A stretch of DNA of 49,846 nt from the IMG/VR virus record IMGVR_UViG_3300035010_000006, positions 1-49,846 of that record; one strand, given 5' to 3'. Source of the stretch: a virus. The stretch's first letter is position 1. The number at the start of each line of letters is the position of its first letter. Shown piece by piece: positions 1-49,846 of this stretch. The translations under genes and the position numbers were made by a program. The notes beneath the pieces are model-generated. The model saw nothing but the letters and a program-made list of their open reading frames with translations, had not been told where the DNA came from and did no database searches.

Positions 1-309
1 ATGGAGAACCGGATCAAGGAATGCCAGCTCGATCTGTTCGCAGCCCGCGCCTCGGCCGCCACCATGCGCGCCAACCAGCTCCGCCTCTGGTTCGCCTCCA
101 TGACCTATGTTGTGCTCTGCGCGCTCCGCCGCATCGGCCTCGCGCACACCCAGTTCGCAGAGGCCACCCGCGGCAGGTTGCGTCTGGCCTTGATCGGCGC
201 CCAGGTCCGACGCTCCGTCCGGCGCATCGCCATCGCCATGGCGTCGGGCCACCCCTTCCAGGACGAGTTCGCCCTCGCCCATGCGCGATTGGCCGCCGCG
301 GCGCCCTGA
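1..309 (+). CDS. IS1380-family transposase, C-terminal fragment
   Basis: The protein matches the end of IS1380-family DDE transposases as I know them: the opening MENRIKECQLDLF and the block MRANQLRLWFASM are hallmarks of the family's C-terminus, followed by an Arg-rich tail that ends in the usual way. The first codon is an internal methionine and the gene runs off the left edge of the window, so the catalytic core is not visible. It marks the right side of an insertion sequence lying upstream of the Argonaute-like gene. Whether the full element is intact cannot be seen here. Confidence 0.8.
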   Translation: MENRIKECQLDLFAARASAATMRANQLRLWFASMTYVVLCALRRIGLAHTQFAEATRGRLRLALIGAQVRRSVRRIAIAMASGHPFQDEFALAHARLAAAAP

Positions 310-488
310 CGAACCAGACACCGCAAGCCGCCTTCGCCCCCGAACAACGCCGCCCAGCAGGCGGCAACGGGAGCGCTCGGCTGCCGCAGGCAGCCGCTGC
401 CGATCGGACGACCTCAACGCGCCGCCCCATGCCCATCGAGGGCCGAATACCCACCCCCACCGTGCACTGGTGAGAATTCCGGGCTAAG
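1..488 (+). mobile_element. Right end of an IS1380-family insertion sequence
   Basis: Beyond the transposase stop at 309 lies a non-coding tail. At 467-488 the sequence CTGGTGAGAATTCCGGGCTA, continuing AG, closely resembles the terminal inverted repeat I remember for IS1380 elements (CTGGTGAGAAATCCGGGCTA). I therefore place the right end at about 488. The left end and the target duplication lie outside the window. The exact boundary is inferred. Confidence 0.6.
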
Positions 489-698
489 CGGGCCTGTTGC
501 AGACCTCAGCGCCTGGCGGTGTCACAGCCTCCCGACATCGAGCCTAGTTATGCGCTCGGTCATCTTGTCCCATTCACCGTGAATACGAGCAGGCCCCGGG
601 TGTTTGAGCGGATTCCACTGGCCGAATCGGCGCAGCGTATGTGAGCTTCCATACCTTCATCGGATCGTATCCAGTCGAGCCGACCTCGTCGTCTGGTC
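489..698. other. Gap between IS end and Argonaute-like gene; small palindrome
   Basis: No convincing gene is present. A perfect inverted repeat, ATTCAC-C-GTGAAT, lies at 572-584, about 115 bp before the start of the Argonaute-like gene, and could be an operator. I see no good -35/-10 pair with normal spacing. Because an IS end sits at 488, an outward-reading IS promoter could also drive the downstream gene; this is a guess. Confidence 0.25.
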
Positions 699-3600
699 AT
701 GCCCTCGAGACCAAGCGCCATGTCATCGTCGCCTTCGGACGCGAGTGCCGTCCCGTCGCCTCGCGCGATCTATGATGATCCGCAGGCGCACCTCGCTTTC
801 ATTAGCGCAGCGACCGACGAGGCGTGCGAGGGGCAGCACTTTGACCGCAAGGAAGTCCCGCGACCGCGACAAGGCAACGATGGATGCGCACCTTCTGATG
901 TCAAGAAGATCAAAGAGATTGTGCAGGAGACGGTGTCCGCCTTCTCCAACGCGAGCGGCGGCGTTCTTGTCCTCGGCGTTTCGAAGGCGGGCGAGTTGCT
1001 CGGCGTGGACCACCTGAGCGAGAGCCAGCTCAACGACATCCTACGCCTGGATCATCTGCTGGTCGGACACAACTGCGCCACGCGGATGGCCGACGTGAAG
1101 GGGCCGCACGGACCGGCAGTCAAACTTGCCCTCTTCCACGCACGGCCACCGGAACGCACCATTTGCGAGGAACTCGGCGGTGCCCGACGCGCCTGGGTTC
1201 GCTCGGGACGACAGAACCTCCCGCTCGTCGGCCTCCCGCGCGAGCAACTCGAGCGCGACCGTCGGGTCGTCGACCTGGGATCGCGCGAAGCCTGTCCGTT
1301 CGACATACGGGAACTGGACGACGGTGTCTTCCGTGAGTTCGCCTCGGGGAGAACGAACGGCTCCGCACCGCTCGACCCGACAGATTTACTATACCAGGTC
1401 GGTGCAACACTGCGCGACGACCAGGGCCGCTTCACGCTGAGCCACTCGGGGCTGCTCTTTTTCGCGGCGAACCCGCAGCGGATCCTCCCGCATGCCTATA
1501 TCCGCCTCATGCGCTTCGGCGTCCCGATAGCTGAGCGCGACCGACAGCGCTTGCCGGACGCCCAGCGTGACTTTAGCGGCCCCGTAACAAAGCAAATCCA
1601 GGATCTGAGGGCCTTCATCGCCGAGTCCGCATTTTTTAAGACGTATCAGATCCGAGAGACAGCCGGGGGTTTTCGGGAAGAACCCGAGCTACCTCCGATC
1701 GCCGTTGATGAAGCCATCGTCAACGCGGTCGTGCACCGCGATTACGCGGTAACACTGCCTATCGAATGCGAAAAATACACCGATGCCCTGGTCGTACGCA
1801 GTCCCGGGCCCATCCTTCAGCCCCGCAACGTCCCAGAGCGATTCTCCTTGCGCGATGTCCGACTGGACCATTTGCCACGCAACCCGAGGCTAGTGGATTG
1901 GCTCCGCTCGGTACGTGATGCGAAGGGAAGCCCGTTCATCCAGGCACGCCGCGAAGGTACGACCCGAATGCTGGCAGAGATGCAGGCGCTCGGCCTGCCT
2001 GCCCCCGAGTACTCGTCGGGGCCGGTCCTCACGGAGGTTGTGCTCCAAAGCGACGCGCCGCGGCGGGAGGCCTCGTTTGCCAAGGCGGCCGCGGGGCGAG
2101 CGCCCGCGCCCATCACGGAGCACACTAATCTGTTTCCGCTGACCTGCCGCACGCTGGACCTTGCTCCCGATAGTCGTCGCCGCGAAGCCATTCAGGCGCT
2201 CAAAGACAAGTTGCGGGCATCCGGCTGGTTCATAGACGTGGCACGGTTCGGCGAGGTGATCGCCCACCGCCGCGGCTCAGAAATTACGGCCCCCGAAGCA
2301 GTGTCCCGCATCGTGCGCATCTACCCAGCCTGCGCGTTCCAAATCCGTGCTTATGGCTGCCACGCCTACCTGGCCATCGATCCCACGGCCGTCGTGCAGA
2401 GCGTCATGACCCTCCCGACCGCGCTCCGCTCGTTCGATGCGGGTAGACTAGCAGGTCTCTCTGCCTACGCTGATTGTGGACCTGATTTGGGAGGATGGCA
2501 GCGCGTGCGTCTTGTCGCACCTGCTCCGGATCTCTCGCGCGTTCTGCTGACCAGCGAGCCAAGCCGCGAGGAGGTTGTGCCGTCGTCCCGCGTCATTCCG
2601 AAGCTGCCGAGAGTTTTCATTGAGGAAGCCCTGCGGCAAGGCGGTTTGACCTATGATCTCACGCGCGAGGAGCGCCGTGCTCTTCCCGGTGCAACGGGCG
2701 GTGCGGCGCGCGCTCGCGCGGCTCAAACGGCCGATATCGCCACGTACCTGGCGCAAGACGTCTTTCCGCTCCTGATCGCCGGCGGAGAAGTGGTCCTGTC
2801 ACTCGATGTGATGACGCTCTCGCCCAGACCAGACGGTCCCCACACCATGCGTGTGGAGGGCCTCCGTGAACCTGAAGTGGCGTTCGGCGGAGAACATGCC
2901 AGCCCGGACATTCGAGACGGTATCGCCCGTCACGGCTCCTACGGGCGCGACCGGCGGGAAATCGAAATTGTGCCGGTCTGCGCCCCAGAGCACGTGGAGG
3001 GAATGAGGGCGCTGATCCAACGCATCCAGGCAGGGCGCTTCAAGTATCGCGGTGCAGAGAAGACGTTTAGCGCGCGACTGACCTACCGTGCGATTATGCC
3101 CGTTGCACCCGAGTTGGCTGGGTCGGAATGCGAACGCCTGCTTGCCGAGCACCCAGACTGGCGAGGCGCAACAGACCTACCACGCATCTTCCTGGTGCAC
3201 TGTCCCGAAGCTGGCAGGGCAGCCGACGACGAGACCGGTCCCTACTACACCGTAAAGCGGGTACTGCTTGAGGCAGGCGTGCCGTGCCAAATGGTCGACA
3301 CGCCTACGCTCCAGAACCCGGACTACAAGGACCTGAACCTGGCGCTCAATATCGTCGCGAAGTGCGGGGTCGTGCCCTGGGTCCTTCCGCAATCGATGCC
3401 AGACGCCGACTTCTTCATCGGTCTGTCCCACACCCAGAGTCGCCAAGGCGGCCCCGCCTCGCGTCAGATGGGCTTCGCCAACGTGTTCGACGAGTTCGGC
3501 CGATGGAGATTCTACTCCGGTGGAACCCAGGCTTTCTCCTACGAGGCGCGCGCCCAGCATTACGGCGCCCTCGTCCGGGACACGCTTGGGCGCCTGAACC

Positions 3601-4124
3601 TCCGCGACGACCCATCCGTCGTTTTCCATACATCGGCGAAGTTTTCGCGCGACGACCGCGACGCGGTGCTCCGCGCTGCGCGAGCAGTTCGACCGCGAGG
3701 GACTTTCGTCTTCGTCTGGATCAACACGCAACATCACGTGAGGCTCTACGATGACCGCCCAGAGACGGACGGAAGTCTTGCACGAGGTCGCTACGCTGTC
3801 GCGTCGCCGAATCAGGCTTATCTGTCAACGACGGGTTACAATCCGTACCGCCGGTCTCTCGGCGCCCCCCGTGCGCTGGAACTGAACGTGCGAGTAGAGC
3901 GCCCGCCCGGGGTACCTGCGGGTCCGCCCGACCTCAGGGCCGCGGCGGTGCAGATTCTAAGCCTGACTAAGCTGAACTGGGCGTCAAGCGACGCCCTGTG
4001 CGCCGAACCAATCACGACCAAATACGCGGGGGACATCGCTTACTTGACGGCCGCGTTCCTGAGACAGGGTGGCTCATCCTTCGTGCTTCATCCTGTTCTG
4101 GAGCGCACGCCTTGGTTTCTGTAG
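699..4124 (+). CDS. AlbA_2/Schlafen-ATPase-Argonaute fusion protein (nuclease-dead PIWI)
   Basis: A 1141-residue fusion. Residues ~30-170 form an AlbA_2 (Schlafen-like) domain, with E44-x4-D49-x-K51 and NASGGVLVLGV. Residues ~200-450 resemble the ATPase-like part of AlbA_2 proteins, with an N-box (EAIVNAVVHRDY, 338-349) and RSPGPI. Residues ~470-720 look like Argonaute N/L1/L2 (APAZ-like). The MID begins after GLREPEVAFG and holds Y849, K853, Q864 and K888, the spacing of a YK-type 5'-phosphate pocket; AKCGVVPWVL is typical. In PIWI, S910 (FIGLS) and S979 (FHTSAKF) replace the first and third catalytic Asp, so cleavage is unlikely. The end, LTKLNWASSDALCAEPIT, is a standard PIWI C-terminus. 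By analogy with short Argonaute systems, guide-directed target recognition may switch on the N-terminal effector; that is inference. ATG 720 is an alternative start. GC is lower than in the phage genes (one counted line, 38 of 60). Confidence 0.85.
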   Translation: MPSRPSAMSSSPSDASAVPSPRAIYDDPQAHLAFISAATDEACEGQHFDRKEVPRPRQGNDGCAPSDVKKIKEIVQETVSAFSNASGGVLVLGVSKAGELLGVDHLSESQLNDILRLDHLLVGHNCATRMADVKGPHGPAVKLALFHARPPERTICEELGGARRAWVRSGRQNLPLVGLPREQLERDRRVVDLGSREACPFDIRELDDGVFREFASGRTNGSAPLDPTDLLYQVGATLRDDQGRFTLSHSGLLFFAANPQRILPHAYIRLMRFGVPIAERDRQRLPDAQRDFSGPVTKQIQDLRAFIAESAFFKTYQIRETAGGFREEPELPPIAVDEAIVNAVVHRDYAVTLPIECEKYTDALVVRSPGPILQPRNVPERFSLRDVRLDHLPRNPRLVDWLRSVRDAKGSPFIQARREGTTRMLAEMQALGLPAPEYSSGPVLTEVVLQSDAPRREASFAKAAAGRAPAPITEHTNLFPLTCRTLDLAPDSRRREAIQALKDKLRASGWFIDVARFGEVIAHRRGSEITAPEAVSRIVRIYPACAFQIRAYGCHAYLAIDPTAVVQSVMTLPTALRSFDAGRLAGLSAYADCGPDLGGWQRVRLVAPAPDLSRVLLTSEPSREEVVPSSRVIPKLPRVFIEEALRQGGLTYDLTREERRALPGATGGAARARAAQTADIATYLAQDVFPLLIAGGEVVLSLDVMTLSPRPDGPHTMRVEGLREPEVAFGGEHASPDIRDGIARHGSYGRDRREIEIVPVCAPEHVEGMRALIQRIQAGRFKYRGAEKTFSARLTYRAIMPVAPELAGSECERLLAEHPDWRGATDLPRIFLVHCPEAGRAADDETGPYYTVKRVLLEAGVPCQMVDTPTLQNPDYKDLNLALNIVAKCGVVPWVLPQSMPDADFFIGLSHTQSRQGGPASRQMGFANVFDEFGRWRFYSGGTQAFSYEARAQHYGALVRDTLGRLNLRDDPSVVFHTSAKFSRDDRDAVLRAARAVRPRGTFVFVWINTQHHVRLYDDRPETDGSLARGRYAVASPNQAYLSTTGYNPYRRSLGAPRALELNVRVERPPGVPAGPPDLRAAAVQILSLTKLNWASSDALCAEPITTKYAGDIAYLTAAFLRQGGSSFVLHPVLERTPWFL

Positions 4125-4206
4125 GCCCCTCGAAGGTGCATGGCCATGAACGGCAGCATCTTCGATTCAGAGTCTCCTGGCACACAAGAAGAGTCTTTCC
4201 GCTCCT

Positions 4207-4581
4207 CTATAAAAGACGTCCCGATTGTAGTCGCCAATCGGTAGGGAAAGGTCGCAACAAGTCGGAAAGGCCCATAGCGGTAGGCTGCCTGCCGTCAAGG
4301 ATCGCTTCCACGAGGACGGGCGCGAGCAAGGTCAGGCGGAGAACGCGCGAGACATAGGACGAGTTGATCTTCTCGGCCGCGGCAAGCTCGCTGATCGTGG
4401 CGAACCGCCCCGACTCTAGCATCCGCCGCCACCGGAACGCCCGCGCCACTGCCTTGATGAGTGTGATGTCCTGCCGGCGCTCCAGCGCCAGCACGCCGGG
4501 CGTGACCATCGCCTTCCGCCCGCCCCGCGGCTTCACACGAAGCGGGATGACCACCGTGAGGGTCTGCGTCGCCTCACTCAT
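4207..4581 (-). CDS. Recombinase-associated HTH protein
   Basis: 124 residues, starting MSEATQTLTVVIP. The ATG lies inside the ATGA that ends the recombinase gene (4-bp overlap), which fixes the start. Residues ~65-110 contain a ParB/KorB-like helix-turn-helix segment (ISELAAAEKINSSYVSRVLR) followed by LAPVLVEAILDGRQP, the usual ending of small proteins encoded after serine recombinases of this type. A role in DNA binding or control of recombination is inferred from that company. It is the last gene of the four-gene minus-strand cassette, and its stop lies 83 bp from the end of the Argonaute-like gene, so the two genes converge. Confidence 0.75.
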   Translation of the reverse strand: MSEATQTLTVVIPLRVKPRGGRKAMVTPGVLALERRQDITLIKAVARAFRWRRMLESGRFATISELAAAEKINSSYVSRVLRLTLLAPVLVEAILDGRQPTAMGLSDLLRPFPTDWRLQSGRLL

Positions 4582-5930
4582 GCTGCCGCCCTCCCGGCCT
4601 CGGGCTCTCGGCCGGCAAGATCCCGCACCAGGCTGCCGAGCCCGTCCAGCCGCAGCCGTACCGCGGCGCCCTCGGCCCGGACGTCGACGCGGTCTACCAG
4701 CAGCCTCACGATGCGCGTCCGCTCGGCGGGAAAGAGCTCGTCCCACAGAGGCTCAATCCGCTCCAGCGCCAGCAGCACCTCCTGCTCAGTGACCTCCGGC
4801 GCCGTCGCGCGCGCCGCCCGCCAGGTGCCGACCACCATCTCGGGCTGCCGCAGCAGCGTGCGGACCTGCGCGACCACCGCCGCCTCGATTTCGCCGGCCG
4901 GCAGCCGCGCGATCGCCGGCCGCTCCGTCGCGCCGCCCTTCAGCACCGCCTGGCTGACATAGTAGCGGTACATCTGCCCGCCCCGGCCGCGGCTGTGGTT
5001 CGGCGACATGGCGCGGCCATCGCTGTCGAAGATCAGCCCGCGCAGGAGCGGCGCGGTGGTGTTCCGCGTCCGGTTGACCCGCACCCGCGGGCTGACCTGC
5101 AGGACGGAGTGCACCGCGTCCCACTGAGCCTGGGTGACGATGGCGTCGTGCTCGCCGGGATAGGCCGTGCCCTTGTGCACCGCCTCGCCGAGGTACACGC
5201 GGTTGCTGAGGATGCGGTAGACGTCGCTCTTGGTGAGCGGCCGGCCCCGCTTCGTCGTGGCGCCCTCGGCGCGCAGCATCTGCACCAGCCGCGTGCAGGA
5301 CTCCATCTCGACGAAGCCGGTGAAGATCCGCCGCACCAGAACCGCCTCGGCGTCGTTGATAACCAGCTTGCGCTCGCGCACGTCGTAGCCGAGCGGCACA
5401 TAGCCGCCCATCCACAGGCCGCGCTTGCGCGACGCCGCCACCTTGTCGCGGATCCGCTCGCCAATGACCTCTCTTTCAAATTGAGCAAAGCTGAGCAGGA
5501 TGTTCAGCGTCAGCCGGCCCATGCTGGTGGTGGTGTTGAACGACTGAGTGACAGACACAAAGGTCACGTAGTTCGCGTCGAACACCTCGACCAGCTTTGT
5601 GAAATCCACCAGCGAGCGGCTGAGGCGATCGATCTTGTAGACCACAACAACATCGACCAGCCCCTCCTGGATGTCAGCGACGAGGCGCTTCAAGGCGGGG
5701 CGCTCTAACGTCCCGCCAGAGATGCCACCATCGTCGTAGCGCTCGCGCACCAGCACCCAGCCCTCGGCGCGCTGGCTGGCGATGAAGGCCTCACAGGCCT
5801 CGCGCTGGGCGTCGAGGGAGTTGAACTCCATGTCGAGGCCTTCCTCGCTCGACTTCCGGGTATAGACCGCACAGCGTAGCTTCCGCACGGTCGCTGGCGT
5901 CGCGCCGGCCTGCTTCGTGTCCCGCTTCAT
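4578..5930 (-). CDS. Large serine recombinase
   Basis: 450 residues. The N-terminal resolvase domain has the catalytic motif AVYTRKSSEEG with nucleophile S27, then YDDGGISGG and the KIDRLSRS block. The recombinase domain (~190-300) holds GYDVRERKLVINDAEA and YRILSNRVYLGEAVHKG. The zinc-ribbon cysteines usual in large serine recombinases are absent: the segment reads LIFDSDGRAMSPNHS where relatives have CxxC, a variant I associate with this DUF2924-linked subfamily. The start ATG at 5930 overlaps the DUF2924 stop by 4 bp. It is the only integrase-like gene in the window, so it may integrate the prophage, or this may be a separate mobile cassette. It should catalyse site-specific DNA strand exchange through a 5'-phosphoserine link. 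Confidence 0.92.
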   Translation of the reverse strand: MKRDTKQAGATPATVRKLRCAVYTRKSSEEGLDMEFNSLDAQREACEAFIASQRAEGWVLVRERYDDGGISGGTLERPALKRLVADIQEGLVDVVVVYKIDRLSRSLVDFTKLVEVFDANYVTFVSVTQSFNTTTSMGRLTLNILLSFAQFEREVIGERIRDKVAASRKRGLWMGGYVPLGYDVRERKLVINDAEAVLVRRIFTGFVEMESCTRLVQMLRAEGATTKRGRPLTKSDVYRILSNRVYLGEAVHKGTAYPGEHDAIVTQAQWDAVHSVLQVSPRVRVNRTRNTTAPLLRGLIFDSDGRAMSPNHSRGRGGQMYRYYVSQAVLKGGATERPAIARLPAGEIEAAVVAQVRTLLRQPEMVVGTWRAARATAPEVTEQEVLLALERIEPLWDELFPAERTRIVRLLVDRVDVRAEGAAVRLRLDGLGSLVRDLAGREPEAGRAAA

Positions 5931-6427
5931 GCAGCGCTCCGGCTCGGGCGCAGCCCGAAGAACACCCGCCCGCTCCAGCGCGTGCCGGTGATCGCGCGCG
6001 CGATGGCGGAAAGCGACTGGTAGGGCTGGCCCCCGTACTCGTAGCCGGCGCGCGTGACGGTCACCACGTGCTCGACGCCCTGGTACTCGCGGATCAGCTG
6101 TGTCCCGGCGATCGGCTTGTCGTCGCCGCGCATGCGGCGAACGGTGACCTTCCCGCCGTCGAGCTGCTCGCCGAGCGCCTCGAGGCGGGCCAGCGTCTCG
6201 GGCTTCAGGCCGCCATAGGCGAGCTCCTGGACGCGATAGGCCAAGCGGCTTTCCAGGAAGCGCCGGTTGTAGGGCGGCGGCTCGGTGCCGAAGAGCTCCC
6301 GCCACTGCTGCTTCAGCGCCGGCGTGGCGGCGGTCTTCAGGGCGGCAAGCCGGCCGAGCACGTCGGCGGGCGGGATTGCCGGCGCCGTGAAGGTCGGCGC
6401 GGCCTGGGTCTTTGTCTTCCTGGTCAT
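5927..6427 (-). CDS. DUF2924 family protein
   Basis: 166 residues. The features match DUF2924: WRELFGTEPPPYNRRFLESRLAYR near residues 42-65, then LIREYQGVEHVVTV and GYEYGGQPYQSLSAIARAITGTRWSG. It ends in the recombinase start (ATGA overlap at 5927-5930) and begins in the stop of the small upstream gene (6424-6427), so the genes are translationally coupled. DUF2924 genes repeatedly sit before serine recombinases in alphaproteobacterial phages. The biochemical role is unknown; a recombination accessory or DNA-binding role is a guess from context. Confidence 0.88.
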   Translation of the reverse strand: MTRKTKTQAAPTFTAPAIPPADVLGRLAALKTAATPALKQQWRELFGTEPPPYNRRFLESRLAYRVQELAYGGLKPETLARLEALGEQLDGGKVTVRRMRGDDKPIAGTQLIREYQGVEHVVTVTRAGYEYGGQPYQSLSAIARAITGTRWSGRVFFGLRPSRSAA

Positions 6428-6666
6428 GCATCTCTCCGGTTGGTCCGGTTCGCATGCAGGCGCTGGGGGGCAGAGAAGTGTAGCAACCTCTCTCCACGGT
6501 CCGCGGCGTCACGCGCGGCTTCCTGGGCAGCGCGGCTGCGCAGCCGCAGCAGGCCGCGGGCGAGGAGGTCGCAGACCTCGCGAAGATGGGGCTGGAGGTG
6601 GGGGTTGGCGGACGGTGGCACGGGCAATCGCAGGATCTCGGTCAGGGTTCGAGGCACCCTCCGCAC
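6424..6666 (-). CDS. Small conserved protein leading the recombinase cassette
   Basis: 80 residues, with a block (LREVCDLLARGLLRLRSRAAQ) and an ending, HANRTNRRDA, that I associate with short unnamed proteins in front of DUF2924 genes. Its stop overlaps the DUF2924 start by 4 bp. It has no domain I can name. The coupling and conserved position are the main reasons to accept it as real. An earlier or later start cannot be ruled out. Confidence 0.6.
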   Translation of the reverse strand: MRRVPRTLTEILRLPVPPSANPHLQPHLREVCDLLARGLLRLRSRAAQEAARDAADRGERLLHFSAPQRLHANRTNRRDA

Positions 6667-6711
6667 CTACTCGGATGCCGCGAGATCTGTCGGGGTCCAT
6701 CAACCACAGGC

Positions 6712-6739
6712 TTGAACGGAATAGGAACATTTCTATGCT
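6712..6739 (+). promoter_or_regulatory. Candidate promoter with overlapping operator
   Basis: TTGAAC (6712-6717), a 16-bp spacer and TATGCT (6734-6739) make a plausible sigma-70 promoter 45 bp before the gene at 6784. An imperfect inverted repeat, ATAGGAA-CA-TTTCTAT (6721-6736), overlaps the -10 and could bind a repressor. The site lies in the divergent gap between the minus-strand recombinase cassette and the plus-strand early genes, where a lysogeny control region would be expected. Confidence 0.35.
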
Positions 6740-6783
6740 TACGCCTGCGTCATCTTCGGCGCCCCCCAGCCCGGCAGACCCCC

Positions 6784-7980
6784 ATGGCGTCATTCAACCC
6801 CAAGAAATTCGCCGACCCTGACCGCCTGCGCGCCATCGCGCCGGCGCGACTCGCGGCGTTCATGGCGCCCTGGTGCGACTACCTCCGCGGCCGCGGCTTC
6901 GAGTTCCCCTCGTCGCCGCTCGTCGAGATCGACTTCGCCGGGCTCGCCGACATCCTGATGCGCCCGGACGCGGCGACGCCGGCCGACATGGTCGATGCCC
7001 TCTACTATGTGCACGAGACCGCAGGCGCGGAGGACATGGACCAGCTCCTTGCTGCCGTACGTGCGCGCGGCTTGGCGGTGGCCGACGACCCTGGGGCGAC
7101 GCCCATCGACTTGGCCATCGACGTGTGGCGCGCCGCGCCCGAGGTGGTCCGCGCCCACCATGCTGAAGCGATTGCCATGCGCCAGCAGAACTTCGAGTAT
7201 TTCGGGCCAACGAACCCGGTCCGCGGCGCGTTCCCCGCCATCGACACCGAGCTGCGCCAGCGCCTCGAGAGCGAGCTCGACGACTGGTTCGAGAGCCACC
7301 GGCGCGGGCGCGGCTGCCGGATGTTCGTCATCAGGCATCCTCCGATGACCTGGATCCTGGTGCGGCACGGGCTGCCGATGCGCCGGGAAGCCAGCCAGAA
7401 GGATGACGGCGGGGTCGGGACCGAGTTCTATCGCCCGCAGCGCCACGACGTGCTGATCTACGATGAGCGCAGTGGCGATATCGGGGTGCATGCCAACACG
7501 AAGGGTGAGCGGAACCTCTACCTGCGCACCCTTGGCCACCACCTGTTTTCCGGCGAGGAGCATTTCCAGACCGCCGGGCGGTTCACCCTCGATCCCCTGA
7601 TCGCGGACGGCCCGGAGGCGCTGAACGTCGAGGATGTCGACGGCATCAAGGCCGTGCGGCTCGTCGAATACCGTCGCTACTATGGCGGCGTGTATCGCGA
7701 GATGGAGATCCGGAAGGCCGAGGACGTCTTCGCGGCCCTGGCCGCCCGAAATATCCGCAGCCTGGCGGGCGGGAGGCTGAACAGCGCCACCTTCAAGGTG
7801 GCGTTCGAGGACTCGGAGAAGGAGCGGTCCGTCACCATCCGGCCCCCAGGAATCGCGCGCTATGAGCGCAACGACGACAGCGAGCTCATCGAGCGCTGGC
7901 TGCGCGCACGCGGCTTCATCCTTTCGGATCAGGGTGTCGATGACGATGAAGCCGCTACCGCTGTTCTGGAACGCGCTTGA
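6784..7980 (+). CDS. Unrecognised protein, first of an early gene pair
   Basis: 398 residues, starting MASFNPKKFADPDRLRAI. I do not recognise a family. The middle (~180-260) holds CRMFVIRHPPMTWILVRHG and a segment rich in charged and aromatic residues (YRPQRHDVLIYDERSGDIGV). There is no signal peptide or membrane helix. The ATG at 6784 is the first in a stretch that reads like protein; the open frame extends upstream to 6586, but that part lies opposite the recombinase cassette's first gene. Its last 41 bp overlap the next gene, so the two probably form one functional unit. It is the first plus-strand gene after the divergent control region. Confidence 0.7.
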   Translation: MASFNPKKFADPDRLRAIAPARLAAFMAPWCDYLRGRGFEFPSSPLVEIDFAGLADILMRPDAATPADMVDALYYVHETAGAEDMDQLLAAVRARGLAVADDPGATPIDLAIDVWRAAPEVVRAHHAEAIAMRQQNFEYFGPTNPVRGAFPAIDTELRQRLESELDDWFESHRRGRGCRMFVIRHPPMTWILVRHGLPMRREASQKDDGGVGTEFYRPQRHDVLIYDERSGDIGVHANTKGERNLYLRTLGHHLFSGEEHFQTAGRFTLDPLIADGPEALNVEDVDGIKAVRLVEYRRYYGGVYREMEIRKAEDVFAALAARNIRSLAGGRLNSATFKVAFEDSEKERSVTIRPPGIARYERNDDSELIERWLRARGFILSDQGVDDDEAATAVLERA

Positions 7981-9058
7981 TGCCGTGCCTGGCGCTGCGA
8001 TCGATCGGCGCGACTGGACGGCCCGGTTGGGTGCGGAGTTCCCCGTGGCGCAGAGGTTCCTGCGCGCGACGGGACGCCGGGTCACGGCGATCGACTGTCC
8101 CTCCCCGGGCGGCGAGGGCTGTCCGCGCGCGGTGATCAGGACGCCAGGCGGCGTGCTACGCGCCGTGTGCCGGTCTGCGACGGGGCGATGCGATCCGCTC
8201 GACCTGCAGCCCGAGGACACCGATGTCCTGCAGGTGGACTTCGTCCGTCTGCGGCAGGCGCTGGCCGCGGCGTTCGAAGTCCAGATGGCCGCCGCGCCTC
8301 CGACGTCCAGCCGTGTCGCCCGGCTGGGTGAGCACGCCATCGCCGCTGGCGTCGCCGCCCCGGTGATGCTCCTCGTGCCCGGTCCGATGGGTGGCATCCA
8401 ATTCGACGAGCTCCGCGAAGGCGGGCTCAGTAGCGAGCGCGCGGTCCTGCTGGTGCCGACCGCGGCATCTCTGCCGACGTCGCTGCGCACCCGCCTGTCA
8501 GAGCAGGGACACCAGGTGCTGTCGCTCAGCGACATCATTCTCGTTGAGCACGGCGGCGGGCTGCGGCTTGCCCAGCCTGTTGATGTCCTGGTCCACGATG
8601 TGCGTGCGGCGCTCGAGGCCCGCCTCGGAGCTGCGCCGGCCGGTCCGCGCGTCGCCCTTCCGCCGGGCACGACCTGGGCACAGGTGACGCTGCGCTGCAC
8701 CAGCACCGAGACCGTCATCTGCACGGCCCCCGGTGTCTCACGGCAGATGGATCCCGGCGAGTTCGACATGCGCAGCGCCAAGAACGCGAAGCCAGTCGCC
8801 GCCTGGACCTTCTTCCTGCTGCTGGCGATGAACGGCGGCGTCCTGAAGATCGACAGCAGCACCGTTGCGCCGCGCGTGCGGAAGCAGAAGGAAGCCCTTT
8901 CCCGCCACCTGCAGGACACCTTTCGGATGGAGGCAGACCCCATCATCTGGGACGCGAGCCAGCAGGCTTACGTGGCGGCCTTCGTCGCGCGTGATGAGCG
9001 CCCAAAGCGCGAGCGTGAGCAATGGCTGCGGGACCTCGCGGAACGACGGCGCCGGTGA
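7940..9058 (+). CDS. Unrecognised protein, second of an early gene pair
   Basis: 372 residues from ATG 7940 (MTMKPLPLFWNAL); a second ATG at 7946 is equally possible. No known domain is clear in the first two thirds. The C-terminal ~110 residues (AWTFFLLLAMNGGVLKIDS, then a basic helical segment RVRKQKEALSRHLQDTF) look like a winged-helix DNA-binding region, which would suit a regulator; this is inference. It overlaps the preceding gene by 41 bp. Its stop codon lies inside the palindrome at 9051-9070. Confidence 0.7.
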   Translation: MTMKPLPLFWNALDAVPGAAIDRRDWTARLGAEFPVAQRFLRATGRRVTAIDCPSPGGEGCPRAVIRTPGGVLRAVCRSATGRCDPLDLQPEDTDVLQVDFVRLRQALAAAFEVQMAAAPPTSSRVARLGEHAIAAGVAAPVMLLVPGPMGGIQFDELREGGLSSERAVLLVPTAASLPTSLRTRLSEQGHQVLSLSDIILVEHGGGLRLAQPVDVLVHDVRAALEARLGAAPAGPRVALPPGTTWAQVTLRCTSTETVICTAPGVSRQMDPGEFDMRSAKNAKPVAAWTFFLLLAMNGGVLKIDSSTVAPRVRKQKEALSRHLQDTFRMEADPIIWDASQQAYVAAFVARDERPKREREQWLRDLAERRRR

Positions 9059-9070
9059 ATTTTCACCGGC
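9051..9070. promoter_or_regulatory. 20-bp palindrome, candidate operator (copy 1)
   Basis: GCCGGTGAA-TT-TTCACCGGC is a perfect inverted repeat with 9-bp arms, overlapping the stop of the preceding gene. A diverged copy starts exactly 120 bp further on, at 9171. Both lie upstream of the sigma factor gene at 9239, so they may be binding sites for an early regulator. A transcription-terminating hairpin is less likely because no T-run follows. Confidence 0.4.
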
Positions 9071-9123
9071 CGCTCTCCCGCCATCTGCACTTTTTTCTCC
9101 GCTGACGGCGCCATGAATCCCCT

Positions 9124-9143
9124 GGGCTTCTCCGCAGAAGCCC
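9124..9143 (+). other. Hairpin in the sigma factor leader
   Basis: GGGCTTCT-CCGC-AGAAGCCC forms an 8-bp stem with a 4-nt loop, between the two GGTGAATTTTC repeats. No T-run follows, so it is not a standard terminator. It could act as an attenuator or an RNA-stability element. Confidence 0.3.
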
Positions 9144-9170
9144 CATGCCGGCCCGTGCCACCACTGCCTC

Positions 9171-9190
9171 CCGGGTGAATTTTCGCCGGT
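9171..9190. promoter_or_regulatory. Candidate operator (copy 2)
   Basis: CCGGGTGAATTTTCGCCGGT shares the core GGTGAATTTTC-CCGG with the palindrome at 9051 but is a weaker inverted repeat. It lies 49 bp before the sigma factor start. The exact 120-bp spacing between copies is notable but may be chance. Confidence 0.35.
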
Positions 9191-9238
9191 CGCCATCGAT
9201 CGGGCCGCGAGCCCGTCCTCGATCGACGGCGACCACCC

Positions 9239-9832
9239 ATGGAGCAGACCACCCGGGACGCGGTGATTGCACCCCGCACCCTCAAGCACATCCGCAGCAC
9301 GGCGAAGCGCCTGGCCCGCAGCGGCCGCATCCGCGGCATGGATGCCGAGGACATTGCGCAGGACCTCTTCCTCGATCTCTGGCGTCGGAGCCCGGCCTTC
9401 GACCCGAGCCGGGCGAGCTTCCCGACCTTTGCTGACCGGATCATCGCGCACCGCGCGGCCAGCCTGACCGCCCAGACGCAGCGGGCGCAGATCGAGCGGC
9501 GCGAAATCCGCATCGACGATCCTGTCGAGGGTGCGGACGGCTGCACCTTGGCCGACATCCTTCCGGATCCGGCTGCGCCGGACGAGCTGGATCACGGCCT
9601 CTCCCTCGACCTCCGCCGCTTCATCGAGAGCCTGTCGCCCGCCCTCCAGCGCTGCTGCGCGATCCTGTCGGAGCCGAACATCCGCTCGGCTGCGGCGCAG
9701 GCGGGGACGCATCGCTCGTCCCTCTACGAGAACGCGCGCCGTCTCCGGAAGCGCGCCGAGGAGTCCGGTCTGCGGATCTACCTGGCCGGACCCCGACAGA
9801 TGTTGACGCCCGCCGGTAGGTGCCCGGCATGA
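9239..9832 (+). CDS. ECF-like RNA polymerase sigma factor
   Basis: 197 residues. Region 2 is seen at ~30-80: MDAEDIAQDLFLDLWRRSP, then SFPTFADRIIAHRA, the usual acidic and aromatic pattern that recognises the -10 element. A region 4-like C-terminal part covers ~120-175 (LSPALQRCCAILSE and AAAQAGTHRSSLYENARRLRKR, a helix-turn-helix). Such small sigma factors occur in alphaproteobacterial prophages and probably redirect host polymerase to phage promoters. The following gene overlaps by 4 bp. Candidate operators lie just upstream. Confidence 0.8.
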   Translation: MEQTTRDAVIAPRTLKHIRSTAKRLARSGRIRGMDAEDIAQDLFLDLWRRSPAFDPSRASFPTFADRIIAHRAASLTAQTQRAQIERREIRIDDPVEGADGCTLADILPDPAAPDELDHGLSLDLRRFIESLSPALQRCCAILSEPNIRSAAAQAGTHRSSLYENARRLRKRAEESGLRIYLAGPRQMLTPAGRCPA

Positions 9833-10071
9833 GCAGGCACCATGACATTGGAACGCAGCGGAGCGGAGGGCTGGTTCGCCACCTGGACCAGCAGGCCCTC
9901 GCGAACCACTGGGGCCTGTCGATCCGGACCCTTGAGCGCTGGCGTTACCTGAACCAGGGGCCCGCCTTCCTGAAATTGGGCGGCCGCATCCTCTACCGCC
10001 TCGAGGACGTCGAGGCCTTCGAGGCGGCGCAGGCGCGCGATCCGGCCGCGTCGGCAAGGGCGACCGCGTGA
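9829..10071 (+). CDS. Helix-turn-helix excisionase/AlpA-like protein
   Basis: 80 residues. The core matches the HTH_17/excisionase fold: LANHWGLSIRTLERWRYLNQ, then GPAFLKLGGRILYRLEDVEAFEA (about residues 26-65). ATG 9829 overlaps the sigma factor stop (ATGA); a GTG at 9820 is possible. It probably binds DNA, either as a recombination directionality factor for the serine recombinase or as a transcription regulator. The 3' end shares one base with the next start (TGATG). Confidence 0.8.
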   Translation: MSRHHDIGTQRSGGLVRHLDQQALANHWGLSIRTLERWRYLNQGPAFLKLGGRILYRLEDVEAFEAAQARDPAASARATA

Positions 10072-10790
10072 TGGCCGCGCTGGTCCGCTACGAGCAGGCC
10101 CGCACGGCGCTGGCAGAATGCGCCCGTATCGATGAGGCCTCCGAGATCCGCGACAAGGCCGCGGCGCTCGCCGCCTATGCCCGCCAGCGCGACGACCGGG
10201 ACCTCGAGGTCTGGGTGCGCGAAATTCACCTGCGCGCCTGCGTCCGCATCGGCGAGCTGAGCCGCGAGCTGGAACGTGCCGAGCCTGGCGGAGCGGGCGG
10301 CGGCTCGAAGTTCCCAGCGGTGGGAACTTCGAAGGCCCAGGCGCTGGCCGACGCCGGCATCTCGACCAGCACGGCCCACCGCTACGAGGAGCTCGCTGGC
10401 GGGCGCGAGGAACAGGCGCAGGCCGCGGGCCGCGCCGCGATGGAGGCCTACTTCGCGCAGTCCCGCGCAGAAGGCGCGCCGCCGACCATGGCCGGCCTGC
10501 GCGGCGCCGTCCGCGACGCCGTCCAGGCCACGCTCGGCCCGCTGCCGACCCGCACCAAGCGTCCTGCCCCGCCGGCGGACCAGCCGAAGGTCGCGCCCAT
10601 CGGCGCCGACTGGGCCGATTTCACCGCCGCTGTCCTCACCGTCGCGACCCTGCCCGTCGACTTCGCCTCGCTCGCGGGTCGGGCCCCACGCGCCCTGCTC
10701 GACGACCTGCGCGGCGAGGCCCGCGAGGCGCTGCGGCGGCTGCCGCTCTGGATCAACGCCCTGGAGAACGAACATGACCACGCCGCGTGA
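10071..10790 (+). CDS. Conserved phage protein, N-terminal charged helical region
   Basis: 239 residues. The opening pattern (LVRYEQARTALAECARIDEA, then RDKAAALAAYARQRDDRDLE and REIHLRACVRIGELSREL) matches a family common in prophages of Alphaproteobacteria and Actinobacteria, with a short HTH-like segment after it (AQALADAGISTSTAHRYEEL, ~88-107). Function is not established; a DNA-binding or replication-control role is plausible from the HTH. It overlaps the next gene by 17 bp. Confidence 0.75.
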   Translation: MAALVRYEQARTALAECARIDEASEIRDKAAALAAYARQRDDRDLEVWVREIHLRACVRIGELSRELERAEPGGAGGGSKFPAVGTSKAQALADAGISTSTAHRYEELAGGREEQAQAAGRAAMEAYFAQSRAEGAPPTMAGLRGAVRDAVQATLGPLPTRTKRPAPPADQPKVAPIGADWADFTAAVLTVATLPVDFASLAGRAPRALLDDLRGEAREALRRLPLWINALENEHDHAA

Positions 10791-11244
10791 CCGCATGCGG
10801 GCCCTGATCCGCGAAGCCCGTCTCAGCGTCCATCACCGCGGCAGTGTTCCGGCCATCGTTGGCCAGGTCGTGCGCAATGCCGCGGACGAGATCCGCAAGG
10901 ACGACCAGCTCTTCAGCGTGGTCCTGGCGACGGCGCTGAACAAGCTGATCCGTGACGAGCTCAAGCGCAGCGCCGAGAGCGCCGACCATGCCGAGGGCCT
11001 GCGGGCGGAGCAGATGGAGATGTTCCCGCCGGATGCGCGCGCGACGGTGGAGCAGATCGGGCGTGGCGAGGTGTTCGTGTCGAGCCGCAATGCCTTCGTC
11101 CCGCTGCTGCCGAGCCACCTCCAGCCGCAGGAGATCGACGAGGCCGGAAAATACCTCATCGACCACGGCGGCGACTGCATCCGCCGCGGCGGCCTGCTGC
11201 GCCGGCTGAGCCGGATCATGCAGACCCACCGGAAGGCGGCGTGA
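10774..11244 (+). CDS. Phage protein of unknown function
   Basis: 156 residues, starting MTTPRDRMRALIREARLSVHH. It is mostly helical and charged by eye, without a domain I can name; the C-terminal part (KYLIDHGGDCIRRGGLLRRL) is probably a small helical unit. The start at 10774 lies inside the end of the previous gene, and the frame is open far upstream in a different phase of that gene, so the short form is chosen. It sits in the early operon between a putative regulator and a nuclease. Confidence 0.6.
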   Translation: MTTPRDRMRALIREARLSVHHRGSVPAIVGQVVRNAADEIRKDDQLFSVVLATALNKLIRDELKRSAESADHAEGLRAEQMEMFPPDARATVEQIGRGEVFVSSRNAFVPLLPSHLQPQEIDEAGKYLIDHGGDCIRRGGLLRRLSRIMQTHRKAA

Positions 11245-11252
11245 GGTCGGCC

Positions 11253-11678
11253 ATGGGCAAGTCCTCCCGCGACAAGGGCCTGCGCCGCGAGCGCGCCATC
11301 GTCGACATCCACATGAAGTGCGGGCTCCGCGCGGAGCGCGTACCGCTGTCCGGCGCCGTCCGGTACCGCGGCAACGGTGCCGACGTCGACCTCTACGTCC
11401 GCGGCGCCGAGCCGCTGAAGGCGGAGGTCAAGGCGCGCGGCGACGGCGGCGGCTTCAAGACGCTGGAGCAGTGGCTCGGCCGGAACGACGCGCTGTTCCT
11501 CTGGCGCGACCGCGCGACGCCGATGGTGGTGCTGCCGCTGCATGTCTGGATCGAGATCGCGCGGCGCAGCGTGCGCTGCGCAGAGCCCGATGCCGAACGT
11601 GAGCGGGCCCGCCGCGCGCGCCAGGCCGAGGAAGGCCCGCTCCCGCCGCCCGACGCCATCGCCGAGGTGACGCCGTGA
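11253..11678 (+). CDS. Holliday-junction-resolvase-like PD-(D/E)XK nuclease
   Basis: 141 residues from ATG 11253 (MGKSSRDKGLRRERAIVDIH). The pattern fits a small archaeal-type resolvase or putative PDDEXK nuclease: an early Glu in RRERAIVD, GNGADVDLYV giving the motif II Asp, and KAEVKARGDG giving E-x-K. These are the metal-binding residues of the fold. It probably cuts branched DNA during phage recombination or packaging. It is followed by a 4-bp overlap (GTGA) with a very small membrane-protein gene. Confidence 0.75.
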   Translation: MGKSSRDKGLRRERAIVDIHMKCGLRAERVPLSGAVRYRGNGADVDLYVRGAEPLKAEVKARGDGGGFKTLEQWLGRNDALFLWRDRATPMVVLPLHVWIEIARRSVRCAEPDAERERARRARQAEEGPLPPPDAIAEVTP

Positions 11679-11803
11679 CCCCGCGCACCGCCCACCGGCT
11701 GCGGGCGATCGGCGACGCGCTCCGGACCCTGGCCGGCGGCCTGCTGCTGGCCGGCGGGTTCATCGCGCTCTCCTGGGTCGCCGAGCTGGTGACCTTCCGA
11801 TGA
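11675..11803 (+). CDS. Small single-span membrane protein
   Basis: 42 residues starting at a GTG that overlaps the nuclease stop (GTGA) and ending in ATGA shared with the next gene. An N-terminal basic stretch (RTAHRLRAIGDALR) precedes a hydrophobic segment, TLAGGLLLAGGFIALSWVAE, long enough to span the membrane. Overlaps at both ends support translation. Function unknown. Confidence 0.6.
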   Translation: MTPRTAHRLRAIGDALRTLAGGLLLAGGFIALSWVAELVTFR

Positions 11804-12366
11804 GCGTCTCTCCCATGCCGATGCCCGCGCCTGCCCGGCCGCCGGCGTCGCCCACCCAGCCGGGCGCAATCACCACCGACAGGACCAGCATGACCAACCG
11901 AACCACTCTGGCGCAGCTGCGCGAGATGGACGCCGCGCAGGCCGCCCGCCTGCCCGTCGATCATCTGGCGCTGCTGCTGGAAGAGGTCGGGGCGCTGAAG
12001 GCCGACGCCAAGCACCTCGCCGACCTGCTGCACGAAGCCCTGCACGCCCGCTACGGCGAAGCGGCCGCCGCGGCCCGCCGCGCCGAGGGCAAGGACACGG
12101 GCCGCGTCCGCGTCGCCGACGAGGGCTTCGCGGTCATCGCCGACCTGCCGAAGAAGCCGGCCTGGGATCAGCCGAAGCTGGCGGAGGCCGTGGCCACCAT
12201 CCGCGGCTGGGGCGAGGACCCCGCCGACTACGTCACCACCGAGATCCGTGTGCCGGAGAGCCGCTTCACGGCGTGGCCGCCGCGCATCCGCGCGGTGTTC
12301 GAGCCGGCGCGCACCGTCGCCACCGGCCGCCCCTCCTACACCCTCGAACCGAAGGACGCCGCGTGA
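11800..12366 (+). CDS. Phage protein of unknown function
   Basis: 188 residues. The first ~30 are Pro/Ala-rich; ATG 11890 (MTNRTTLAQLREMD) may be the true start and gives a more ordinary protein. The middle (LPVDHLALLLEEVGALKADA) is helical. The C-terminal half (WDQPKLAEAVATIRGWGEDP, then YVTTEIRVPESRFTAWPPRI) recalls phage proteins encoded next to DUF669/ATPase recombination genes. No catalytic motif is seen. Coupled by 4-bp overlap upstream and a 1-base overlap downstream. Confidence 0.6.
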   Translation: MSVSPMPMPAPARPPASPTQPGAITTDRTSMTNRTTLAQLREMDAAQAARLPVDHLALLLEEVGALKADAKHLADLLHEALHARYGEAAAAARRAEGKDTGRVRVADEGFAVIADLPKKPAWDQPKLAEAVATIRGWGEDPADYVTTEIRVPESRFTAWPPRIRAVFEPARTVATGRPSYTLEPKDAA

Positions 12367-12551
12367 TGGCGCACGAACTCCGCATCCAGGTCGCGATCTC
12401 GCTCGAAGGCGACGCGATCTCCCGCGCGAAGGATGTCGCCGCCTTCGAGCCGACTCTCGACGCCTTCGCTGAGGCGGTCGCGCGCGCCGGCGGAGACATC
12501 AAGGTTGACGTCATCAAGGCGAAGCCGCGCACGCCGAAGGAGCCGCACTGA
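12366..12551 (+). CDS. Small phage protein of unknown function
   Basis: 61 residues, starting MAHELRIQVAISLEGDA. The start codon shares its A with the previous stop (TGATG), and the end overlaps the next start in the same way. It is compact and mixed alpha/beta by eye. No family recognised. Coupled translation in the recombination operon is the main support. Confidence 0.6.
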   Translation: MAHELRIQVAISLEGDAISRAKDVAAFEPTLDAFAEAVARAGGDIKVDVIKAKPRTPKEPH

Positions 12552-13342
12552 TGGCGATCTCCCTCGCATCGCTCCGGCGCGGCGGTGAGACGCGCCCGCC
12601 GCGGATCCTGGTCTACGGCGTCGCCGGCGTTGGAAAGACCCAGCTCGCCGCCGACGCGCCGAACCCGGTGTTCCTGCAGACGGAGGACGGGCTCGGCCGG
12701 ATCGACGCCGCGACCTTCGGGCTGCTGCGGAACTTCGACGCGGTGATGGAGGCGCTGGGCAGCCTCTACACGGAGGAACACGACCACCAGACCGTGGTGC
12801 TCGACAGCCTCGACTGGCTGGAGCCGTTGGTCTGGCAGCACACAGCGCAGGCGCACAACCAGCGGGACATCGAGTCCTTCGGCTACGGCAAGGGCTACCT
12901 CGCCGCGCTCGACACCTGGCGCAGCTTCCTCGACGGCGTGAACGCGCTGCGCGACGAGCGCGGCATGGGCGTGATCCTGATCGCGCATGCCGAGATCCGG
13001 CGCTTCGACAGCCCCGAGACCGAGCCCTACGACCGCTACCAGCCGAAGCTGCACCGCGGCGCCTCCGCGCTGGTGCAGGAGCATGTCGATGCCGTGCTCT
13101 TCGCGAACTACCGGGTGAGCACGCTGAAGTCGGATGTCGGCTTCAACAAAAAGGTGGTGCGCGGCGTGAGCGGCGGCGACCACCTGCTGCACACCGCCGA
13201 GCGCCCCGCATTCCTGGCGAAGAACCGCTTCGGGCTGCCGGAGACGCTGCCGTTGTCCTGGCCCGAGCTCGCCGCCGGCATCCCCTTCTACGCGACGCCG
13301 CCCGGCGCCGCCCCCGCCTCCACCACCGCAGCCCGGAGCTGA
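12551..13342 (+). CDS. AAA-type ATP-binding protein (RecA-fold, phage recombination)
   Basis: 263 residues. The Walker A motif is GVAGVGKT (~23-30) and the Walker B-like strand is TVVLDSLDWLE (~80-90); a later strand, GMGVILIAHAEIRRF, carries the sensor-like histidine. This matches the AAA_24 phage ATPases that travel with DUF669 proteins, as here. It probably acts with the next gene product in single-strand annealing or replication of phage DNA. It is a full-length, soluble protein. Confidence 0.85.
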   Translation: MAISLASLRRGGETRPPRILVYGVAGVGKTQLAADAPNPVFLQTEDGLGRIDAATFGLLRNFDAVMEALGSLYTEEHDHQTVVLDSLDWLEPLVWQHTAQAHNQRDIESFGYGKGYLAALDTWRSFLDGVNALRDERGMGVILIAHAEIRRFDSPETEPYDRYQPKLHRGASALVQEHVDAVLFANYRVSTLKSDVGFNKKVVRGVSGGDHLLHTAERPAFLAKNRFGLPETLPLSWPELAAGIPFYATPPGAAPASTTAARS

Positions 13343-13345
13343 CCC

Positions 13346-13885
13346 ATGGCCTCCCTGAACGGAACCTTCGACGCGACCGAGGTCGCCCCCGCCGTCCCGC
13401 TCGAGGTGCTGCCGCCCGGCAAGTACCTGGCGCATCTGATCGAGAGCGAGATGCTGCCGACCAAGGCCGGCGATGGGCAGTACCTGAAGTTGGTGTTCGA
13501 GATCCTGGAAGGCCCCGCTGCCCGCCGGAAGATCTTCGACCAGCTGAACCTGGTGAACCGCAACGAGCAGACGGTCGAGATCGCGCAGAGGCACCTCTCC
13601 GCGATCTGCCATGCGGTCGGCCAGGTCCACGTCAGCGACAGCGAGCAGCTGCACTTCAAGCCGCTGATCGTGACCCTGAAGGTCAAGCCGGCCGGCAACG
13701 ACAAGTCCGGCATCTACCGCGAGGCGCGGAACGAGGTGGCCGGTTACTCCGCGGCGTCGGCGGGCGCCTCCGGCGGGGTCGCGCCACGCCCGGCCGCTGC
13801 GGCGCCCCGCGCGAACCCGGCGGCGCCCCCGGCGGGCACCCGCCCCGGTGCCGCTTCCACGCCGCCCTGGCGCCGCAACGGCTGA
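13346..13885 (+). CDS. DUF669 protein (probable ssDNA-binding accessory)
   Basis: 179 residues. The N-terminal ~130 match DUF669: FDATEVAP, then LPPGKYLAHLIESEMLPTKA, YLKLVFEILEGPAARRKIFD and the LNLVN box. The last ~50 residues are low-complexity Ala/Pro/Gly and likely disordered. DUF669 proteins are thought to be phage recombination or ssDNA-binding partners of the AAA ATPase encoded just upstream. ATG 13346 starts 3 bp after the previous stop. Confidence 0.88.
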   Translation: MASLNGTFDATEVAPAVPLEVLPPGKYLAHLIESEMLPTKAGDGQYLKLVFEILEGPAARRKIFDQLNLVNRNEQTVEIAQRHLSAICHAVGQVHVSDSEQLHFKPLIVTLKVKPAGNDKSGIYREARNEVAGYSAASAGASGGVAPRPAAAAPRANPAAPPAGTRPGAASTPPWRRNG

Positions 13886-13941
13886 CGACACCGCCGGCGG
13901 ACGCACCCGCCGGCCTCTCCTTCCTCCCTGCGGGACCAGCC

Positions 13942-14892
13942 ATGGCCGTCCTTCCACCGCCGTCGAGCCCCACCGTCACCGCCATCTACGCCGCCTACGA
14001 GGCGGCCGCGGATGCCGGCTACCGCGCGCATCTCGGCGCCTCGCTGATCGGCGCCGAGTGCGAGCGCGCGATCTGGTACACCTTCCGCTGGGCCACGCGC
14101 GCCCGGCACACCGGCCGGCTCCTCCGGCTTTTCGAGACGGGCCACCTGGCCGAGACCCGCTTCGTCGCCGATCTCCGGCGCATCGGCGTCACCGTGCTGG
14201 ACGTGGATCCGGCGACCGGCCGGCAGTGGAACCTTCGCGACGCCGGCGGCCACTTCGGCGGCAGCATGGACGCGGTCGCCAAGGGCTTCCCCGAGGCGCC
14301 GGCGACCTGGCACGTCTGCGAGTTCAAGACCCACAGCGCCAAGTCCTTCGCCAAGCTGAAGGCCGAGGGTGTCGCGGCCTCCAAGCCGCTGCACTGGGCG
14401 CAGATGCAGGCCTACATGCAGCTCGCCGGCCTTGATCGAGCCTTCTATCTGGCGGTCTGCAAGGACACGGACGAGCTTTACCAGGAGCGCATCCGGCACG
14501 ACGCAGAGGCCGGGCTGCGGATCCTGGCGAAGGCCGCGCGCATCATCGGCGCGGCCCGGCCGCCGGCCCGCATCAGCCAGGATCCGGCGTGGTGGCAGTG
14601 CCGGGTCTGCGACCACCACGCCGTCTGCCATAGCGGCGCCGCGCCGGAGCGGCATTGCCGGTCCTGCCTGCACGCCTCGCCGGTTCAGGGTGGTGATTGG
14701 CATTGCGCTCGGCACAACGCCCCGCTGGACCGGCGGGACCAGGAGGCAGGGTGCGCCGCGCACCTCTATCTGCCCGACTTCGTCGCCGCCGAGCAGCTCG
14801 ACGCCGGCGAGGATTGGGTCAGCTACCGGCTGCCCGACAACAGCGTCTGGTGCGACAGCGCCACCTCCTCCAGCGCGGGAGCCGCGCCGTGA
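13942..14892 (+). CDS. PD-(D/E)XK exonuclease with Fe-S type cysteines (Cas4/RecB-like)
   Basis: 316 residues. Motif II is GGSMDAV (D110) and motif III is CEFKTHSAK (E127, K129), the metal site of RecB/Cas4-type nucleases; a later Gln-Tyr helix (HWAQMQAYMQLAG) completes the pattern. C40 (GAECERAIWY) plus a C-terminal cysteine cluster, CRVCDHHAVC, is the arrangement that holds an iron-sulphur cluster in Cas4/AddB. A second set (HCRSCLHA) follows. It probably resects DNA ends for phage recombination. The GTG of the next gene overlaps its stop. Confidence 0.85.
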   Translation: MAVLPPPSSPTVTAIYAAYEAAADAGYRAHLGASLIGAECERAIWYTFRWATRARHTGRLLRLFETGHLAETRFVADLRRIGVTVLDVDPATGRQWNLRDAGGHFGGSMDAVAKGFPEAPATWHVCEFKTHSAKSFAKLKAEGVAASKPLHWAQMQAYMQLAGLDRAFYLAVCKDTDELYQERIRHDAEAGLRILAKAARIIGAARPPARISQDPAWWQCRVCDHHAVCHSGAAPERHCRSCLHASPVQGGDWHCARHNAPLDRRDQEAGCAAHLYLPDFVAAEQLDAGEDWVSYRLPDNSVWCDSATSSSAGAAP

Positions 14893-15512
14893 GCCAGGAC
14901 CTGCTCGTCATCGTGTCGGTCAAGAACAACGCGCTGCTCACCGCCATGCGCGAAGCGGGGTACGAGAGCGCGGCGGCGCTGTCGCGCGCCGGCGGCGTGT
15001 CCGCCCACCGCATCTACGACTACCTGAACCTGCGCATCGCACCGCTCCGCGAGAACGGGGAATGGCGCGCCTGCATCGTCGCCATCTCGAAGGCGCTGCG
15101 CACGTTGCCCGAGGATCTCTTTCCCGCGGCGTTCCTGCGCCGCGCGCTGGCGACAAATAAGGTCACGCGCAAGGTCAGCGCCGATGAGGTGCCGGCGCTT
15201 ATGGGCGGCGTGTCCTCCTCCATCGCCTACGACCCCGAGCGGAGCGTCGCCGTCGATGCCGCGCTCGACGCCCTGGACACCGCGCTGGCCGGCCTGCGGC
15301 CGCGTGAGGCGCGCATGCTGCGGATGTATTTCGGCCTGGATGGCGAGGCGCCCCGGACCCTGGACGAGATCGGGCGATCCTTTGACGTCAGCAAGGAGCG
15401 GGTGCGCCAGACCGTGCAGCTCGCCCAGCGCCGGCTGGCCGCACCGCGGCACCAACTCCGCCAGCGTTGCGCACCCCTCCTGGAGGATGCCGCGACGGGA
15501 GAGGATCGATGA
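14889..15512 (+). CDS. Sigma-70-like HTH regulator
   Basis: 207 residues from GTG 14889 (overlapping GTGA). The N-terminal half (~10-75) resembles an Xre-like domain (NNALLTAMREAGYESAAALS, VSAHRIYDYLNLRIAPL). The C-terminal part closely matches RpoD region 4: LRPREARMLRMYFGLDG, LDEIGRSFDVSKERVRQTVQ. It lacks region 2, so it is more likely a DNA-binding regulator or anti-host factor than a stand-alone sigma factor. Its 3' end overlaps the helicase start by 4 bp. Confidence 0.8.
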   Translation: MSQDLLVIVSVKNNALLTAMREAGYESAAALSRAGGVSAHRIYDYLNLRIAPLRENGEWRACIVAISKALRTLPEDLFPAAFLRRALATNKVTRKVSADEVPALMGGVSSSIAYDPERSVAVDAALDALDTALAGLRPREARMLRMYFGLDGEAPRTLDEIGRSFDVSKERVRQTVQLAQRRLAAPRHQLRQRCAPLLEDAATGEDR

Positions 15513-17095
15513 CCCTCTCCCTCCGTCCCTATCAGCGCGCCGCGATCGAGGCACTCTACGACTACTTCGCCGCCAGCGTGGGCAACCCGCTGATCGTGAT
15601 GCCGACCGGCACCGGGAAGTCCGTGGTCATCGCCGGCTTCACGCGCGAGGCCATCGCCGCCTATGGCGACACCCGCGTACTGGTCCTCACCCACGTGAAG
15701 GAGCTCGTCCAGCAGAACTTCATGGCGCTGCTCCGCGCCTGGCCAGAGGCGCCGGCGGGCATCTACTCCGCCGGCCTGTCCCGTCGCGACATTCACGCGC
15801 AGATCCTGTTCGCCGGCATCCAGTCGATCCACCGTCACGCGCGGCAGGTGCAGCGCTGCGACCTCGTCCTGATCGACGAGGCGCACCTGCTCGGCCGCGG
15901 CGACAGCGGCATGTACCGCTCCTTCCTGGCGCAGCTGAACGAGATCAACGCCGGCCTGCTGAAGGTCGTCGGCTTCACGGCGACGCCCTATCGCCTCGAC
16001 AGCGGCATGCTGCACGAGGGCAAGGATCGTCTCTTCACTGACATCGCCTTCCAGGTGCCGGTACTGGACATGATCCAGCAGGGCTATCTCTGCCCGGTTG
16101 TCCCCAAGCAGACCGCGACGCAGCTCGACGTGGGCGGCGTCGGCACCCGCGGCGGCGAATTCATCGCCAAGGACCTCGAGGCGGCGGTGGACCGGGCCGA
16201 GGTCACGCGCGCCAAGGTGGCTGAGATCGTCCAGCACGGAGAAGGCCGCGGCTCCTGGCTGGTCTTCTGCTCCGGCGTTGCCCATGCCCGCCACGTCCGC
16301 GACGCCATCCGCGAGCATGGCGTCAGCTGCGAGACCGTCACTGGCGACACGCCCGGCCCTGAGCGCGATGCCATCCTGGCGGCCTTCAAGGCGGGGCGGC
16401 TGCGCTGCGTGACCAACGCCAACGTGCTCACCACCGGCTTCGACGCCCCGGGGGTGGACCTGATCGCGCTCCTGCGCCCGACGAAGAGCGTCGGCCTCTA
16501 CGTCCAGATGGTCGGCCGCGGCACGCGCCTCGCCGAAGGCAAGGACGACTGCCTGGTGCTGGACTTCGCTGGTAACACGGCGCGGCACGGCCCGATCGAC
16601 ACGGTCGACGGCCGGAAGAAGGAGAAGTCAGAGGAGCCGGGCGAGGCACCGATCAAGGTCTGCCCGGAATGCCAGACCATCAACCACGCCAGCGTGCGGC
16701 GCTGCATCGAGTGCGATCACGAGTTCCCGCCACCGGTGGTGAAGGTCGCGCCGCAGGCGGCGTCGAACGCGCTGCTCTCGACCCAGGTCCAGGCGACCTG
16801 GTCCGACGTCACAGGGATCAGCTACGCGCGCCACGAGAAGCCCGGCAAGCCGGCGTCGCTGCGCGTCACCTATGAATGCGGCCTAGCGCGGCACAGTGAA
16901 TGGGTCTGCTTCGAGCACACCGGGTTCCCGCGCGACAAGGCGGTGGGCTGGTGGCGGCGCCGCGCCGGCAATCTGCCGCCGCCGGCGACGGTCGACGAGG
17001 CCCTGCAGCAGGTGGACCAGCTCCGCCGTCCGATCGCGATCCAGGTCCGGCCCGCGGGCCAATACACCGAGATCGCCGCCGCGAGGTTCGTGTGA
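15509..17095 (+). CDS. DEAH-box superfamily 2 helicase
   Basis: 528 residues from ATG 15509. Motifs in order: Q-like RPYQ, Walker A MPTGTGKS (31-38), LIDEAH (motif II), GFTATPYR (motif III), and QMVGRGTR (motif VI). A four-cysteine zinc ribbon (CPECQ...CIEC) follows the helicase core, then a C-terminal domain with WRRRAGNLPPPATVDEAL. It resembles phage helicases of the RadD/type III res class used in replication or recombination. The start overlaps the previous stop (ATGA) and the end overlaps the DUF6511 start (GTGA). Confidence 0.92.
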   Translation: MTLSLRPYQRAAIEALYDYFAASVGNPLIVMPTGTGKSVVIAGFTREAIAAYGDTRVLVLTHVKELVQQNFMALLRAWPEAPAGIYSAGLSRRDIHAQILFAGIQSIHRHARQVQRCDLVLIDEAHLLGRGDSGMYRSFLAQLNEINAGLLKVVGFTATPYRLDSGMLHEGKDRLFTDIAFQVPVLDMIQQGYLCPVVPKQTATQLDVGGVGTRGGEFIAKDLEAAVDRAEVTRAKVAEIVQHGEGRGSWLVFCSGVAHARHVRDAIREHGVSCETVTGDTPGPERDAILAAFKAGRLRCVTNANVLTTGFDAPGVDLIALLRPTKSVGLYVQMVGRGTRLAEGKDDCLVLDFAGNTARHGPIDTVDGRKKEKSEEPGEAPIKVCPECQTINHASVRRCIECDHEFPPPVVKVAPQAASNALLSTQVQATWSDVTGISYARHEKPGKPASLRVTYECGLARHSEWVCFEHTGFPRDKAVGWWRRRAGNLPPPATVDEALQQVDQLRRPIAIQVRPAGQYTEIAAARFV

Positions 17096-17445
17096 GATGC
17101 GCCGCCTGTCGCCTCCGCACCGCCCGCGGCTTCGGTTGGTTCGATCCACGCATTCGGACCTCCGAGCCGCTGCCGGCCTGTTCCATGCGCTGCATGAGCG
17201 CGCTCTGCCGGAGGTGGGGCGTGGTTGATCCTGACGAGCACGAGATCGCCGCCATCGCGGCGGCCAGCTCCGTGGCCGGGGAGTACCTGGACAGCATCGG
17301 GAAGACCGACCTCGCGGTGCTGACCGAAGCCGAGTGGCTGACGCTGATCGAGGTGATCATCACCGCCTATCAGGACGAGCTCGCTCGGCGGCTGGATCAG
17401 GGGCGGCATCCGGCGCCGCCGCTCGCGGTGGGAGGGCGGTCGTGA
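17092..17445 (+). CDS. DUF6511 protein with zinc-finger cysteines
   Basis: 117 residues from GTG 17092. C3 and C6 (RCAACR), then GFGWFDPR and CSMRC make a small zinc-binding unit; the rest (DPDEHEIAAIAAASSVAGEY, WLTLIEVIITAYQDEL) matches the DUF6511 family found beside phage replication genes. Function unknown; it may be an accessory to the primase-helicase that starts in its stop codon (GTGA overlap at 17442). Confidence 0.8.
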   Translation: MRCAACRLRTARGFGWFDPRIRTSEPLPACSMRCMSALCRRWGVVDPDEHEIAAIAAASSVAGEYLDSIGKTDLAVLTEAEWLTLIEVIITAYQDELARRLDQGRHPAPPLAVGGRS

Positions 17446-19760
17446 CCCAGACCTCCTCCATGGCCGACTACGGCGAGCGCCTGGTCGACAACGGCTACTC
17501 CGTCATCCCGATCATGCCGGGCAGCAAGGTGCCGGGGCAGTTCCGCGGGGGTGAGTGGTCGCCCTATCCCGACTGGACCCGGCATTGCGACCGGCCGACG
17601 AAGTCCTTCGAGGTGGACATCTGGCGGCGCTGGCCCGGCTGCGGCGTCGGGATCGCCACCGGCGCCGTGGTGGGCATCGACATCGATATCCTGGACGGCG
17701 CGCTCGCCATCCATCTCGCTGACCTCGCGGCCTCCATGCTGGGCGACACGCCCTGCCTGCGCATCGGCCGCGCCCCGAAGCGGCTGCTGGTCTATCGCGC
17801 GGCCACGCCCTTCGCCGGCCGCAAGCGCCATCCCCTCGAGCTGCTGGCGCGCGGCCAGCAGTTCGTCGCCTATGCGGTGCACCCCGACACCGGCCGCCCC
17901 TATGACTGGCCGGAGGACAGCCTGGTGGAGCTGCCGCTCTCGCGCCTCCCTGTGGTGGACGAAGCGGGATGTGCCGCCTTCCTCGACGCTGCCTGGCGGC
18001 TCGTGCCCGACGAGGTCCGGGTCAACTCGATCCTGGCGGACGCACCGACCAGCGCCTGGCGCGGCCCGAGTGACCCGAAGGGCACGCGGGACGCCATCGC
18101 GGCGGCGCTGGCCTGGCTGCCGAATGACGACCTGCCCGGCAATGAGTGGATCACCGTCGGCGCGGCGATCAAGGCGGCCCTTGGCGAGGAGGGGCGCGAC
18201 CTCTGGCTCGATTGGTCACGCCAGTCCCGGAAGTCTGGCCAGTCCGGGCGCTCTGACACGCCCGAGCGGCGTTGGGCCTCGCTGCGGCCGCATAGCGTCG
18301 GCGCCGGGACGATCTACTGGCTCGCCGAGCAGCGCGGCTGGGTGCCGGATCCCGCCCTGACCCTGAACGGCACGGTGGCAGAGCAGGCCGCGCAGCCCCA
18401 CCCGGCCGCGGCCCTGCTGGCGAAGGTCGCCGTTGTGCCACTCCCCGCCGCGCCACCGCCGAAGCCCTACCGCGTCCCGCCCGACCTGCTGCAGGTGGAC
18501 GGCGCGCTGAAGCTGTTCCTGGACTACGCCACCGCCAGCGCCGTCAGCCCGCAGGCATTCCTCTCGCTCGGTGCCGCCATCTGCCTCGTGGGCACCATCG
18601 CGGGGCGCCGCTATCGCACGCCGACCGACCTGCGCAGCAACGTCTACGCAATCGGCATCGCCGACAGCGGCGGCGGGAAGGACCATGCCCGACGCTGCGT
18701 GAAGCGCGCGATCTATGCGGCCGGCCTCGACCGCTATCTCGGCGGCGAAGATCTGGCGTCGTCGGCCGGGCTGCTGACCTCCCTGCAGCGCCATCCTGCG
18801 CGCCTGTTCCAGGTCGACGAGTTCGGCCAATTCCTGAAGTTGGTCCTGAGCCAGCGCGCGCCGGCCCATAAGGCGGCCATCTGGTCCGAGCTGACGAAGC
18901 TCTACACCTCGGCGGCCGAGCCCTACATCGGCGCGGAATACGCCGACCAGAAGGCGCGGCCGCGGGTCACCATCGAGCAACCCTGTGCCTGCATCTGGGG
19001 CGTCACGGTGCCAGGGCCGCTCTGGTCGGCGCTGGAGGGCGGCGCGCTAGCGGACGGCTCCATCGCGCGCTTCCTGGTCTTCCTGACGGACGACGACTAC
19101 CCCGAGCGCAACGAGGCCACGGCCCCGATGGACCCGCCGGCGGCGCTGGTGTCGGCGCTGCAGGCGATCGCACGCGGCGTGCCGGGCCACAGCCGTGGCG
19201 GGAACATCGCCGACGCCATGGAATCCTCGGCGCCGATCCACGCCTACACGGTGCCGCTCAGCCCTGGCGCCGAGGCTGCGATGGCGTGCGTGCGTCGTGA
19301 GGCCACCGACCTGCTGCGCTCGCACCGCGGGACCTACGCCACCGCGCTGTTCGGCCGCTACGCGGAGAACACCGCCAAGCTGGCGATGATCGCTGCGGTC
19401 AGCCGCGACCCGGCCAAACCCGTCACGGAAGCGGAGGACGTCACCTGGGCGGCGGCCCTGGTCGAACACTGCATCGGCACGCTGCTGCGCGAGGCCGACC
19501 GCCGCGTCGCGGACAACGACACCGAGGCGAAGCACAAGCGCGTCCTGGAGATCATCCGCTCCGCCGGCGAGATCAGCCGGAACGCGCTGGTTCGAAAGAC
19601 GCAGTTTCTGTCGAAGCGCGAGCGCGAGGAGATCTTCGACGCGCTGGTCGAAGGCGAGCTGGTCACGCGCAGCATGAAGCCAACCGGCACCAAGCCGACG
19701 ATGCTGTTCATCGCGCGCGGCGCACCCGAGGCGACTGCAGGCAAGGAGGCCACTCCTTGA
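17442..19760 (+). CDS. Primase-polymerase/helicase replication protein
   Basis: 772 residues from GTG 17442. Residues ~8-180 are a bifunctional primase/polymerase (Prim-Pol) domain: NGYSVIPIMPGSK, catalytic D80-x-D82 in VVGIDIDILDG, and a later His in AYAVHPDTG. A PriCT-2-like linker follows (DAIAAALAWLPNDD and WITVGAAIKAALGEEGRDLW). The C-terminal part is a DUF3987-type ATPase with a P-loop-like DSGGGKDHARR, in which Lys is followed by Asp rather than Ser/Thr, and LFQVDEFGQFL as Walker B. It should start phage DNA replication. It ends ~65 bp before the octamer repeats. Confidence 0.9.
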   Translation: MTQTSSMADYGERLVDNGYSVIPIMPGSKVPGQFRGGEWSPYPDWTRHCDRPTKSFEVDIWRRWPGCGVGIATGAVVGIDIDILDGALAIHLADLAASMLGDTPCLRIGRAPKRLLVYRAATPFAGRKRHPLELLARGQQFVAYAVHPDTGRPYDWPEDSLVELPLSRLPVVDEAGCAAFLDAAWRLVPDEVRVNSILADAPTSAWRGPSDPKGTRDAIAAALAWLPNDDLPGNEWITVGAAIKAALGEEGRDLWLDWSRQSRKSGQSGRSDTPERRWASLRPHSVGAGTIYWLAEQRGWVPDPALTLNGTVAEQAAQPHPAAALLAKVAVVPLPAAPPPKPYRVPPDLLQVDGALKLFLDYATASAVSPQAFLSLGAAICLVGTIAGRRYRTPTDLRSNVYAIGIADSGGGKDHARRCVKRAIYAAGLDRYLGGEDLASSAGLLTSLQRHPARLFQVDEFGQFLKLVLSQRAPAHKAAIWSELTKLYTSAAEPYIGAEYADQKARPRVTIEQPCACIWGVTVPGPLWSALEGGALADGSIARFLVFLTDDDYPERNEATAPMDPPAALVSALQAIARGVPGHSRGGNIADAMESSAPIHAYTVPLSPGAEAAMACVRREATDLLRSHRGTYATALFGRYAENTAKLAMIAAVSRDPAKPVTEAEDVTWAAALVEHCIGTLLREADRRVADNDTEAKHKRVLEIIRSAGEISRNALVRKTQFLSKREREEIFDALVEGELVTRSMKPTGTKPTMLFIARGAPEATAGKEATP

Positions 19761-19825
19761 CGCATTCGATCCATCAAGCTCGGCGACCGCCTCGAAACCC
19801 AGGCTGGAGGCCGCTTCCACGCGCA

Positions 19826-19925
19826 TACGTCAATACGTCAATCCGTCACGCGGGCGCACACGGGTACCTGTGGGTCGCGCGCGGGCGGAGAGAGAGACCC
19901 TTTGACGAATTGATATATTGATGAA
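19826..19925. repeat. Inverted clusters of TTGACGTA-type octamers; candidate origin or operator
   Basis: At 19826-19849 three octamers run head to tail: TACGTCAA, TACGTCAA, TCCGTCAC. Read on the minus strand these are TTGACGTA-type units. At 19902-19925 three related units lie on the plus strand: TTGACGAA, TTGATATA, TTGATGAA, the last overlapping the next start codon. The two clusters face each other across ~52 bp. Position directly after the primase-helicase gene suits a replication origin; a repressor site is the alternative. Confidence 0.45.
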
Positions 19926-20226
19926 TCTCCCAATAGACCCCCCTCCGCACGTGCGCGCGCGCGCGAAGCACGACCTCCCGTCCTCGCAGGGCCCGCAGCG
20001 GCTGCCGGGCGGTCCGCTGCCGCCGAGGTCCAGCCTCGATCGCGGCACGCGCAGCGCGACCACCACGCCCGAGATGGAAGCGCTGCGCCGCCGTGTCTGG
20101 CAGCAGCAGGGCGTCGTCTCGCTGCGCCTTGAGGACATCACCGACCCCTGGCTGCGCCAGGCGATCCAGAACGAAGCCGTGCGGCGCTGGGGCCCGCGGC
20201 AGCAGGAGACCACCCATGGCCGGTAA
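19921..20226 (+). CDS. Small phage protein of unknown function
   Basis: 101 residues from ATG 19921. The first half is Pro/Arg-rich and probably disordered; the second half (EMEALRRRVWQQQGVVSLRL, then DPWLRQAIQNEAVRRWG) is helical and looks like a conserved domain that I cannot name. The end overlaps the DUF6456 gene by 11 bp. Its start codon lies within the octamer repeats, so a protein bound there could block translation or transcription. Confidence 0.6.
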   Translation: MNLPIDPPPHVRARAKHDLPSSQGPQRLPGGPLPPRSSLDRGTRSATTTPEMEALRRRVWQQQGVVSLRLEDITDPWLRQAIQNEAVRRWGPRQQETTHGR

Positions 20227-20659
20227 GCGGAAGGCGAAGACCCCGAAGCGGGACGAGGCGCTCGGTCCGTCGAAGTGGCGGCTGCAGCACGGCGGCTTCT
20301 CGGAGCCGATCCGCGAGGCAGATCCCGAGACGGGCGGTCCTGTGCAGCATCGGCGCGCAGTGGACACGCTCGGCATGATGCTGGCCAACGGCACGATCAC
20401 GCAGGAGATGCACGACGCTGGTGGCTACTTCCGCGCGCTGTTCCGTCGGGCTGCGCTTGACGGCATGGCGCGCTCGCCGCTGGTCCGGCTGCCTGGGAAG
20501 ACCGCCGACGCCCTGTCTGAGCGGAACATCGACGCGCGCCGCAAGGTCGCCGAAGCGCTGGACGCGCTGGGTGGACATGACAGCGCAGCGGGCTCCTGCG
20601 CCTGGTACGTTGTTGGCCTTGAGATGTCCGTGCGCGAGTGGGCGATGCGGCAGGGATGA
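20216..20659 (+). CDS. DUF6456-like phage protein, truncated by an in-frame stop
   Basis: 147 residues from ATG 20216. The block RRAVDTLGMMLANGTITQEM and the later RRKVAEALDALGG, GSCAWYVVGLEMSVREWA fit phage proteins of the DUF6456 type. The frame ends at TGA 20657-20659, but the same frame stays open for another 34 codons to TGA 20762-20764 and reads GGRPVAPPQAQGMLVATLSV, then LAGHFGLVPRTRAA, which I recall as the usual family C-terminus. The stop sits where I expect Trp (TGG to TGA). So the gene is probably truncated by one base change, or the base is a sequencing error. Confidence 0.65.
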   Translation: MAGKRKAKTPKRDEALGPSKWRLQHGGFSEPIREADPETGGPVQHRRAVDTLGMMLANGTITQEMHDAGGYFRALFRRAALDGMARSPLVRLPGKTADALSERNIDARRKVAEALDALGGHDSAAGSCAWYVVGLEMSVREWAMRQG

Positions 20660-21134
20660 GGAGGACGTCCCGTCGCACCTCCGCAGGCGCAGGGGATGCT
20701 GGTTGCGACGCTCAGCGTTCTGGCGGGGCACTTCGGCCTCGTGCCGCGGACGCGGGCGGCGTGATGGCGTGCGAACGCACGAAGAAAGTTCGTGCGAGCG
20801 AAGACGAGCGTAGTGCCGCGAAAGAATGTCGCGTTGCGCAGCGAAATCCACACGGCGTATCATCAGGACACCTCGAAAAGGCGCGACCGCACCGCGGCTC
20901 GCCAGCCACAGCGTCGCTCAATCGAGATAGTGGCTCGCGAGCCGCAGGGTCCTTCCTGGGCCCGACGTATGCGGGGGGCGGAAGCGCGCAACATCGCTAG
21001 CGCCTGGCCCGAAAAGTGGTTCGCAGTTCGCACCCTTCGGCCGTTATTTCAATCGCTTAGCTGCGAACTACCGCTGCGTCGGTTCGCAGCCGCGGTTCGC
21101 ATAGTTCGCACCCACCCCCTTCCCGGATGGCCCG
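20660..21134. other. Gap: lost 3' end of DUF6456 gene, hairpin and GTTCGCA repeats
   Basis: 20660-20764 is the in-frame continuation of the truncated DUF6456 gene. A hairpin, CGCACGAA-GAAAG-TTCGTGCG, lies at 20776-20796. From ~20800 to 21010 I see no gene: the open frames there have no protein-like composition or neighbours to support them. The last ~110 bp hold the GTTCGCA repeats listed separately. Confidence 0.5.
21018..21110. repeat. GTTCGCA heptamer cluster upstream of ParB-methyltransferase
   Basis: Five direct copies of GTTCGCA lie at 21019-21025, 21026-21032, 21082-21088, 21095-21101 and 21104-21110, with one inverted copy (TGCGAAC) at 21062-21068. They end 24 bp before the methyltransferase start. 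They may be iterons, operator sites, or sites bound by the ParB-like domain of the adjacent protein. Confidence 0.45.
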
Positions 21135-22604
21135 ATGACGCTCCCCTGGATGGCAGCGAAGATCCTGCTGCGCCCGGTGGCGGAGCTGCGCGCGCATCCC
21201 GGCAACGCGCGCGTGCACGGCGCCGCACAGATCGAGCAGATCAAGGCCAGCATGCTGGCCTTCGGCTTCACGGTGCCGCTGCTGGTGGACGAGGCCGGCG
21301 TGCTGATCGCCGGCCATGGCCGGCTTGAGGCCGCCGTGGCGCTCGGCATCGAGAAGGTGCCGACGATCGTGCTGCGGCATCTGTCTGCGGCGCAGAAGGA
21401 GGCGCTCCGGCTCGCCGACAATCGCATCGCGGAGAACGCGACCTGGGATGGGGCGCTGCTGCGCGATGCGCTCGCCGCAGCGCAGGCGGCGCCTGACCTC
21501 GACCTGGCGGCGCTCGGCTTCTCGGCCGCGGAGCTCGACGACATCCTCGCGGCGGCTGGAGATGCCGTGTCCGACGGCGACGCGCCCGAGGCTCTGTCGG
21601 CGCCCGCGGTCCAGGGGGGCGGGGACGGCGCGGCGGAGACGGAGGCGGCGGCGGAGCAGGATGATCCGGCCGATGCCGAACCCGACCCGCCGCGCCACGC
21701 CGTCACCCGGCCGGGCGACCTCTGGACCCTCGGCGAGCACCGCCTGCTCTGCGGCGACAGCACCGATGCGGCGTCGGTCGCCCGAGTGATGGGCGAGGAC
21801 CGCGCCACGCTTCTCTTCACCAGCCCGCCTTACGGGAACCAGCGCGACTACACCACCGGCGGCGTCTCCGATTGGGATGCGCTGATGCGCGGTGTGTTCC
21901 AGCACCTGCCGGCGATCCTTACCGGCGACGGCCAGGTGCTGGTGAACCTCGGCCTGATCCACCGCGAGGGCGAGTGGCAGCCCTATTGGCAGGGCTGGCT
22001 CGACTGGATGCGGGCGCAGGGCTGGCGGCGTTTCGGGCTCTACGCCTGGGACCAGGGCCCCGGCCTGCCAGGAGACTGGAACGGCCGCCTCGCTCCAGCT
22101 TTTGAGCTGGTCTTCCACTTCAACCGCGAGGCCCGCGCGCCGAACAAGATCGTGCCCTGCAAATGGGCTGGCACGCCTAACAAGGGCAGCGGGCTGCGCG
22201 CCGCGGACGGCGAGGTGAAGGCCTACACCCACATCGGCCTGCCGGTGCAGGAGATGCGGATCCCGGACAGCGTGCTGCGCATCACCCGCCACAAGGGCCG
22301 CGGTATCGAGACCGAGCACCCTGCGGTGTTCCCGGTCGCGCTGCCCGAGTTCCTGATGCGCGCCTACACGGACGAGGGCGAGGTCGTGTTCGAGCCTTTC
22401 TCGGGGAGCGGGACCACCATCCTGGCCGGCCAGCGCACGAGCCGCCGCGTCCGCGCCATTGAGCTCGCGCCGGCCTATGTCGACCTCGCGATCGCCCGCT
22501 GGCGGACGCTGTATCCCGACCTGCCGGTGACGCTCGCCGACGATGGCCGCGACTTCGACGTGGTAGCGGCCGCCCGAGGGGAGGTGCTGCCCGATGCAGC
22601 CTGA
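21135..22604 (+). CDS. ParB-domain DNA methyltransferase
   Basis: 489 residues. Residues ~12-100 are a ParB/Sulfiredoxin-like domain (HPGNARVHGAAQIEQIKASM, LIAGHGRLEAAVALG). After an acidic linker comes an N-4/N-6 methylase with TSPPYGNQ (motif IV, catalytic SPPY) before FEPFSGSGTTILAGQ (motif I, SAM binding), a beta-class order. SPPY fits N4-cytosine or N6-adenine targets. Such fusions are common in phages and may protect phage DNA from host restriction. No restriction enzyme gene is visible. It overlaps the next methyltransferase by 11 bp. Confidence 0.9.
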   Translation: MTLPWMAAKILLRPVAELRAHPGNARVHGAAQIEQIKASMLAFGFTVPLLVDEAGVLIAGHGRLEAAVALGIEKVPTIVLRHLSAAQKEALRLADNRIAENATWDGALLRDALAAAQAAPDLDLAALGFSAAELDDILAAAGDAVSDGDAPEALSAPAVQGGGDGAAETEAAAEQDDPADAEPDPPRHAVTRPGDLWTLGEHRLLCGDSTDAASVARVMGEDRATLLFTSPPYGNQRDYTTGGVSDWDALMRGVFQHLPAILTGDGQVLVNLGLIHREGEWQPYWQGWLDWMRAQGWRRFGLYAWDQGPGLPGDWNGRLAPAFELVFHFNREARAPNKIVPCKWAGTPNKGSGLRAADGEVKAYTHIGLPVQEMRIPDSVLRITRHKGRGIETEHPAVFPVALPEFLMRAYTDEGEVVFEPFSGSGTTILAGQRTSRRVRAIELAPAYVDLAIARWRTLYPDLPVTLADDGRDFDVVAAARGEVLPDAA

Positions 22605-23849
22605 CCTGCAGGTGACCACCGTGGCCGTGGCCGCGCTGGCCCCCTACGCCGAGAACGCGCGGACGCACTCCCCCGACCAGGTCGCGCAGATCGCCGCCTC
22701 AATCGCCGAGTTCGGCTTCGTGAACCCGGTGCTGGTGGACGCCGCCGGCGTGCTGGTCGCGGGCCACGGGCGGGTCATGGCCGCGAAGCGCCTCGGCATG
22801 GCCGCGGCCCGGCGATCCGGCTCGCCCACCTGACCGAGGCGCAGGCGCGGGTGCTGCGCCTGGCCGACAACCAGATCGCGCTCAACTCCGGCTGGGACGA
22901 GGCCCTGCTCGCCGCCGAGATCGCGCGCATCCGCGACGAGGCAGTGGTCGATCTCGACGTCCTCGGCTTCTCGGGCATGGAGCTCGACCGGCTGCTGGCC
23001 GCGGCGGATGCCGGCCTCGAGGACAACGGCGACGACGCGCCGGACCCGCCGGCCGTGCCGGTCACCCGCGCTGGCGACCTATGGCGCTGCGGCGACCACC
23101 GCCTGCTCTGCGGCGACGCCACCAAGCTGGCCGACGTGCAGCGCGCCCTCGGCGCCGACCGCCTCGCCGACATGGCCTTCACGGACCCGCCCTACAACGT
23201 CGCCTACCAGGGCGGCACCGCGGCCAGGATGACCATCGCCAACGATGCGCTCGGCTCCGGCTTCCTCGACTTCCTCCGACCTGCGCTGGCTAACCTACTC
23301 TCCGTGACGAAGGGCGCCTGCTACGTCTGCATGTCCTCGTCCGAGTGGCCGACGCTGCACCGCGCCTGGCAGGAGGCGGGCGGGAAGTGGTCGAGCACCA
23401 TCATCTGGGCGAAGAACACCTTCGCGCTCGGCCGTGCCGACTACCACCAGCAGTTCGAGGCGATGCTCTACGGCTGGAAGGCCGGTGCGCAGCACTACTG
23501 GTGCGGCGCGCGGGACCAGGGGAACGTCTGGCACTTCGACAAGCCGGCCAGGAACGACCTGCACCCCACCATGAAGCCGGTGGCGCTGGTCGAGCGCGCG
23601 ATCCGCAACAGCAGCAAGCAGCGCGACACCGTGCTGGACCCGTTCGGCGGCTCCGGCACGACGATGATCGCGGCGGAGCGGACCGGACGGCGCGCGGTGC
23701 TGCTCGAACTCGACCCGGCCTATGCCGACGTGATCGTCCGGCGTTGGCAGGAGGCGACGGGCGGGACGGCGGTGCTCGACGGCGAGGACCGCACCTTCGA
23801 CGACATCGCTGCGGCTCGAGATGTCAGGACCACCACGGCGATTGCGTGA
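22594..23849 (+). pseudogene. Second ParB-domain DNA methyltransferase, frameshifted
   Basis: The first part (22594-22833) encodes the ParB-like domain (YAENARTHSPDQVAQIAASI, VAGHGRVMAAKRLGMA) and then runs into a stop after nonsense residues. The second part, open from at least 22851 to 23849, continues with VLRLADNQIALNSGWDEALL and a methylase holding TDPPYN (motif IV) and LDPFGGSGTT (motif I). Joining them needs one extra base near 22807-22812, where GCGGCCCGG probably read GCGGTCCCGG (A-V-P-A-I-R-L-A-H-L). DPPY is typical of N6-adenine enzymes. The methylase part might still be made from an internal start. Confidence 0.8.
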
Positions 23850-23915
23850 CTACGGGGCGCGCTGCTACCCCATGGTGAAGGACGTCTTCTGACCAACCCG
23901 CTTCGAGGACCGGCT

Positions 23916-24422
23916 GTGGCGCAGCGACAGGTATACACCATTGGCTATGAGGGCGCGGATCTAGGGCCGTTCCTTGCGAAGCTGACGTCCGCTGGCATCA
24001 GGCAGGTTATCGACGTGCGGGAGCTGCCGCTCTCCAGAAAGCGCGGCTTCTCAAAGTCGGCCCTCGCGGCCGCACTCGCCGAAAGCGGAATTCAGTACCT
24101 GCACCTTCGCGATCTTGGGGACCCAAAACCCGGCCGCGAGGCTGCGCGACGAGGAGATCACAACAGCTTCCTGCGCATCTACAAGCGGCACCTCGCAGGA
24201 GCCTGTGCCCAGGCCGCCTTGGCAGAAGCGATCCGGCAGGCTGCCGCAGTTCGATCCTGTCTGCTCTGCTTCGAGCGCGACCACGACGGGTGTCACCGCT
24301 CCATCGTGGCGGATGCCATGACCGCCGCGACGGGGATCGGCGTGACGCACCTCCGCATTGATCCACCTGCCCGGCACACTGCACGAAGCAGCGATGAGCA
24401 CGCCGCTACCCACATCTGGTGA
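23916..24422 (+). CDS. DUF488 domain protein
   Basis: 168 residues from GTG 23916, with GAGGA 7 bases upstream. It has the DUF488 signature: YTIGYEG (7-13), VIDVRELPLSRKRGFSK (31-47), and the cysteine and histidine set CLLCFERDHDGCHR (115-128). DUF488 proteins are small and their activity is not well established; the conserved Cys/His residues suggest metal binding or catalysis. It overlaps the next gene by 29 bp, so the two are a unit. The pair lies between phage replication and packaging genes, with lower GC than its neighbours, as expected of cargo. Confidence 0.85.
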   Translation: MAQRQVYTIGYEGADLGPFLAKLTSAGIRQVIDVRELPLSRKRGFSKSALAAALAESGIQYLHLRDLGDPKPGREAARRGDHNSFLRIYKRHLAGACAQAALAEAIRQAAAVRSCLLCFERDHDGCHRSIVADAMTAATGIGVTHLRIDPPARHTARSSDEHAATHIW

Positions 24423-25167
24423 AGCCGAGGCGATCGTCATCGTCAAGGCCGCACCGCAGCTTGGGCAAAAGCACGGAGAGACCGTTTGCTGCGCAGGGAT
24501 TGATCTTCAGGGCAACTGGTTACGCCTATATCCGGTAGCGTTCCGCACGCTCGATGAGGGCCAGAAGTTCGGCAGATGGGATCGCATTCGCTTTCGCTGG
24601 CGCCTGCCGAATGATGATCCTCGGCCGGAGAGCCGACGAGTTGATCAGGACAGCATCCGCGTGGTCGGCGAGCTTCGGCAATCTGAGCGCCAGCGATTTC
24701 TGGCAGCCCGCATTGTCACTGGTCTCAAGCGCGAGCGTGACGCGAAGCGCAGTCTTGCGCTTCTGAAGGCGCGCATCCTCGCGTTCTCGCACGAGCGCAA
24801 ATCGGATGCGGACCTCGAGCGAGAAGCAGCAGCCTTTGCCGCTCTTCACAACCAGAGCGACCTCTTCAACACGAAGCCGCTGATCCCGTATCAGCCGTGC
24901 CCATTCAGGTTCCAGTATCGCTACGAGACGGATGACGGCGTCCGCCAAGGGACCTGCCAGGATTGGGAGATCGAGGCAACGTTCTACAAGTGGCGGCAAG
25001 CCTACGGGGAGCAGCGTGCGCTTGCAGAAATGCAGCGCGTGTTCGGCGAGGAGTATCCGGCGAAGGGGATGCTGATGGCGATGGGCACCCACTCGCTCTA
25101 CCCAGATACGTGGCTAATCAACGGCATCGTCCGGCTCGATGAAGTGGAGCAGCTAACGCAGTTCTGA
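24394..25167 (+). CDS. Partner of the DUF488 protein, function unknown
   Basis: 257 residues from ATG 24394. The N-terminal part has a conserved look (AIVIVKAAPQLGQKHGETVC, CAGIDLQGNWLRLYPVAFR, IRFRWRLPNDDPRPESR), suggestive of a small beta-barrel nucleic-acid-binding domain, but I cannot name it. A charged helical stretch follows (LKRERDAKRSLALLKARI). I have the impression that this protein is often found next to DUF488. One counted line of this gene has 38 GC of 60, against 41 of 60 in a sampled packaging-gene line. Confidence 0.7.
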   Translation: MSTPLPTSGEAEAIVIVKAAPQLGQKHGETVCCAGIDLQGNWLRLYPVAFRTLDEGQKFGRWDRIRFRWRLPNDDPRPESRRVDQDSIRVVGELRQSERQRFLAARIVTGLKRERDAKRSLALLKARILAFSHERKSDADLEREAAAFAALHNQSDLFNTKPLIPYQPCPFRFQYRYETDDGVRQGTCQDWEIEATFYKWRQAYGEQRALAEMQRVFGEEYPAKGMLMAMGTHSLYPDTWLINGIVRLDEVEQLTQF

Positions 25168-25310
25168 GGCCGCCCCCGCGCGCGGCACGATCGAGAAAAG
25201 CTCAATCATAGCAATAAGATAACACTGCGTTCCGCTTGGCTCGCGCGCCTCACAGCGCGAATGGTCCGTCACACGCAGGGGATGCCCTGCACCAGAGGAC
25301 GGAGACCAGC

Positions 25311-25547
25311 ATGACCGACCGCGAAGCCCGCGCCGCCCGCAACCAGCAGAAGAGCCTCGAAGCCTTCCTCCAGCAGAAGGTCCGCTTCGACGCGATGGTC
25401 GCTGAACTGCAGCAGATGAGCGCGGACCACTTCGGCGCGGATCCCGAGCAGGTCCTCTGGGGCAAGGCCGCCACCCTCGAACACTGGAACAGCCGGCTAG
25501 TGAGCGTGACGGACTGCTACTTCAAGCGCGGCGAATTCGCCGAGTAG
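25311..25547 (+). CDS. Small phage protein of unknown function
   Basis: 78 residues, starting MTDREARAARNQQKSLEAFL, with GGAGA upstream at a good distance. The upstream in-frame extension to 25236 has no ribosome site and reads like non-coding sequence. It is largely helical and may form a coiled coil; no domain recognised. Its leader (GGAGACCA before ATGAC) closely resembles that of the DUF3489 gene that follows. Confidence 0.6.
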   Translation: MTDREARAARNQQKSLEAFLQQKVRFDAMVAELQQMSADHFGADPEQVLWGKAATLEHWNSRLVSVTDCYFKRGEFAE

Positions 25548-25558
25548 CGCGCGGCACA

Positions 25559-25594
25559 CCCCGCCGCGGCCCCGACCGGCGCGCGCCGGCGGGG
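25559..25594 (+). terminator. Strong GC hairpin between small gene and DUF3489 gene
   Basis: CCCCGCCG (25559-25566) pairs with CGGCGGGG (25587-25594). An internal palindrome, CCGGCGCGCGCCGG (25576-25589), offers an alternative fold. No T-run follows, so intrinsic termination is uncertain; it may stabilise or attenuate the transcript. Confidence 0.35.
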
Positions 25595-25645
25595 CTCCCG
25601 GCAGTAGGGGCCGATGGTCGGCACCCGACACCGGAGACCACCACG

Positions 25646-26503
25646 ATGACGAAGCTTTCCGACACCCAGCGCGTGATCCTCAGCGCCGCCGCGCAGCACG
25701 AGATGGGCCTCGCCCGCGCGCCGAAGACCCTGCCGGCCGCCGCCCGCAACGCGGTGTTCCGCAGCCTGATCAAGAACAACCTGCTCACCGAGATCAACGC
25801 GCCGCGGGAGCATGTCGGGCTCGGCTGGCGGCAGGACGAGGACGGGACCTGGATCGTGGCGCGCATCACCGACGACGGGGTGCGCGCCATCGGCATCGAC
25901 CCGAACGCGGACGATGCGCCGGAGGAAGACGAGCAGAGCGCCGAGGCGATCGCGCGCCGCAACGCCGAGCGCCGCGCCACCGCGGAGGCCGGCGCGACGG
26001 GCGCGGACACGGCGCCGTCGGGCGGGGCGGAGGAGGCGCCGCGGGACGAGGACGCCCCGGCGCCGGAAGCCGCGCAGGCCGCGCCCACGCCCGCCCCGCG
26101 CGCGAGCCTGCGCGACGCCGCCACGGCGGTGCTGGCCGCCTGGGACGACGAAGCCAACCGCGAGGCGGACATTGTCGCCGCCCTCGACGGCCCGATGGCG
26201 GCCCTCCGCGCCGCCCTCGCCGGTAAGCCGCCCCGCACGGCCCGCGAGCCCGGCGCGCCGCGCAAGCCGCGCGAGGGCACGAAGCAGGAGACGGTGCTGG
26301 CGATGCTCCGCCGCGAGGAGGGCGCGACCATCGCGCAGATCTGCGAGGCGACCGGTTGGCAGCAGCACACGGTCCGCGGCTTCTTTGCGGGTCTGAAGAA
26401 GCGCCAGGGGATCGAAGTGCAGGTGCTGGAGCGGGTCCGCCAGGTCGGCCCGAACAAGGAGGGCGCCCGCGGGTCCTACACGGTCTACCACCTGCCGGCC
26501 TGA
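25646..26503 (+). CDS. DUF3489 domain protein
   Basis: 285 residues with GGAGA before the start. The N-terminal part (LSDTQRVILSAAAQHEMGLA) and the C-terminal DUF3489 domain (KQETVLAMLRREEGATIAQI, then CEATGWQQHTVRGFFAGLKK) match a family that usually travels with DUF2924 and serine recombinase genes, here found ~20 kb away at 4207-6666. The middle is an Ala/Pro/Glu-rich linker. The C-terminal domain looks like a winged helix, so DNA binding is likely. Confidence 0.88.
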   Translation: MTKLSDTQRVILSAAAQHEMGLARAPKTLPAAARNAVFRSLIKNNLLTEINAPREHVGLGWRQDEDGTWIVARITDDGVRAIGIDPNADDAPEEDEQSAEAIARRNAERRATAEAGATGADTAPSGGAEEAPRDEDAPAPEAAQAAPTPAPRASLRDAATAVLAAWDDEANREADIVAALDGPMAALRAALAGKPPRTAREPGAPRKPREGTKQETVLAMLRREEGATIAQICEATGWQQHTVRGFFAGLKKRQGIEVQVLERVRQVGPNKEGARGSYTVYHLPA

Positions 26504-26526
26504 CAGCCGCGCCGGACGCGTCGAGG

Positions 26527-26550
26527 GCCCGCCGCCGAACGGTAGCGGGC
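26527..26550 (+). terminator. Candidate hairpin terminator before the packaging genes
   Basis: GCCCGC (26527-26532) pairs with GCGGGC (26545-26550), with partial pairing inside the loop, followed by TCTTGCTC. It lies 24 bp after the DUF3489 stop and could separate early from late transcription. Confidence 0.3.
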
Positions 26551-26629
26551 TCTTGCTCGTGAAGGCCATCGTGAGCGGCGGCATGCGGATCCCCGTCGCG
26601 GCTCCGCGATGGGAGCATGAGTCGCCGCC

Positions 26630-27154
26630 ATGCCGGAGCTGACCCCATCCACGCGTGAAGCCGCTCGCCGGATCGGCATCACCGAGACCGCGCTGCGCAA
26701 GGCCGAACAGACCAACCGCATCGCCCGCGAGGCGGATGGCCAATGGGACATCGACAAGACCCGCCGCCGCCTCGTGGAGACTGCCGACCCGGCCCGATCG
26801 CCGCTGGCGAACGGTGGCGGTGGCGGCGGCGCTGAGGGCACGCCCTACGCCCGGCTGAAGGTCGCGCAGCTCGCGCTAAAGGTCGAGGCACAGCGGCTCG
26901 CGCTCGACGAGAACAAGCGCCGGCTGCTCGACGCCGCGGAGGCCAACGCTACGATCGACGAGATCGCCGGGGCGATGCGCGACGCGTTGCTGAACTGGCC
27001 TGCCCGCGTCTCCGGCCTGATCGCCGCCGAGCTCGGCGTCGACCCGCATCTGCTGCAGACCATCCTGCAGCAGCACATCACCGACCTGCTTTCGGAGGCG
27101 GCCGATCGCTTCGACCCTCCAGGCCTCGGCGGAGATCGGTCCTCGGACGCGTGA
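26630..27154 (+). CDS. Terminase small subunit (gpNu1-like)
   Basis: 174 residues. The N-terminal HTH (REAARRIGITETALRKAEQT, then ANGQWDIDKTRRR-like WDIDKTRRRLVE) is the fold used by lambda Nu1-type proteins to bind packaging sites. A Gly-rich linker and a helical oligomerisation part (KVAQLALKVEAQRLALDENK) follow. It lies directly before the large terminase gene, as in lambda. It probably recognises the phage cos or pac site and loads the packaging motor. Confidence 0.82.
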   Translation: MPELTPSTREAARRIGITETALRKAEQTNRIAREADGQWDIDKTRRRLVETADPARSPLANGGGGGGAEGTPYARLKVAQLALKVEAQRLALDENKRRLLDAAEANATIDEIAGAMRDALLNWPARVSGLIAAELGVDPHLLQTILQQHITDLLSEAADRFDPPGLGGDRSSDA

Positions 27155-27179
27155 TCATGTCCGTCGGCGCGCCGGGGCG

Positions 27180-29075
27180 ATGCTCCGCCCACCGCCGCAG
27201 CTCCGGGTGTCGGAATGGGCGGAGCGGCATCGGATCCTCGGCAGCCGCGCCTCTTCGGAACCCGGGCCGTGGCGGACCAGCCGGACCCCGTATCTGCGGG
27301 AGGTGATGGACGCGCTGTCGGCCGTGCATCCTGCCCGGCGCGTCGTGTTCATGAAGGGCGCGCAGGTCGGCGCCACCGAGGCCGGGAACAACTGGCTCGG
27401 CTACATTCTGCACCACGTGCCGGCTCCGGTGCTGGCGGTGCAGCCGACCGTCGAGCTCGCGAAGCGCTTCTCGCGCCAGCGCATCGACCCACTGCTGGAG
27501 GAGACGCCGGCGCTCCGGGAGCGCGTCGCGCCGGCCCGCGCGAGGGACAGCGGCAACACGCTGCTGTCGAAGGAATTCCCCGGCGGCATCCTGGTGCTGA
27601 CCGGGGCGAACAGCGCCGTCGGACTGCGCTCGATGACGGCGCGGTTCCTGTTCCTCGACGAGATCGACGCCTATCCTGGCGACGTCGAGGGCGAAGGCGA
27701 CCCGATCGCGCTAGCCGAGGCCCGCGCCCGCACCTTCGGTTGGCGCCGCAAGGCGTTCCTGGTCTCGACGCCGACGATCGCCGGGCGCAGTCGGATCGAG
27801 CGGGAATACGCCGCCTCCGACCAGCGGCGCTACTTCGTGCCGTGCCCGCACTGCGGCGAGATGCAGTGGCTGAAGTTCGAGCGGCTCCGCTGGGAGAAGG
27901 GCGATCCGCGCTCGGCCCGCTACCACTGCGAGGCCTGCGACGAGGGGATCGAGGAGCACCACAAGACGGCCATGCTGGCCGGCGGCGAATGGCGGGCGAC
28001 CGCCACCGCCGAAGATCCGCACACGGTCGGGTTCCACATCTCCTCCCTCTACGCGCCGGTCGGCTGGTACTCGTGGGAGCAGGTCGCCCGGGATTGGGAG
28101 GCGGCCCAGGGCAAGCCCGAGGACCTGAAGACCTTCAGGAACACGGTGCTGGGCGAGACCTGGCAGGAGCGTGGCGAGGCGCCGGATTGGGAGCGCCTTG
28201 TCGAGCGGCGCGAGGACTTCCGGATGGGCGTCGTGCCCGCCGGCGCGCTGTGTCTCACCGCCGGTGTCGACGTGCAGGACGACCGGCTCGAATGCGACGT
28301 CTGGGGCTGGGCGGAGGGCTACACCTCCTGGCTGGTGGATCACGTCGTGATCCCCGGCAGCCCGCGGGAGCGGGAGCCGTGGGACGCGCTCTCGGGGATC
28401 CTGGCACGCGACTGGCCCCGCCAGGGTGGCGGCGCGATGCGCATCGCGCGGCTCTGCGTCGACACGGGCGGGCGAGACACCGCCGCCGTCTATGGCCATC
28501 TGCGTCGGCTGCACGACCCGCGCATCGCGCCGACCAAGGGCGTGGACGGCTGGAACCGGACGCAGCCCGTGCAAGGCCCGACGCCTGTGGATGCGATGGT
28601 CGATGGCCGGAAGCTCCGCCGTGGCCTGAAGCTCTGGACCGTCTCGGTCTCGACCTGGAAGGCCGACCTCTATCGCCGGCTCTGGCTCGGCCGCGGCGAC
28701 GCGGCGGCGTTCCCGCCCGGCTGGGTGCACCTGCCTCAGGGGGTCGAGGCCGAGTGGGTGAAGCAGCTCGTCGCCGAGCAGCTGCACACGGTGAAGGACC
28801 GCCGCGGCTTCGCGCGGCAGGAATGGGCGAAGCTGCGCGAGAGGAACGAGGCGCTGGACTGCGCAGTGCTCGCGCGCGCGGCGCTCTGGCTGCTCGGCGC
28901 CGACCGCTACGGCGAGCGGTTCTGGCAGCAGCTGCGCGAGCAGGTCGCCAACGCCCCACTCCAACCGAGCGAGACTCCCACCGGCGGGAATGTCGCTCTG
29001 CCGCCACCGCAGGTCGCGACTGCCACCCACCGCCCGCGCGGCTGGCTCGCGCCGCGCTCGGGCTGGCTGCGCTGA
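27180..29075 (+). CDS. Terminase large subunit (GpA family)
   Basis: 631 residues. The ATPase has a Walker A-like KGAQVGATE (59-67) and Walker B FLFLDEIDAY (157-164). A zinc-type pair (CPHC and CEAC) follows, typical of the GpA family. The nuclease part starts around TAGVDVQDDRLECDVWGW, whose Asp residues should bind metal, and continues to the C-terminus. It should cut concatemeric phage DNA and pump it into the prohead. Length and order match lambda gpA relatives. ATG 27180 is the first start after the small subunit. Confidence 0.95.
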   Translation: MLRPPPQLRVSEWAERHRILGSRASSEPGPWRTSRTPYLREVMDALSAVHPARRVVFMKGAQVGATEAGNNWLGYILHHVPAPVLAVQPTVELAKRFSRQRIDPLLEETPALRERVAPARARDSGNTLLSKEFPGGILVLTGANSAVGLRSMTARFLFLDEIDAYPGDVEGEGDPIALAEARARTFGWRRKAFLVSTPTIAGRSRIEREYAASDQRRYFVPCPHCGEMQWLKFERLRWEKGDPRSARYHCEACDEGIEEHHKTAMLAGGEWRATATAEDPHTVGFHISSLYAPVGWYSWEQVARDWEAAQGKPEDLKTFRNTVLGETWQERGEAPDWERLVERREDFRMGVVPAGALCLTAGVDVQDDRLECDVWGWAEGYTSWLVDHVVIPGSPREREPWDALSGILARDWPRQGGGAMRIARLCVDTGGRDTAAVYGHLRRLHDPRIAPTKGVDGWNRTQPVQGPTPVDAMVDGRKLRRGLKLWTVSVSTWKADLYRRLWLGRGDAAAFPPGWVHLPQGVEAEWVKQLVAEQLHTVKDRRGFARQEWAKLRERNEALDCAVLARAALWLLGADRYGERFWQQLREQVANAPLQPSETPTGGNVALPPPQVATATHRPRGWLAPRSGWLR

Positions 29076-29088
29076 AGGGAGGACGCAC

Positions 29089-29325
29089 ATGGACCCGACC
29101 GTCCTCGCCTGGGCGCTGGCGCAGCCCGCCGGCAGCCGGGCCGCCGCGCTCGCCGCCGCCTACACCGGCGGCACCACGCGCGTCACCTTCGACGGACGGA
29201 CCGTGGAGTACCGCAGCCTCGACGAGCTCGGCCGGGCGCTCGCCGTGCTGCGCGGCGCGGAGATGACGACGGCGCGCCGGCCGTCCGTCACCCTGGCCAG
29301 CTTCTCTCGCGGGGGAAGCACGTGA
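29089..29325 (+). CDS. gpW-like head-tail joining protein
   Basis: 78 residues with a strong ribosome site (AAGGGAGG) just before the ATG. The pattern TRVTFDGRTVEYRSLDEL and LGRALAVLRGA matches small gpW-type proteins, which sit between terminase and portal genes in lambda-like phages, as here. It is needed to stabilise filled heads and join tails in lambda. The stop overlaps the portal start (TGATG). Confidence 0.75.
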   Translation: MDPTVLAWALAQPAGSRAAALAAAYTGGTTRVTFDGRTVEYRSLDELGRALAVLRGAEMTTARRPSVTLASFSRGGST

Positions 29326-30806
29326 TGGGCCGGCTACGAGACGCGTGGAACGCCCTGCGCGGATATGCCGCGGCGCAGGACAGCCGAGCTTCGACCTGGG
29401 CGGCGTCGGGCGGCAGCGCGACCGCCGAGGTCGGGATGGCCGCGGTGACGGTCGCTCGTCGCGCCCGCGATGCCGTCCGCAACGATCCCTATGCCAGCCG
29501 CATCGTCGATCTCTGGACCGGCAATACGGTAGGCGCCGGCATCACCACCCGCTGGCCGGATCAGCGTCACGCCGATGCCTGGCGCCGCTGGGCGGAGAGC
29601 ACCGCCTGCGACGCGGAGGGGCGGCTCGACCTCTACGGGCTGCAGGCGCTGGTGATGCGGGCGGTGGTCGAGAGCGGCGAGTGCTTCGTCCGCTTCCTGA
29701 TGGTGCCACCTTCGCCTGCCAACCCGATCGGCCTGCGGCTGCAGGTGCTGGAGAGCGACCACCTCGACACGGCGCGAAACGGCATGGTGGACGGCGCCGC
29801 CACCATCCAGGGCGTCGCGTTGGGCGAGGCCGGCGAGCCGGTCGGCTACTGGCTGCACCGCGTGCATCCCGGCGCGGCGTGGATCCTGCCGGGCGCAACC
29901 TGGCAGAGCAGCCAGCGCATCCCGGCCGGCGACGTGCTGCACGTCTACCGCAAGCGCCGCCCTGGCCAGCTGCGCGACGTGTCCTGGCTCGCCCCAGTGC
30001 TGCTGCGCCTGCGCGACCTGGGCGACTACGAGGCCGCGCTGCTCATGAAGGCCAAGATCGAGGCCTGCCTCGCCGCAGTGGTCACCGAAGAAGGCGACGA
30101 GACGCTGACCGGCGCCGCCGCGGGCCTGCTGCGGGACGCTCAGGGACGGACGGTCGAGAGCTTCGAGCCGGGGATGATCCTGTATCGCCGCGGCATGGGC
30201 AGCGTTGAGGTGGTGAACCCTTCGGGCGGCGGCAGCCACGCCGCGTTCGCCCGCCGCGCGCTCGAGGCGGCCTCGGTGGGCGCCGGCCTGACCTACGACC
30301 AGGTCTCGGGCGACCTGACCCAGGCGAACTACTCGTCGCTGCGTGCCGGCAAGATCGAGTTCCGCCGTCTCTGCGAGCAGGTGCAGTACGGCATGCTCAT
30401 CCCGATGCTGGTGCGGCCCATCGCGGATCGCTTCCACGCCCAGGGCGCGCTGCTCGGGCTGTGGGGTGCGGAGATGCCGGACGGCGTCAGCCATGTCCCG
30501 CCGGCGCACGAGATGATCGACCCGCTGAAAGACACCACCGCGCTCATCGCGCAGGTGCGCGCCGGCTTCGTGCCGCAGCCCGAGGCCGCCGGCGCCTTCG
30601 GCTACGACTTCCGCGCGGCCGTGGAGATGATCCGCGAGGCCAATGCTCTGCTCGACGAGGCCGGCATCTCGCTCGACACCGATCCGCGCCGTGTCGCGAA
30701 GTCCGGCGCCGCCCAGGACGCCGCCCAGATGGCCGCCGTCGAGATCGCCGCTACCGGCGCCGCCGCGCCGCCCCGCGCCGAGCCAACGCCAGGAGCCCCC
30801 GCATGA
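29325..30806 (+). CDS. Portal protein (lambda B family)
   Basis: 493 residues. Early markers ARDAVRNDPYASRIVDLWTG, the central LQVLESDHLDTAR and the C-terminal LTYDQVSGDLTQANYSSLRA are signatures of lambda-type portals (pfam05136). It should form the dodecameric ring through which DNA enters. The C-terminal ~40 residues are Ala/Pro-rich. ATG 29325 shares a base with the previous stop; GTG 29322 is an alternative. The next gene overlaps by 4 bp. Confidence 0.94.
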   Translation: MGRLRDAWNALRGYAAAQDSRASTWAASGGSATAEVGMAAVTVARRARDAVRNDPYASRIVDLWTGNTVGAGITTRWPDQRHADAWRRWAESTACDAEGRLDLYGLQALVMRAVVESGECFVRFLMVPPSPANPIGLRLQVLESDHLDTARNGMVDGAATIQGVALGEAGEPVGYWLHRVHPGAAWILPGATWQSSQRIPAGDVLHVYRKRRPGQLRDVSWLAPVLLRLRDLGDYEAALLMKAKIEACLAAVVTEEGDETLTGAAAGLLRDAQGRTVESFEPGMILYRRGMGSVEVVNPSGGGSHAAFARRALEAASVGAGLTYDQVSGDLTQANYSSLRAGKIEFRRLCEQVQYGMLIPMLVRPIADRFHAQGALLGLWGAEMPDGVSHVPPAHEMIDPLKDTTALIAQVRAGFVPQPEAAGAFGYDFRAAVEMIREANALLDEAGISLDTDPRRVAKSGAAQDAAQMAAVEIAATGAAAPPRAEPTPGAPA

Positions 30807-32296
30807 CCGTCGGCGCCTACGACTGGACGGACGACATGCTCAAGATCAAGAGCATGCAGAAGAAGTTCCGCGACAGCTTCAACGGGACCGAGATCAACCC
30901 GGCCCGCTGGGACGTCGCGGCCAGCGGCAGCGGCATGGCGCTCGCTGTCGCGGACGGCACCGTCACCATCTCCACCGGCACGACCCTTGACGACGAGCTG
31001 GTGCTGACCAGCCGCACCGCCTTCACCATTCCGCTCCGGGTCATGGTCGCGGTGAACCTCAGCCAGCGCATCGCCGGCCAGTCGGTCTGGCTCGAGCTGG
31101 TCTCGGTCGACCCGACCTCCGCCCAGCCGGACGGCCGCAGCGCCGCCGCCTGGCGGCTCGACGGCACCAGCCCGACGCTCGCGAACTACGAGGTGCAGAG
31201 CGAGGGCGCGCCGCGCCTCGTCACCGCCTCCGCCTCGACCATCCCGACCACGGCGCCGGCCGGCTGGTCGGTGCTGGAGATCGAGCCGACCAACGACGAG
31301 TGCTGGTTCCACGGCCGGCAGCTCGACACCACAGCGGCCCGCTCGAACTCCTATGTCCGCCACCAGCAGATCCCGGAGCCGAATGCGCTCTACCGCTTCC
31401 GGATCCGCGTGCGGAACCGGCAGTTCGTCAACGGTATCTCGGCGGTCGCCAACAACGGCTCCGGCCTGGTGCGGGTCACCCGCGCGGCGCATGGCTTCGC
31501 GACGAACGACGTGGTCACGGTCGCCGACGTCTCCGGCGTGCCCGGGGCGAACGGGACCTTCACGATCACGGTGATCGACGCGAACAGCTTTGACCTCGTC
31601 GGCTCGACGTTCTCCGGTACCTACCTGAACACCGGCTGGGCCTCGGTCTCGCGCAACCTGGCGCCGGCCTCGAGCACCGACGTGAAGGTGCAGTTCGTCA
31701 CGGTCGCGGACTACGCCGAGCTCACCACCGAGATCACCGCCGGGCGCGGCCAGTCGGTCGCCGGCCAGGGGCTCGGGGTGAACGTGCTGAGCAACGTCGC
31801 CCCGACGCTGACGGCGGTGGGCGGCCAGGCGCGCAACACCTCCGGCGCGCTGCCGGTGCTGGTCGCGACCGGCCTGTCCGCGAACCCCACCGCGGTGACC
31901 ACTGGCCGCGGCATCGACCTGCTGGCGACGCTGATCGGCGCGCTGGTCAACAAGCCCTTTTCGATCCCGGAGGCGGACTGGCAGTACGCCGGCGCCACGG
32001 GCGGGATCACTGGCACGGCGGACGTGGTGCTGAAGGCCGCGGCCGCCGCCGGCATCCGGAACTACGTCACCTCGATCGACCTGCGGAACGCGCACGCGAC
32101 CGTGGCGACGGAGGTGGTGATCAAGGACGGGGCGACGGTGATCTGGCGGCAGCTGCTGCCGGCGGCGATGGCGACGCCGGTGGACATCACCTTCCCGACG
32201 CCGCTGCGCGGGACGGCGGCGACGGCGGTGAACTTCGCCTGCCTGACCACGGGCGCGCAGGTCTACGTCAACGCGCAGGGCTACGCCGCGCCGTAG
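30803..32296 (+). CDS. Virion structural protein, beta-rich
   Basis: 497 residues from ATG 30803. The N-terminal ~230 residues read as a beta-sandwich (FRDSFNGTEINPARWDVAAS and TFSGTY-type strands), similar to LamG-like domains used as virion decorations. A later segment, VTRAAHGFATNDVVTVADVS, resembles the small repeat annotated FCCH-like in many tail proteins. The C-terminal ~110 residues (NYVTSIDLRNAHATVATEVV) look like a separate binding domain. Its place between portal and capsid protease is unusual for a structural protein of this kind. A surface decoration or host-binding role is inferred. Confidence 0.7.
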   Translation: MTVGAYDWTDDMLKIKSMQKKFRDSFNGTEINPARWDVAASGSGMALAVADGTVTISTGTTLDDELVLTSRTAFTIPLRVMVAVNLSQRIAGQSVWLELVSVDPTSAQPDGRSAAAWRLDGTSPTLANYEVQSEGAPRLVTASASTIPTTAPAGWSVLEIEPTNDECWFHGRQLDTTAARSNSYVRHQQIPEPNALYRFRIRVRNRQFVNGISAVANNGSGLVRVTRAAHGFATNDVVTVADVSGVPGANGTFTITVIDANSFDLVGSTFSGTYLNTGWASVSRNLAPASSTDVKVQFVTVADYAELTTEITAGRGQSVAGQGLGVNVLSNVAPTLTAVGGQARNTSGALPVLVATGLSANPTAVTTGRGIDLLATLIGALVNKPFSIPEADWQYAGATGGITGTADVVLKAAAAAGIRNYVTSIDLRNAHATVATEVVIKDGATVIWRQLLPAAMATPVDITFPTPLRGTAATAVNFACLTTGAQVYVNAQGYAAP

Positions 32297-32321
32297 CGGC
32301 GGCGGCCAACAGGAATCCAGG

Positions 32322-34427
32322 ATGACCGAGACGACCGAGCCGGGCGGGGGCGACCCCGCGCCGGATGCCCCTGCCATGCCGATCGTGGCGCAGCGCGCGC
32401 TGGCGGCCCCGGCCACCGTCGATCGTGCCGCGCGCACCGTCGAGGTGGTGTGGTCGACCGGCGCCCGCGCCCGCAACTTCGTCCCCGCCCTCGGCCTGAT
32501 CACCGAGGAGCTGGAGATGTCGCCGAACGCGGTGCGCATGGACGCGCTGCGCTCAGGCCAGGCCCCGGTGCTGAACACGCATCGGCGCGGCGATGCGCGT
32601 GACGTCCTTGGCCGCGTCACGGCCGCCCGCCTCGAGCGCGGGCGCGGCTATGCCACCCTGCAGTTCTCCGCCGCTGCGGACGTCGAGCCCGTCTGGCAGC
32701 GCATCGCCGACGGCACGCTCCGCGCGGTGAGCGTCGGCTATCGCGTGCACCGCTACGAGCCGCGGCCCGACGCCGCGACCGGCGAGACCGTCCACCGCGC
32801 CGTGGATTGGGAGCCCTTCGAGATCTCCGTCGTGCCGGTCCCGGTGGATCGGGACGCCGCAGTCCGTGCGCAGGGAGAGCAGGGCCTCCCCGCGCCGGCT
32901 ATCGAACCCGCCCTGCCTGACGAGGACCCACCCATGCCCGAGACGACGCCGGCTGAGCCGGCTGCTGCCCCGTCGGCGCCGCCGTCCGCCGCGCCGTCCA
33001 CCCCGCCCCAGGAGAATCCCTTGACCACTACGCCGAGCGTCCCGCCGCCCGAGCCCACCCGCGCCGCGCCCGTGCCGGCGGCCCCGCCGATCGACCTCGA
33101 CGCCATCCGCGCCGAGGCCGAGCGCGCCGTCGCCGAGCGCATCGCCAGCTACGAGCCGGTGCTCGCCGCCGCCCGCGGCCTGCTCCCCGCCGACACCATC
33201 GACGCGCTGCGCGAGGCCGCGATGCGCGATCGCGCCAGCCCCGAGGTGCTGCGCGCCCGCCTGTGGGAGGCCTTCACCCAGGCGCAGACCGCCCGCCCCA
33301 CGCTGCCGGCCCGCCCGGAGAGCGGCCCCGGTCACGATGACCCGGCGCAGCTGCTCGACGCCATGGCCGAGGCGCTCGCCGCCCGCTCGATGCCGGGCTA
33401 CCAGCCGCCCAGCACCGGCCCCGGCGCTGGCCGCCACACCGAGTTCATGGGCTGGCGCCCCTCCGACATGCTGCGCGAGCTCCTCGCGCGCCGGGGCGAT
33501 CGCAACCCGCCGCGCAATCCGACGCTCCTCGCCGAGCGCGCCTTCCACACCAGCTCCGACTTCCCGGCGCTCCTCTCGGCCGCCGCCAACAAGATGCTGC
33601 TCGCCGCCTACCAGCCGGCGCAGCCGACCTACCGGCAGATCTTCCTCCGCCGCGATTTCCGGGACTTCAAGCCGCACCGGCACCTGCGCGTCGGCGACTT
33701 CCCGACGCTCCTGCCGCTGCTGGAGAACGGCGAGATCCAGGTCGGCACCATGTCCGAGAGCCAGGAGATCGTCGTCCTGCAGACCTTCGCGCGGCGCATT
33801 CGCGTGACGCGACCGATGCTGGTGAACGACGATCTCGGCGCCTTCACCGACTTCGCCGCCGCGATCGGCCGGCGCGTCGCCGAGTTCGAGAACGCCACCG
33901 CCTACCAGCTGCTGAACAGTGGCAATGGCGACGGTCCGACGCTCACCACCGGCAACGCGACGGTGTTCGGCACCGGCGCGGGACGCGCGAACAAGGCCGG
34001 CGCGGGCTCCGCCCTCGACCTGCCGAACCTCGCTGTCGGCCGCGCCGCGATCATGCGCCAGAAGACCCTCGATGGCCTGCCCATCTCGATCGGCAGCACG
34101 ATGCGGCTGCTGGTAGGCCCGAGCCAGGAGCTCGCCGCGCGGCAGCTCACCATCAGCGTCGCCGCCAACCAGATCGGCAACGCGAACGTCTTCGCGGGCT
34201 TTGTGCAGCCACTCGTCGAGCCGCTGATCGGGGCGAACCGCTGGTACCTCTTCTCCGACCCGCTGAGCGCGCCGGTCTACGTCTACGGCTACCTCAACGG
34301 CGCGGAGGGGCCGCAGGTCACCACCGGACCGGTGCAGGGCGCGGATGGCATCGAGGTCAGCGTGATCTTCGACTTCGGCGTGGGCGCCATCGACTGGCGC
34401 GGCGCCTGGTTCAACCCCGGCACCTGA
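32322..34427 (+). CDS. Prohead protease-major capsid fusion protein
   Basis: 701 residues. Residues ~20-185 match HK97-family prohead proteases, with H87 (VLNTHRRGD) and S137 (RAVSVGYRV) as the likely catalytic pair. A Pro/Ala-rich linker (~190-250) and a helical scaffold-like part (~250-330) lead into a Mu gpT-like major capsid domain (FHTSSDFPALLSAAANKMLL onward) to the end. The family is known as a protease/capsid fusion. It should self-process during head assembly. Inside the linker there are two possible internal starts, listed separately. Confidence 0.9.
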   Translation: MTETTEPGGGDPAPDAPAMPIVAQRALAAPATVDRAARTVEVVWSTGARARNFVPALGLITEELEMSPNAVRMDALRSGQAPVLNTHRRGDARDVLGRVTAARLERGRGYATLQFSAAADVEPVWQRIADGTLRAVSVGYRVHRYEPRPDAATGETVHRAVDWEPFEISVVPVPVDRDAAVRAQGEQGLPAPAIEPALPDEDPPMPETTPAEPAAAPSAPPSAAPSTPPQENPLTTTPSVPPPEPTRAAPVPAAPPIDLDAIRAEAERAVAERIASYEPVLAAARGLLPADTIDALREAAMRDRASPEVLRARLWEAFTQAQTARPTLPARPESGPGHDDPAQLLDAMAEALAARSMPGYQPPSTGPGAGRHTEFMGWRPSDMLRELLARRGDRNPPRNPTLLAERAFHTSSDFPALLSAAANKMLLAAYQPAQPTYRQIFLRRDFRDFKPHRHLRVGDFPTLLPLLENGEIQVGTMSESQEIVVLQTFARRIRVTRPMLVNDDLGAFTDFAAAIGRRVAEFENATAYQLLNSGNGDGPTLTTGNATVFGTGAGRANKAGAGSALDLPNLAVGRAAIMRQKTLDGLPISIGSTMRLLVGPSQELAARQLTISVAANQIGNANVFAGFVQPLVEPLIGANRWYLFSDPLSAPVYVYGYLNGAEGPQVTTGPVQGADGIEVSVIFDFGVGAIDWRGAWFNPGT
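33010..33023 (+). promoter_or_regulatory. Internal ribosome site and TTG in the protease-capsid linker
   Basis: AGGAGA (33010-33015) is followed by TTG at 33021 in the reading frame (L234). Spacing is right for initiation, so a shorter scaffold-capsid product could be made without the protease. An ATG at 32934 (M205) in the same linker is another candidate with a weaker site. Whether either is used is unknown. Confidence 0.4.
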
Positions 34428-34458
34428 TCCCTTCCACCACCACAGCAGCTTCGTCGAG

Positions 34459-34476
34459 GGCGCCCTGCGGGGCGCC
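34459..34476 (+). terminator. Hairpin after the capsid gene
   Basis: GGCGCCC-TGCG-GGGCGCC is a perfect 7-bp stem with a 4-nt loop, 32 bp after the capsid stop and before DUF2190. No strong T-run follows. It may partly stop transcription or protect the capsid mRNA, as is common after capsid genes. Confidence 0.4.
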
Positions 34477-34500
34477 TTCGGCGTTTCAGGAGACCTCTCC

Positions 34501-34851
34501 ATGCGCAACTGCATCCGTCCCGACGCCCGCTCCGTTCCCATGGTCGTGCCCTATGCCGGCGGCATCCTCTCCGGCCAGGGCATGCTGGTCGGCGCCTTCT
34601 TCGGCGTGGCCGCCGCCGACGCCGCGCAGAACGCCACGGTCGAATGCGAGACCCGCGGCGAGTTCGAGCTCGCCAAGGACCCGACCCAGGCCATGGCCGC
34701 CGGCGCGCGGGTCTTCTGGGACAACACCAGCCGCCGCCTGACCACCACCGCGACGGGCAACTTCCAGGTCGGCGTCGTCACGGTCGCCGCCCTCGCGGCC
34801 GACGCCACGGTCCGCGTCATACTGGCCCGCGTGCCGGCCTCGGGGGCGTGA
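34501..34851 (+). CDS. DUF2190 protein, probable capsid decoration
   Basis: 116 residues with CAGGAGA before the ATG. It matches DUF2190: VPYAGGILSGQGMLVGAFFG, then a Glu-rich strand ECETRGEFELAKD, and ARVFWDNTSRRLT. DUF2190 proteins resemble the trimeric decoration proteins of lambda-like phages and follow the capsid gene, as here. It probably caps the capsid surface and stabilises the filled head. Confidence 0.88.
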   Translation: MRNCIRPDARSVPMVVPYAGGILSGQGMLVGAFFGVAAADAAQNATVECETRGEFELAKDPTQAMAAGARVFWDNTSRRLTTTATGNFQVGVVTVAALAADATVRVILARVPASGA

Positions 34852-34853
34852 CC

Positions 34854-35504
34854 ATGGATCCCAAGGCCAGCCGGGGCTATCGCAACCGCAACCCCGGCAA
34901 CATCGAGCACGTCGCCACGAACAAGTGGCTCGGCCTCGAGACGCCGCCCTCGGACGGGCGCTTCTGCCGGTTCCGCTCGCACCAGCACGGCATCCGCGCG
35001 CTGGCCCTGCTGCTGCAGAGCTACCAGGACCGGCACGGGCTGCGCACGGTCCGCGGCATCGTCGCGCGCTGGGCTCCGAGCAGCGAGAACGACACCCGCG
35101 CCTACCAGGCGGCGGTCGCCGCGCGGCTCGGAGTTGGGCTCGACGATCCCATCGACCTGCACGACGCCGCCACCATGCGCGGCTTGGTCGAGGCGATCAT
35201 CCGCCATGAGCTCGGCGGCATGCCCTACGCGTCGGAGACGATCGCGGAGGGCCTGCGCATGGCCGGCCTGGTCCAGCCCGGCCTGGCCCACAGTGGCACC
35301 GTGCGTGCGGCCGCGAGCTCGGTGGTCGCCGGCGTCACGGCAGCGGCGGTGGTCGATGCCGTCACCACGCTGGCGCCGCATGCCGAGGGCCTGGCGGCGG
35401 TGCTGCGGGCGCTCGGCCCTTGGGGCGTCGCCACCGCGGTGATCGGCGTCGCGGCCTGGACCATCCACCAGCGGCTGCAGCGGCAGCGGGAGGTCACCCG
35501 ATGA
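34854..35504 (+). CDS. Virion/lysis protein resembling phage structural protein P5
   Basis: 216 residues. The first ~140 (RGYRNRNPGNIEHVATNKWL, FRSHQHGIRALALLLQSYQD, then HGLRTVRGIVARWAPSSEND) match a family annotated as structural protein P5 or peptidoglycan-degrading enzyme in many prophages. The C-terminal 60 residues are hydrophobic (VVAGVTAAAVVDAV, WGVATAVIGVAAW) and could anchor it in a membrane. It may be the endolysin or a virion-associated murein enzyme. I see no separate endolysin, which favours that role. The stop overlaps the next start by 4 bp. Confidence 0.75.
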   Translation: MDPKASRGYRNRNPGNIEHVATNKWLGLETPPSDGRFCRFRSHQHGIRALALLLQSYQDRHGLRTVRGIVARWAPSSENDTRAYQAAVAARLGVGLDDPIDLHDAATMRGLVEAIIRHELGGMPYASETIAEGLRMAGLVQPGLAHSGTVRAAASSVVAGVTAAAVVDAVTTLAPHAEGLAAVLRALGPWGVATAVIGVAAWTIHQRLQRQREVTR

Positions 35505-35776
35505 CGGACCACGACCGCGAACTCGGAACCATCGTCACCCGCCTGACCGAGATCGAGCGGCGACTGGCCGAGGGCGACAAGGACATGCGCGAGCTGACCC
35601 GCACCGTGACCGAGCTCGTCAAGGCGATGGCGGGCCTGACGGCGCGGCTGTCGCTGGCGGCGGGCGGGGTGCCGGGTGCGTCGCCGGCTATCCCCGCGAC
35701 GGGTGCGGCGGCGGCCGGCGGCATCGTCGGTGCGGCGGTCGGGGCGAAGCTCGCCTCCTGGCTGGGCCTCGGCTGA
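35501..35776 (+). CDS. Small coiled-coil membrane protein, holin-like candidate
   Basis: 91 residues. The N-terminal ~45 form a charged coiled coil (IVTRLTEIERRLAEGDKDMR), and the C-terminal ~35 are Gly/Ala-rich and hydrophobic (GAAAAGGIVGAAVGAKLASW), one membrane helix. This layout resembles XhlA-type holin accessories. It is coupled to the P5-like gene by ATGA overlap, which suits a lysis pair. Function is inferred from shape and position. Confidence 0.6.
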   Translation: MTDHDRELGTIVTRLTEIERRLAEGDKDMRELTRTVTELVKAMAGLTARLSLAAGGVPGASPAIPATGAAAAGGIVGAAVGAKLASWLGLG

Positions 35777-35782
35777 TCCGCC

Positions 35783-36091
35783 ATGGGCGTGTTCGACGAT
35801 GCGCTGGCGGTGCTCGCGGCCGACCCCAACATCGGCGTCGAGGCGACTTATCGCGCCGCGGGCACTGGTGCGCCTGTGCCCCTCCGCATCCTGCGCTCCA
35901 GCCCCGATCGCGTGGTGGACGCCTTCGACACGGCGGTGCTGCGTGCGACCGACTTGCTGACGGTCGGCATCGCGCTGCTGCCGGCGATCGAGGCGGGCGA
36001 CACCTTCACCATCGGCACGGACCTGCTGACGGTGGACAGCGCTGAGCGGGATGCCGCCGGTGTCGCCTGGCGCGTGCTCTGCCGGCGATAG
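35783..36091 (+). CDS. Head-tail joining protein (gpFII-like)
   Basis: 102 residues. The region LRILRSSPDRVVDAFDTAVL and GDTFTIGTDLLTVDSAERDA reads like small beta-barrel head-tail connectors of the lambda FII class. It lies between the lysis candidates and the tail genes, as connector genes do. The match is by pattern and position only. Confidence 0.6.
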   Translation: MGVFDDALAVLAADPNIGVEATYRAAGTGAPVPLRILRSSPDRVVDAFDTAVLRATDLLTVGIALLPAIEAGDTFTIGTDLLTVDSAERDAAGVAWRVLCRR

Positions 36092-36094
36092 GCC

Positions 36095-36817
36095 GTGCGC
36101 CTCAATGCCGTCGTCGGCGACCTGCGCAAGGCACTCGCCGAGGAGGTCCGCGCCGGCGAGCGCGCGGCCTCCCGCGCCATCCGCGCCGAGACCGACGCGC
36201 TCAAGGTGGAGCTCCGCCAGCAGGTCACCGGCTCGCTCGGCGGCAAGGCGCGCGGCATCGCCAATGCCTGGCGGTCGCAGGTCTTCCCGCGGACCGGCGT
36301 GTCGATGCGCGCCGCCGGCCTCGTCTGGAGCAAGACCCCGCTCGTCATCGACGCCTTCGAGCGCGGGGCGACCATCCGGCCGAAGGGCGGCGGGCGGTTC
36401 CTCGCGATCGCCACCGGCTTCAACGCCGCCCGCGGCTGGCGTGGGCGCGGCGACAAGGGGCTGCGGGTCACGGCCACCCAGATGATCGCCTCCGGCCAGG
36501 GCTTCCTGCGGCCCTTCCGCTCGGGCCGCGGCTTCGTCTGGTGCCTGCCGCTGCGCCAGGGCGCAGGGAGCGGCCGACGGCGCCGCACCCGGCTGATCGC
36601 AGGCGGTGTCGCCGAGGTCGGCACCGCCAACCGCAGGGGCCGTGAGGCCTGGGCCCGCGGGCTGCTCGAACAGGGGATGGTGCCGATGTTCCTGCTCCTG
36701 CCGCAGGTGAAGCTGGCCAAGCGCCTCGACGTGCGCGGGGCGTCGCTGCGCGCCCTGCGGCGCCTGCCGCGGCGCTTCGTGGCGGCCTGGGAAGCCGAAG
36801 CGACGAGGACCGGATGA
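36095..36817 (+). CDS. DUF6441 phage protein (probable head-tail/tail completion)
   Basis: 240 residues starting at GTG 36095. The pattern matches DUF6441: a helical N-terminus (LRKALAEEVRAGERAASRAI), LGGKARGIANAWRSQVFP, then AGLVWSKTPLVIDAFERGAT and FLAIATGF. The C-terminal part ends in a basic helix. Such proteins lie at the site of the lambda Z or HK97 gp10-type tail component, so a role in joining tail to head is likely. No strong ribosome site is seen at the GTG. Confidence 0.75.
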   Translation: MRLNAVVGDLRKALAEEVRAGERAASRAIRAETDALKVELRQQVTGSLGGKARGIANAWRSQVFPRTGVSMRAAGLVWSKTPLVIDAFERGATIRPKGGGRFLAIATGFNAARGWRGRGDKGLRVTATQMIASGQGFLRPFRSGRGFVWCLPLRQGAGSGRRRRTRLIAGGVAEVGTANRRGREAWARGLLEQGMVPMFLLLPQVKLAKRLDVRGASLRALRRLPRRFVAAWEAEATRTG

Positions 36818-37242
36818 GTGTGCGCGAGACCGCCCTGGCTGCCCTGTCCGCCCGCCTGGGCGCCGCCCTGGCCGCGCGGAGCCCCGCGCCGAAGGTCCTC
36901 CGCAACGAGACCGTCCCGCAGCGCCTGCCCGCCGGCGGGCTGGTGGTGGTGCGCGACGGCGAGACGGTGGAGGAGACCCCGATCCTCTCCCTGCTCGCCT
37001 GGGCGGTGGAGCACCGAGCGGAAGTCGAGGTCGCCGCCGCCACCGGGGCCCTGCTCGACGCGCTGCTGGTCGACATCGCCGCGGCGATCGCTGGCGATCG
37101 CACCCTCGGTGGCGCGGTGGAGTGGACGCAGCCCGGTGCGCCGTCCTTCGACGATGCCGAAACCGAGGGCACCGCCGCAGCGCGCGCCGCCTCGGTCCCC
37201 GTCACGCTGTCCTTCACCGTCGCCGGCTCGGCGCTGGCCTGA
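36814..37242 (+). CDS. Tail terminator-like protein
   Basis: 142 residues coupled to the previous gene by ATGA overlap. The layout fits a gpU-like tail terminator: a helical start (RETALAALSARLGAALAARS), VVVRDGETVEETPILS, then a helical and strand part ending VPVTLSFTVAGSAL. It lies immediately before the tail tube gene. Some relatives are mislabelled as acyl-CoA transferases in databases. Confidence 0.65.
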   Translation: MSVRETALAALSARLGAALAARSPAPKVLRNETVPQRLPAGGLVVVRDGETVEETPILSLLAWAVEHRAEVEVAAATGALLDALLVDIAAAIAGDRTLGGAVEWTQPGAPSFDDAETEGTAAARAASVPVTLSFTVAGSALA

Positions 37243-37254
37243 CAGGAGCTTCCA

Positions 37255-38211
37255 ATGCCTCGTGCCATCGGCGCGAACTCGCGCCTGCTCATGATCCCCG
37301 AGGTCACCTACGGCACCGCACCAGGCGGCAACTGGCGGCGGGTGCCCTTCCTCTCCTGCAACCTCGGCGCCGAGCAGCCGCTGCTCGACGCGGACGTCAT
37401 CGGCCTTGGCGGCAATCGCGATCCCGCCGCGCCGTTCTTCGACACGGTCACGGTCGAGGGCGACGCCGTCGTGCCGGTGGACCTGATCAACATCGGCCAC
37501 TGGCTGCGCCTGCTGCTCGGCGTGCCGAGCACCACCGGCACCAACCCAAACTTCACGCACACCTTCGGCTCCGGCGCGGCGACGCTGCCCTCCCAGGCGA
37601 TCGAGATCGGCTATCCAGACGTACCGAGCTACGACGTCTGCGCCGGCGTGCGCGCGGACGCGCTGGAGATCGACTTCAGCCCGACCGGACCGGCGACGGC
37701 CACGATCAAGCGGATCGCTCAGGGCTCGACGCGCTCGGGCTCGTCCTCCGGCGGCACGCCGGTTTCGGCGGCCTACACCGCGTTCAACAAGGCGCAGGGC
37801 TCGATCACGCGCGGCGGGTCCGCGCTGGCGCAGGTCACCGGCGCGCGGCTTGCCTACTCGAACAGCGTCGAGGCGGTGCGCACCATCCGCGCCGACCGGA
37901 AGATCGAGGGGGCGGATCCCGGCATCGCGCGCGCCACCGGCCAGATCACCGCGCGCTTCGCGGACACCACGCTGCTGACGCAGGCGCAGAACGGCACGGC
38001 GGCGGAGTTCGCCTTCGCGTTCACCATCGACGCCAACCGCAGCCTCACCTTCACGCTGCACGAGGTCTACCTGGCGCTCGCGAAGACCCCGATCGAGGGG
38101 CCGGCGGGCGTCGAGGCGAGCTTTGAGTTCCGCGCAGCCTTCAACGCGACGGCGACACGCATGCTGACGGCGGTGCTGAAGAACCAGCAGGCGGGGACGG
38201 AGTACGCCTAA
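37255..38211 (+). CDS. Tail tube protein
   Basis: 318 residues with GGAG before the ATG. The opening ANSRLLMIPEVTYGTAPGGN and later DFSPTGPATATIKRIAQGS are typical of siphovirus tail tube proteins of the Phage_TTP_10 type. The fold is beta-rich throughout. It should polymerise around the tape measure to form the tail tube. It is the last gene before the first minus-strand cargo island. Confidence 0.88.
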   Translation: MPRAIGANSRLLMIPEVTYGTAPGGNWRRVPFLSCNLGAEQPLLDADVIGLGGNRDPAAPFFDTVTVEGDAVVPVDLINIGHWLRLLLGVPSTTGTNPNFTHTFGSGAATLPSQAIEIGYPDVPSYDVCAGVRADALEIDFSPTGPATATIKRIAQGSTRSGSSSGGTPVSAAYTAFNKAQGSITRGGSALAQVTGARLAYSNSVEAVRTIRADRKIEGADPGIARATGQITARFADTTLLTQAQNGTAAEFAFAFTIDANRSLTFTLHEVYLALAKTPIEGPAGVEASFEFRAAFNATATRMLTAVLKNQQAGTEYA

Positions 38212-38222
38212 TCCCCGTACTG

Positions 38223-39110
38223 CTACGTGGGAGGAATCGAGGCGGCTTGCCGTGCCAGGCGGTTCTCAACAAATCGAAGTTGTTGATCATCCCGGCCGTA
38301 GACGAACCTCGATGCTTGCCGCACCACCACATCGTTGATGTGCGCCTGAAGCGCCCGGATCGGCGCAGCGCGGATCTGCGCCAACATCTCCTCGGTGTTG
38401 GTGGCTACGAACATCGTCGAGGGGCCGAGTGGAAGCACGATATGGCCGTCGGGTCGATCTAGGCCATTGCTCGTCACTAGGGGATGGTCGGATGTGAGAA
38501 AGCTGCGGTCAGAACCGTCGATGCCGACGACATGCCACGTCATGCGGTTCAGGAAGTCGCCGACGCGCTGACTGTCCACGGCACGCCGGAACACCTCTGC
38601 CCAGAGCCGCTGATCGGCATCGCGGTTGAGATCGTCGTAAAAGTCGTCGAAGGACCGCGGATCGTCGGGCGCGCGCTTCTCGTGAAAGAGCTGCTCGTAC
38701 TGGCTCATGTTCGCGGAGACATACCGTCGGCACCGCTCCTTCAACGCCGCCAGCCGCGTCGGCGAGCGATGGTGCAGCGACATGACAAACCGAGACCATC
38801 CGTCGCGCAGCCTGGGCGATAGGGCCGCAGGTCCCTGGCCCTGATCGAGCATCACGTCCAGCGCGTCGCTTGCGAGCTGATCAACCTGCTTGAGAAAGTG
38901 ATCCTCCAGCATCGTCCGATGTTCAGCAGGGAACCCCGGCACAGAGTACAGGTCGACCTCGAAGCCTGCCGCAGTCGGCGCCTTCAGCTGCGGCACCACT
39001 TTCCGGTGAGGCCGGCTGTACTGGCATACGCGCCCGCCGGTTTCCCACCGCTTGAGGTAGAACACCGGCACGTAGTGATGCCGCCTTGATTGCTGGAGCA
39101 CGGACGACAT
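38223..39110 (-). CDS. DUF4238 protein (cargo gene)
   Basis: 295 residues on the minus strand. The opening RRHHYVPVFYLKRWETGGRV is the DUF4238 hallmark (HHYVP), and the later block RSFLTSDHPLVTSN is also typical. The activity is unproven; the conserved His pair and Asp/His residues suggest a catalytic role. It is encoded against the tail operon and has lower GC (by eye) than flanking phage genes, so it was probably acquired as cargo. It lies next to a toxin-antitoxin module. Confidence 0.82.
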   Translation of the reverse strand: MSSVLQQSRRHHYVPVFYLKRWETGGRVCQYSRPHRKVVPQLKAPTAAGFEVDLYSVPGFPAEHRTMLEDHFLKQVDQLASDALDVMLDQGQGPAALSPRLRDGWSRFVMSLHHRSPTRLAALKERCRRYVSANMSQYEQLFHEKRAPDDPRSFDDFYDDLNRDADQRLWAEVFRRAVDSQRVGDFLNRMTWHVVGIDGSDRSFLTSDHPLVTSNGLDRPDGHIVLPLGPSTMFVATNTEEMLAQIRAAPIRALQAHINDVVVRQASRFVYGRDDQQLRFVENRLARQAASIPPT

Positions 39111-39120
39111 TGGCTGCTCG

Positions 39121-39570
39121 CTACTCGGTCCGCCTCACGGCATGGACGGCGCGCTCCGCTCGCCATCGTCTGAGCGCTTCGCGGACTTCCGCCATGAGTC
39201 TGTCGGGGAGAAGCCCGTAGCTCACGTCAAGATCGCCGGCTCCGCGATCCACGGGCCGCAGATCAGGTCCGGGCCAGACGAAGCGGTTGTATTCGCTAAC
39301 CACAACCCAGCATGGCTCTGCCTGAAGACCGAGGCGCGCGCGTGTGGCGGTGGGAAGCAGAACCGCAGTCGCAGGTTCGATCGGCCGGCTTGAGGTGATC
39401 GGCAGCACGACGACTTCGTGCTGCCCGTCCGCCTGCTGGAGCACGGCGACCACAGCCGCGGGGCGATCCTTGGTGCCTTCCTCACGGCCCGAGGCGTACT
39501 CGTGGCTCCACAGATAGTTGTAGCGAATGACCTCGCCGACGGCCGGAAGGGGCAGGCTACTCGACTTCAC
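39121..39570 (-). CDS. PemK/MazF-like toxin
   Basis: 149 residues from GTG 39570. The core AVGEVIRYNYLWSHEYASGR, KDRPAAVVAVL and VVVLPITSSRP is the plasmid-maintenance toxin family of the PemK/MazF fold that is common in alphaproteobacterial prophages; SEYNRFVWPGPDLRP is a further family mark. I choose GTG 39570 over ATG 39609 because it overlaps the antitoxin stop by only 14 bp and starts directly before the conserved domain. It should cut mRNA when free of antitoxin. Confidence 0.8.
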   Translation of the reverse strand: MKSSSLPLPAVGEVIRYNYLWSHEYASGREEGTKDRPAAVVAVLQQADGQHEVVVLPITSSRPIEPATAVLLPTATRARLGLQAEPCWVVVSEYNRFVWPGPDLRPVDRGAGDLDVSYGLLPDRLMAEVREALRRWRAERAVHAVRRTE

Positions 39571-39823
39571 GGTCGAACTGCTTGGCTTCCTCGGGGGGGC
39601 GTGCGGCAAGGATCGCGTCGATCACATCCTGCGGCGCGTCCTCGGTGCGCATCACCTGGCGATCGCGGCGCTTGAGGCGCTCGTATTCCTCGACCGAGAT
39701 CATGACGGTGCGCGGCCGGCCATTGCGGGTGATGGCGACGGGTTGGGTCAGGGCTTTGTCCTGATAGAGGCCGAAGTTCCGCTGCGCCTCGGCCGCCGGG
39801 ACCTTGAGCATGGGCTCGGTCAT
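39557..39823 (-). CDS. Phd/YefM-family antitoxin
   Basis: 88 residues. The pattern LKVPAAEAQRNFGLYQDKAL, VAITRNGRPRTVMISVEEYE is the standard Phd/YefM DNA-binding domain. The C-terminal ~30 residues (DAPQDVIDAILAARPPEEAK) should wrap and block the toxin encoded just downstream. Such antitoxins repress their own promoter; a palindrome lies in the upstream gap at 39840-39849. The gene is divergent from the tail chaperone gene. Confidence 0.88.
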   Translation of the reverse strand: MTEPMLKVPAAEAQRNFGLYQDKALTQPVAITRNGRPRTVMISVEEYERLKRRDRQVMRTEDAPQDVIDAILAARPPEEAKQFDREVE

Positions 39824-39839
39824 CGGGGTGTTCCTTGGT

Positions 39840-39849
39840 TTCTGCAGAA
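39840..39849. promoter_or_regulatory. Palindrome in toxin-antitoxin promoter region
   Basis: TTCTGCAGAA is a perfect 10-bp palindrome 17 bp before the antitoxin start. On the minus strand TATGTATTCTGCAG gives a possible -10 (TATGTA or TATTCT). It could be the antitoxin's own operator, and binding there might also affect the divergent tail gene. Confidence 0.35.
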
Positions 39850-39877
39850 TACATAACCCATGGAGGACCAGTTTTCC

Positions 39878-40255
39878 ATGTTCACCCTCGACCTCCCGGC
39901 CGAGCCGTACTGGCTCGACCTGCCGCGCGGCGTCCGCGTGGAGATCCGCCCCGTGACGACCGCGGTGATGGCCGCCGCGCAGGCCGCGGCGGCACGCCGC
40001 CTCGCCGCGATCCGCATCGCCGATCCGGACCTCGACCCCGACATGTCGCGCGGCCTGTCCTTCGCCTTCCTCGTGAAAGTTCTCGCCCGCCACGCTGTCA
40101 CGGCCTGGGAGGGTATCGGCGATGCCGCCGGCAAGCCGCTGCCGCTCTCGCCCGAGGCGGTCGAGCGCCTGATGGACCTCGACGACATCGCCGCCGCCTT
40201 CTGGGACCGCGCCACCGCACCGGTCGCGGCGGTGGCCGCCGAGGGAAACGGCTGA
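39878..40255 (+). CDS. Tail assembly chaperone (gpG-like)
   Basis: 125 residues from ATG 39878, chosen because GGAGG lies 11 bases before it; the upstream ATG 39860 lacks a ribosome site. The N-terminal part (FTLDLPAEPYWLDLPRGVRV, then RPVTTAVMAAAQAAA) and a helical end (SPEAVERLMDLDDIAAAFWD) fit a tail chaperone of the lambda G role. The gene ends at TGA 40253-40255, 4 bases after a slippery GGGAAAC, so some ribosomes should shift and make the longer form listed next. It probably coats the tape measure during tail assembly. Confidence 0.75.
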   Translation: MFTLDLPAEPYWLDLPRGVRVEIRPVTTAVMAAAQAAAARRLAAIRIADPDLDPDMSRGLSFAFLVKVLARHAVTAWEGIGDAAGKPLPLSPEAVERLMDLDDIAAAFWDRATAPVAAVAAEGNG

Positions 40256-40590
40256 GGGCTCGCGCCGCCTGGCACTTCGGCCGCGGGCCCGAGTACTGCC
40301 ACGGCTGCGCTGGCCTTGGCCGAGATTGCGCCGACGCCTGTCCCTACGCCGCGCACGCACCGACCAGCCTCGAAGGCCACGCCTGCTGGTCTGCCGGCAC
40401 CACCTGCGCTGAGGTCACGATGGCCGGCCTGACCCTCGACACCGCGGGCGCGCTCGCCGCAGCGCGGGAAATGGGCGCCTCTGGCTGGGCCGCGGCGGAG
40501 TTGCTGACGGCTATGCGCCTTGGCATGGCCGCGGGGACCGCTACCCGTCGGGAGGAGGCGGGAGGGTCACTCGGGGAAAGCCTTAAATAA
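39878..40590 (+). CDS. Frameshifted tail chaperone fusion (gpGT-like)
   Basis: At 40243-40249 the sequence GGGAAAC lies in the correct phase (G-GGA-AAC) for a -1 slip. Reading then continues as CGG-CTG-AGG and gives 113 more residues (RLRARAAWHFGRGPEYCHGC onward) to a stop at 40588-40590, for a 237-residue fusion. Lambda makes gpGT from GGGAAAG in the same gene position. The extension is Cys-rich (EYCHGCAGLGRDCADACPY and later HACW, TTC), suggesting a zinc site. Independent translation from an internal ATG near 40420 is possible but explains the data less well. Confidence 0.75.
40243..40249 (+). promoter_or_regulatory. Programmed -1 frameshift slippery site
   Basis: GGGAAAC fits X-XXY-YYZ in the phase of the chaperone gene. 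The zero-frame stop follows 4 bases later. GC-rich sequence downstream (40250-40300) could fold as a stimulator, though I did not compute a structure. Confidence 0.75.
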
Positions 40591-40660
40591 ACAAGTGTCT
40601 GATCCGCCGAGGTTTTTTCTCGCCCAAGACGGCCGCTGGGGTGGGCGGTGAAAATGAACC

Positions 40661-42070
40661 TCAGGCCCAGAAGGGGAGGTACCGGGCGAACTTCCGCGAA
40701 CCGCCGACCTTCTCGTCCGGCTTGATCAGCCCCGCCTCGACGGTGGCCGCAATGATCTGCGACGTTATGGCCGCCTTCGATTCGGGGAGGTTGAAGCGCT
40801 CCCGGAGCGATTGGTTCGTCATGCGCTCGGACATCACCCACTTCAGCGCAGCGTGCTGGTAGCAAGCGCGAACGCGATCCTCGCGATCCATCGCGTCGAA
40901 GGGGCGATGACCGAAAATCGTGATGACCGTGCGCCGATGCCCGACCCGGAAGTCCGGCGCCGGCAGTTGGTACACTTCCGCGGCATGCACGACCCTGTCG
41001 ATCCCGCTACCCTTCTCCTCGCAGATACCGAGCCGTCGCATGAGATCAGCCAGGCGCTCATTGCGCGACTGATACCCGTCGATGAAGCGAGCCACGTCCA
41101 CGATGGGCTCGCCAGGGTTCGAGATCTCCAGCCGATCGGCATAGATCTCGACCATGACCGACGCGCCGCCCATCTCGAGGTCCTGGTGGATCAGGGCATT
41201 CGCCACCAGCTCGCGAATCACCACCTCCGGGACAAGCTTCACCTCGGTGCGCAGTGCGTCCTTGATGACCTCATTCTGGGGAAGCTGCCCCATCACGAAG
41301 CGGACCAGTCCCTGGAAGCCAGCCGCGTACCCTCGTGCACCGAGCTGGTCGAGCTTTGTCTCCAGCTTTGACGTACCGCTGTAGACGACGACCCGAGGCG
41401 CCTTGCGCGCGACATCCGGGAAGTCTGAAAGCTGCTTCGCCAGCATCAATGCGCCGAGGCGGCGCACGGCGTATCCTTCTGGCGTCTCGTCGGCCAGCCG
41501 CTCTCTGACGAGGCGCTCGATGACGCCGGATCGATCGGTTGGGTAGGGCAATTTCAGAAGCTCGAAGAACGCCTGCGTGTCGAGCAGCTCCACGACCGCC
41601 TGCGCATCGAGCCCGATCCGTGCGTGCTGCTCCAACCAATCGGGCTGACCCTCCGCGAATATCCGCCGCAGGTGATCCTCGCTCATCGGCACGAGCGATT
41701 CACCCGCGCGCATCAGGTAGGCGCCGTCCAAGTGGTAGGCCGTCCCGCGCGGACGCGACGGGATGTGGAAGACAAGCACCCGCCCGTCCGGATGGCTCAC
41801 TTCTTCGATCTCGACTCGGAATCCAACGGCTTTGAACAGACGCTCTGCCGCTACCACGATGTCGAGAAATGCCCGTGTGCCGACAACGGGCCGCGGTGGC
41901 GCATCGGCGATGCCAAGCAAAAGGTGCCCGCCGCCCTCGTTTGCGATGGCGACGCAGTACCGGTTGAGCTTGTCCGTGTCGTACTGAGTCTTGGCTTCCT
42001 TGAACTCGAGGCGCTGATGCTCCGTCGAGGCCTGGCGCCAGAGATCGATCTGCTGCGGCGTCGTCGGCAT
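40661..42070 (-). CDS. AlbA_2/Schlafen-type ATP-binding protein (cargo gene)
   Basis: 469 residues on the minus strand. The AlbA_2 domain (~10-130) carries E17, E22 (LEFKEAK) and D56 (LLLGIAD), spaced like the acidic triad of Schlafen-type RNases. The ATPase-like half has the N-box VIRELVANALIHQDLE, the DRLEISNPGEP strand, and a glycine loop (EEKGSGIDRVVHAA). A winged-helix part ends the protein. Proteins of this kind act as regulators or defence effectors. Lower GC than the phage genes (one counted line, 36 of 60) and opposite orientation suggest cargo. Its architecture equals the first ~450 residues of the Argonaute fusion at 699. Confidence 0.85.
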   Translation of the reverse strand: MPTTPQQIDLWRQASTEHQRLEFKEAKTQYDTDKLNRYCVAIANEGGGHLLLGIADAPPRPVVGTRAFLDIVVAAERLFKAVGFRVEIEEVSHPDGRVLVFHIPSRPRGTAYHLDGAYLMRAGESLVPMSEDHLRRIFAEGQPDWLEQHARIGLDAQAVVELLDTQAFFELLKLPYPTDRSGVIERLVRERLADETPEGYAVRRLGALMLAKQLSDFPDVARKAPRVVVYSGTSKLETKLDQLGARGYAAGFQGLVRFVMGQLPQNEVIKDALRTEVKLVPEVVIRELVANALIHQDLEMGGASVMVEIYADRLEISNPGEPIVDVARFIDGYQSRNERLADLMRRLGICEEKGSGIDRVVHAAEVYQLPAPDFRVGHRRTVITIFGHRPFDAMDREDRVRACYQHAALKWVMSERMTNQSLRERFNLPESKAAITSQIIAATVEAGLIKPDEKVGGSRKFARYLPFWA

Positions 42071-42232
42071 TCTTCGCGATGTCTCTCCGGCGATGTGACC
42101 ACAGGCTGAACCTCACGGGGTCACCGGGGCCGCTTGTCTGCTTGGCTCAGTCTAGCCGGACCGCTCAGCGACAGCGAGAGCAAGCCCTGGCCGGTGCGAT
42201 GGCAGCAGCGGTGAAGAGGGAGACGACCTGAC

Positions 42233-44401
42233 ATGGCTGATGCAACCCGCCGCGTCTCGGTCCGCCTCTCGCTGGACGACGCCGCCCGGGTCAAGGCCGG
42301 GCTGCGCGAGGTCGGCGAGACCGGCCAGCGCTCGCTCGACCAGATCAAGGGCGGCGCCGAGCGCGCCTCGCGCTCCCTCGAACTACTCGACCTCGCCACG
42401 CGCGGCATCCAGATCGCCGGCGTGGCCGTCGCCGCCCGCGCCCTGGTCCAGGCCGGCGACGCGCTCACCCAGGGCCTCTCCCGCCTGCAGAACGCCACGG
42501 GCTCGGTCGAGCGCGCCGGGCAGGTCTACGAGGCGCTGTACCGCAACGCGCTCTCCACCGGCGTCGCCGTTTCCGAGAGCGTCGACGCCTTCCAGCGCTT
42601 CTCGATCGCCGCACGCGAGATCGGCGCCACCTCGGACCAGGTGGTCCGCCTCGTCGGCGGCCTGCAGCGCGTTGCTATCGTCTCCGGCGCCTCGACCCAG
42701 GAGATCTCCTCGGCCACGCTGCAACTCGCCCAAGCGCTGGCCTCGGGCGTGCTCCAGGGCGACGAGTTGCGTTCCATCCTCGAGGCCATGCCGCTGCTGG
42801 CCGAGGGCCTGGCGCGCGAGCTCGGCGTCTCCATCGGCGAACTGCGCAAGCTCGGCTCCGAGGGCAAGCTCACCGCCGAGCGGGTCTTCCCCGCGCTGCT
42901 GCGCGCCACCGAACGGCTCGGCGCGGAACTCGACCGCGCCCCGCTCTCGCTCGGCCGCGCCTTCGGGCAGCTCACGGCCGCGACCGAGAACTTCCTCGGC
43001 CAGCTTGACCGCGCCATCGGCCTGTCCAACGCGCTCGCCCGTGCCCTCTCGGCCGCGGCGCGCGCCGTGGACAGCGTCCGCCAGGGTGCCGGCCTGCGCA
43101 GCGAGGAGGAACGCCTCGCCGGCCTGCGCCGCCAGGCCGACGCGTTGTCGGCGCAGATCGGCCGGCTGGAGAGCGAGGGCGACGGCCGTGACAGCCTCCG
43201 CGCCCCGGTCCGCCGCGGCAGCATCCGCCCCGGCCTGGTCGGCGCCGCCGAGCAGCAGGCCGGCGTCGACAGCCGGGCGCGGCTGGAGGAGCTGCGCCGG
43301 GACTACTTCGCCACCCTGGCCGAGATCGACACCGCCGAGCGGGAGTCGCTGAACCGCCGGCTGGAGGAGCAGGAGCGCGCCGGCCAGGCCGCCGCCGACG
43401 CGCGCCGGCGCCGCGCCACGCAGGACGTCCAGGAGCTCACCCGCGACCTCGACGACCGCTTCCGGATCAACCGCGAATACGAGGAGCGCGTCCGCAGGCT
43501 GCGCGAGGCGGAGGCGGCGGGCGGTGTCACCGCCGCCGAGCGCACCCGCCTCGAGACGCTGGCGCTGCAGGAGCGCGACGAGGCGCTGCGCCGCCTGGAG
43601 CCGCGCGTCGCCGCGGTGCGACGCGCCAGCACCGAGGGCGCGCGCGAGGCGCGCGACGCTGAGCGCCAGCTGAACGACCTGCTGCGCGAGCGCGAGCGCC
43701 TGATCCAGGACAACGAGACCGCCTATGAGCGCTACCAGCGCCGGCTGGAGCGGCTTGGCGACCTGGTGCAGCGCGCCGAGCGCGCTGGCCGGCCGATCCC
43801 CGACGAGACGATCGGGCGCGAGGCGCAGCGCGCGCTGGAGGATCTGGAGGAGGCTGAGCGGCGGCTGCAGCGCAGCACCGAGGGCACGCGCGAGGCGGCG
43901 CGGGAGCTGGGCTTCGCGTTCTCCTCCGCCTTCGAGGACGCGATCGTGCGCGGCGACAAGCTGTCGAAGGTCATGCAGGGCCTGCTGCAGGACATCACCC
44001 GCATCATCGCGCGCCGCACCATCACCGAGCCGCTGGGCAATGCGGTCTCGGCCGGCCTCACCAGCCTCGGCGCCGGCAGCTGGTTCGATGGCATCGATTC
44101 CTGGCTCGGCGGCCTGTTCCGGGCGGACGGCGGGCCGGTCGCCGCCGGCCAGCCCTACATCGTCGGCGAGCGCGGGCCCGAATGGTTCGTCCCGGACCGC
44201 GGCGGGACCGTGCTGCCGAACGGCATGGCGCCTGGCGGGCGGGTCATCCAGCAGACCATCAACATCGACGCGCGCGGCGCCGATGCCGGCGTCGAGGCGC
44301 GGCTGCGGCTGCTCGCCGGGCAGATTGCCCGGCAGGCCTCAACAATGACGCTCGATGCCATCCGCCGCGGCGGCAGCGCCTACGAGACGGTGCGGGGATG
44401 A
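42233..44401 (+). CDS. Tape measure protein
   Basis: 722 residues with GAGGGAGA before the ATG. Residues ~80-290 match the tape measure domain (VSESVDAFQRFSIAAREIGA, STQEISSATLQLAQALASGV, then LLAEGLARELGVSIGELRKL). The middle is a long charged coiled coil, and the end has RADGGPVAAGQPYIVGERGP, a lambda tape-measure C-terminal pattern. At the usual ~1.5 Angstrom per residue it would set a tail of about 0.1 micrometre. The next gene overlaps by 4 bp. It is short compared with many siphovirus tape measures. Confidence 0.93.
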   Translation: MADATRRVSVRLSLDDAARVKAGLREVGETGQRSLDQIKGGAERASRSLELLDLATRGIQIAGVAVAARALVQAGDALTQGLSRLQNATGSVERAGQVYEALYRNALSTGVAVSESVDAFQRFSIAAREIGATSDQVVRLVGGLQRVAIVSGASTQEISSATLQLAQALASGVLQGDELRSILEAMPLLAEGLARELGVSIGELRKLGSEGKLTAERVFPALLRATERLGAELDRAPLSLGRAFGQLTAATENFLGQLDRAIGLSNALARALSAAARAVDSVRQGAGLRSEEERLAGLRRQADALSAQIGRLESEGDGRDSLRAPVRRGSIRPGLVGAAEQQAGVDSRARLEELRRDYFATLAEIDTAERESLNRRLEEQERAGQAAADARRRRATQDVQELTRDLDDRFRINREYEERVRRLREAEAAGGVTAAERTRLETLALQERDEALRRLEPRVAAVRRASTEGAREARDAERQLNDLLRERERLIQDNETAYERYQRRLERLGDLVQRAERAGRPIPDETIGREAQRALEDLEEAERRLQRSTEGTREAARELGFAFSSAFEDAIVRGDKLSKVMQGLLQDITRIIARRTITEPLGNAVSAGLTSLGAGSWFDGIDSWLGGLFRADGGPVAAGQPYIVGERGPEWFVPDRGGTVLPNGMAPGGRVIQQTINIDARGADAGVEARLRLLAGQIARQASTMTLDAIRRGGSAYETVRG

Positions 44402-45084
44402 CCGAATACGCCTGGCCCGAGGCGCTGCGCCCGACGCGGCTGACCTTCTACCTGCAGCACAACACCACGCGCTTCGTCTCGCCGGTCACCCGCGCCACCC
44501 AGGTGCTCCGGCGTGAGGGCGCGCGCTGGGTCGCGCAGGCGACCTTCGACCCGCTCGACCGCGTGCGCGCGGGCCTGCTCGAAGGTCTGCTCGCCGCGCT
44601 CGCCGGCTCGGTGAACACGGTCCGCGTCTGGGATTGGCGGCGGGAGTTCCGCACCGGCGATCTGCGCAGCCAGGGCGACGTGCCGAGCGGGCCATTCTCC
44701 TACTCGGACGCCACCATCTTCACGGACGGCACAGGCTTCGTGGTGGGCTCGGGAAATCCGGCGCTGGCCTCCGGTGCGCCGCGCGGGGCGCTCGCCATCC
44801 AGACCCAGGGCTGGTGGCCGAACGGCGTCGCGGTCGGCGCGGGCGACCTGATCGGCCTTGCGGGGCGGCTCCACATCGCCACCGAGACCGTCACCGCCTC
44901 TGGCGCGGGCACGGCGACAATCCCGATTGCGCCGCCGCTGCGCGAGGCGCTGCTGATCAACCAGCCGCTGATCCTCACCAAGCCCACCGTCGCCATGCGT
45001 CTGGTCTCCGACGACGAGGCCGCCAACCCGACCCGGCCCGGGCGCTTCACCGCGATCACCATCCGCCTCGAGGAAGCTCTGTGA
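44398..45084 (+). CDS. Minor tail protein (tail tip)
   Basis: 228 residues coupled by ATGA to the tape measure gene. The pattern WPEALRPTRLTFYLQHNTTR, RVWDWRREFRTGDLR and a beta-rich C-terminus fit distal tail proteins of siphoviruses (lambda M-like position). It probably forms part of the baseplate or tip ring. No enzymatic motif is seen. Confidence 0.7.
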   Translation: MTEYAWPEALRPTRLTFYLQHNTTRFVSPVTRATQVLRREGARWVAQATFDPLDRVRAGLLEGLLAALAGSVNTVRVWDWRREFRTGDLRSQGDVPSGPFSYSDATIFTDGTGFVVGSGNPALASGAPRGALAIQTQGWWPNGVAVGAGDLIGLAGRLHIATETVTASGAGTATIPIAPPLREALLINQPLILTKPTVAMRLVSDDEAANPTRPGRFTAITIRLEEAL

Positions 45085-45659
45085 TGTCGGATGCTCACGG
45101 CACGCCGCGGCTGTCACCGCATGCGGCTTCCTCCGCCACCTCGCCGGTCGCGGCCCCGGTCGTGCTGGTTGAGCTCGACTTCGCCTCCGGCGCCTTCCGC
45201 GCCTGGACCGGCCTCGGGCAACTGAATTGGGCGGGGAAGGTTTTCGAGGGCGTCGGCTCGATCGGGGCGGTGGGTGAGGTCGAGGAGACGGTCGAGCTCC
45301 GCGCCGTGCGGCTGACCCTGGCGCTCTCGCCCGTGCCGCAGGAGGTGGTGGACATCGCGCTCGCCGAGCGGAGCTTCCGGCTGCGCCCGGCCCGGCTCTG
45401 GGGCGCCCTGCTGGACGCCGAGGGCGCCTTCGTCGCGGACCCGTTCCCGCTCTGGGCGGGGCTGATGGACACGATGGAGGTGACCGACGGCGCCGAGCCG
45501 CGCGTCGCACTCACCTGCGAGAGCCGCCTCGTCGACCTCGAGCGCGCCGAGGTGCGCCGCTACACCGACGCCGACCAGCAGGCCGAGTACCCGGGCGACC
45601 GCTTCTTCGAGTACGTCCCCGCCCTGCAGGAGGCGGAGATCCGGCTGCCTGCGCAGTGA
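45084..45659 (+). CDS. Tail tip protein (lambda L-like position)
   Basis: 191 residues from ATG 45084, sharing a base with the previous stop. It has the look of phage tail proteins of the BR0599/DUF2163 class: VVLVELDFASGAFRAWTGLG, VGEVEETVELRAVRLTLALS, and the closing TDADQQAEYPGDRFFEYVPA. It should be a structural piece of the tail tip. The next gene starts in its stop (GTGA). Confidence 0.75.
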   Translation: MSDAHGTPRLSPHAASSATSPVAAPVVLVELDFASGAFRAWTGLGQLNWAGKVFEGVGSIGAVGEVEETVELRAVRLTLALSPVPQEVVDIALAERSFRLRPARLWGALLDAEGAFVADPFPLWAGLMDTMEVTDGAEPRVALTCESRLVDLERAEVRRYTDADQQAEYPGDRFFEYVPALQEAEIRLPAQ

Positions 45660-46006
45660 CGCGACGGCCAGACTGGGCGGTGCGGCTGGCAGCCCTGCTG
45701 TCGGCGGTGGAGACGCGCGCCTTCGCCCATCGCTGGAACTGCGGGCGCTTCGCGCTGGCCGCGGTGGAGGCGGTCACTGGTAGCCGGCCGCAAGTGCGCG
45801 TCCTGCCCGACCTTACGGCCACGGCGGACAGCGCCGGCTTCCCCCGCGTGGCGCCGCTGCGGGCTCGCATGGGCGACATCGTCCTCGCGCCTGATCCCGA
45901 CCGCCTGGGCGTGGTGCTCGACGCCGGCCGCGTCGCCTTCGTCGGGCCGCGTGGCTTGGTCCGCGCGCCGATTACCCTCTGCACCATCGCCTGGAGGATC
46001 GGCTGA
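45656..46006 (+). CDS. DUF6950 protein (NlpC/P60-like tail assembly protein)
   Basis: 116 residues from GTG 45656. It matches DUF6950, which resembles the NlpC/P60 domain of lambda gpK: an early WNCGRFALAAVEAVTG with the possible catalytic Cys, RARMGDIVLAPDPDRLGVVL, and a closing TLCTIAWRIG. The Asp that usually precedes the Cys is Asn here. It may cut murein during DNA entry or be a structural remnant. It overlaps the J-like gene by one base (TGATG). Confidence 0.8.
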   Translation: MTRRPDWAVRLAALLSAVETRAFAHRWNCGRFALAAVEAVTGSRPQVRVLPDLTATADSAGFPRVAPLRARMGDIVLAPDPDRLGVVLDAGRVAFVGPRGLVRAPITLCTIAWRIG

Positions 46007-47814
46007 TGCCCGCCGCCGTTCCCCTCATCGCCGTTGTCGCCGGCGGCGTCGCCTCGGCCGCGGTCGGCGGCGGCATCATCGGCGCGATCGTCGGCGCCGG
46101 CGCCGCCTTCGTCGTGTCGACCATCGGCGCCTCGGTCTTTCCGGCCAAACGGCCGACCGCGCCGACGTCCTCGGCCGCGCTCCGCCCCGGCGACGATCCC
46201 ACCGCGCCCGGCGCCGGCCGCACGCAGTCCTTCCGCCAGCCGATCACCGAGCACCAGATCGTCTTCGGCCGCTGCAAGGTCGGCGGGCCGATCGTCTTCA
46301 TCCACTCCGCGACCGATGACGCCGGCCGCGCCGATGGCTGGTTCTACGCCGTCGTTGTGCTCGCCGCGTACCGCGTCCGCGCCATCGGCGACCTCTGGCT
46401 CGGCGACACTCTGGCCACCGACGCGAAGTTCGACGGCCTGGTGCGCATCGATCGCCACCTCGGCGACCCCGACCAGGCGGCCAACGCCAACCTGATCGCC
46501 GAGACCGGGGGCAAGTGGACCTCGGAGCACCGCGGCCGCGGCCGCGCCTATGTCGCTGTCCGTCTCAAGATCACGGCGGAGGCCTTCCCCTCCGGCCCGC
46601 CCAACATCGCCGCCCTCGTCGAGGGCGCCGACACCATCCTCGACCCGCGCGCCGGCGCGACCGGCTGGTCCGACAACCCGGCCCTCTGCCTCGCCTGGTA
46701 CCTGACAGCGCCCTTCGGCTGGAAGGCCTCCTGGGACGACATCGACATCCCCCCGCTCATCGCCGCGGCGAACATCTGCGACGAGCTGATCGGCACCCGC
46801 GCCGGGGTCACCGAGCGGCGCTACACCGTGAACGGCCGCGTCTCGCTCGGCGAGGGCAAGATCGCCATCACCCGCAAGCTCGTCGCCGCCATGGCCGGGG
46901 CGCTGGTGGTCTCCGGCGGGCGGTTCTTCATCCATGCGGGCGGGCCCGCGCTGCCGGCCGCCACGCTCACCTCGGACGACCTGCGCGGCGACGTCACTAT
47001 CCAGGGCAGCCGGCCGCGGCGGGACCTCTTCAATGGGGTGCGGGCCGTCTACGTCGACCCGGCGAAGAACTGGCAGCCCACCGACGCGCCGCCGCTGCTC
47101 GCCTCGAACTACGTGGCCGAGGACGGCGGCGAGCAGATCTACCGCGACCTGGAGTTCCCGCTGACCACCTCGGTCGTGACCGTGCAGCGGCTGATGAAGG
47201 CCGAACTCGAGCGGATCCGCCGCCAGCGTGAGGTCGCCTTCCCGGCCAACCTCTCGGCGCTGCGGCTGCGGCCCTGGGACGGGGTGACCGTCGCCCTCGA
47301 CCGCGTCGGGCCGTTCCCGGCGCGCGTAACGGGCTGGCGGCTGTCGCCGGATGGTGGGGTGGATCTGACGCTGTCGGAGGAGGACCCGGCGGTGTGGGAC
47401 TGGAACCCGGCGGTGGACGAGCGCGCCGCCGGTGACAGTCCCTCGGTAGTGCTGCCGAACCCGGGGGTGATCGCCGCGCCGGCGAGCATCAGCGTGGAGA
47501 CGCCGCTCGTGCCGGCTTTCGCCGCCCTCGGCGTGTCGTGGTCCGCGGTCGGCAGCGCATACCTGGCCGGCTACGAGTTCGAGTTCCGCCCCGCCTCCGT
47601 CGCCACCTGGCAGGGCTACGGTGGCGCTCTCGGCGCGACGGCCGCCTCCATTCCCACCACCGAGCCGACCGCCTTCCGGGCGCGTGCGGTGGCGCGCAGC
47701 GGGGCGGTGTCGGGCTGGCAGGAGGCGGCGATCCCCGGCGCCGTGACCGCGCCCGCCGCCCTGGGCATCACCGGCGGCGTGCGGCTCTCCGGCGGCTTCC
47801 GGCCGACGCCGTAA
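46006..47814 (+). CDS. Tail tip attachment protein (lambda J-like), 3' end frameshifted
   Basis: 602 residues. The N-terminus is a hydrophobic Gly/Ala segment (VAGGVASAAVGGGIIGAIVG). Residues ~70-460 carry the J-like core (QPITEHQIVFGRCKVGGPIV, then RRDLFNGVRAVYVDPAKNWQ, LYR-type strands). A fibronectin type III-like domain covers ~485-580. A second one begins and is cut off at TAA 47812-47814. The rest of that domain is encoded in the next frame (47791-48005). The protein should form the central fibre or host-binding tip. Confidence 0.88.
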   Translation: MPAAVPLIAVVAGGVASAAVGGGIIGAIVGAGAAFVVSTIGASVFPAKRPTAPTSSAALRPGDDPTAPGAGRTQSFRQPITEHQIVFGRCKVGGPIVFIHSATDDAGRADGWFYAVVVLAAYRVRAIGDLWLGDTLATDAKFDGLVRIDRHLGDPDQAANANLIAETGGKWTSEHRGRGRAYVAVRLKITAEAFPSGPPNIAALVEGADTILDPRAGATGWSDNPALCLAWYLTAPFGWKASWDDIDIPPLIAAANICDELIGTRAGVTERRYTVNGRVSLGEGKIAITRKLVAAMAGALVVSGGRFFIHAGGPALPAATLTSDDLRGDVTIQGSRPRRDLFNGVRAVYVDPAKNWQPTDAPPLLASNYVAEDGGEQIYRDLEFPLTTSVVTVQRLMKAELERIRRQREVAFPANLSALRLRPWDGVTVALDRVGPFPARVTGWRLSPDGGVDLTLSEEDPAVWDWNPAVDERAAGDSPSVVLPNPGVIAAPASISVETPLVPAFAALGVSWSAVGSAYLAGYEFEFRPASVATWQGYGGALGATAASIPTTEPTAFRARAVARSGAVSGWQEAAIPGAVTAPAALGITGGVRLSGGFRPTP

Positions 47815-48005
47815 GGCTGCAGGTGTTCGAGGCCAGCAGCGCCAGCCTCGCGGCGGCGGTGAAGCTCGCGACCGAGCCCACTGCGCTGCCCTGGGACCGC
47901 ACCGGCCTCAGCGCCGGCCAGACCCGCTGGTACTGGCTCCGCGCCGTCTCCGCCGAGGGGAACGTCTCGGCCCTCGCCGGGCCCGTCACCGCGACCGCGC
48001 TGTAG
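47791..48005 (+). pseudogene. C-terminal fragment of the J-like protein, out of frame
   Basis: In the -1 frame the sequence reads ADAVRLQVFEASSASLAAAV, later RTGLSAGQTRWYWLRAVSAE and GNVSALAGPVTATAL, ending at TAG 48003-48005. This completes the second fibronectin-like domain of the J-like gene. A single lost base around 47790-47810 would explain the split. No slippery heptamer is seen at the junction, so a programmed shift is unlikely. The tail spike gene follows after 8 bp. Confidence 0.7.
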
Positions 48006-48013
48006 GAGGCGAC

Positions 48014-49846
48014 ATGGCCGCCCGCATCGACGACCTCATGGTCCTCGGCCAGAACATCTCCAAGACCGACCTGGCGAAGTACCTTCGCGACCGCGAGGCG
48101 GTGCTGCCGCGCGACTTCGGCGGCCTCGGCGACGGCGCCGCCAACGACCGCGCCGCCATCCAAGCCTGCTTCGACCGCGCCGCGGCGGACGGCAAGTTCG
48201 CAGTGATCCCGCCCGGCACCTGGAACGTCGACGCCGGCGTCACGCTCGGCGGCGGCGCGCGCGGGCTGATCATGCAAGGCGTGATCCAGTACACCGGCGC
48301 CGCGAACGCGCCGGCCACCGTGCTGACGCTCGGCGACGGCGGCACGGTCCGCAACGGCGAGAAGCTCTACCTCAACCTGCAGGTCACTAGGCAGATCCAG
48401 TCCGACTGGGCCAGCGAGGTCGACATCGGCATCCTCGCCCGCAACCTTGACTCCTCGCTGCTCGACCTCCGCCTGGTCTCAGGCTTCACGATCGGGCTGC
48501 GGACGCTGGGCGACGGCCGCGGCTTCGAGGACACCACGCTGATCCTCGGGCGCATCCTGAACAACCGCTACGGTCTCGACGCGCACTGCGCCACCGCCAC
48601 GGCCTGGAACACCTCGATCCGCTACTATGGCGGCCACTTCGCCTGCGCCACCGGGATCAACCCAACGCTCGACCGCTTCGGGGTGCGCTTCTCGCGGCAG
48701 GCTGGGGCCTACAACAACCACAACCGGCACATCTTCGACGGGCCGAATTTCGAATTGCGCCAGCTCGACCCGAACCTCGCCATCCCCTTCCTGAACGAGA
48801 CCAGCGGCACGGCGATCATCGCGCGCGGGATGCGCATGGAGGCCTGCTCGCCGACCGCGGCCCGGCACACCGGGGCGGCGACGGACTGCGAGTACGAAGT
48901 GGCCTGGGCGCAGACCTACGGCATCGGCATCGACTACACCGCGACGGCGACCCGGGCCGGCAACGCCGTCTACAACCGCCACCGCGCGCCGGCCTCGCGG
49001 CTGACCCGCCTGCTGGCCAACATCCCGAACCTCCGCGCCGCCGCCTTCCGCCACAGCAACACCGAGATCGGCGTGGAGGGGGCCTGCATCATCGCGACCT
49101 CCACGACGACCGAGACCACCATGGCGGCGCTGTCCTGGAACGGGTTGGACGGCATCGCCGCGACCGGGCGGGGGCTGCTGCTGAACGCCAACCGCGGGGT
49201 GGCCTTCGTGGTACAGACCACGCACGCGAAGGAGTTCGCGCTGGCGCATTGGCTGGTGGGCGGCGCCGATGGCGGCCGGCTCTGCGTCCGCTGCTTCGAC
49301 GGCGCCGGCACCGTGCGGGAGAACCAGCCGCAGGACACGCTCGCCTCCGGCACCACCATGCAGTGGGACACCGCGTCGAAGAGCTGGCAGGCGGGTGCTG
49401 TGATGCAGGACAGCTCGCTCAACCGGCGGCAGACGGTGCGGCTGGGGCCGGGCGTGGCCTTCGCGCAGATCGGGATCATCGGCTTCGACGGGCAGATCGA
49501 GCTCGAGGCGCTGCGACTCTACGGCCTGCCGGAGGATGCGCCCGCGGTGCTCTACGGCTGCCCGTCGCTGCCGGCCGGGACGCGGACGCTGGCGCTGGAG
49601 ACCAGCTGGGACCTCCCGAGCCTCGGGCCCGGCGCGACGGCGAATTTCGACGTCACCGTGCCGGGTGCGCGACGGGGCGACTTCGCGGATGCGTCGCTCG
49701 ACACCAGCAGCATCGCCTTCGTTCTGGACTGCCATGTGTGGAGCAACAACAGCGTGCGCGTGACGGTCAGGAACGTCAGCGCCTCGACGGTGGACCTTGC
49801 CACGGCGCCGCTGGCGGTGCAGGTGGTGAAGCGCCGCATGCCATAG
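48014..49846 (+). CDS. Tail spike protein with pectate-lyase fold
   Basis: 610 residues with GGAGG before the ATG. The opening ~35 residues should bind the virion. Then DFGGLGDGAANDRAAIQACF and GKFAVIPPGTWNVDAGVTLG form the start of a pectate-lyase-3 type right-handed beta-helix, used by tail spikes that bind or cut host polysaccharide. Beta-rich repeats continue to ~430, with a separate C-terminal domain (SLPAGTRTLALETSWDLPSL). No catalytic residues can be assigned by eye. The stop is the last codon of the window, so the gene is complete. Confidence 0.85.
   Translation: MAARIDDLMVLGQNISKTDLAKYLRDREAVLPRDFGGLGDGAANDRAAIQACFDRAAADGKFAVIPPGTWNVDAGVTLGGGARGLIMQGVIQYTGAANAPATVLTLGDGGTVRNGEKLYLNLQVTRQIQSDWASEVDIGILARNLDSSLLDLRLVSGFTIGLRTLGDGRGFEDTTLILGRILNNRYGLDAHCATATAWNTSIRYYGGHFACATGINPTLDRFGVRFSRQAGAYNNHNRHIFDGPNFELRQLDPNLAIPFLNETSGTAIIARGMRMEACSPTAARHTGAATDCEYEVAWAQTYGIGIDYTATATRAGNAVYNRHRAPASRLTRLLANIPNLRAAAFRHSNTEIGVEGACIIATSTTTETTMAALSWNGLDGIAATGRGLLLNANRGVAFVVQTTHAKEFALAHWLVGGADGGRLCVRCFDGAGTVRENQPQDTLASGTTMQWDTASKSWQAGAVMQDSSLNRRQTVRLGPGVAFAQIGIIGFDGQIELEALRLYGLPEDAPAVLYGCPSLPAGTRTLALETSWDLPSLGPGATANFDVTVPGARRGDFADASLDTSSIAFVLDCHVWSNNSVRVTVRNVSASTVDLATAPLAVQVVKRRMP

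Follow-up and report, generated by a model that had tools for sequence, protein, structure and literature searches.

The window analysed here is the whole 49,846-nt stretch of IMG/VR virus record IMGVR_UViG_3300035010_000006. Near its left end, on the plus strand, lies a gene (699-4124; ATG at 699, stop ending at 4124) for a 1141-residue protein that carries Schlafen (AlbA_2), GHKL and Argonaute parts in a single chain. On one side is the C-terminal end of a DDE_Tnp_1_4 transposase (1-309, plus strand; Pfam E 7.1e-23) at the left edge of the record, a neighbour outside the system. Adjoining the other side is a neighbouring recombination module (4207-6427, minus strand), consisting of a small protein of unknown family, a serine recombinase and DUF2924. 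Translation may in fact begin at ATG 720 or at a point further in, because the relatives start near residue 20; inspection of ATG 699 and ATG 720 by eye revealed no clear ribosome-binding site at either. The PADLOC 'pAgo' profile PDLC02394 matched full length (residues 19-1141 to positions 2-1121 of 1121; 1397.6 bits), and an NCBIfam search of the protein gave only matches far below cut-off. Full-length relatives, 47-51% identical, are found on the complete plasmid 3 of Rubrobacter radiotolerans (50.6% over 98%) and in two cyanobacterial genomes, a MAG and a second genome of the same phylum. As the full-length fusion is present in these three other records, an assembly artefact joining two genes is ruled out, and by this comparison the 699-4124 frame is a genuine single gene. 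Scans of viral_contigs found the family in 0 of 2, 1 of 31 and 1 of 50 candidate stretches, the last two being one record. The preliminary description of a single chain with AlbA_2, an ATPase-type domain, MID and PIWI was borne out by Pfam, by PDLC02394 and by PDB matches to EcAgo and RsAgo. An AF2 model of the full-length protein, built from five sequences, was poor (mean pLDDT 50.1), with the N-terminal half worst and unusable.

The AlbA_2/Schlafen core domain spans residues about 30-185 (786-1253, plus strand), its limits beyond the Pfam match being taken from family alignments. An AlbA_2 match within residues 30-170 had been set beforehand as a check, and Pfam PF04326 (SLFN_AlbA_2) was found at residues 62-112 with 30.7 bits against a curated cut-off of 25.3. 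Upstream of this match is a putative nuclease motif, E44-x4-D49-x-K51 (828-851, plus strand), with the spacing of SLFN11 E209/E214/K216. The correspondence is by spacing only, as HMMER alignments to Schlafens begin past the motif. E44, D49 and K51 are invariant in all six family rows of the alignment (L005, a stand-alone relative, plus five fusion proteins, of which one is partial). When six other stand-alone proteins were added, including the one at 40661-42070 of the window, E44 was kept in 12/12 rows, D or E at position 49 in 12/12 and K51 in 11/12; a Mesorhizobium row without an AlbA_2 part was excluded from these counts. The aspartate that replaces SLFN11 E214 in the family also occurs in three of the six other stand-alone rows. 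An acid at position 95/96 is present in all six of those rows versus none of the six family rows. The SLFN11 nuclease is abolished by E209A, E214A and K216A and not by D252A, according to the portion of PMC9482658 consulted, and therefore the missing third acid need not disable a nuclease. We propose that the residues equivalent to the essential E, E and K of SLFN11 are kept as E44, D49 and K51, an apparent correspondence that is new here.

The GHKL/HATPase_c_4 region covers residues about 225-450 (1371-2048, plus strand). Pfam PF13749 (HATPase_c_4) matched residues 355-448 with 30.2 bits (curated cut-off, 26). The region has an N-box, E338-x3-N342-A343, in which E338 and N342 are kept, and H346-R347-D348; its glycine box reads E-G-T and resembles the E-G-V of some free relatives. 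The earlier AlbA_2-ATPase label stands as far as the HATPase_c_4 family match goes, but ATP binding cannot be called from sequence, and 'ATPase' is used here as a family label, with ATP binding or hydrolysis putative. Residues 228-417 also match the SIR2 protein of a Mesorhizobium short-pAgo operon (L027; BLASTP E 2e-9), in which the HATPase_c_4 segment between the SIR2 and APAZ parts scored 21.8 bits, below the cut-off of 26. A related ATPase segment placed between the SIR2 and APAZ parts of such an operon is new here, and this position speaks for a role in passing on a signal more than for that of a final effector.

Both N-terminal domains also exist without an Argonaute. The 469-residue protein at 40661-42070, whose likeness to the N-terminal half had been remarked on from the outset, indeed has the same two Pfam families and no Argonaute part. 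In one of the genomes that carry the fusion (G001) the effector half alone forms L005, a protein of 556 residues with 732 bits to PDLC02394 positions 1-451. The occurrence of this Schlafen-ATPase module without Argonaute in a fusion-carrying genome is new here. Annotation names of the stand-alone relatives include helicase-like and helix-turn-helix proteins. A comparison of 456 ORFs of at least 60 residues from five loci (E up to 1e-4) gave cross-matches only for the Argonaute gene and frames overlapping it. Within the flanks compared at these five loci, among them 698 bases on the left in the window and about 130 bases to the right of the partial gene in L008, a conserved partner gene is ruled out, a finding likewise new here.

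Between the effector half and MID, residues about 474-715 (2118-2843, plus strand) are assigned from an AF2 model and structure matches to Argonaute N-L1-(perhaps reduced PAZ)-L2. Residues 456-742 folded alone gave a mean pLDDT of 71.2, and this model aligned with RsAgo 5awh over 249 residues (Z 11.9, rmsd 6.5) and with Hili 7yfx over 199 residues (Z 12.8, rmsd 3.5). Among the 50 matches listed, 174-249 residues aligned with full Argonautes versus 128-138 with SPARDA and 145-170 with AfAgo-N; these last comparators are APAZ or N-L1-L2-only proteins, with 128-170 residues aligned overall. A sequence profile of the region found two matches in the PDB, both with E about 1. The PADLOC class II profile (724 positions) aligns to two relatives from position 109 or 117 to its end and to the window protein only from 288. 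The middle, at first described as APAZ-like, may go beyond an APAZ: the structural alignment of the model leans to N-L1-reduced PAZ-L2, a placement that is not settled.

The MID domain comprises residues about 742-895 (2922-3383, plus strand). Y849, K853, Q864 and K888 are invariant in 4/4 full-length members, and Y849-x3-K853 aligns with the Y-x3-K of RsAgo, which has a like MID motif, so that the YK-type guide 5' motif is present by the criterion given in the part of PMC6299218 used here. The PIWI domain (residues about 896-1141; 3384-4121, plus strand) is predicted to be inactive. S910, S979 and G1111 occupy positions that are D in the active-type long pAgos of the alignment, and which we take to be the PIWI catalytic positions. 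With these three alignable aspartates substituted, the Argonaute part is probably inactive. A Pfam search of the protein with E up to 1 gave no Piwi match, nor any to a SIR2, TIR or DREN/DUF4365-type effector. A PDB sequence search with the C-terminal part found EcAgo (E 5.9e-10) and RsAgo (E 1.4e-8 to 1.6e-8).

The placement of the Argonaute half depends on the sampling. In a tree of 33 rows it groups with EcAgo, RsAgo, L052, L026 and the AfAgo-like L024 at 96/88, and the 12 short pAgos are united at 100/100 to its exclusion. A clade with the short pAgos was not rejected (p-AU 0.107), and a position inside long-B without L024 gave p-AU 0.067. For this tree 14 of 31 extracted cyanobacterial Argonautes were hand-picked, their short, long-A or long-B labels being assigned here from frame length and profile scores; of the 17 dropped, some were near-duplicates, two were copies of members of this family, one had an interrupted frame and others were left out for size. 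Trees of 16 and 19 rows lean weakly to the short pAgos (72/56 and 52/6.9) without resolving the question. The next-best PADLOC profile, PDLC02436, scored 218.5 bits on the window protein and 343 bits on a short pAgo. The best-sampled tree would therefore place MID-PIWI deep on the long-B side, while the smaller trees and some profiles lean short, and the matter is not settled. Read simply as a fused SPARxA-type short pAgo, the protein is disfavoured by the effector search, the neighbour test and the 33-row tree. Speaking against rejecting that reading are the PIWI motifs TGYxP and SLTKLNW, which look short-like, the SPARTA short pAgo that is the best PDB match of the family profile, and the slight preference of the smaller trees for the short pAgos.

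The fusion architecture is not new. It had been put forward as a different kind of system, but it is already in print and in PADLOC. Passages of Ryazansky 2018 (PMC6299218) describe several long-B pAgos that carry a fused AlbA_2, which is called DNA-binding there, and a 2023 review (PMC10573157, in the portion consulted) mentions long pAgos fused to 'Schlafen-like ATPases'; the long-B fusions and the full-length profile PDLC02394 represent the same kind of fusion as the window protein. The nuclease residues, the ATPase part and the SIR2-system relative do not appear in the excerpts of the Ryazansky discussion. Our literature searches found no characterised example or functional test of this fusion, in agreement with the earlier statement that no characterised single-chain example was known. 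In the BPAN and BPAS systems (EcAgo-AgaN and GbAgo-AgaS; PMC10620215, in part) an inactive Argonaute sensor is likewise joined to a separate killing activity, and AgaN is a nuclease activated when the long-B EcAgo recognises ssDNA with an RNA guide; there the effector is encoded separately, whereas the Schlafen-type effector of the window protein is in the same chain. Plasmids with a CloDF13 origin are the trigger in PMC10620215. SPARTA, SPARSA and SPARDA also combine an effector with an Argonaute N-terminal region and an inactive MID-PIWI, but the window protein is one chain and lacks their SIR2, TIR or DREN match. The Mesorhizobium system (PADLOC Aga_SIR2-PNTD1-PNTD2 / SIR2-Kinase) has the same order of effector, ATPase segment and Argonaute N-terminal region; its effector is SIR2 where the window protein has AlbA_2, it is split over two proteins, and its pAgo lies inside the short clade. 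Human SLFN11 and the tRNA-cleaving Schlafens (PMC9482658, in part) share the E-x4-E/D-x-K pattern; the window protein lacks the helicase part of SLFN11 and has GHKL and Argonaute instead.

The domain content, the kept guide-binding and Schlafen-type residues and the loss of three PIWI aspartates, together with the lack of a shared partner gene among the loci compared and the effector half that occurs without Argonaute, are the basis on which we lean, with some reserve, toward a self-contained, nucleic-acid-guided immune switch in which an inactive long-B-like Argonaute and a Schlafen nuclease share one chain. The Argonaute half would load a short 5'-phosphorylated guide, probably RNA by analogy with RsAgo and EcAgo, and would recognise invading DNA without being able to cut it. 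On target binding the chain would change its conformation or its assembly, and the GHKL domain would relay this change to the N-terminal Schlafen/AlbA_2 domain, which, likeliest as a dimer or higher assembly, would become a metal-dependent nuclease. Its substrate would more likely be tRNA or other RNA than DNA, and the cell would shut down or die ahead of the invader's spread. Here we infer the guide and target types, the activation, the substrate, the role of ATP and the defence phenotype. More tentatively, and with greater doubt than hope, one might see in the protein the first guide-programmed Schlafen ribonuclease, in which sensing of invader DNA by the inactive Argonaute trips a GHKL switch, akin to one of SIR2-pAgo systems, that frees a (t)RNase and translation stops.

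It is unlikely, though worth weighing, that the Schlafen/AlbA_2 half merely binds nucleic acid, in guide loading or target holding, so that DNA is silenced or blocked by a protein with no enzymatic effector built in, or host nucleases are recruited. This would agree with the DNA-binding label in the Ryazansky excerpts and with the family's lack of the acid at position 95/96, but the invariant E-x4-D-x-K (6/6) and the dispensable D252 of SLFN11 count against it, as do the free-standing effector half and the toxic effectors through which the long-B systems studied act, as far as the consulted part of PMC10620215 goes. An ATPase-like domain as the main working part, making the protein an Argonaute-steered regulator or remodeller, for example in transcription or plasmid maintenance, seems improbable. 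The helicase-like and helix-turn-helix names among those of the stand-alone relatives, and the one full-length member on a plasmid, would fit such a role; the related segment between SIR2 and APAZ suggests transmission instead. If the guided nuclease switch is correct, a Schlafen-type effector joins the Argonaute immune systems in an easily moved one-gene format. The related ATPase segment in a SIR2 system points to a way of transmission that different effectors may have in common. The ribonuclease version would link animal antiviral Schlafen nucleases and Argonaute immunity in one molecule, with SIR2 or Schlafen modules exchanged before an ATPase-Argonaute scaffold. Whether AlbA_2 on these Argonautes is a nuclease and not a DNA-binding domain becomes a testable question.

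Who owns the gene is a separate matter, compatible with the guided nuclease switch. Genes for portal, capsid, tape-measure and tail proteins occur in the window record, and the Argonaute gene adjoins the prophage recombination module. Even so, we think it rather unlikely that the phage itself carries the gene as a means of fighting rival phages or plasmids (superinfection immunity), as opposed to the gene being the host's own and lying next to a prophage. Four virus records reached via the 40661-42070 protein include the module in two cases and the Argonaute in none; as these records, at 15-45 kb, may be fragmentary, this absence is weak evidence. One of these records stops exactly at the stop codon of the module's last gene, and the Argonaute gene is flanked on its other side by the transposase end. 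The Argonaute gene has a GC3 of 0.72, whereas five phage genes have 0.89-0.95 and a sixth gene, that at 40661-42070, has 0.81.

The frame at 699-4124 (+) encodes 1141 amino acids, in which the SLFN_AlbA_2 and HATPase_c_4 models of Pfam each score over their curated cut-off and the Piwi model has no Pfam match at E up to 1. Residues 19-1141 match a PADLOC pAgo profile (PDLC02394, 1397.6 bits) and the C-terminal part matched EcAgo and RsAgo in sequence searches, bearing out the single-chain AlbA_2-ATPase-Argonaute protein proposed in the preliminary description. The start codon is unsure: relatives have their N-termini close to residue 20, and 720 is where the following ATG in this frame lies. 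Relatives were found in several collections. In genome_contigs, one of 25 candidate stretches, from a cyanobacterial MAG, encodes a relative (47% identity), and 2 of 386 genomes from its phylum, the MAG included, have the full-length form (E up to 1e-60). Among 72,556 plasmid records 70 matched, and only Rubrobacter radiotolerans plasmid 3, at 50.6% identity, reached a coverage of at least 80%; of the 30 plasmid matches listed, the remaining 29 match just one half. Sixteen of 50,697 phage records matched, none with coverage over 80%. One more virus record has an N-terminal part of the fusion (833 aa, 38%); its frame (8004-10636) stops just short of the MID motif and ~130 bases from the end of the record, where truncation, a frameshift or the record edge are all possible. 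Domain order is identical in all four full-length fusion proteins, which rules out an assembly join of two genes, the artefact considered in the preliminary description. The fusion is real, conserved and already catalogued, and is apparently uncharacterised: no paper characterising such a fusion was found in the literature covered, which excludes most subscription journals. MID-PIWI is its more conserved region (66.8% identity to the Rubrobacter relative), compared with 42-46% to five relatives for the effector half (AlbA_2 plus HATPase_c_4) and 34% and 33% for the N-L1-PAZ-L2 region, to L002 and to the partial fusion, respectively.

In the AlbA_2 domain, an E-x4-D-x-K motif (E44, D49 and K51) is invariant in all six family rows, comprising five fusions, one of them partial, and a stand-alone effector half, L005. 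When six more stand-alone proteins are included, the window's own at 40661-42070 among them, E44 and an acid at 49 are each found in 12 of 12 rows, K51 being kept in 11. At position 95 or 96, which we take to be the site of the third acid of SLFN, none of the six family rows has an acid and all six other stand-alone rows do. According to PMC9482658, E209, E214 and K216 of SLFN11 are essential and D252A is slightly more active; our pairing of E44, D49 and K51 with the SLFN11 residues goes by their spacing, and the HMMER alignments obtained with Schlafens start past the motif. As judged from sequence, the AlbA_2 site appears altered and possibly nuclease-competent. The HATPase_c_4 domain, which is GHKL-type, retains its N-box; "ATPase" is here a family label taken from sequence, and ATP binding a candidate property that the fusion may have.

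In the Argonaute half, the guide motif (Y849-x3-K853, Q864 and K888) is invariant in all four full-length proteins. S910, S979 and G1111 stand in place of D in the long pAgos of the alignment, at positions that we presume to be catalytic there, so slicing by this PIWI would not be expected. AF2 modelled the whole chain poorly (mean pLDDT 50.1), apart from ~490-700 and parts of PIWI, and from residue 475 onward the model is still Argonaute-like (Foldseek best match RsAgo, E 5.6e-18, with a TM-score of only 0.22; VIA Z about 15 against Argonautes). Folded alone, 456-742 reached a pLDDT of 71.2. Among the 50 matches listed, this model aligned over 174-249 residues with full Argonautes (Hili, 199 residues, Z 12.8, rmsd 3.5; RsAgo, 249 residues, Z 11.9, rmsd 6.5), 145-170 with AfAgo-N (Z 10.0-11.2) and 128-138 with SPARDA, where a Z difference within 1 is a tie and shorter chains necessarily align over less, so that the lengths lean to a reduced PAZ in the modelled region and are no proof of one. 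The earlier label "APAZ-like" for this middle part is probably too narrow, given this lean.

Placement of the family among pAgos depended on the MID-PIWI tree. With 33 rows, it joined long-B pAgos and an AfAgo-like protein (96/88) and 12 short pAgos formed a 100/100 clade without it; the alternatives had p-AU values of 0.107 (with short pAgos) and 0.067 (with long-B minus the AfAgo-like protein). The 16-row tree placed it weakly on the short side (72/56), and the 19-row tree favoured neither side firmly (52/6.9 for joining short pAgos, p-AU 0.473 for joining long-B). A link to short pAgos also draws on the family profile's first PDB match, a SPARTA pAgo, on PIWI motifs such as SLTKLNW that look alike in the two, and on PDLC02436, the fusion's next-best PADLOC profile and a strong match to a short pAgo as well. 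We regard the family as branching off deeply, with long-B the likelier side. In published work, AlbA_2 is placed on several long-B pAgos and termed DNA-binding (PMC6299218), some long pAgo genes carry fused Schlafen-like ATPases (PMC10573157), and in long-B EcAgo 5'-P RNA leads to ssDNA recognition and an activated nuclease (PMC10620215). The best reading of the fusion is a one-protein guide-triggered nuclease switch, which we consider moderately probable; confidence is kept lower because the smaller trees lean weakly to short pAgos and the SLFN11 match is one of spacing only. As the architecture has already been published, its interest is moderate; the conservation of nuclease-type residues and the kinship of its ATPase segment with that of a SIR2 system add to it. 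PMC12839542 reports that Schlafen RNases having a minimal histidine kinase and a wHTH lie near BREX, and it cites a preprint about how bacterial Schlafens take part in defence against phages; PMC12205087 gives a filament mechanism for SPARDA.

Parts of the fusion also occur elsewhere. The genome G001 encodes a full fusion plus the separate 556-aa L005 protein (1201-2871, -), which lacks an Argonaute part and whose residues 7-457 match fusion profile positions 1-451 (732 bits). Directly upstream is a 360-aa ORF (2946-4028, -), membrane-spanning by eye and with no Pfam match; the two are possibly another sensor-effector pair. On a Mesorhizobium plasmid, a SIR2 protein adjoins a short pAgo (802-4831) and has, between SIR2 and an APAZ-type part, an HATPase_c_4-like segment that scores 21.8 bits where the cut-off is 26 and matches fusion residues 228-417 (27%, E 2e-9). 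Residues 562-837 of the SIR2 protein, which match PADLOC REase-PNTD1-PNTD2 profiles (E 1.4e-14), are taken to be APAZ. PADLOC has the names Aga_SIR2-PNTD1-PNTD2 and SIR2-Kinase for such proteins, and SIR2 fused with Schlafen is listed among APAZ proteins in PMC6299218. We infer that the effector, the GHKL segment and the Argonaute scaffold are interchangeable modules. The window's stand-alone AlbA_2-HATPase_c_4 protein (40661-42070, -) is encoded amid phage structural genes, in the opposite orientation to the tape-measure gene, retains E-x4-E-x-K and has best segments 93%, 93%, 87% and 73% identical in four other virus records; it looks like phage-carried cargo.

The window spans an entire IMG/VR virus record and contains portal, capsid, tape-measure and tail genes and phage DNA-metabolism genes. 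On one side of the Ago gene is a transposase end (1-309); on the other is a recombination module made up of DUF2924, a serine recombinase and an unassigned small protein (4207-6427, -). The search covered five virus records, of which four were found through the 40661-42070 protein and one has the partial Ago. The module is common to two of the five, and one record ends at the exact stop of the module's last gene. Ago is present in part in the fifth record and in none of the other four, which may be fragments and one of which gave only a weak match in the ATPase domain. The Ago gene has a GC of 0.639 and a GC3 of 0.72, with GC3 at 0.89-0.95 in five phage genes and 0.81 in 40661-42070. Judging by this distribution, the record end and the GC3, the Ago gene seems to have arrived later and to sit next to the prophage, perhaps outside it. 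Among 456 ORFs (at least 60 aa) of five Ago loci (10.6-17.5 kb each, the window cut at 12 kb with a left flank of only 698 bases), cross-matches at E up to 1e-4 were the Ago gene and overlapping frames, so no constant partner gene was seen there. In another locus, L022 (1921-6359), a piece of the C-terminal end of the recombinase is encoded ~2.6 kb past the intact gene, with a gene for a calcium-repeat protein (RTX-like, by eye) between them. Elsewhere in the window, a ParB-like domain is fused to a DNA methyltransferase (21135-22604), followed by a second protein of the same methyltransferase family (22851-23849).

Follow-up and report, generated by a model that had tools for sequence, protein, structure and literature searches.

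A lambda G/GT-type tail assembly chaperone in a siphovirus-like prophage of Roseomonas-type bacteria: probable -1 frameshifting at GGGAAAC into a four-cysteine extension

In phage lambda, gpG and the G part of gpGT bind the tape measure protein, the T part binds the tail tube subunit, and the ratio of gpG to gpGT matters (PMC5009743). The lambda genes lie in the order tube - G - T - tape measure, with a slippery heptamer (GGGAAAG) near the end of G, a short zero-frame tail and an extension in the -1 frame. Rhodobacter RcC phages (RcKemmy, RcOceanus and others) encode a homologue of the chaperone described here (~36% identity) and of its extension, including a four-cysteine site, in genes 15/16. 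RcKemmy has GGGAAAC at the same position, and its annotation already joins the two genes into one tail assembly chaperone. The frameshift mechanism itself is known, and a close case has been recorded. In relatives, the C-terminal half of the same extension corresponds to DUF7697 (PF24752) / PHROG 11212, both filed as of unknown function. As far as the literature was searched, the four-cysteine site in a domain made only by frameshifting, the conserved hairpin downstream of the heptamer and the view that DUF7697 is a fragment are new.

The window, i.e. the whole stretch of DNA analysed (49,846 nt; IMG/VR record IMGVR_UViG_3300035010_000006, positions 1 to 49,846), is related to loci in bacterial genomes mostly of Roseomonas, Neoroseomonas, Falsiroseomonas, Siccirubricoccus and other Acetobacteraceae, and its source element is a siphovirus-like prophage of Roseomonas-type bacteria. 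The chaperone gene, whose N-terminal part is homologous to known tail assembly chaperones (PHROG 313; RcC phages), is flanked by tail tube and tape measure genes, all on the + strand, with cargo genes interspersed (Table 1).

Table 1 Main features of the chaperone locus and its neighbours (positions are those of the window).
Feature	Position	Strand	Basis or remark
Tail tube protein, conserved upstream neighbour	37255-38211	+	Phage_tube_2 PF18906, E 5e-48
DUF4238 protein, cargo beside toxin-antitoxin pair	38223-39110	-	PF14022, 1.4e-38
Toxin-antitoxin pair	39121-39854	-	PemK-like toxin 39121-39609; short antitoxin ORF 39567-39854
Tail assembly chaperone, zero frame, G-like, 125 aa	39878-40255	+	PHROG 313 'Tail assembly chaperone', E 2.1e-15; Rhodobacter RcC phage homologues with same annotation
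Chaperone start, alternatives	39878 (ATG) or 39860	+	GGAGG at 39862-39866 favours 39878
Slippery heptamer G_GGA_AAC	40243-40249	+	Phase checked; kept in relatives
Zero-frame stop TGA	40253-40255	+	Retained in relatives despite rare codons
-1-frame extension (probable T-like domain), 113 aa	40249-40590	+	Open frame, wobble switch, AlphaFold2 pLDDT 88.7
Downstream stem-loop, probable frameshift stimulator	40256-40290	+	Arms 40256-40267 / 40278-40290, bulge 40281
Four-cysteine site C17-x2-C20-x6-C27-x3-C31-P in extension	40297-40341	+	Alignment conservation
Extension, C-terminal half	40420-40590	+	Relatives match DUF7697 (PF24752) / PHROG 11212
Schlafen/AlbA_2 + RecG-like HATPase protein, between extension and tape measure gene	40661-42070	-	
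Tape measure protein, conserved downstream neighbour	42233-44401	+	TMP_3 PF20155, E 1.3e-50; PHROG tape measure matches

Between the tube and chaperone genes lies a hypervariable cargo interval (38212-39877 in the window), also present in the related loci collected (L001-L241). Among Acetobacteraceae relatives all 120 of 120 non-redundant loci differ here (median 1459 nt). The 172 cargo ORFs, 122 of them minus-strand, fall into 115 clusters; because the intervals were delimited by tblastn and the ORFs are mechanical calls, part of the cargo may be misassigned. Cargo families include SIR2, HEPN/Toprim, STAND, GmrSD, caspase, LmuB-like, DSR2-like (L050) and IetS-like (L064) proteins, transporters and regulators; SIR2 and the LmuB-, DSR2- and IetS-like proteins are of defence type. 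Prophage defence hotspots of 1-5 kb described by Rousset et al. (PMC9122126) are similar to this locus but occupy a different position. Toxin-antitoxin loci similar to that of the window are found on Roseomonas plasmids, with annotated Phd/YefM-type antitoxins. A second insertion site, between the extension and the tape measure gene, holds 1.1-1.65 kb in 22 of the loci analysed (some from overlapping fetches) and nothing in most. RcC phages, in contrast, have their tube, chaperone and tape measure genes without intervening cargo. One source (2886789145; IMGVR_UViG_2886789145; loci L172, L180, L189, L199 and L220) contains at least five distinct viral contigs with the chaperone gene, and several related prophages may coexist in this host.

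The zero-frame chaperone gene ends GAG GGA AAC GGC TGA, which places GGGAAAC (of the X_XXY_YYZ type) in phase with the chaperone frame, and the stop codon starts on the fourth base past the heptamer. This is the single copy of GGGAAAC on the plus strand of the 49.8-kb window. After a slip the next codon would be CGG at 40249, from which the -1 frame is open for 113 codons plus a stop, giving a predicted fusion of ~237 aa (124 + 113). A sequence-only reading of this DNA had placed an in-phase heptamer 4 bases before the zero-frame stop and found the -1 frame open for 113 residues, and the coordinates agree with it on both points.

Conservation of the heptamer was examined in two sets of relatives. 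GGGAAAC is found at the identical place in 157 of the 160 non-redundant relatives of the first set, which are mostly Acetobacteraceae prophages and mostly close kin, hence not independent. Of the three exceptions, one is a cyanophage with an A run and two are loci without an intact heptamer: L061, with GTGAAAC and a zero-frame TGA, and L153, where the site is missing and the contig ends nearby; decay of the copy or faulty assembly could account for either. The second set comprises 65 distinct loci, 60 of them outside the first set and mostly distant relatives, and in 64/65 of them the heptamer precedes the YC motif by the same distance, the remaining locus having it 6 nt further upstream. In distant relatives the heptamer is mostly AAAAAAC, and in other clades AAAAAAC, AAAAAAG or AAAAAAA is swapped in at the same place. 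Readable loci outside the YC motif pattern carry a heptamer, again in phase, immediately ahead of the extension. By parsimony, heptamer identity changes seven times on a tree in which several branches are weakly supported, and among distant relatives the changes are between AAAAAAC, GGGAAAC and others, with position unchanged. The sequence-only reading had named relatives that lack a slippery site and carry a separate gene as evidence against frameshifting; such relatives were looked for and not found.

The variable codon position also changes frame at the heptamer, which is counted for frameshifting: upstream, the variable base is position 3 of the zero frame (entropy 0.90), and downstream it is position 3 of the -1 frame (entropy 0.93). 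In 151/152 relatives the zero frame is closed by TGA or TAA. Retention of this stop imposes Leu CTA or CTG and Arg AGG in the -1 frame, of which CTA and AGG are nearly unused in neighbouring phage genes, and by this pattern the zero-frame TGA is under selection. A conserved Shine-Dalgarno-like stimulator was looked for 10-15 nt upstream of the heptamer and none was seen. From these comparisons, programmed -1 frameshifting very probably occurs at GGGAAAC; the lambda G/GT-like arrangement proposed earlier for this gene is strongly backed by the comparative evidence and by the gene order tube - G - T - tape measure. The RcC locus differs in having the zero-frame stop ~30 codons further downstream.

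A stem-loop (MFE -22.5 kcal/mol) follows the heptamer after a spacer of 6 nt; it was absent from the sequence-only reading. Its stability was compared with synonymous-codon shuffles that preserve the protein and draw codons from pooled use. At the hairpin offset the mean z is -2.5 in 15 sequences of the Acetobacteraceae clade and -2.8 in 14 sequences of the other clade; z is near zero at offsets away from the stem, and excess stability is found nowhere else in the extension. The stem register differs between subclades, the proposed registers pairing in 89-95% of cells vs 11-79% when slid. Between clades, some pairs change on both sides (for example offsets 14-45, from G-C to C-G, and 13-46), whereas compensatory changes within subclades are few, so that the energy test is the main support for the hairpin. 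An Rfam search with the hairpin gave no match, and RNAalifold on the pooled clades found no shared structure; the differing pairing registers of the subclades are the probable cause. Taken with its spacing, the hairpin is probably a frameshift stimulator. In lambda the 36 nt just downstream of the heptamer fold weakly (-6.3 kcal/mol vs about -22 for a 40-nt window here).

The extension contains six cysteines, of which C17, C20 and C31 are present in 159/159 and C27 in 157/159 relatives, while C46 is found in only 119/159 and C53 is missing from Rhodobacter and cyanobacterial phages; the RcC extension lacks both C46 and C53. In an alignment of 42 diverse rows that includes Rhodobacter and cyanobacterial phages, the invariant residues include W8, H9, F10, G13, Y16, C17, C20, C27, C31, P32 and W47. 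The dense cysteine cluster noted earlier is thus real, but only four of its six members are conserved, C46 and C53 being dispensable; it does lack a counterpart in lambda T, as had been stated, since the lambda extension has no cysteine. No sequence similarity was found between the lambda extension and that of the window. C17, C20, C27 and C31 provide four residues of metal-ligand type in two close pairs, and spacing of CxxC followed by CxxxC or CxxC is common in zinc knuckles. On conservation and spacing, a structural metal site is the likeliest role of the four cysteines, with zinc as a plausible metal.

Searches of Pfam, PHROG and NCBIfam with the extension of the window gave no significant match. 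Extensions of relatives do match DUF7697/PHROG 11212 (RcKemmy, E 2.8e-16; cyanophage, 1.6e-15; L018, 1.2e-3). Against the DUF7697 cut-off of 27 bits the window copy gives no match and L018 scores 19.2, while the more distant RcKemmy and cyanophage copies pass. Both models start near an internal ATG (40420) and omit the cysteine half, which suggests that DUF7697 and PHROG 11212 are probably truncated calls of a tail chaperone domain made by frameshifting. DUF1799 gave a sub-threshold match to the extension of one relative, and three DUF1799 loci were gathered. AlphaFold2 models from two starting sequences (mean pLDDT 88.7 and 88.8) resemble each other in the succession of elements: helix or helices, cysteine loop, helix, beta hairpin and two helices. 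No PDB match to the extension was found by sequence or by fold (Foldseek). For the second model (the extension of a relative), Foldseek/BFVD ranks a tape measure chaperone first (prob 0.99, E 0.009, TM 0.46), with two further tape measure chaperones in the top five; none of the matches reaches E <= 0.001, and all are weak. The tape measure chaperones matched are those of Enterobacter phage F20, Salmonella phage Shivani and Proteus phage Stubb (prob 0.99, 0.95 and 0.89), with 14-16% identity to the extension and E above 0.001. These matches between models, although weak, fall in the expected functional class, and the extension is probably a T-like domain.

Two other origins of the -1-frame product can be considered. 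The ORF might be a gene in its own right, translated from its own start without any frameshift, as hinted by the internal ATG at 40420 (residue 58) with GAGG a few bases upstream, by the listing of two separate genes in the Nsp-JY21 and Sc-Yong805-1 records, and by the restriction of DUF7697 and PHROG 11212 to the C-terminal half. However, the best-conserved part of the extension (WHFG, YCxxC...CP) lies upstream of this ATG, the heptamer keeps its fixed place, and the wobble position switches there. In addition, 64/97 loci of one clade and 23/45 of the other have no -1-frame start codon (ATG, GTG or TTG) before the Cys motif, and L019 and L096 have a -1-frame stop right next to the heptamer; these start-less loci rule out an own start as the general case, and we regard a separate gene as very improbable. 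The frame might instead be changed by slippage during transcription, not by the ribosome, given that the site in many distant relatives contains a stretch of seven or eight A (AAAAAAAC), on which RNA polymerase can slip. The window and its close relatives have GGGAAAC, with no run over three, and without a long homopolymer transcriptional slippage is unlikely in the window; a hairpin after a 6-nt spacer also suits ribosomal stimulation. We consider this origin, if anything, slightly more remote than a separate gene, and ribosomal frameshifting is retained.

The roles of the hairpin and of the cysteine site leave more room for other readings. The stem lies in a G+C-rich region that encodes the invariant WHFG, strict compensatory changes within subclades are few, and the window copy, taken singly, does not stand out in longer windows, all of which count in favour of a hairpin due to coding constraint and high G+C alone, with no stimulating role. 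Against this, the excess stability in two clades persists with protein and pooled codon use preserved, and both partners of the pairs at offsets 14-45 and 13-46 differ from one clade to the other, making a purely coding origin unlikely and a stimulator the preferred reading. Similarly, the cysteines could bind an iron-sulphur cluster or form disulphides in place of a zinc site, since the candidate ligands are cysteines only and the extension has sub-threshold matches to Fer4. The Pfam Fer4 matches are, however, far below the cut-off, the spacing is one familiar from zinc knuckles, and a protein acting in cytoplasmic assembly would not be expected to need disulphides. Iron-sulphur or disulphide chemistry thus seems improbable to about the same degree as the purely coding hairpin, and a zinc site is preferred.

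Overall, we think it highly likely, from comparison of the sequences, that the locus encodes a G/GT-type chaperone, with a short product and a minority slip fusion that would together coat the tape measure protein and, through the cysteine-site extension, recruit the tail tube. Most ribosomes would terminate at the TGA at 40253 and yield the short chaperone, and a minority would slip back one base on G_GGA_AAC to make the ~237-residue fusion, probably aided by the stem-loop 6 nt downstream. By analogy with lambda, the shared N-terminal part would coat the tape measure protein, while the -1-frame part, held by a four-cysteine and probably zinc-bound site, would recruit the tube subunit. The sequence-only reading had suggested zinc-dependent binding to the tape measure or tube; the tube is a likelier partner of the cysteine domain than the tape measure because it is the tube that the lambda T part binds. 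Comparison of relatives establishes the slippery site and its conservation, the change of frame, selection on the stop and on the hairpin, and the invariance of the four cysteines, while how often ribosomes slip, which metal is bound and which partners bind are what we infer here.

A more speculative idea, to which we give little credence, is that metal loading or redox state licenses tube polymerisation, making tail assembly responsive to zinc or redox conditions; if true, the four-cysteine site of this frameshift-only domain would be more than structural. More generally, the hundreds of cleanly aligned loci make the G/GT frameshift, the zero-frame stop codon and the downstream hairpin directly comparable, and mutating the invariant cysteine site would be a simple way to probe the role of the T domain.
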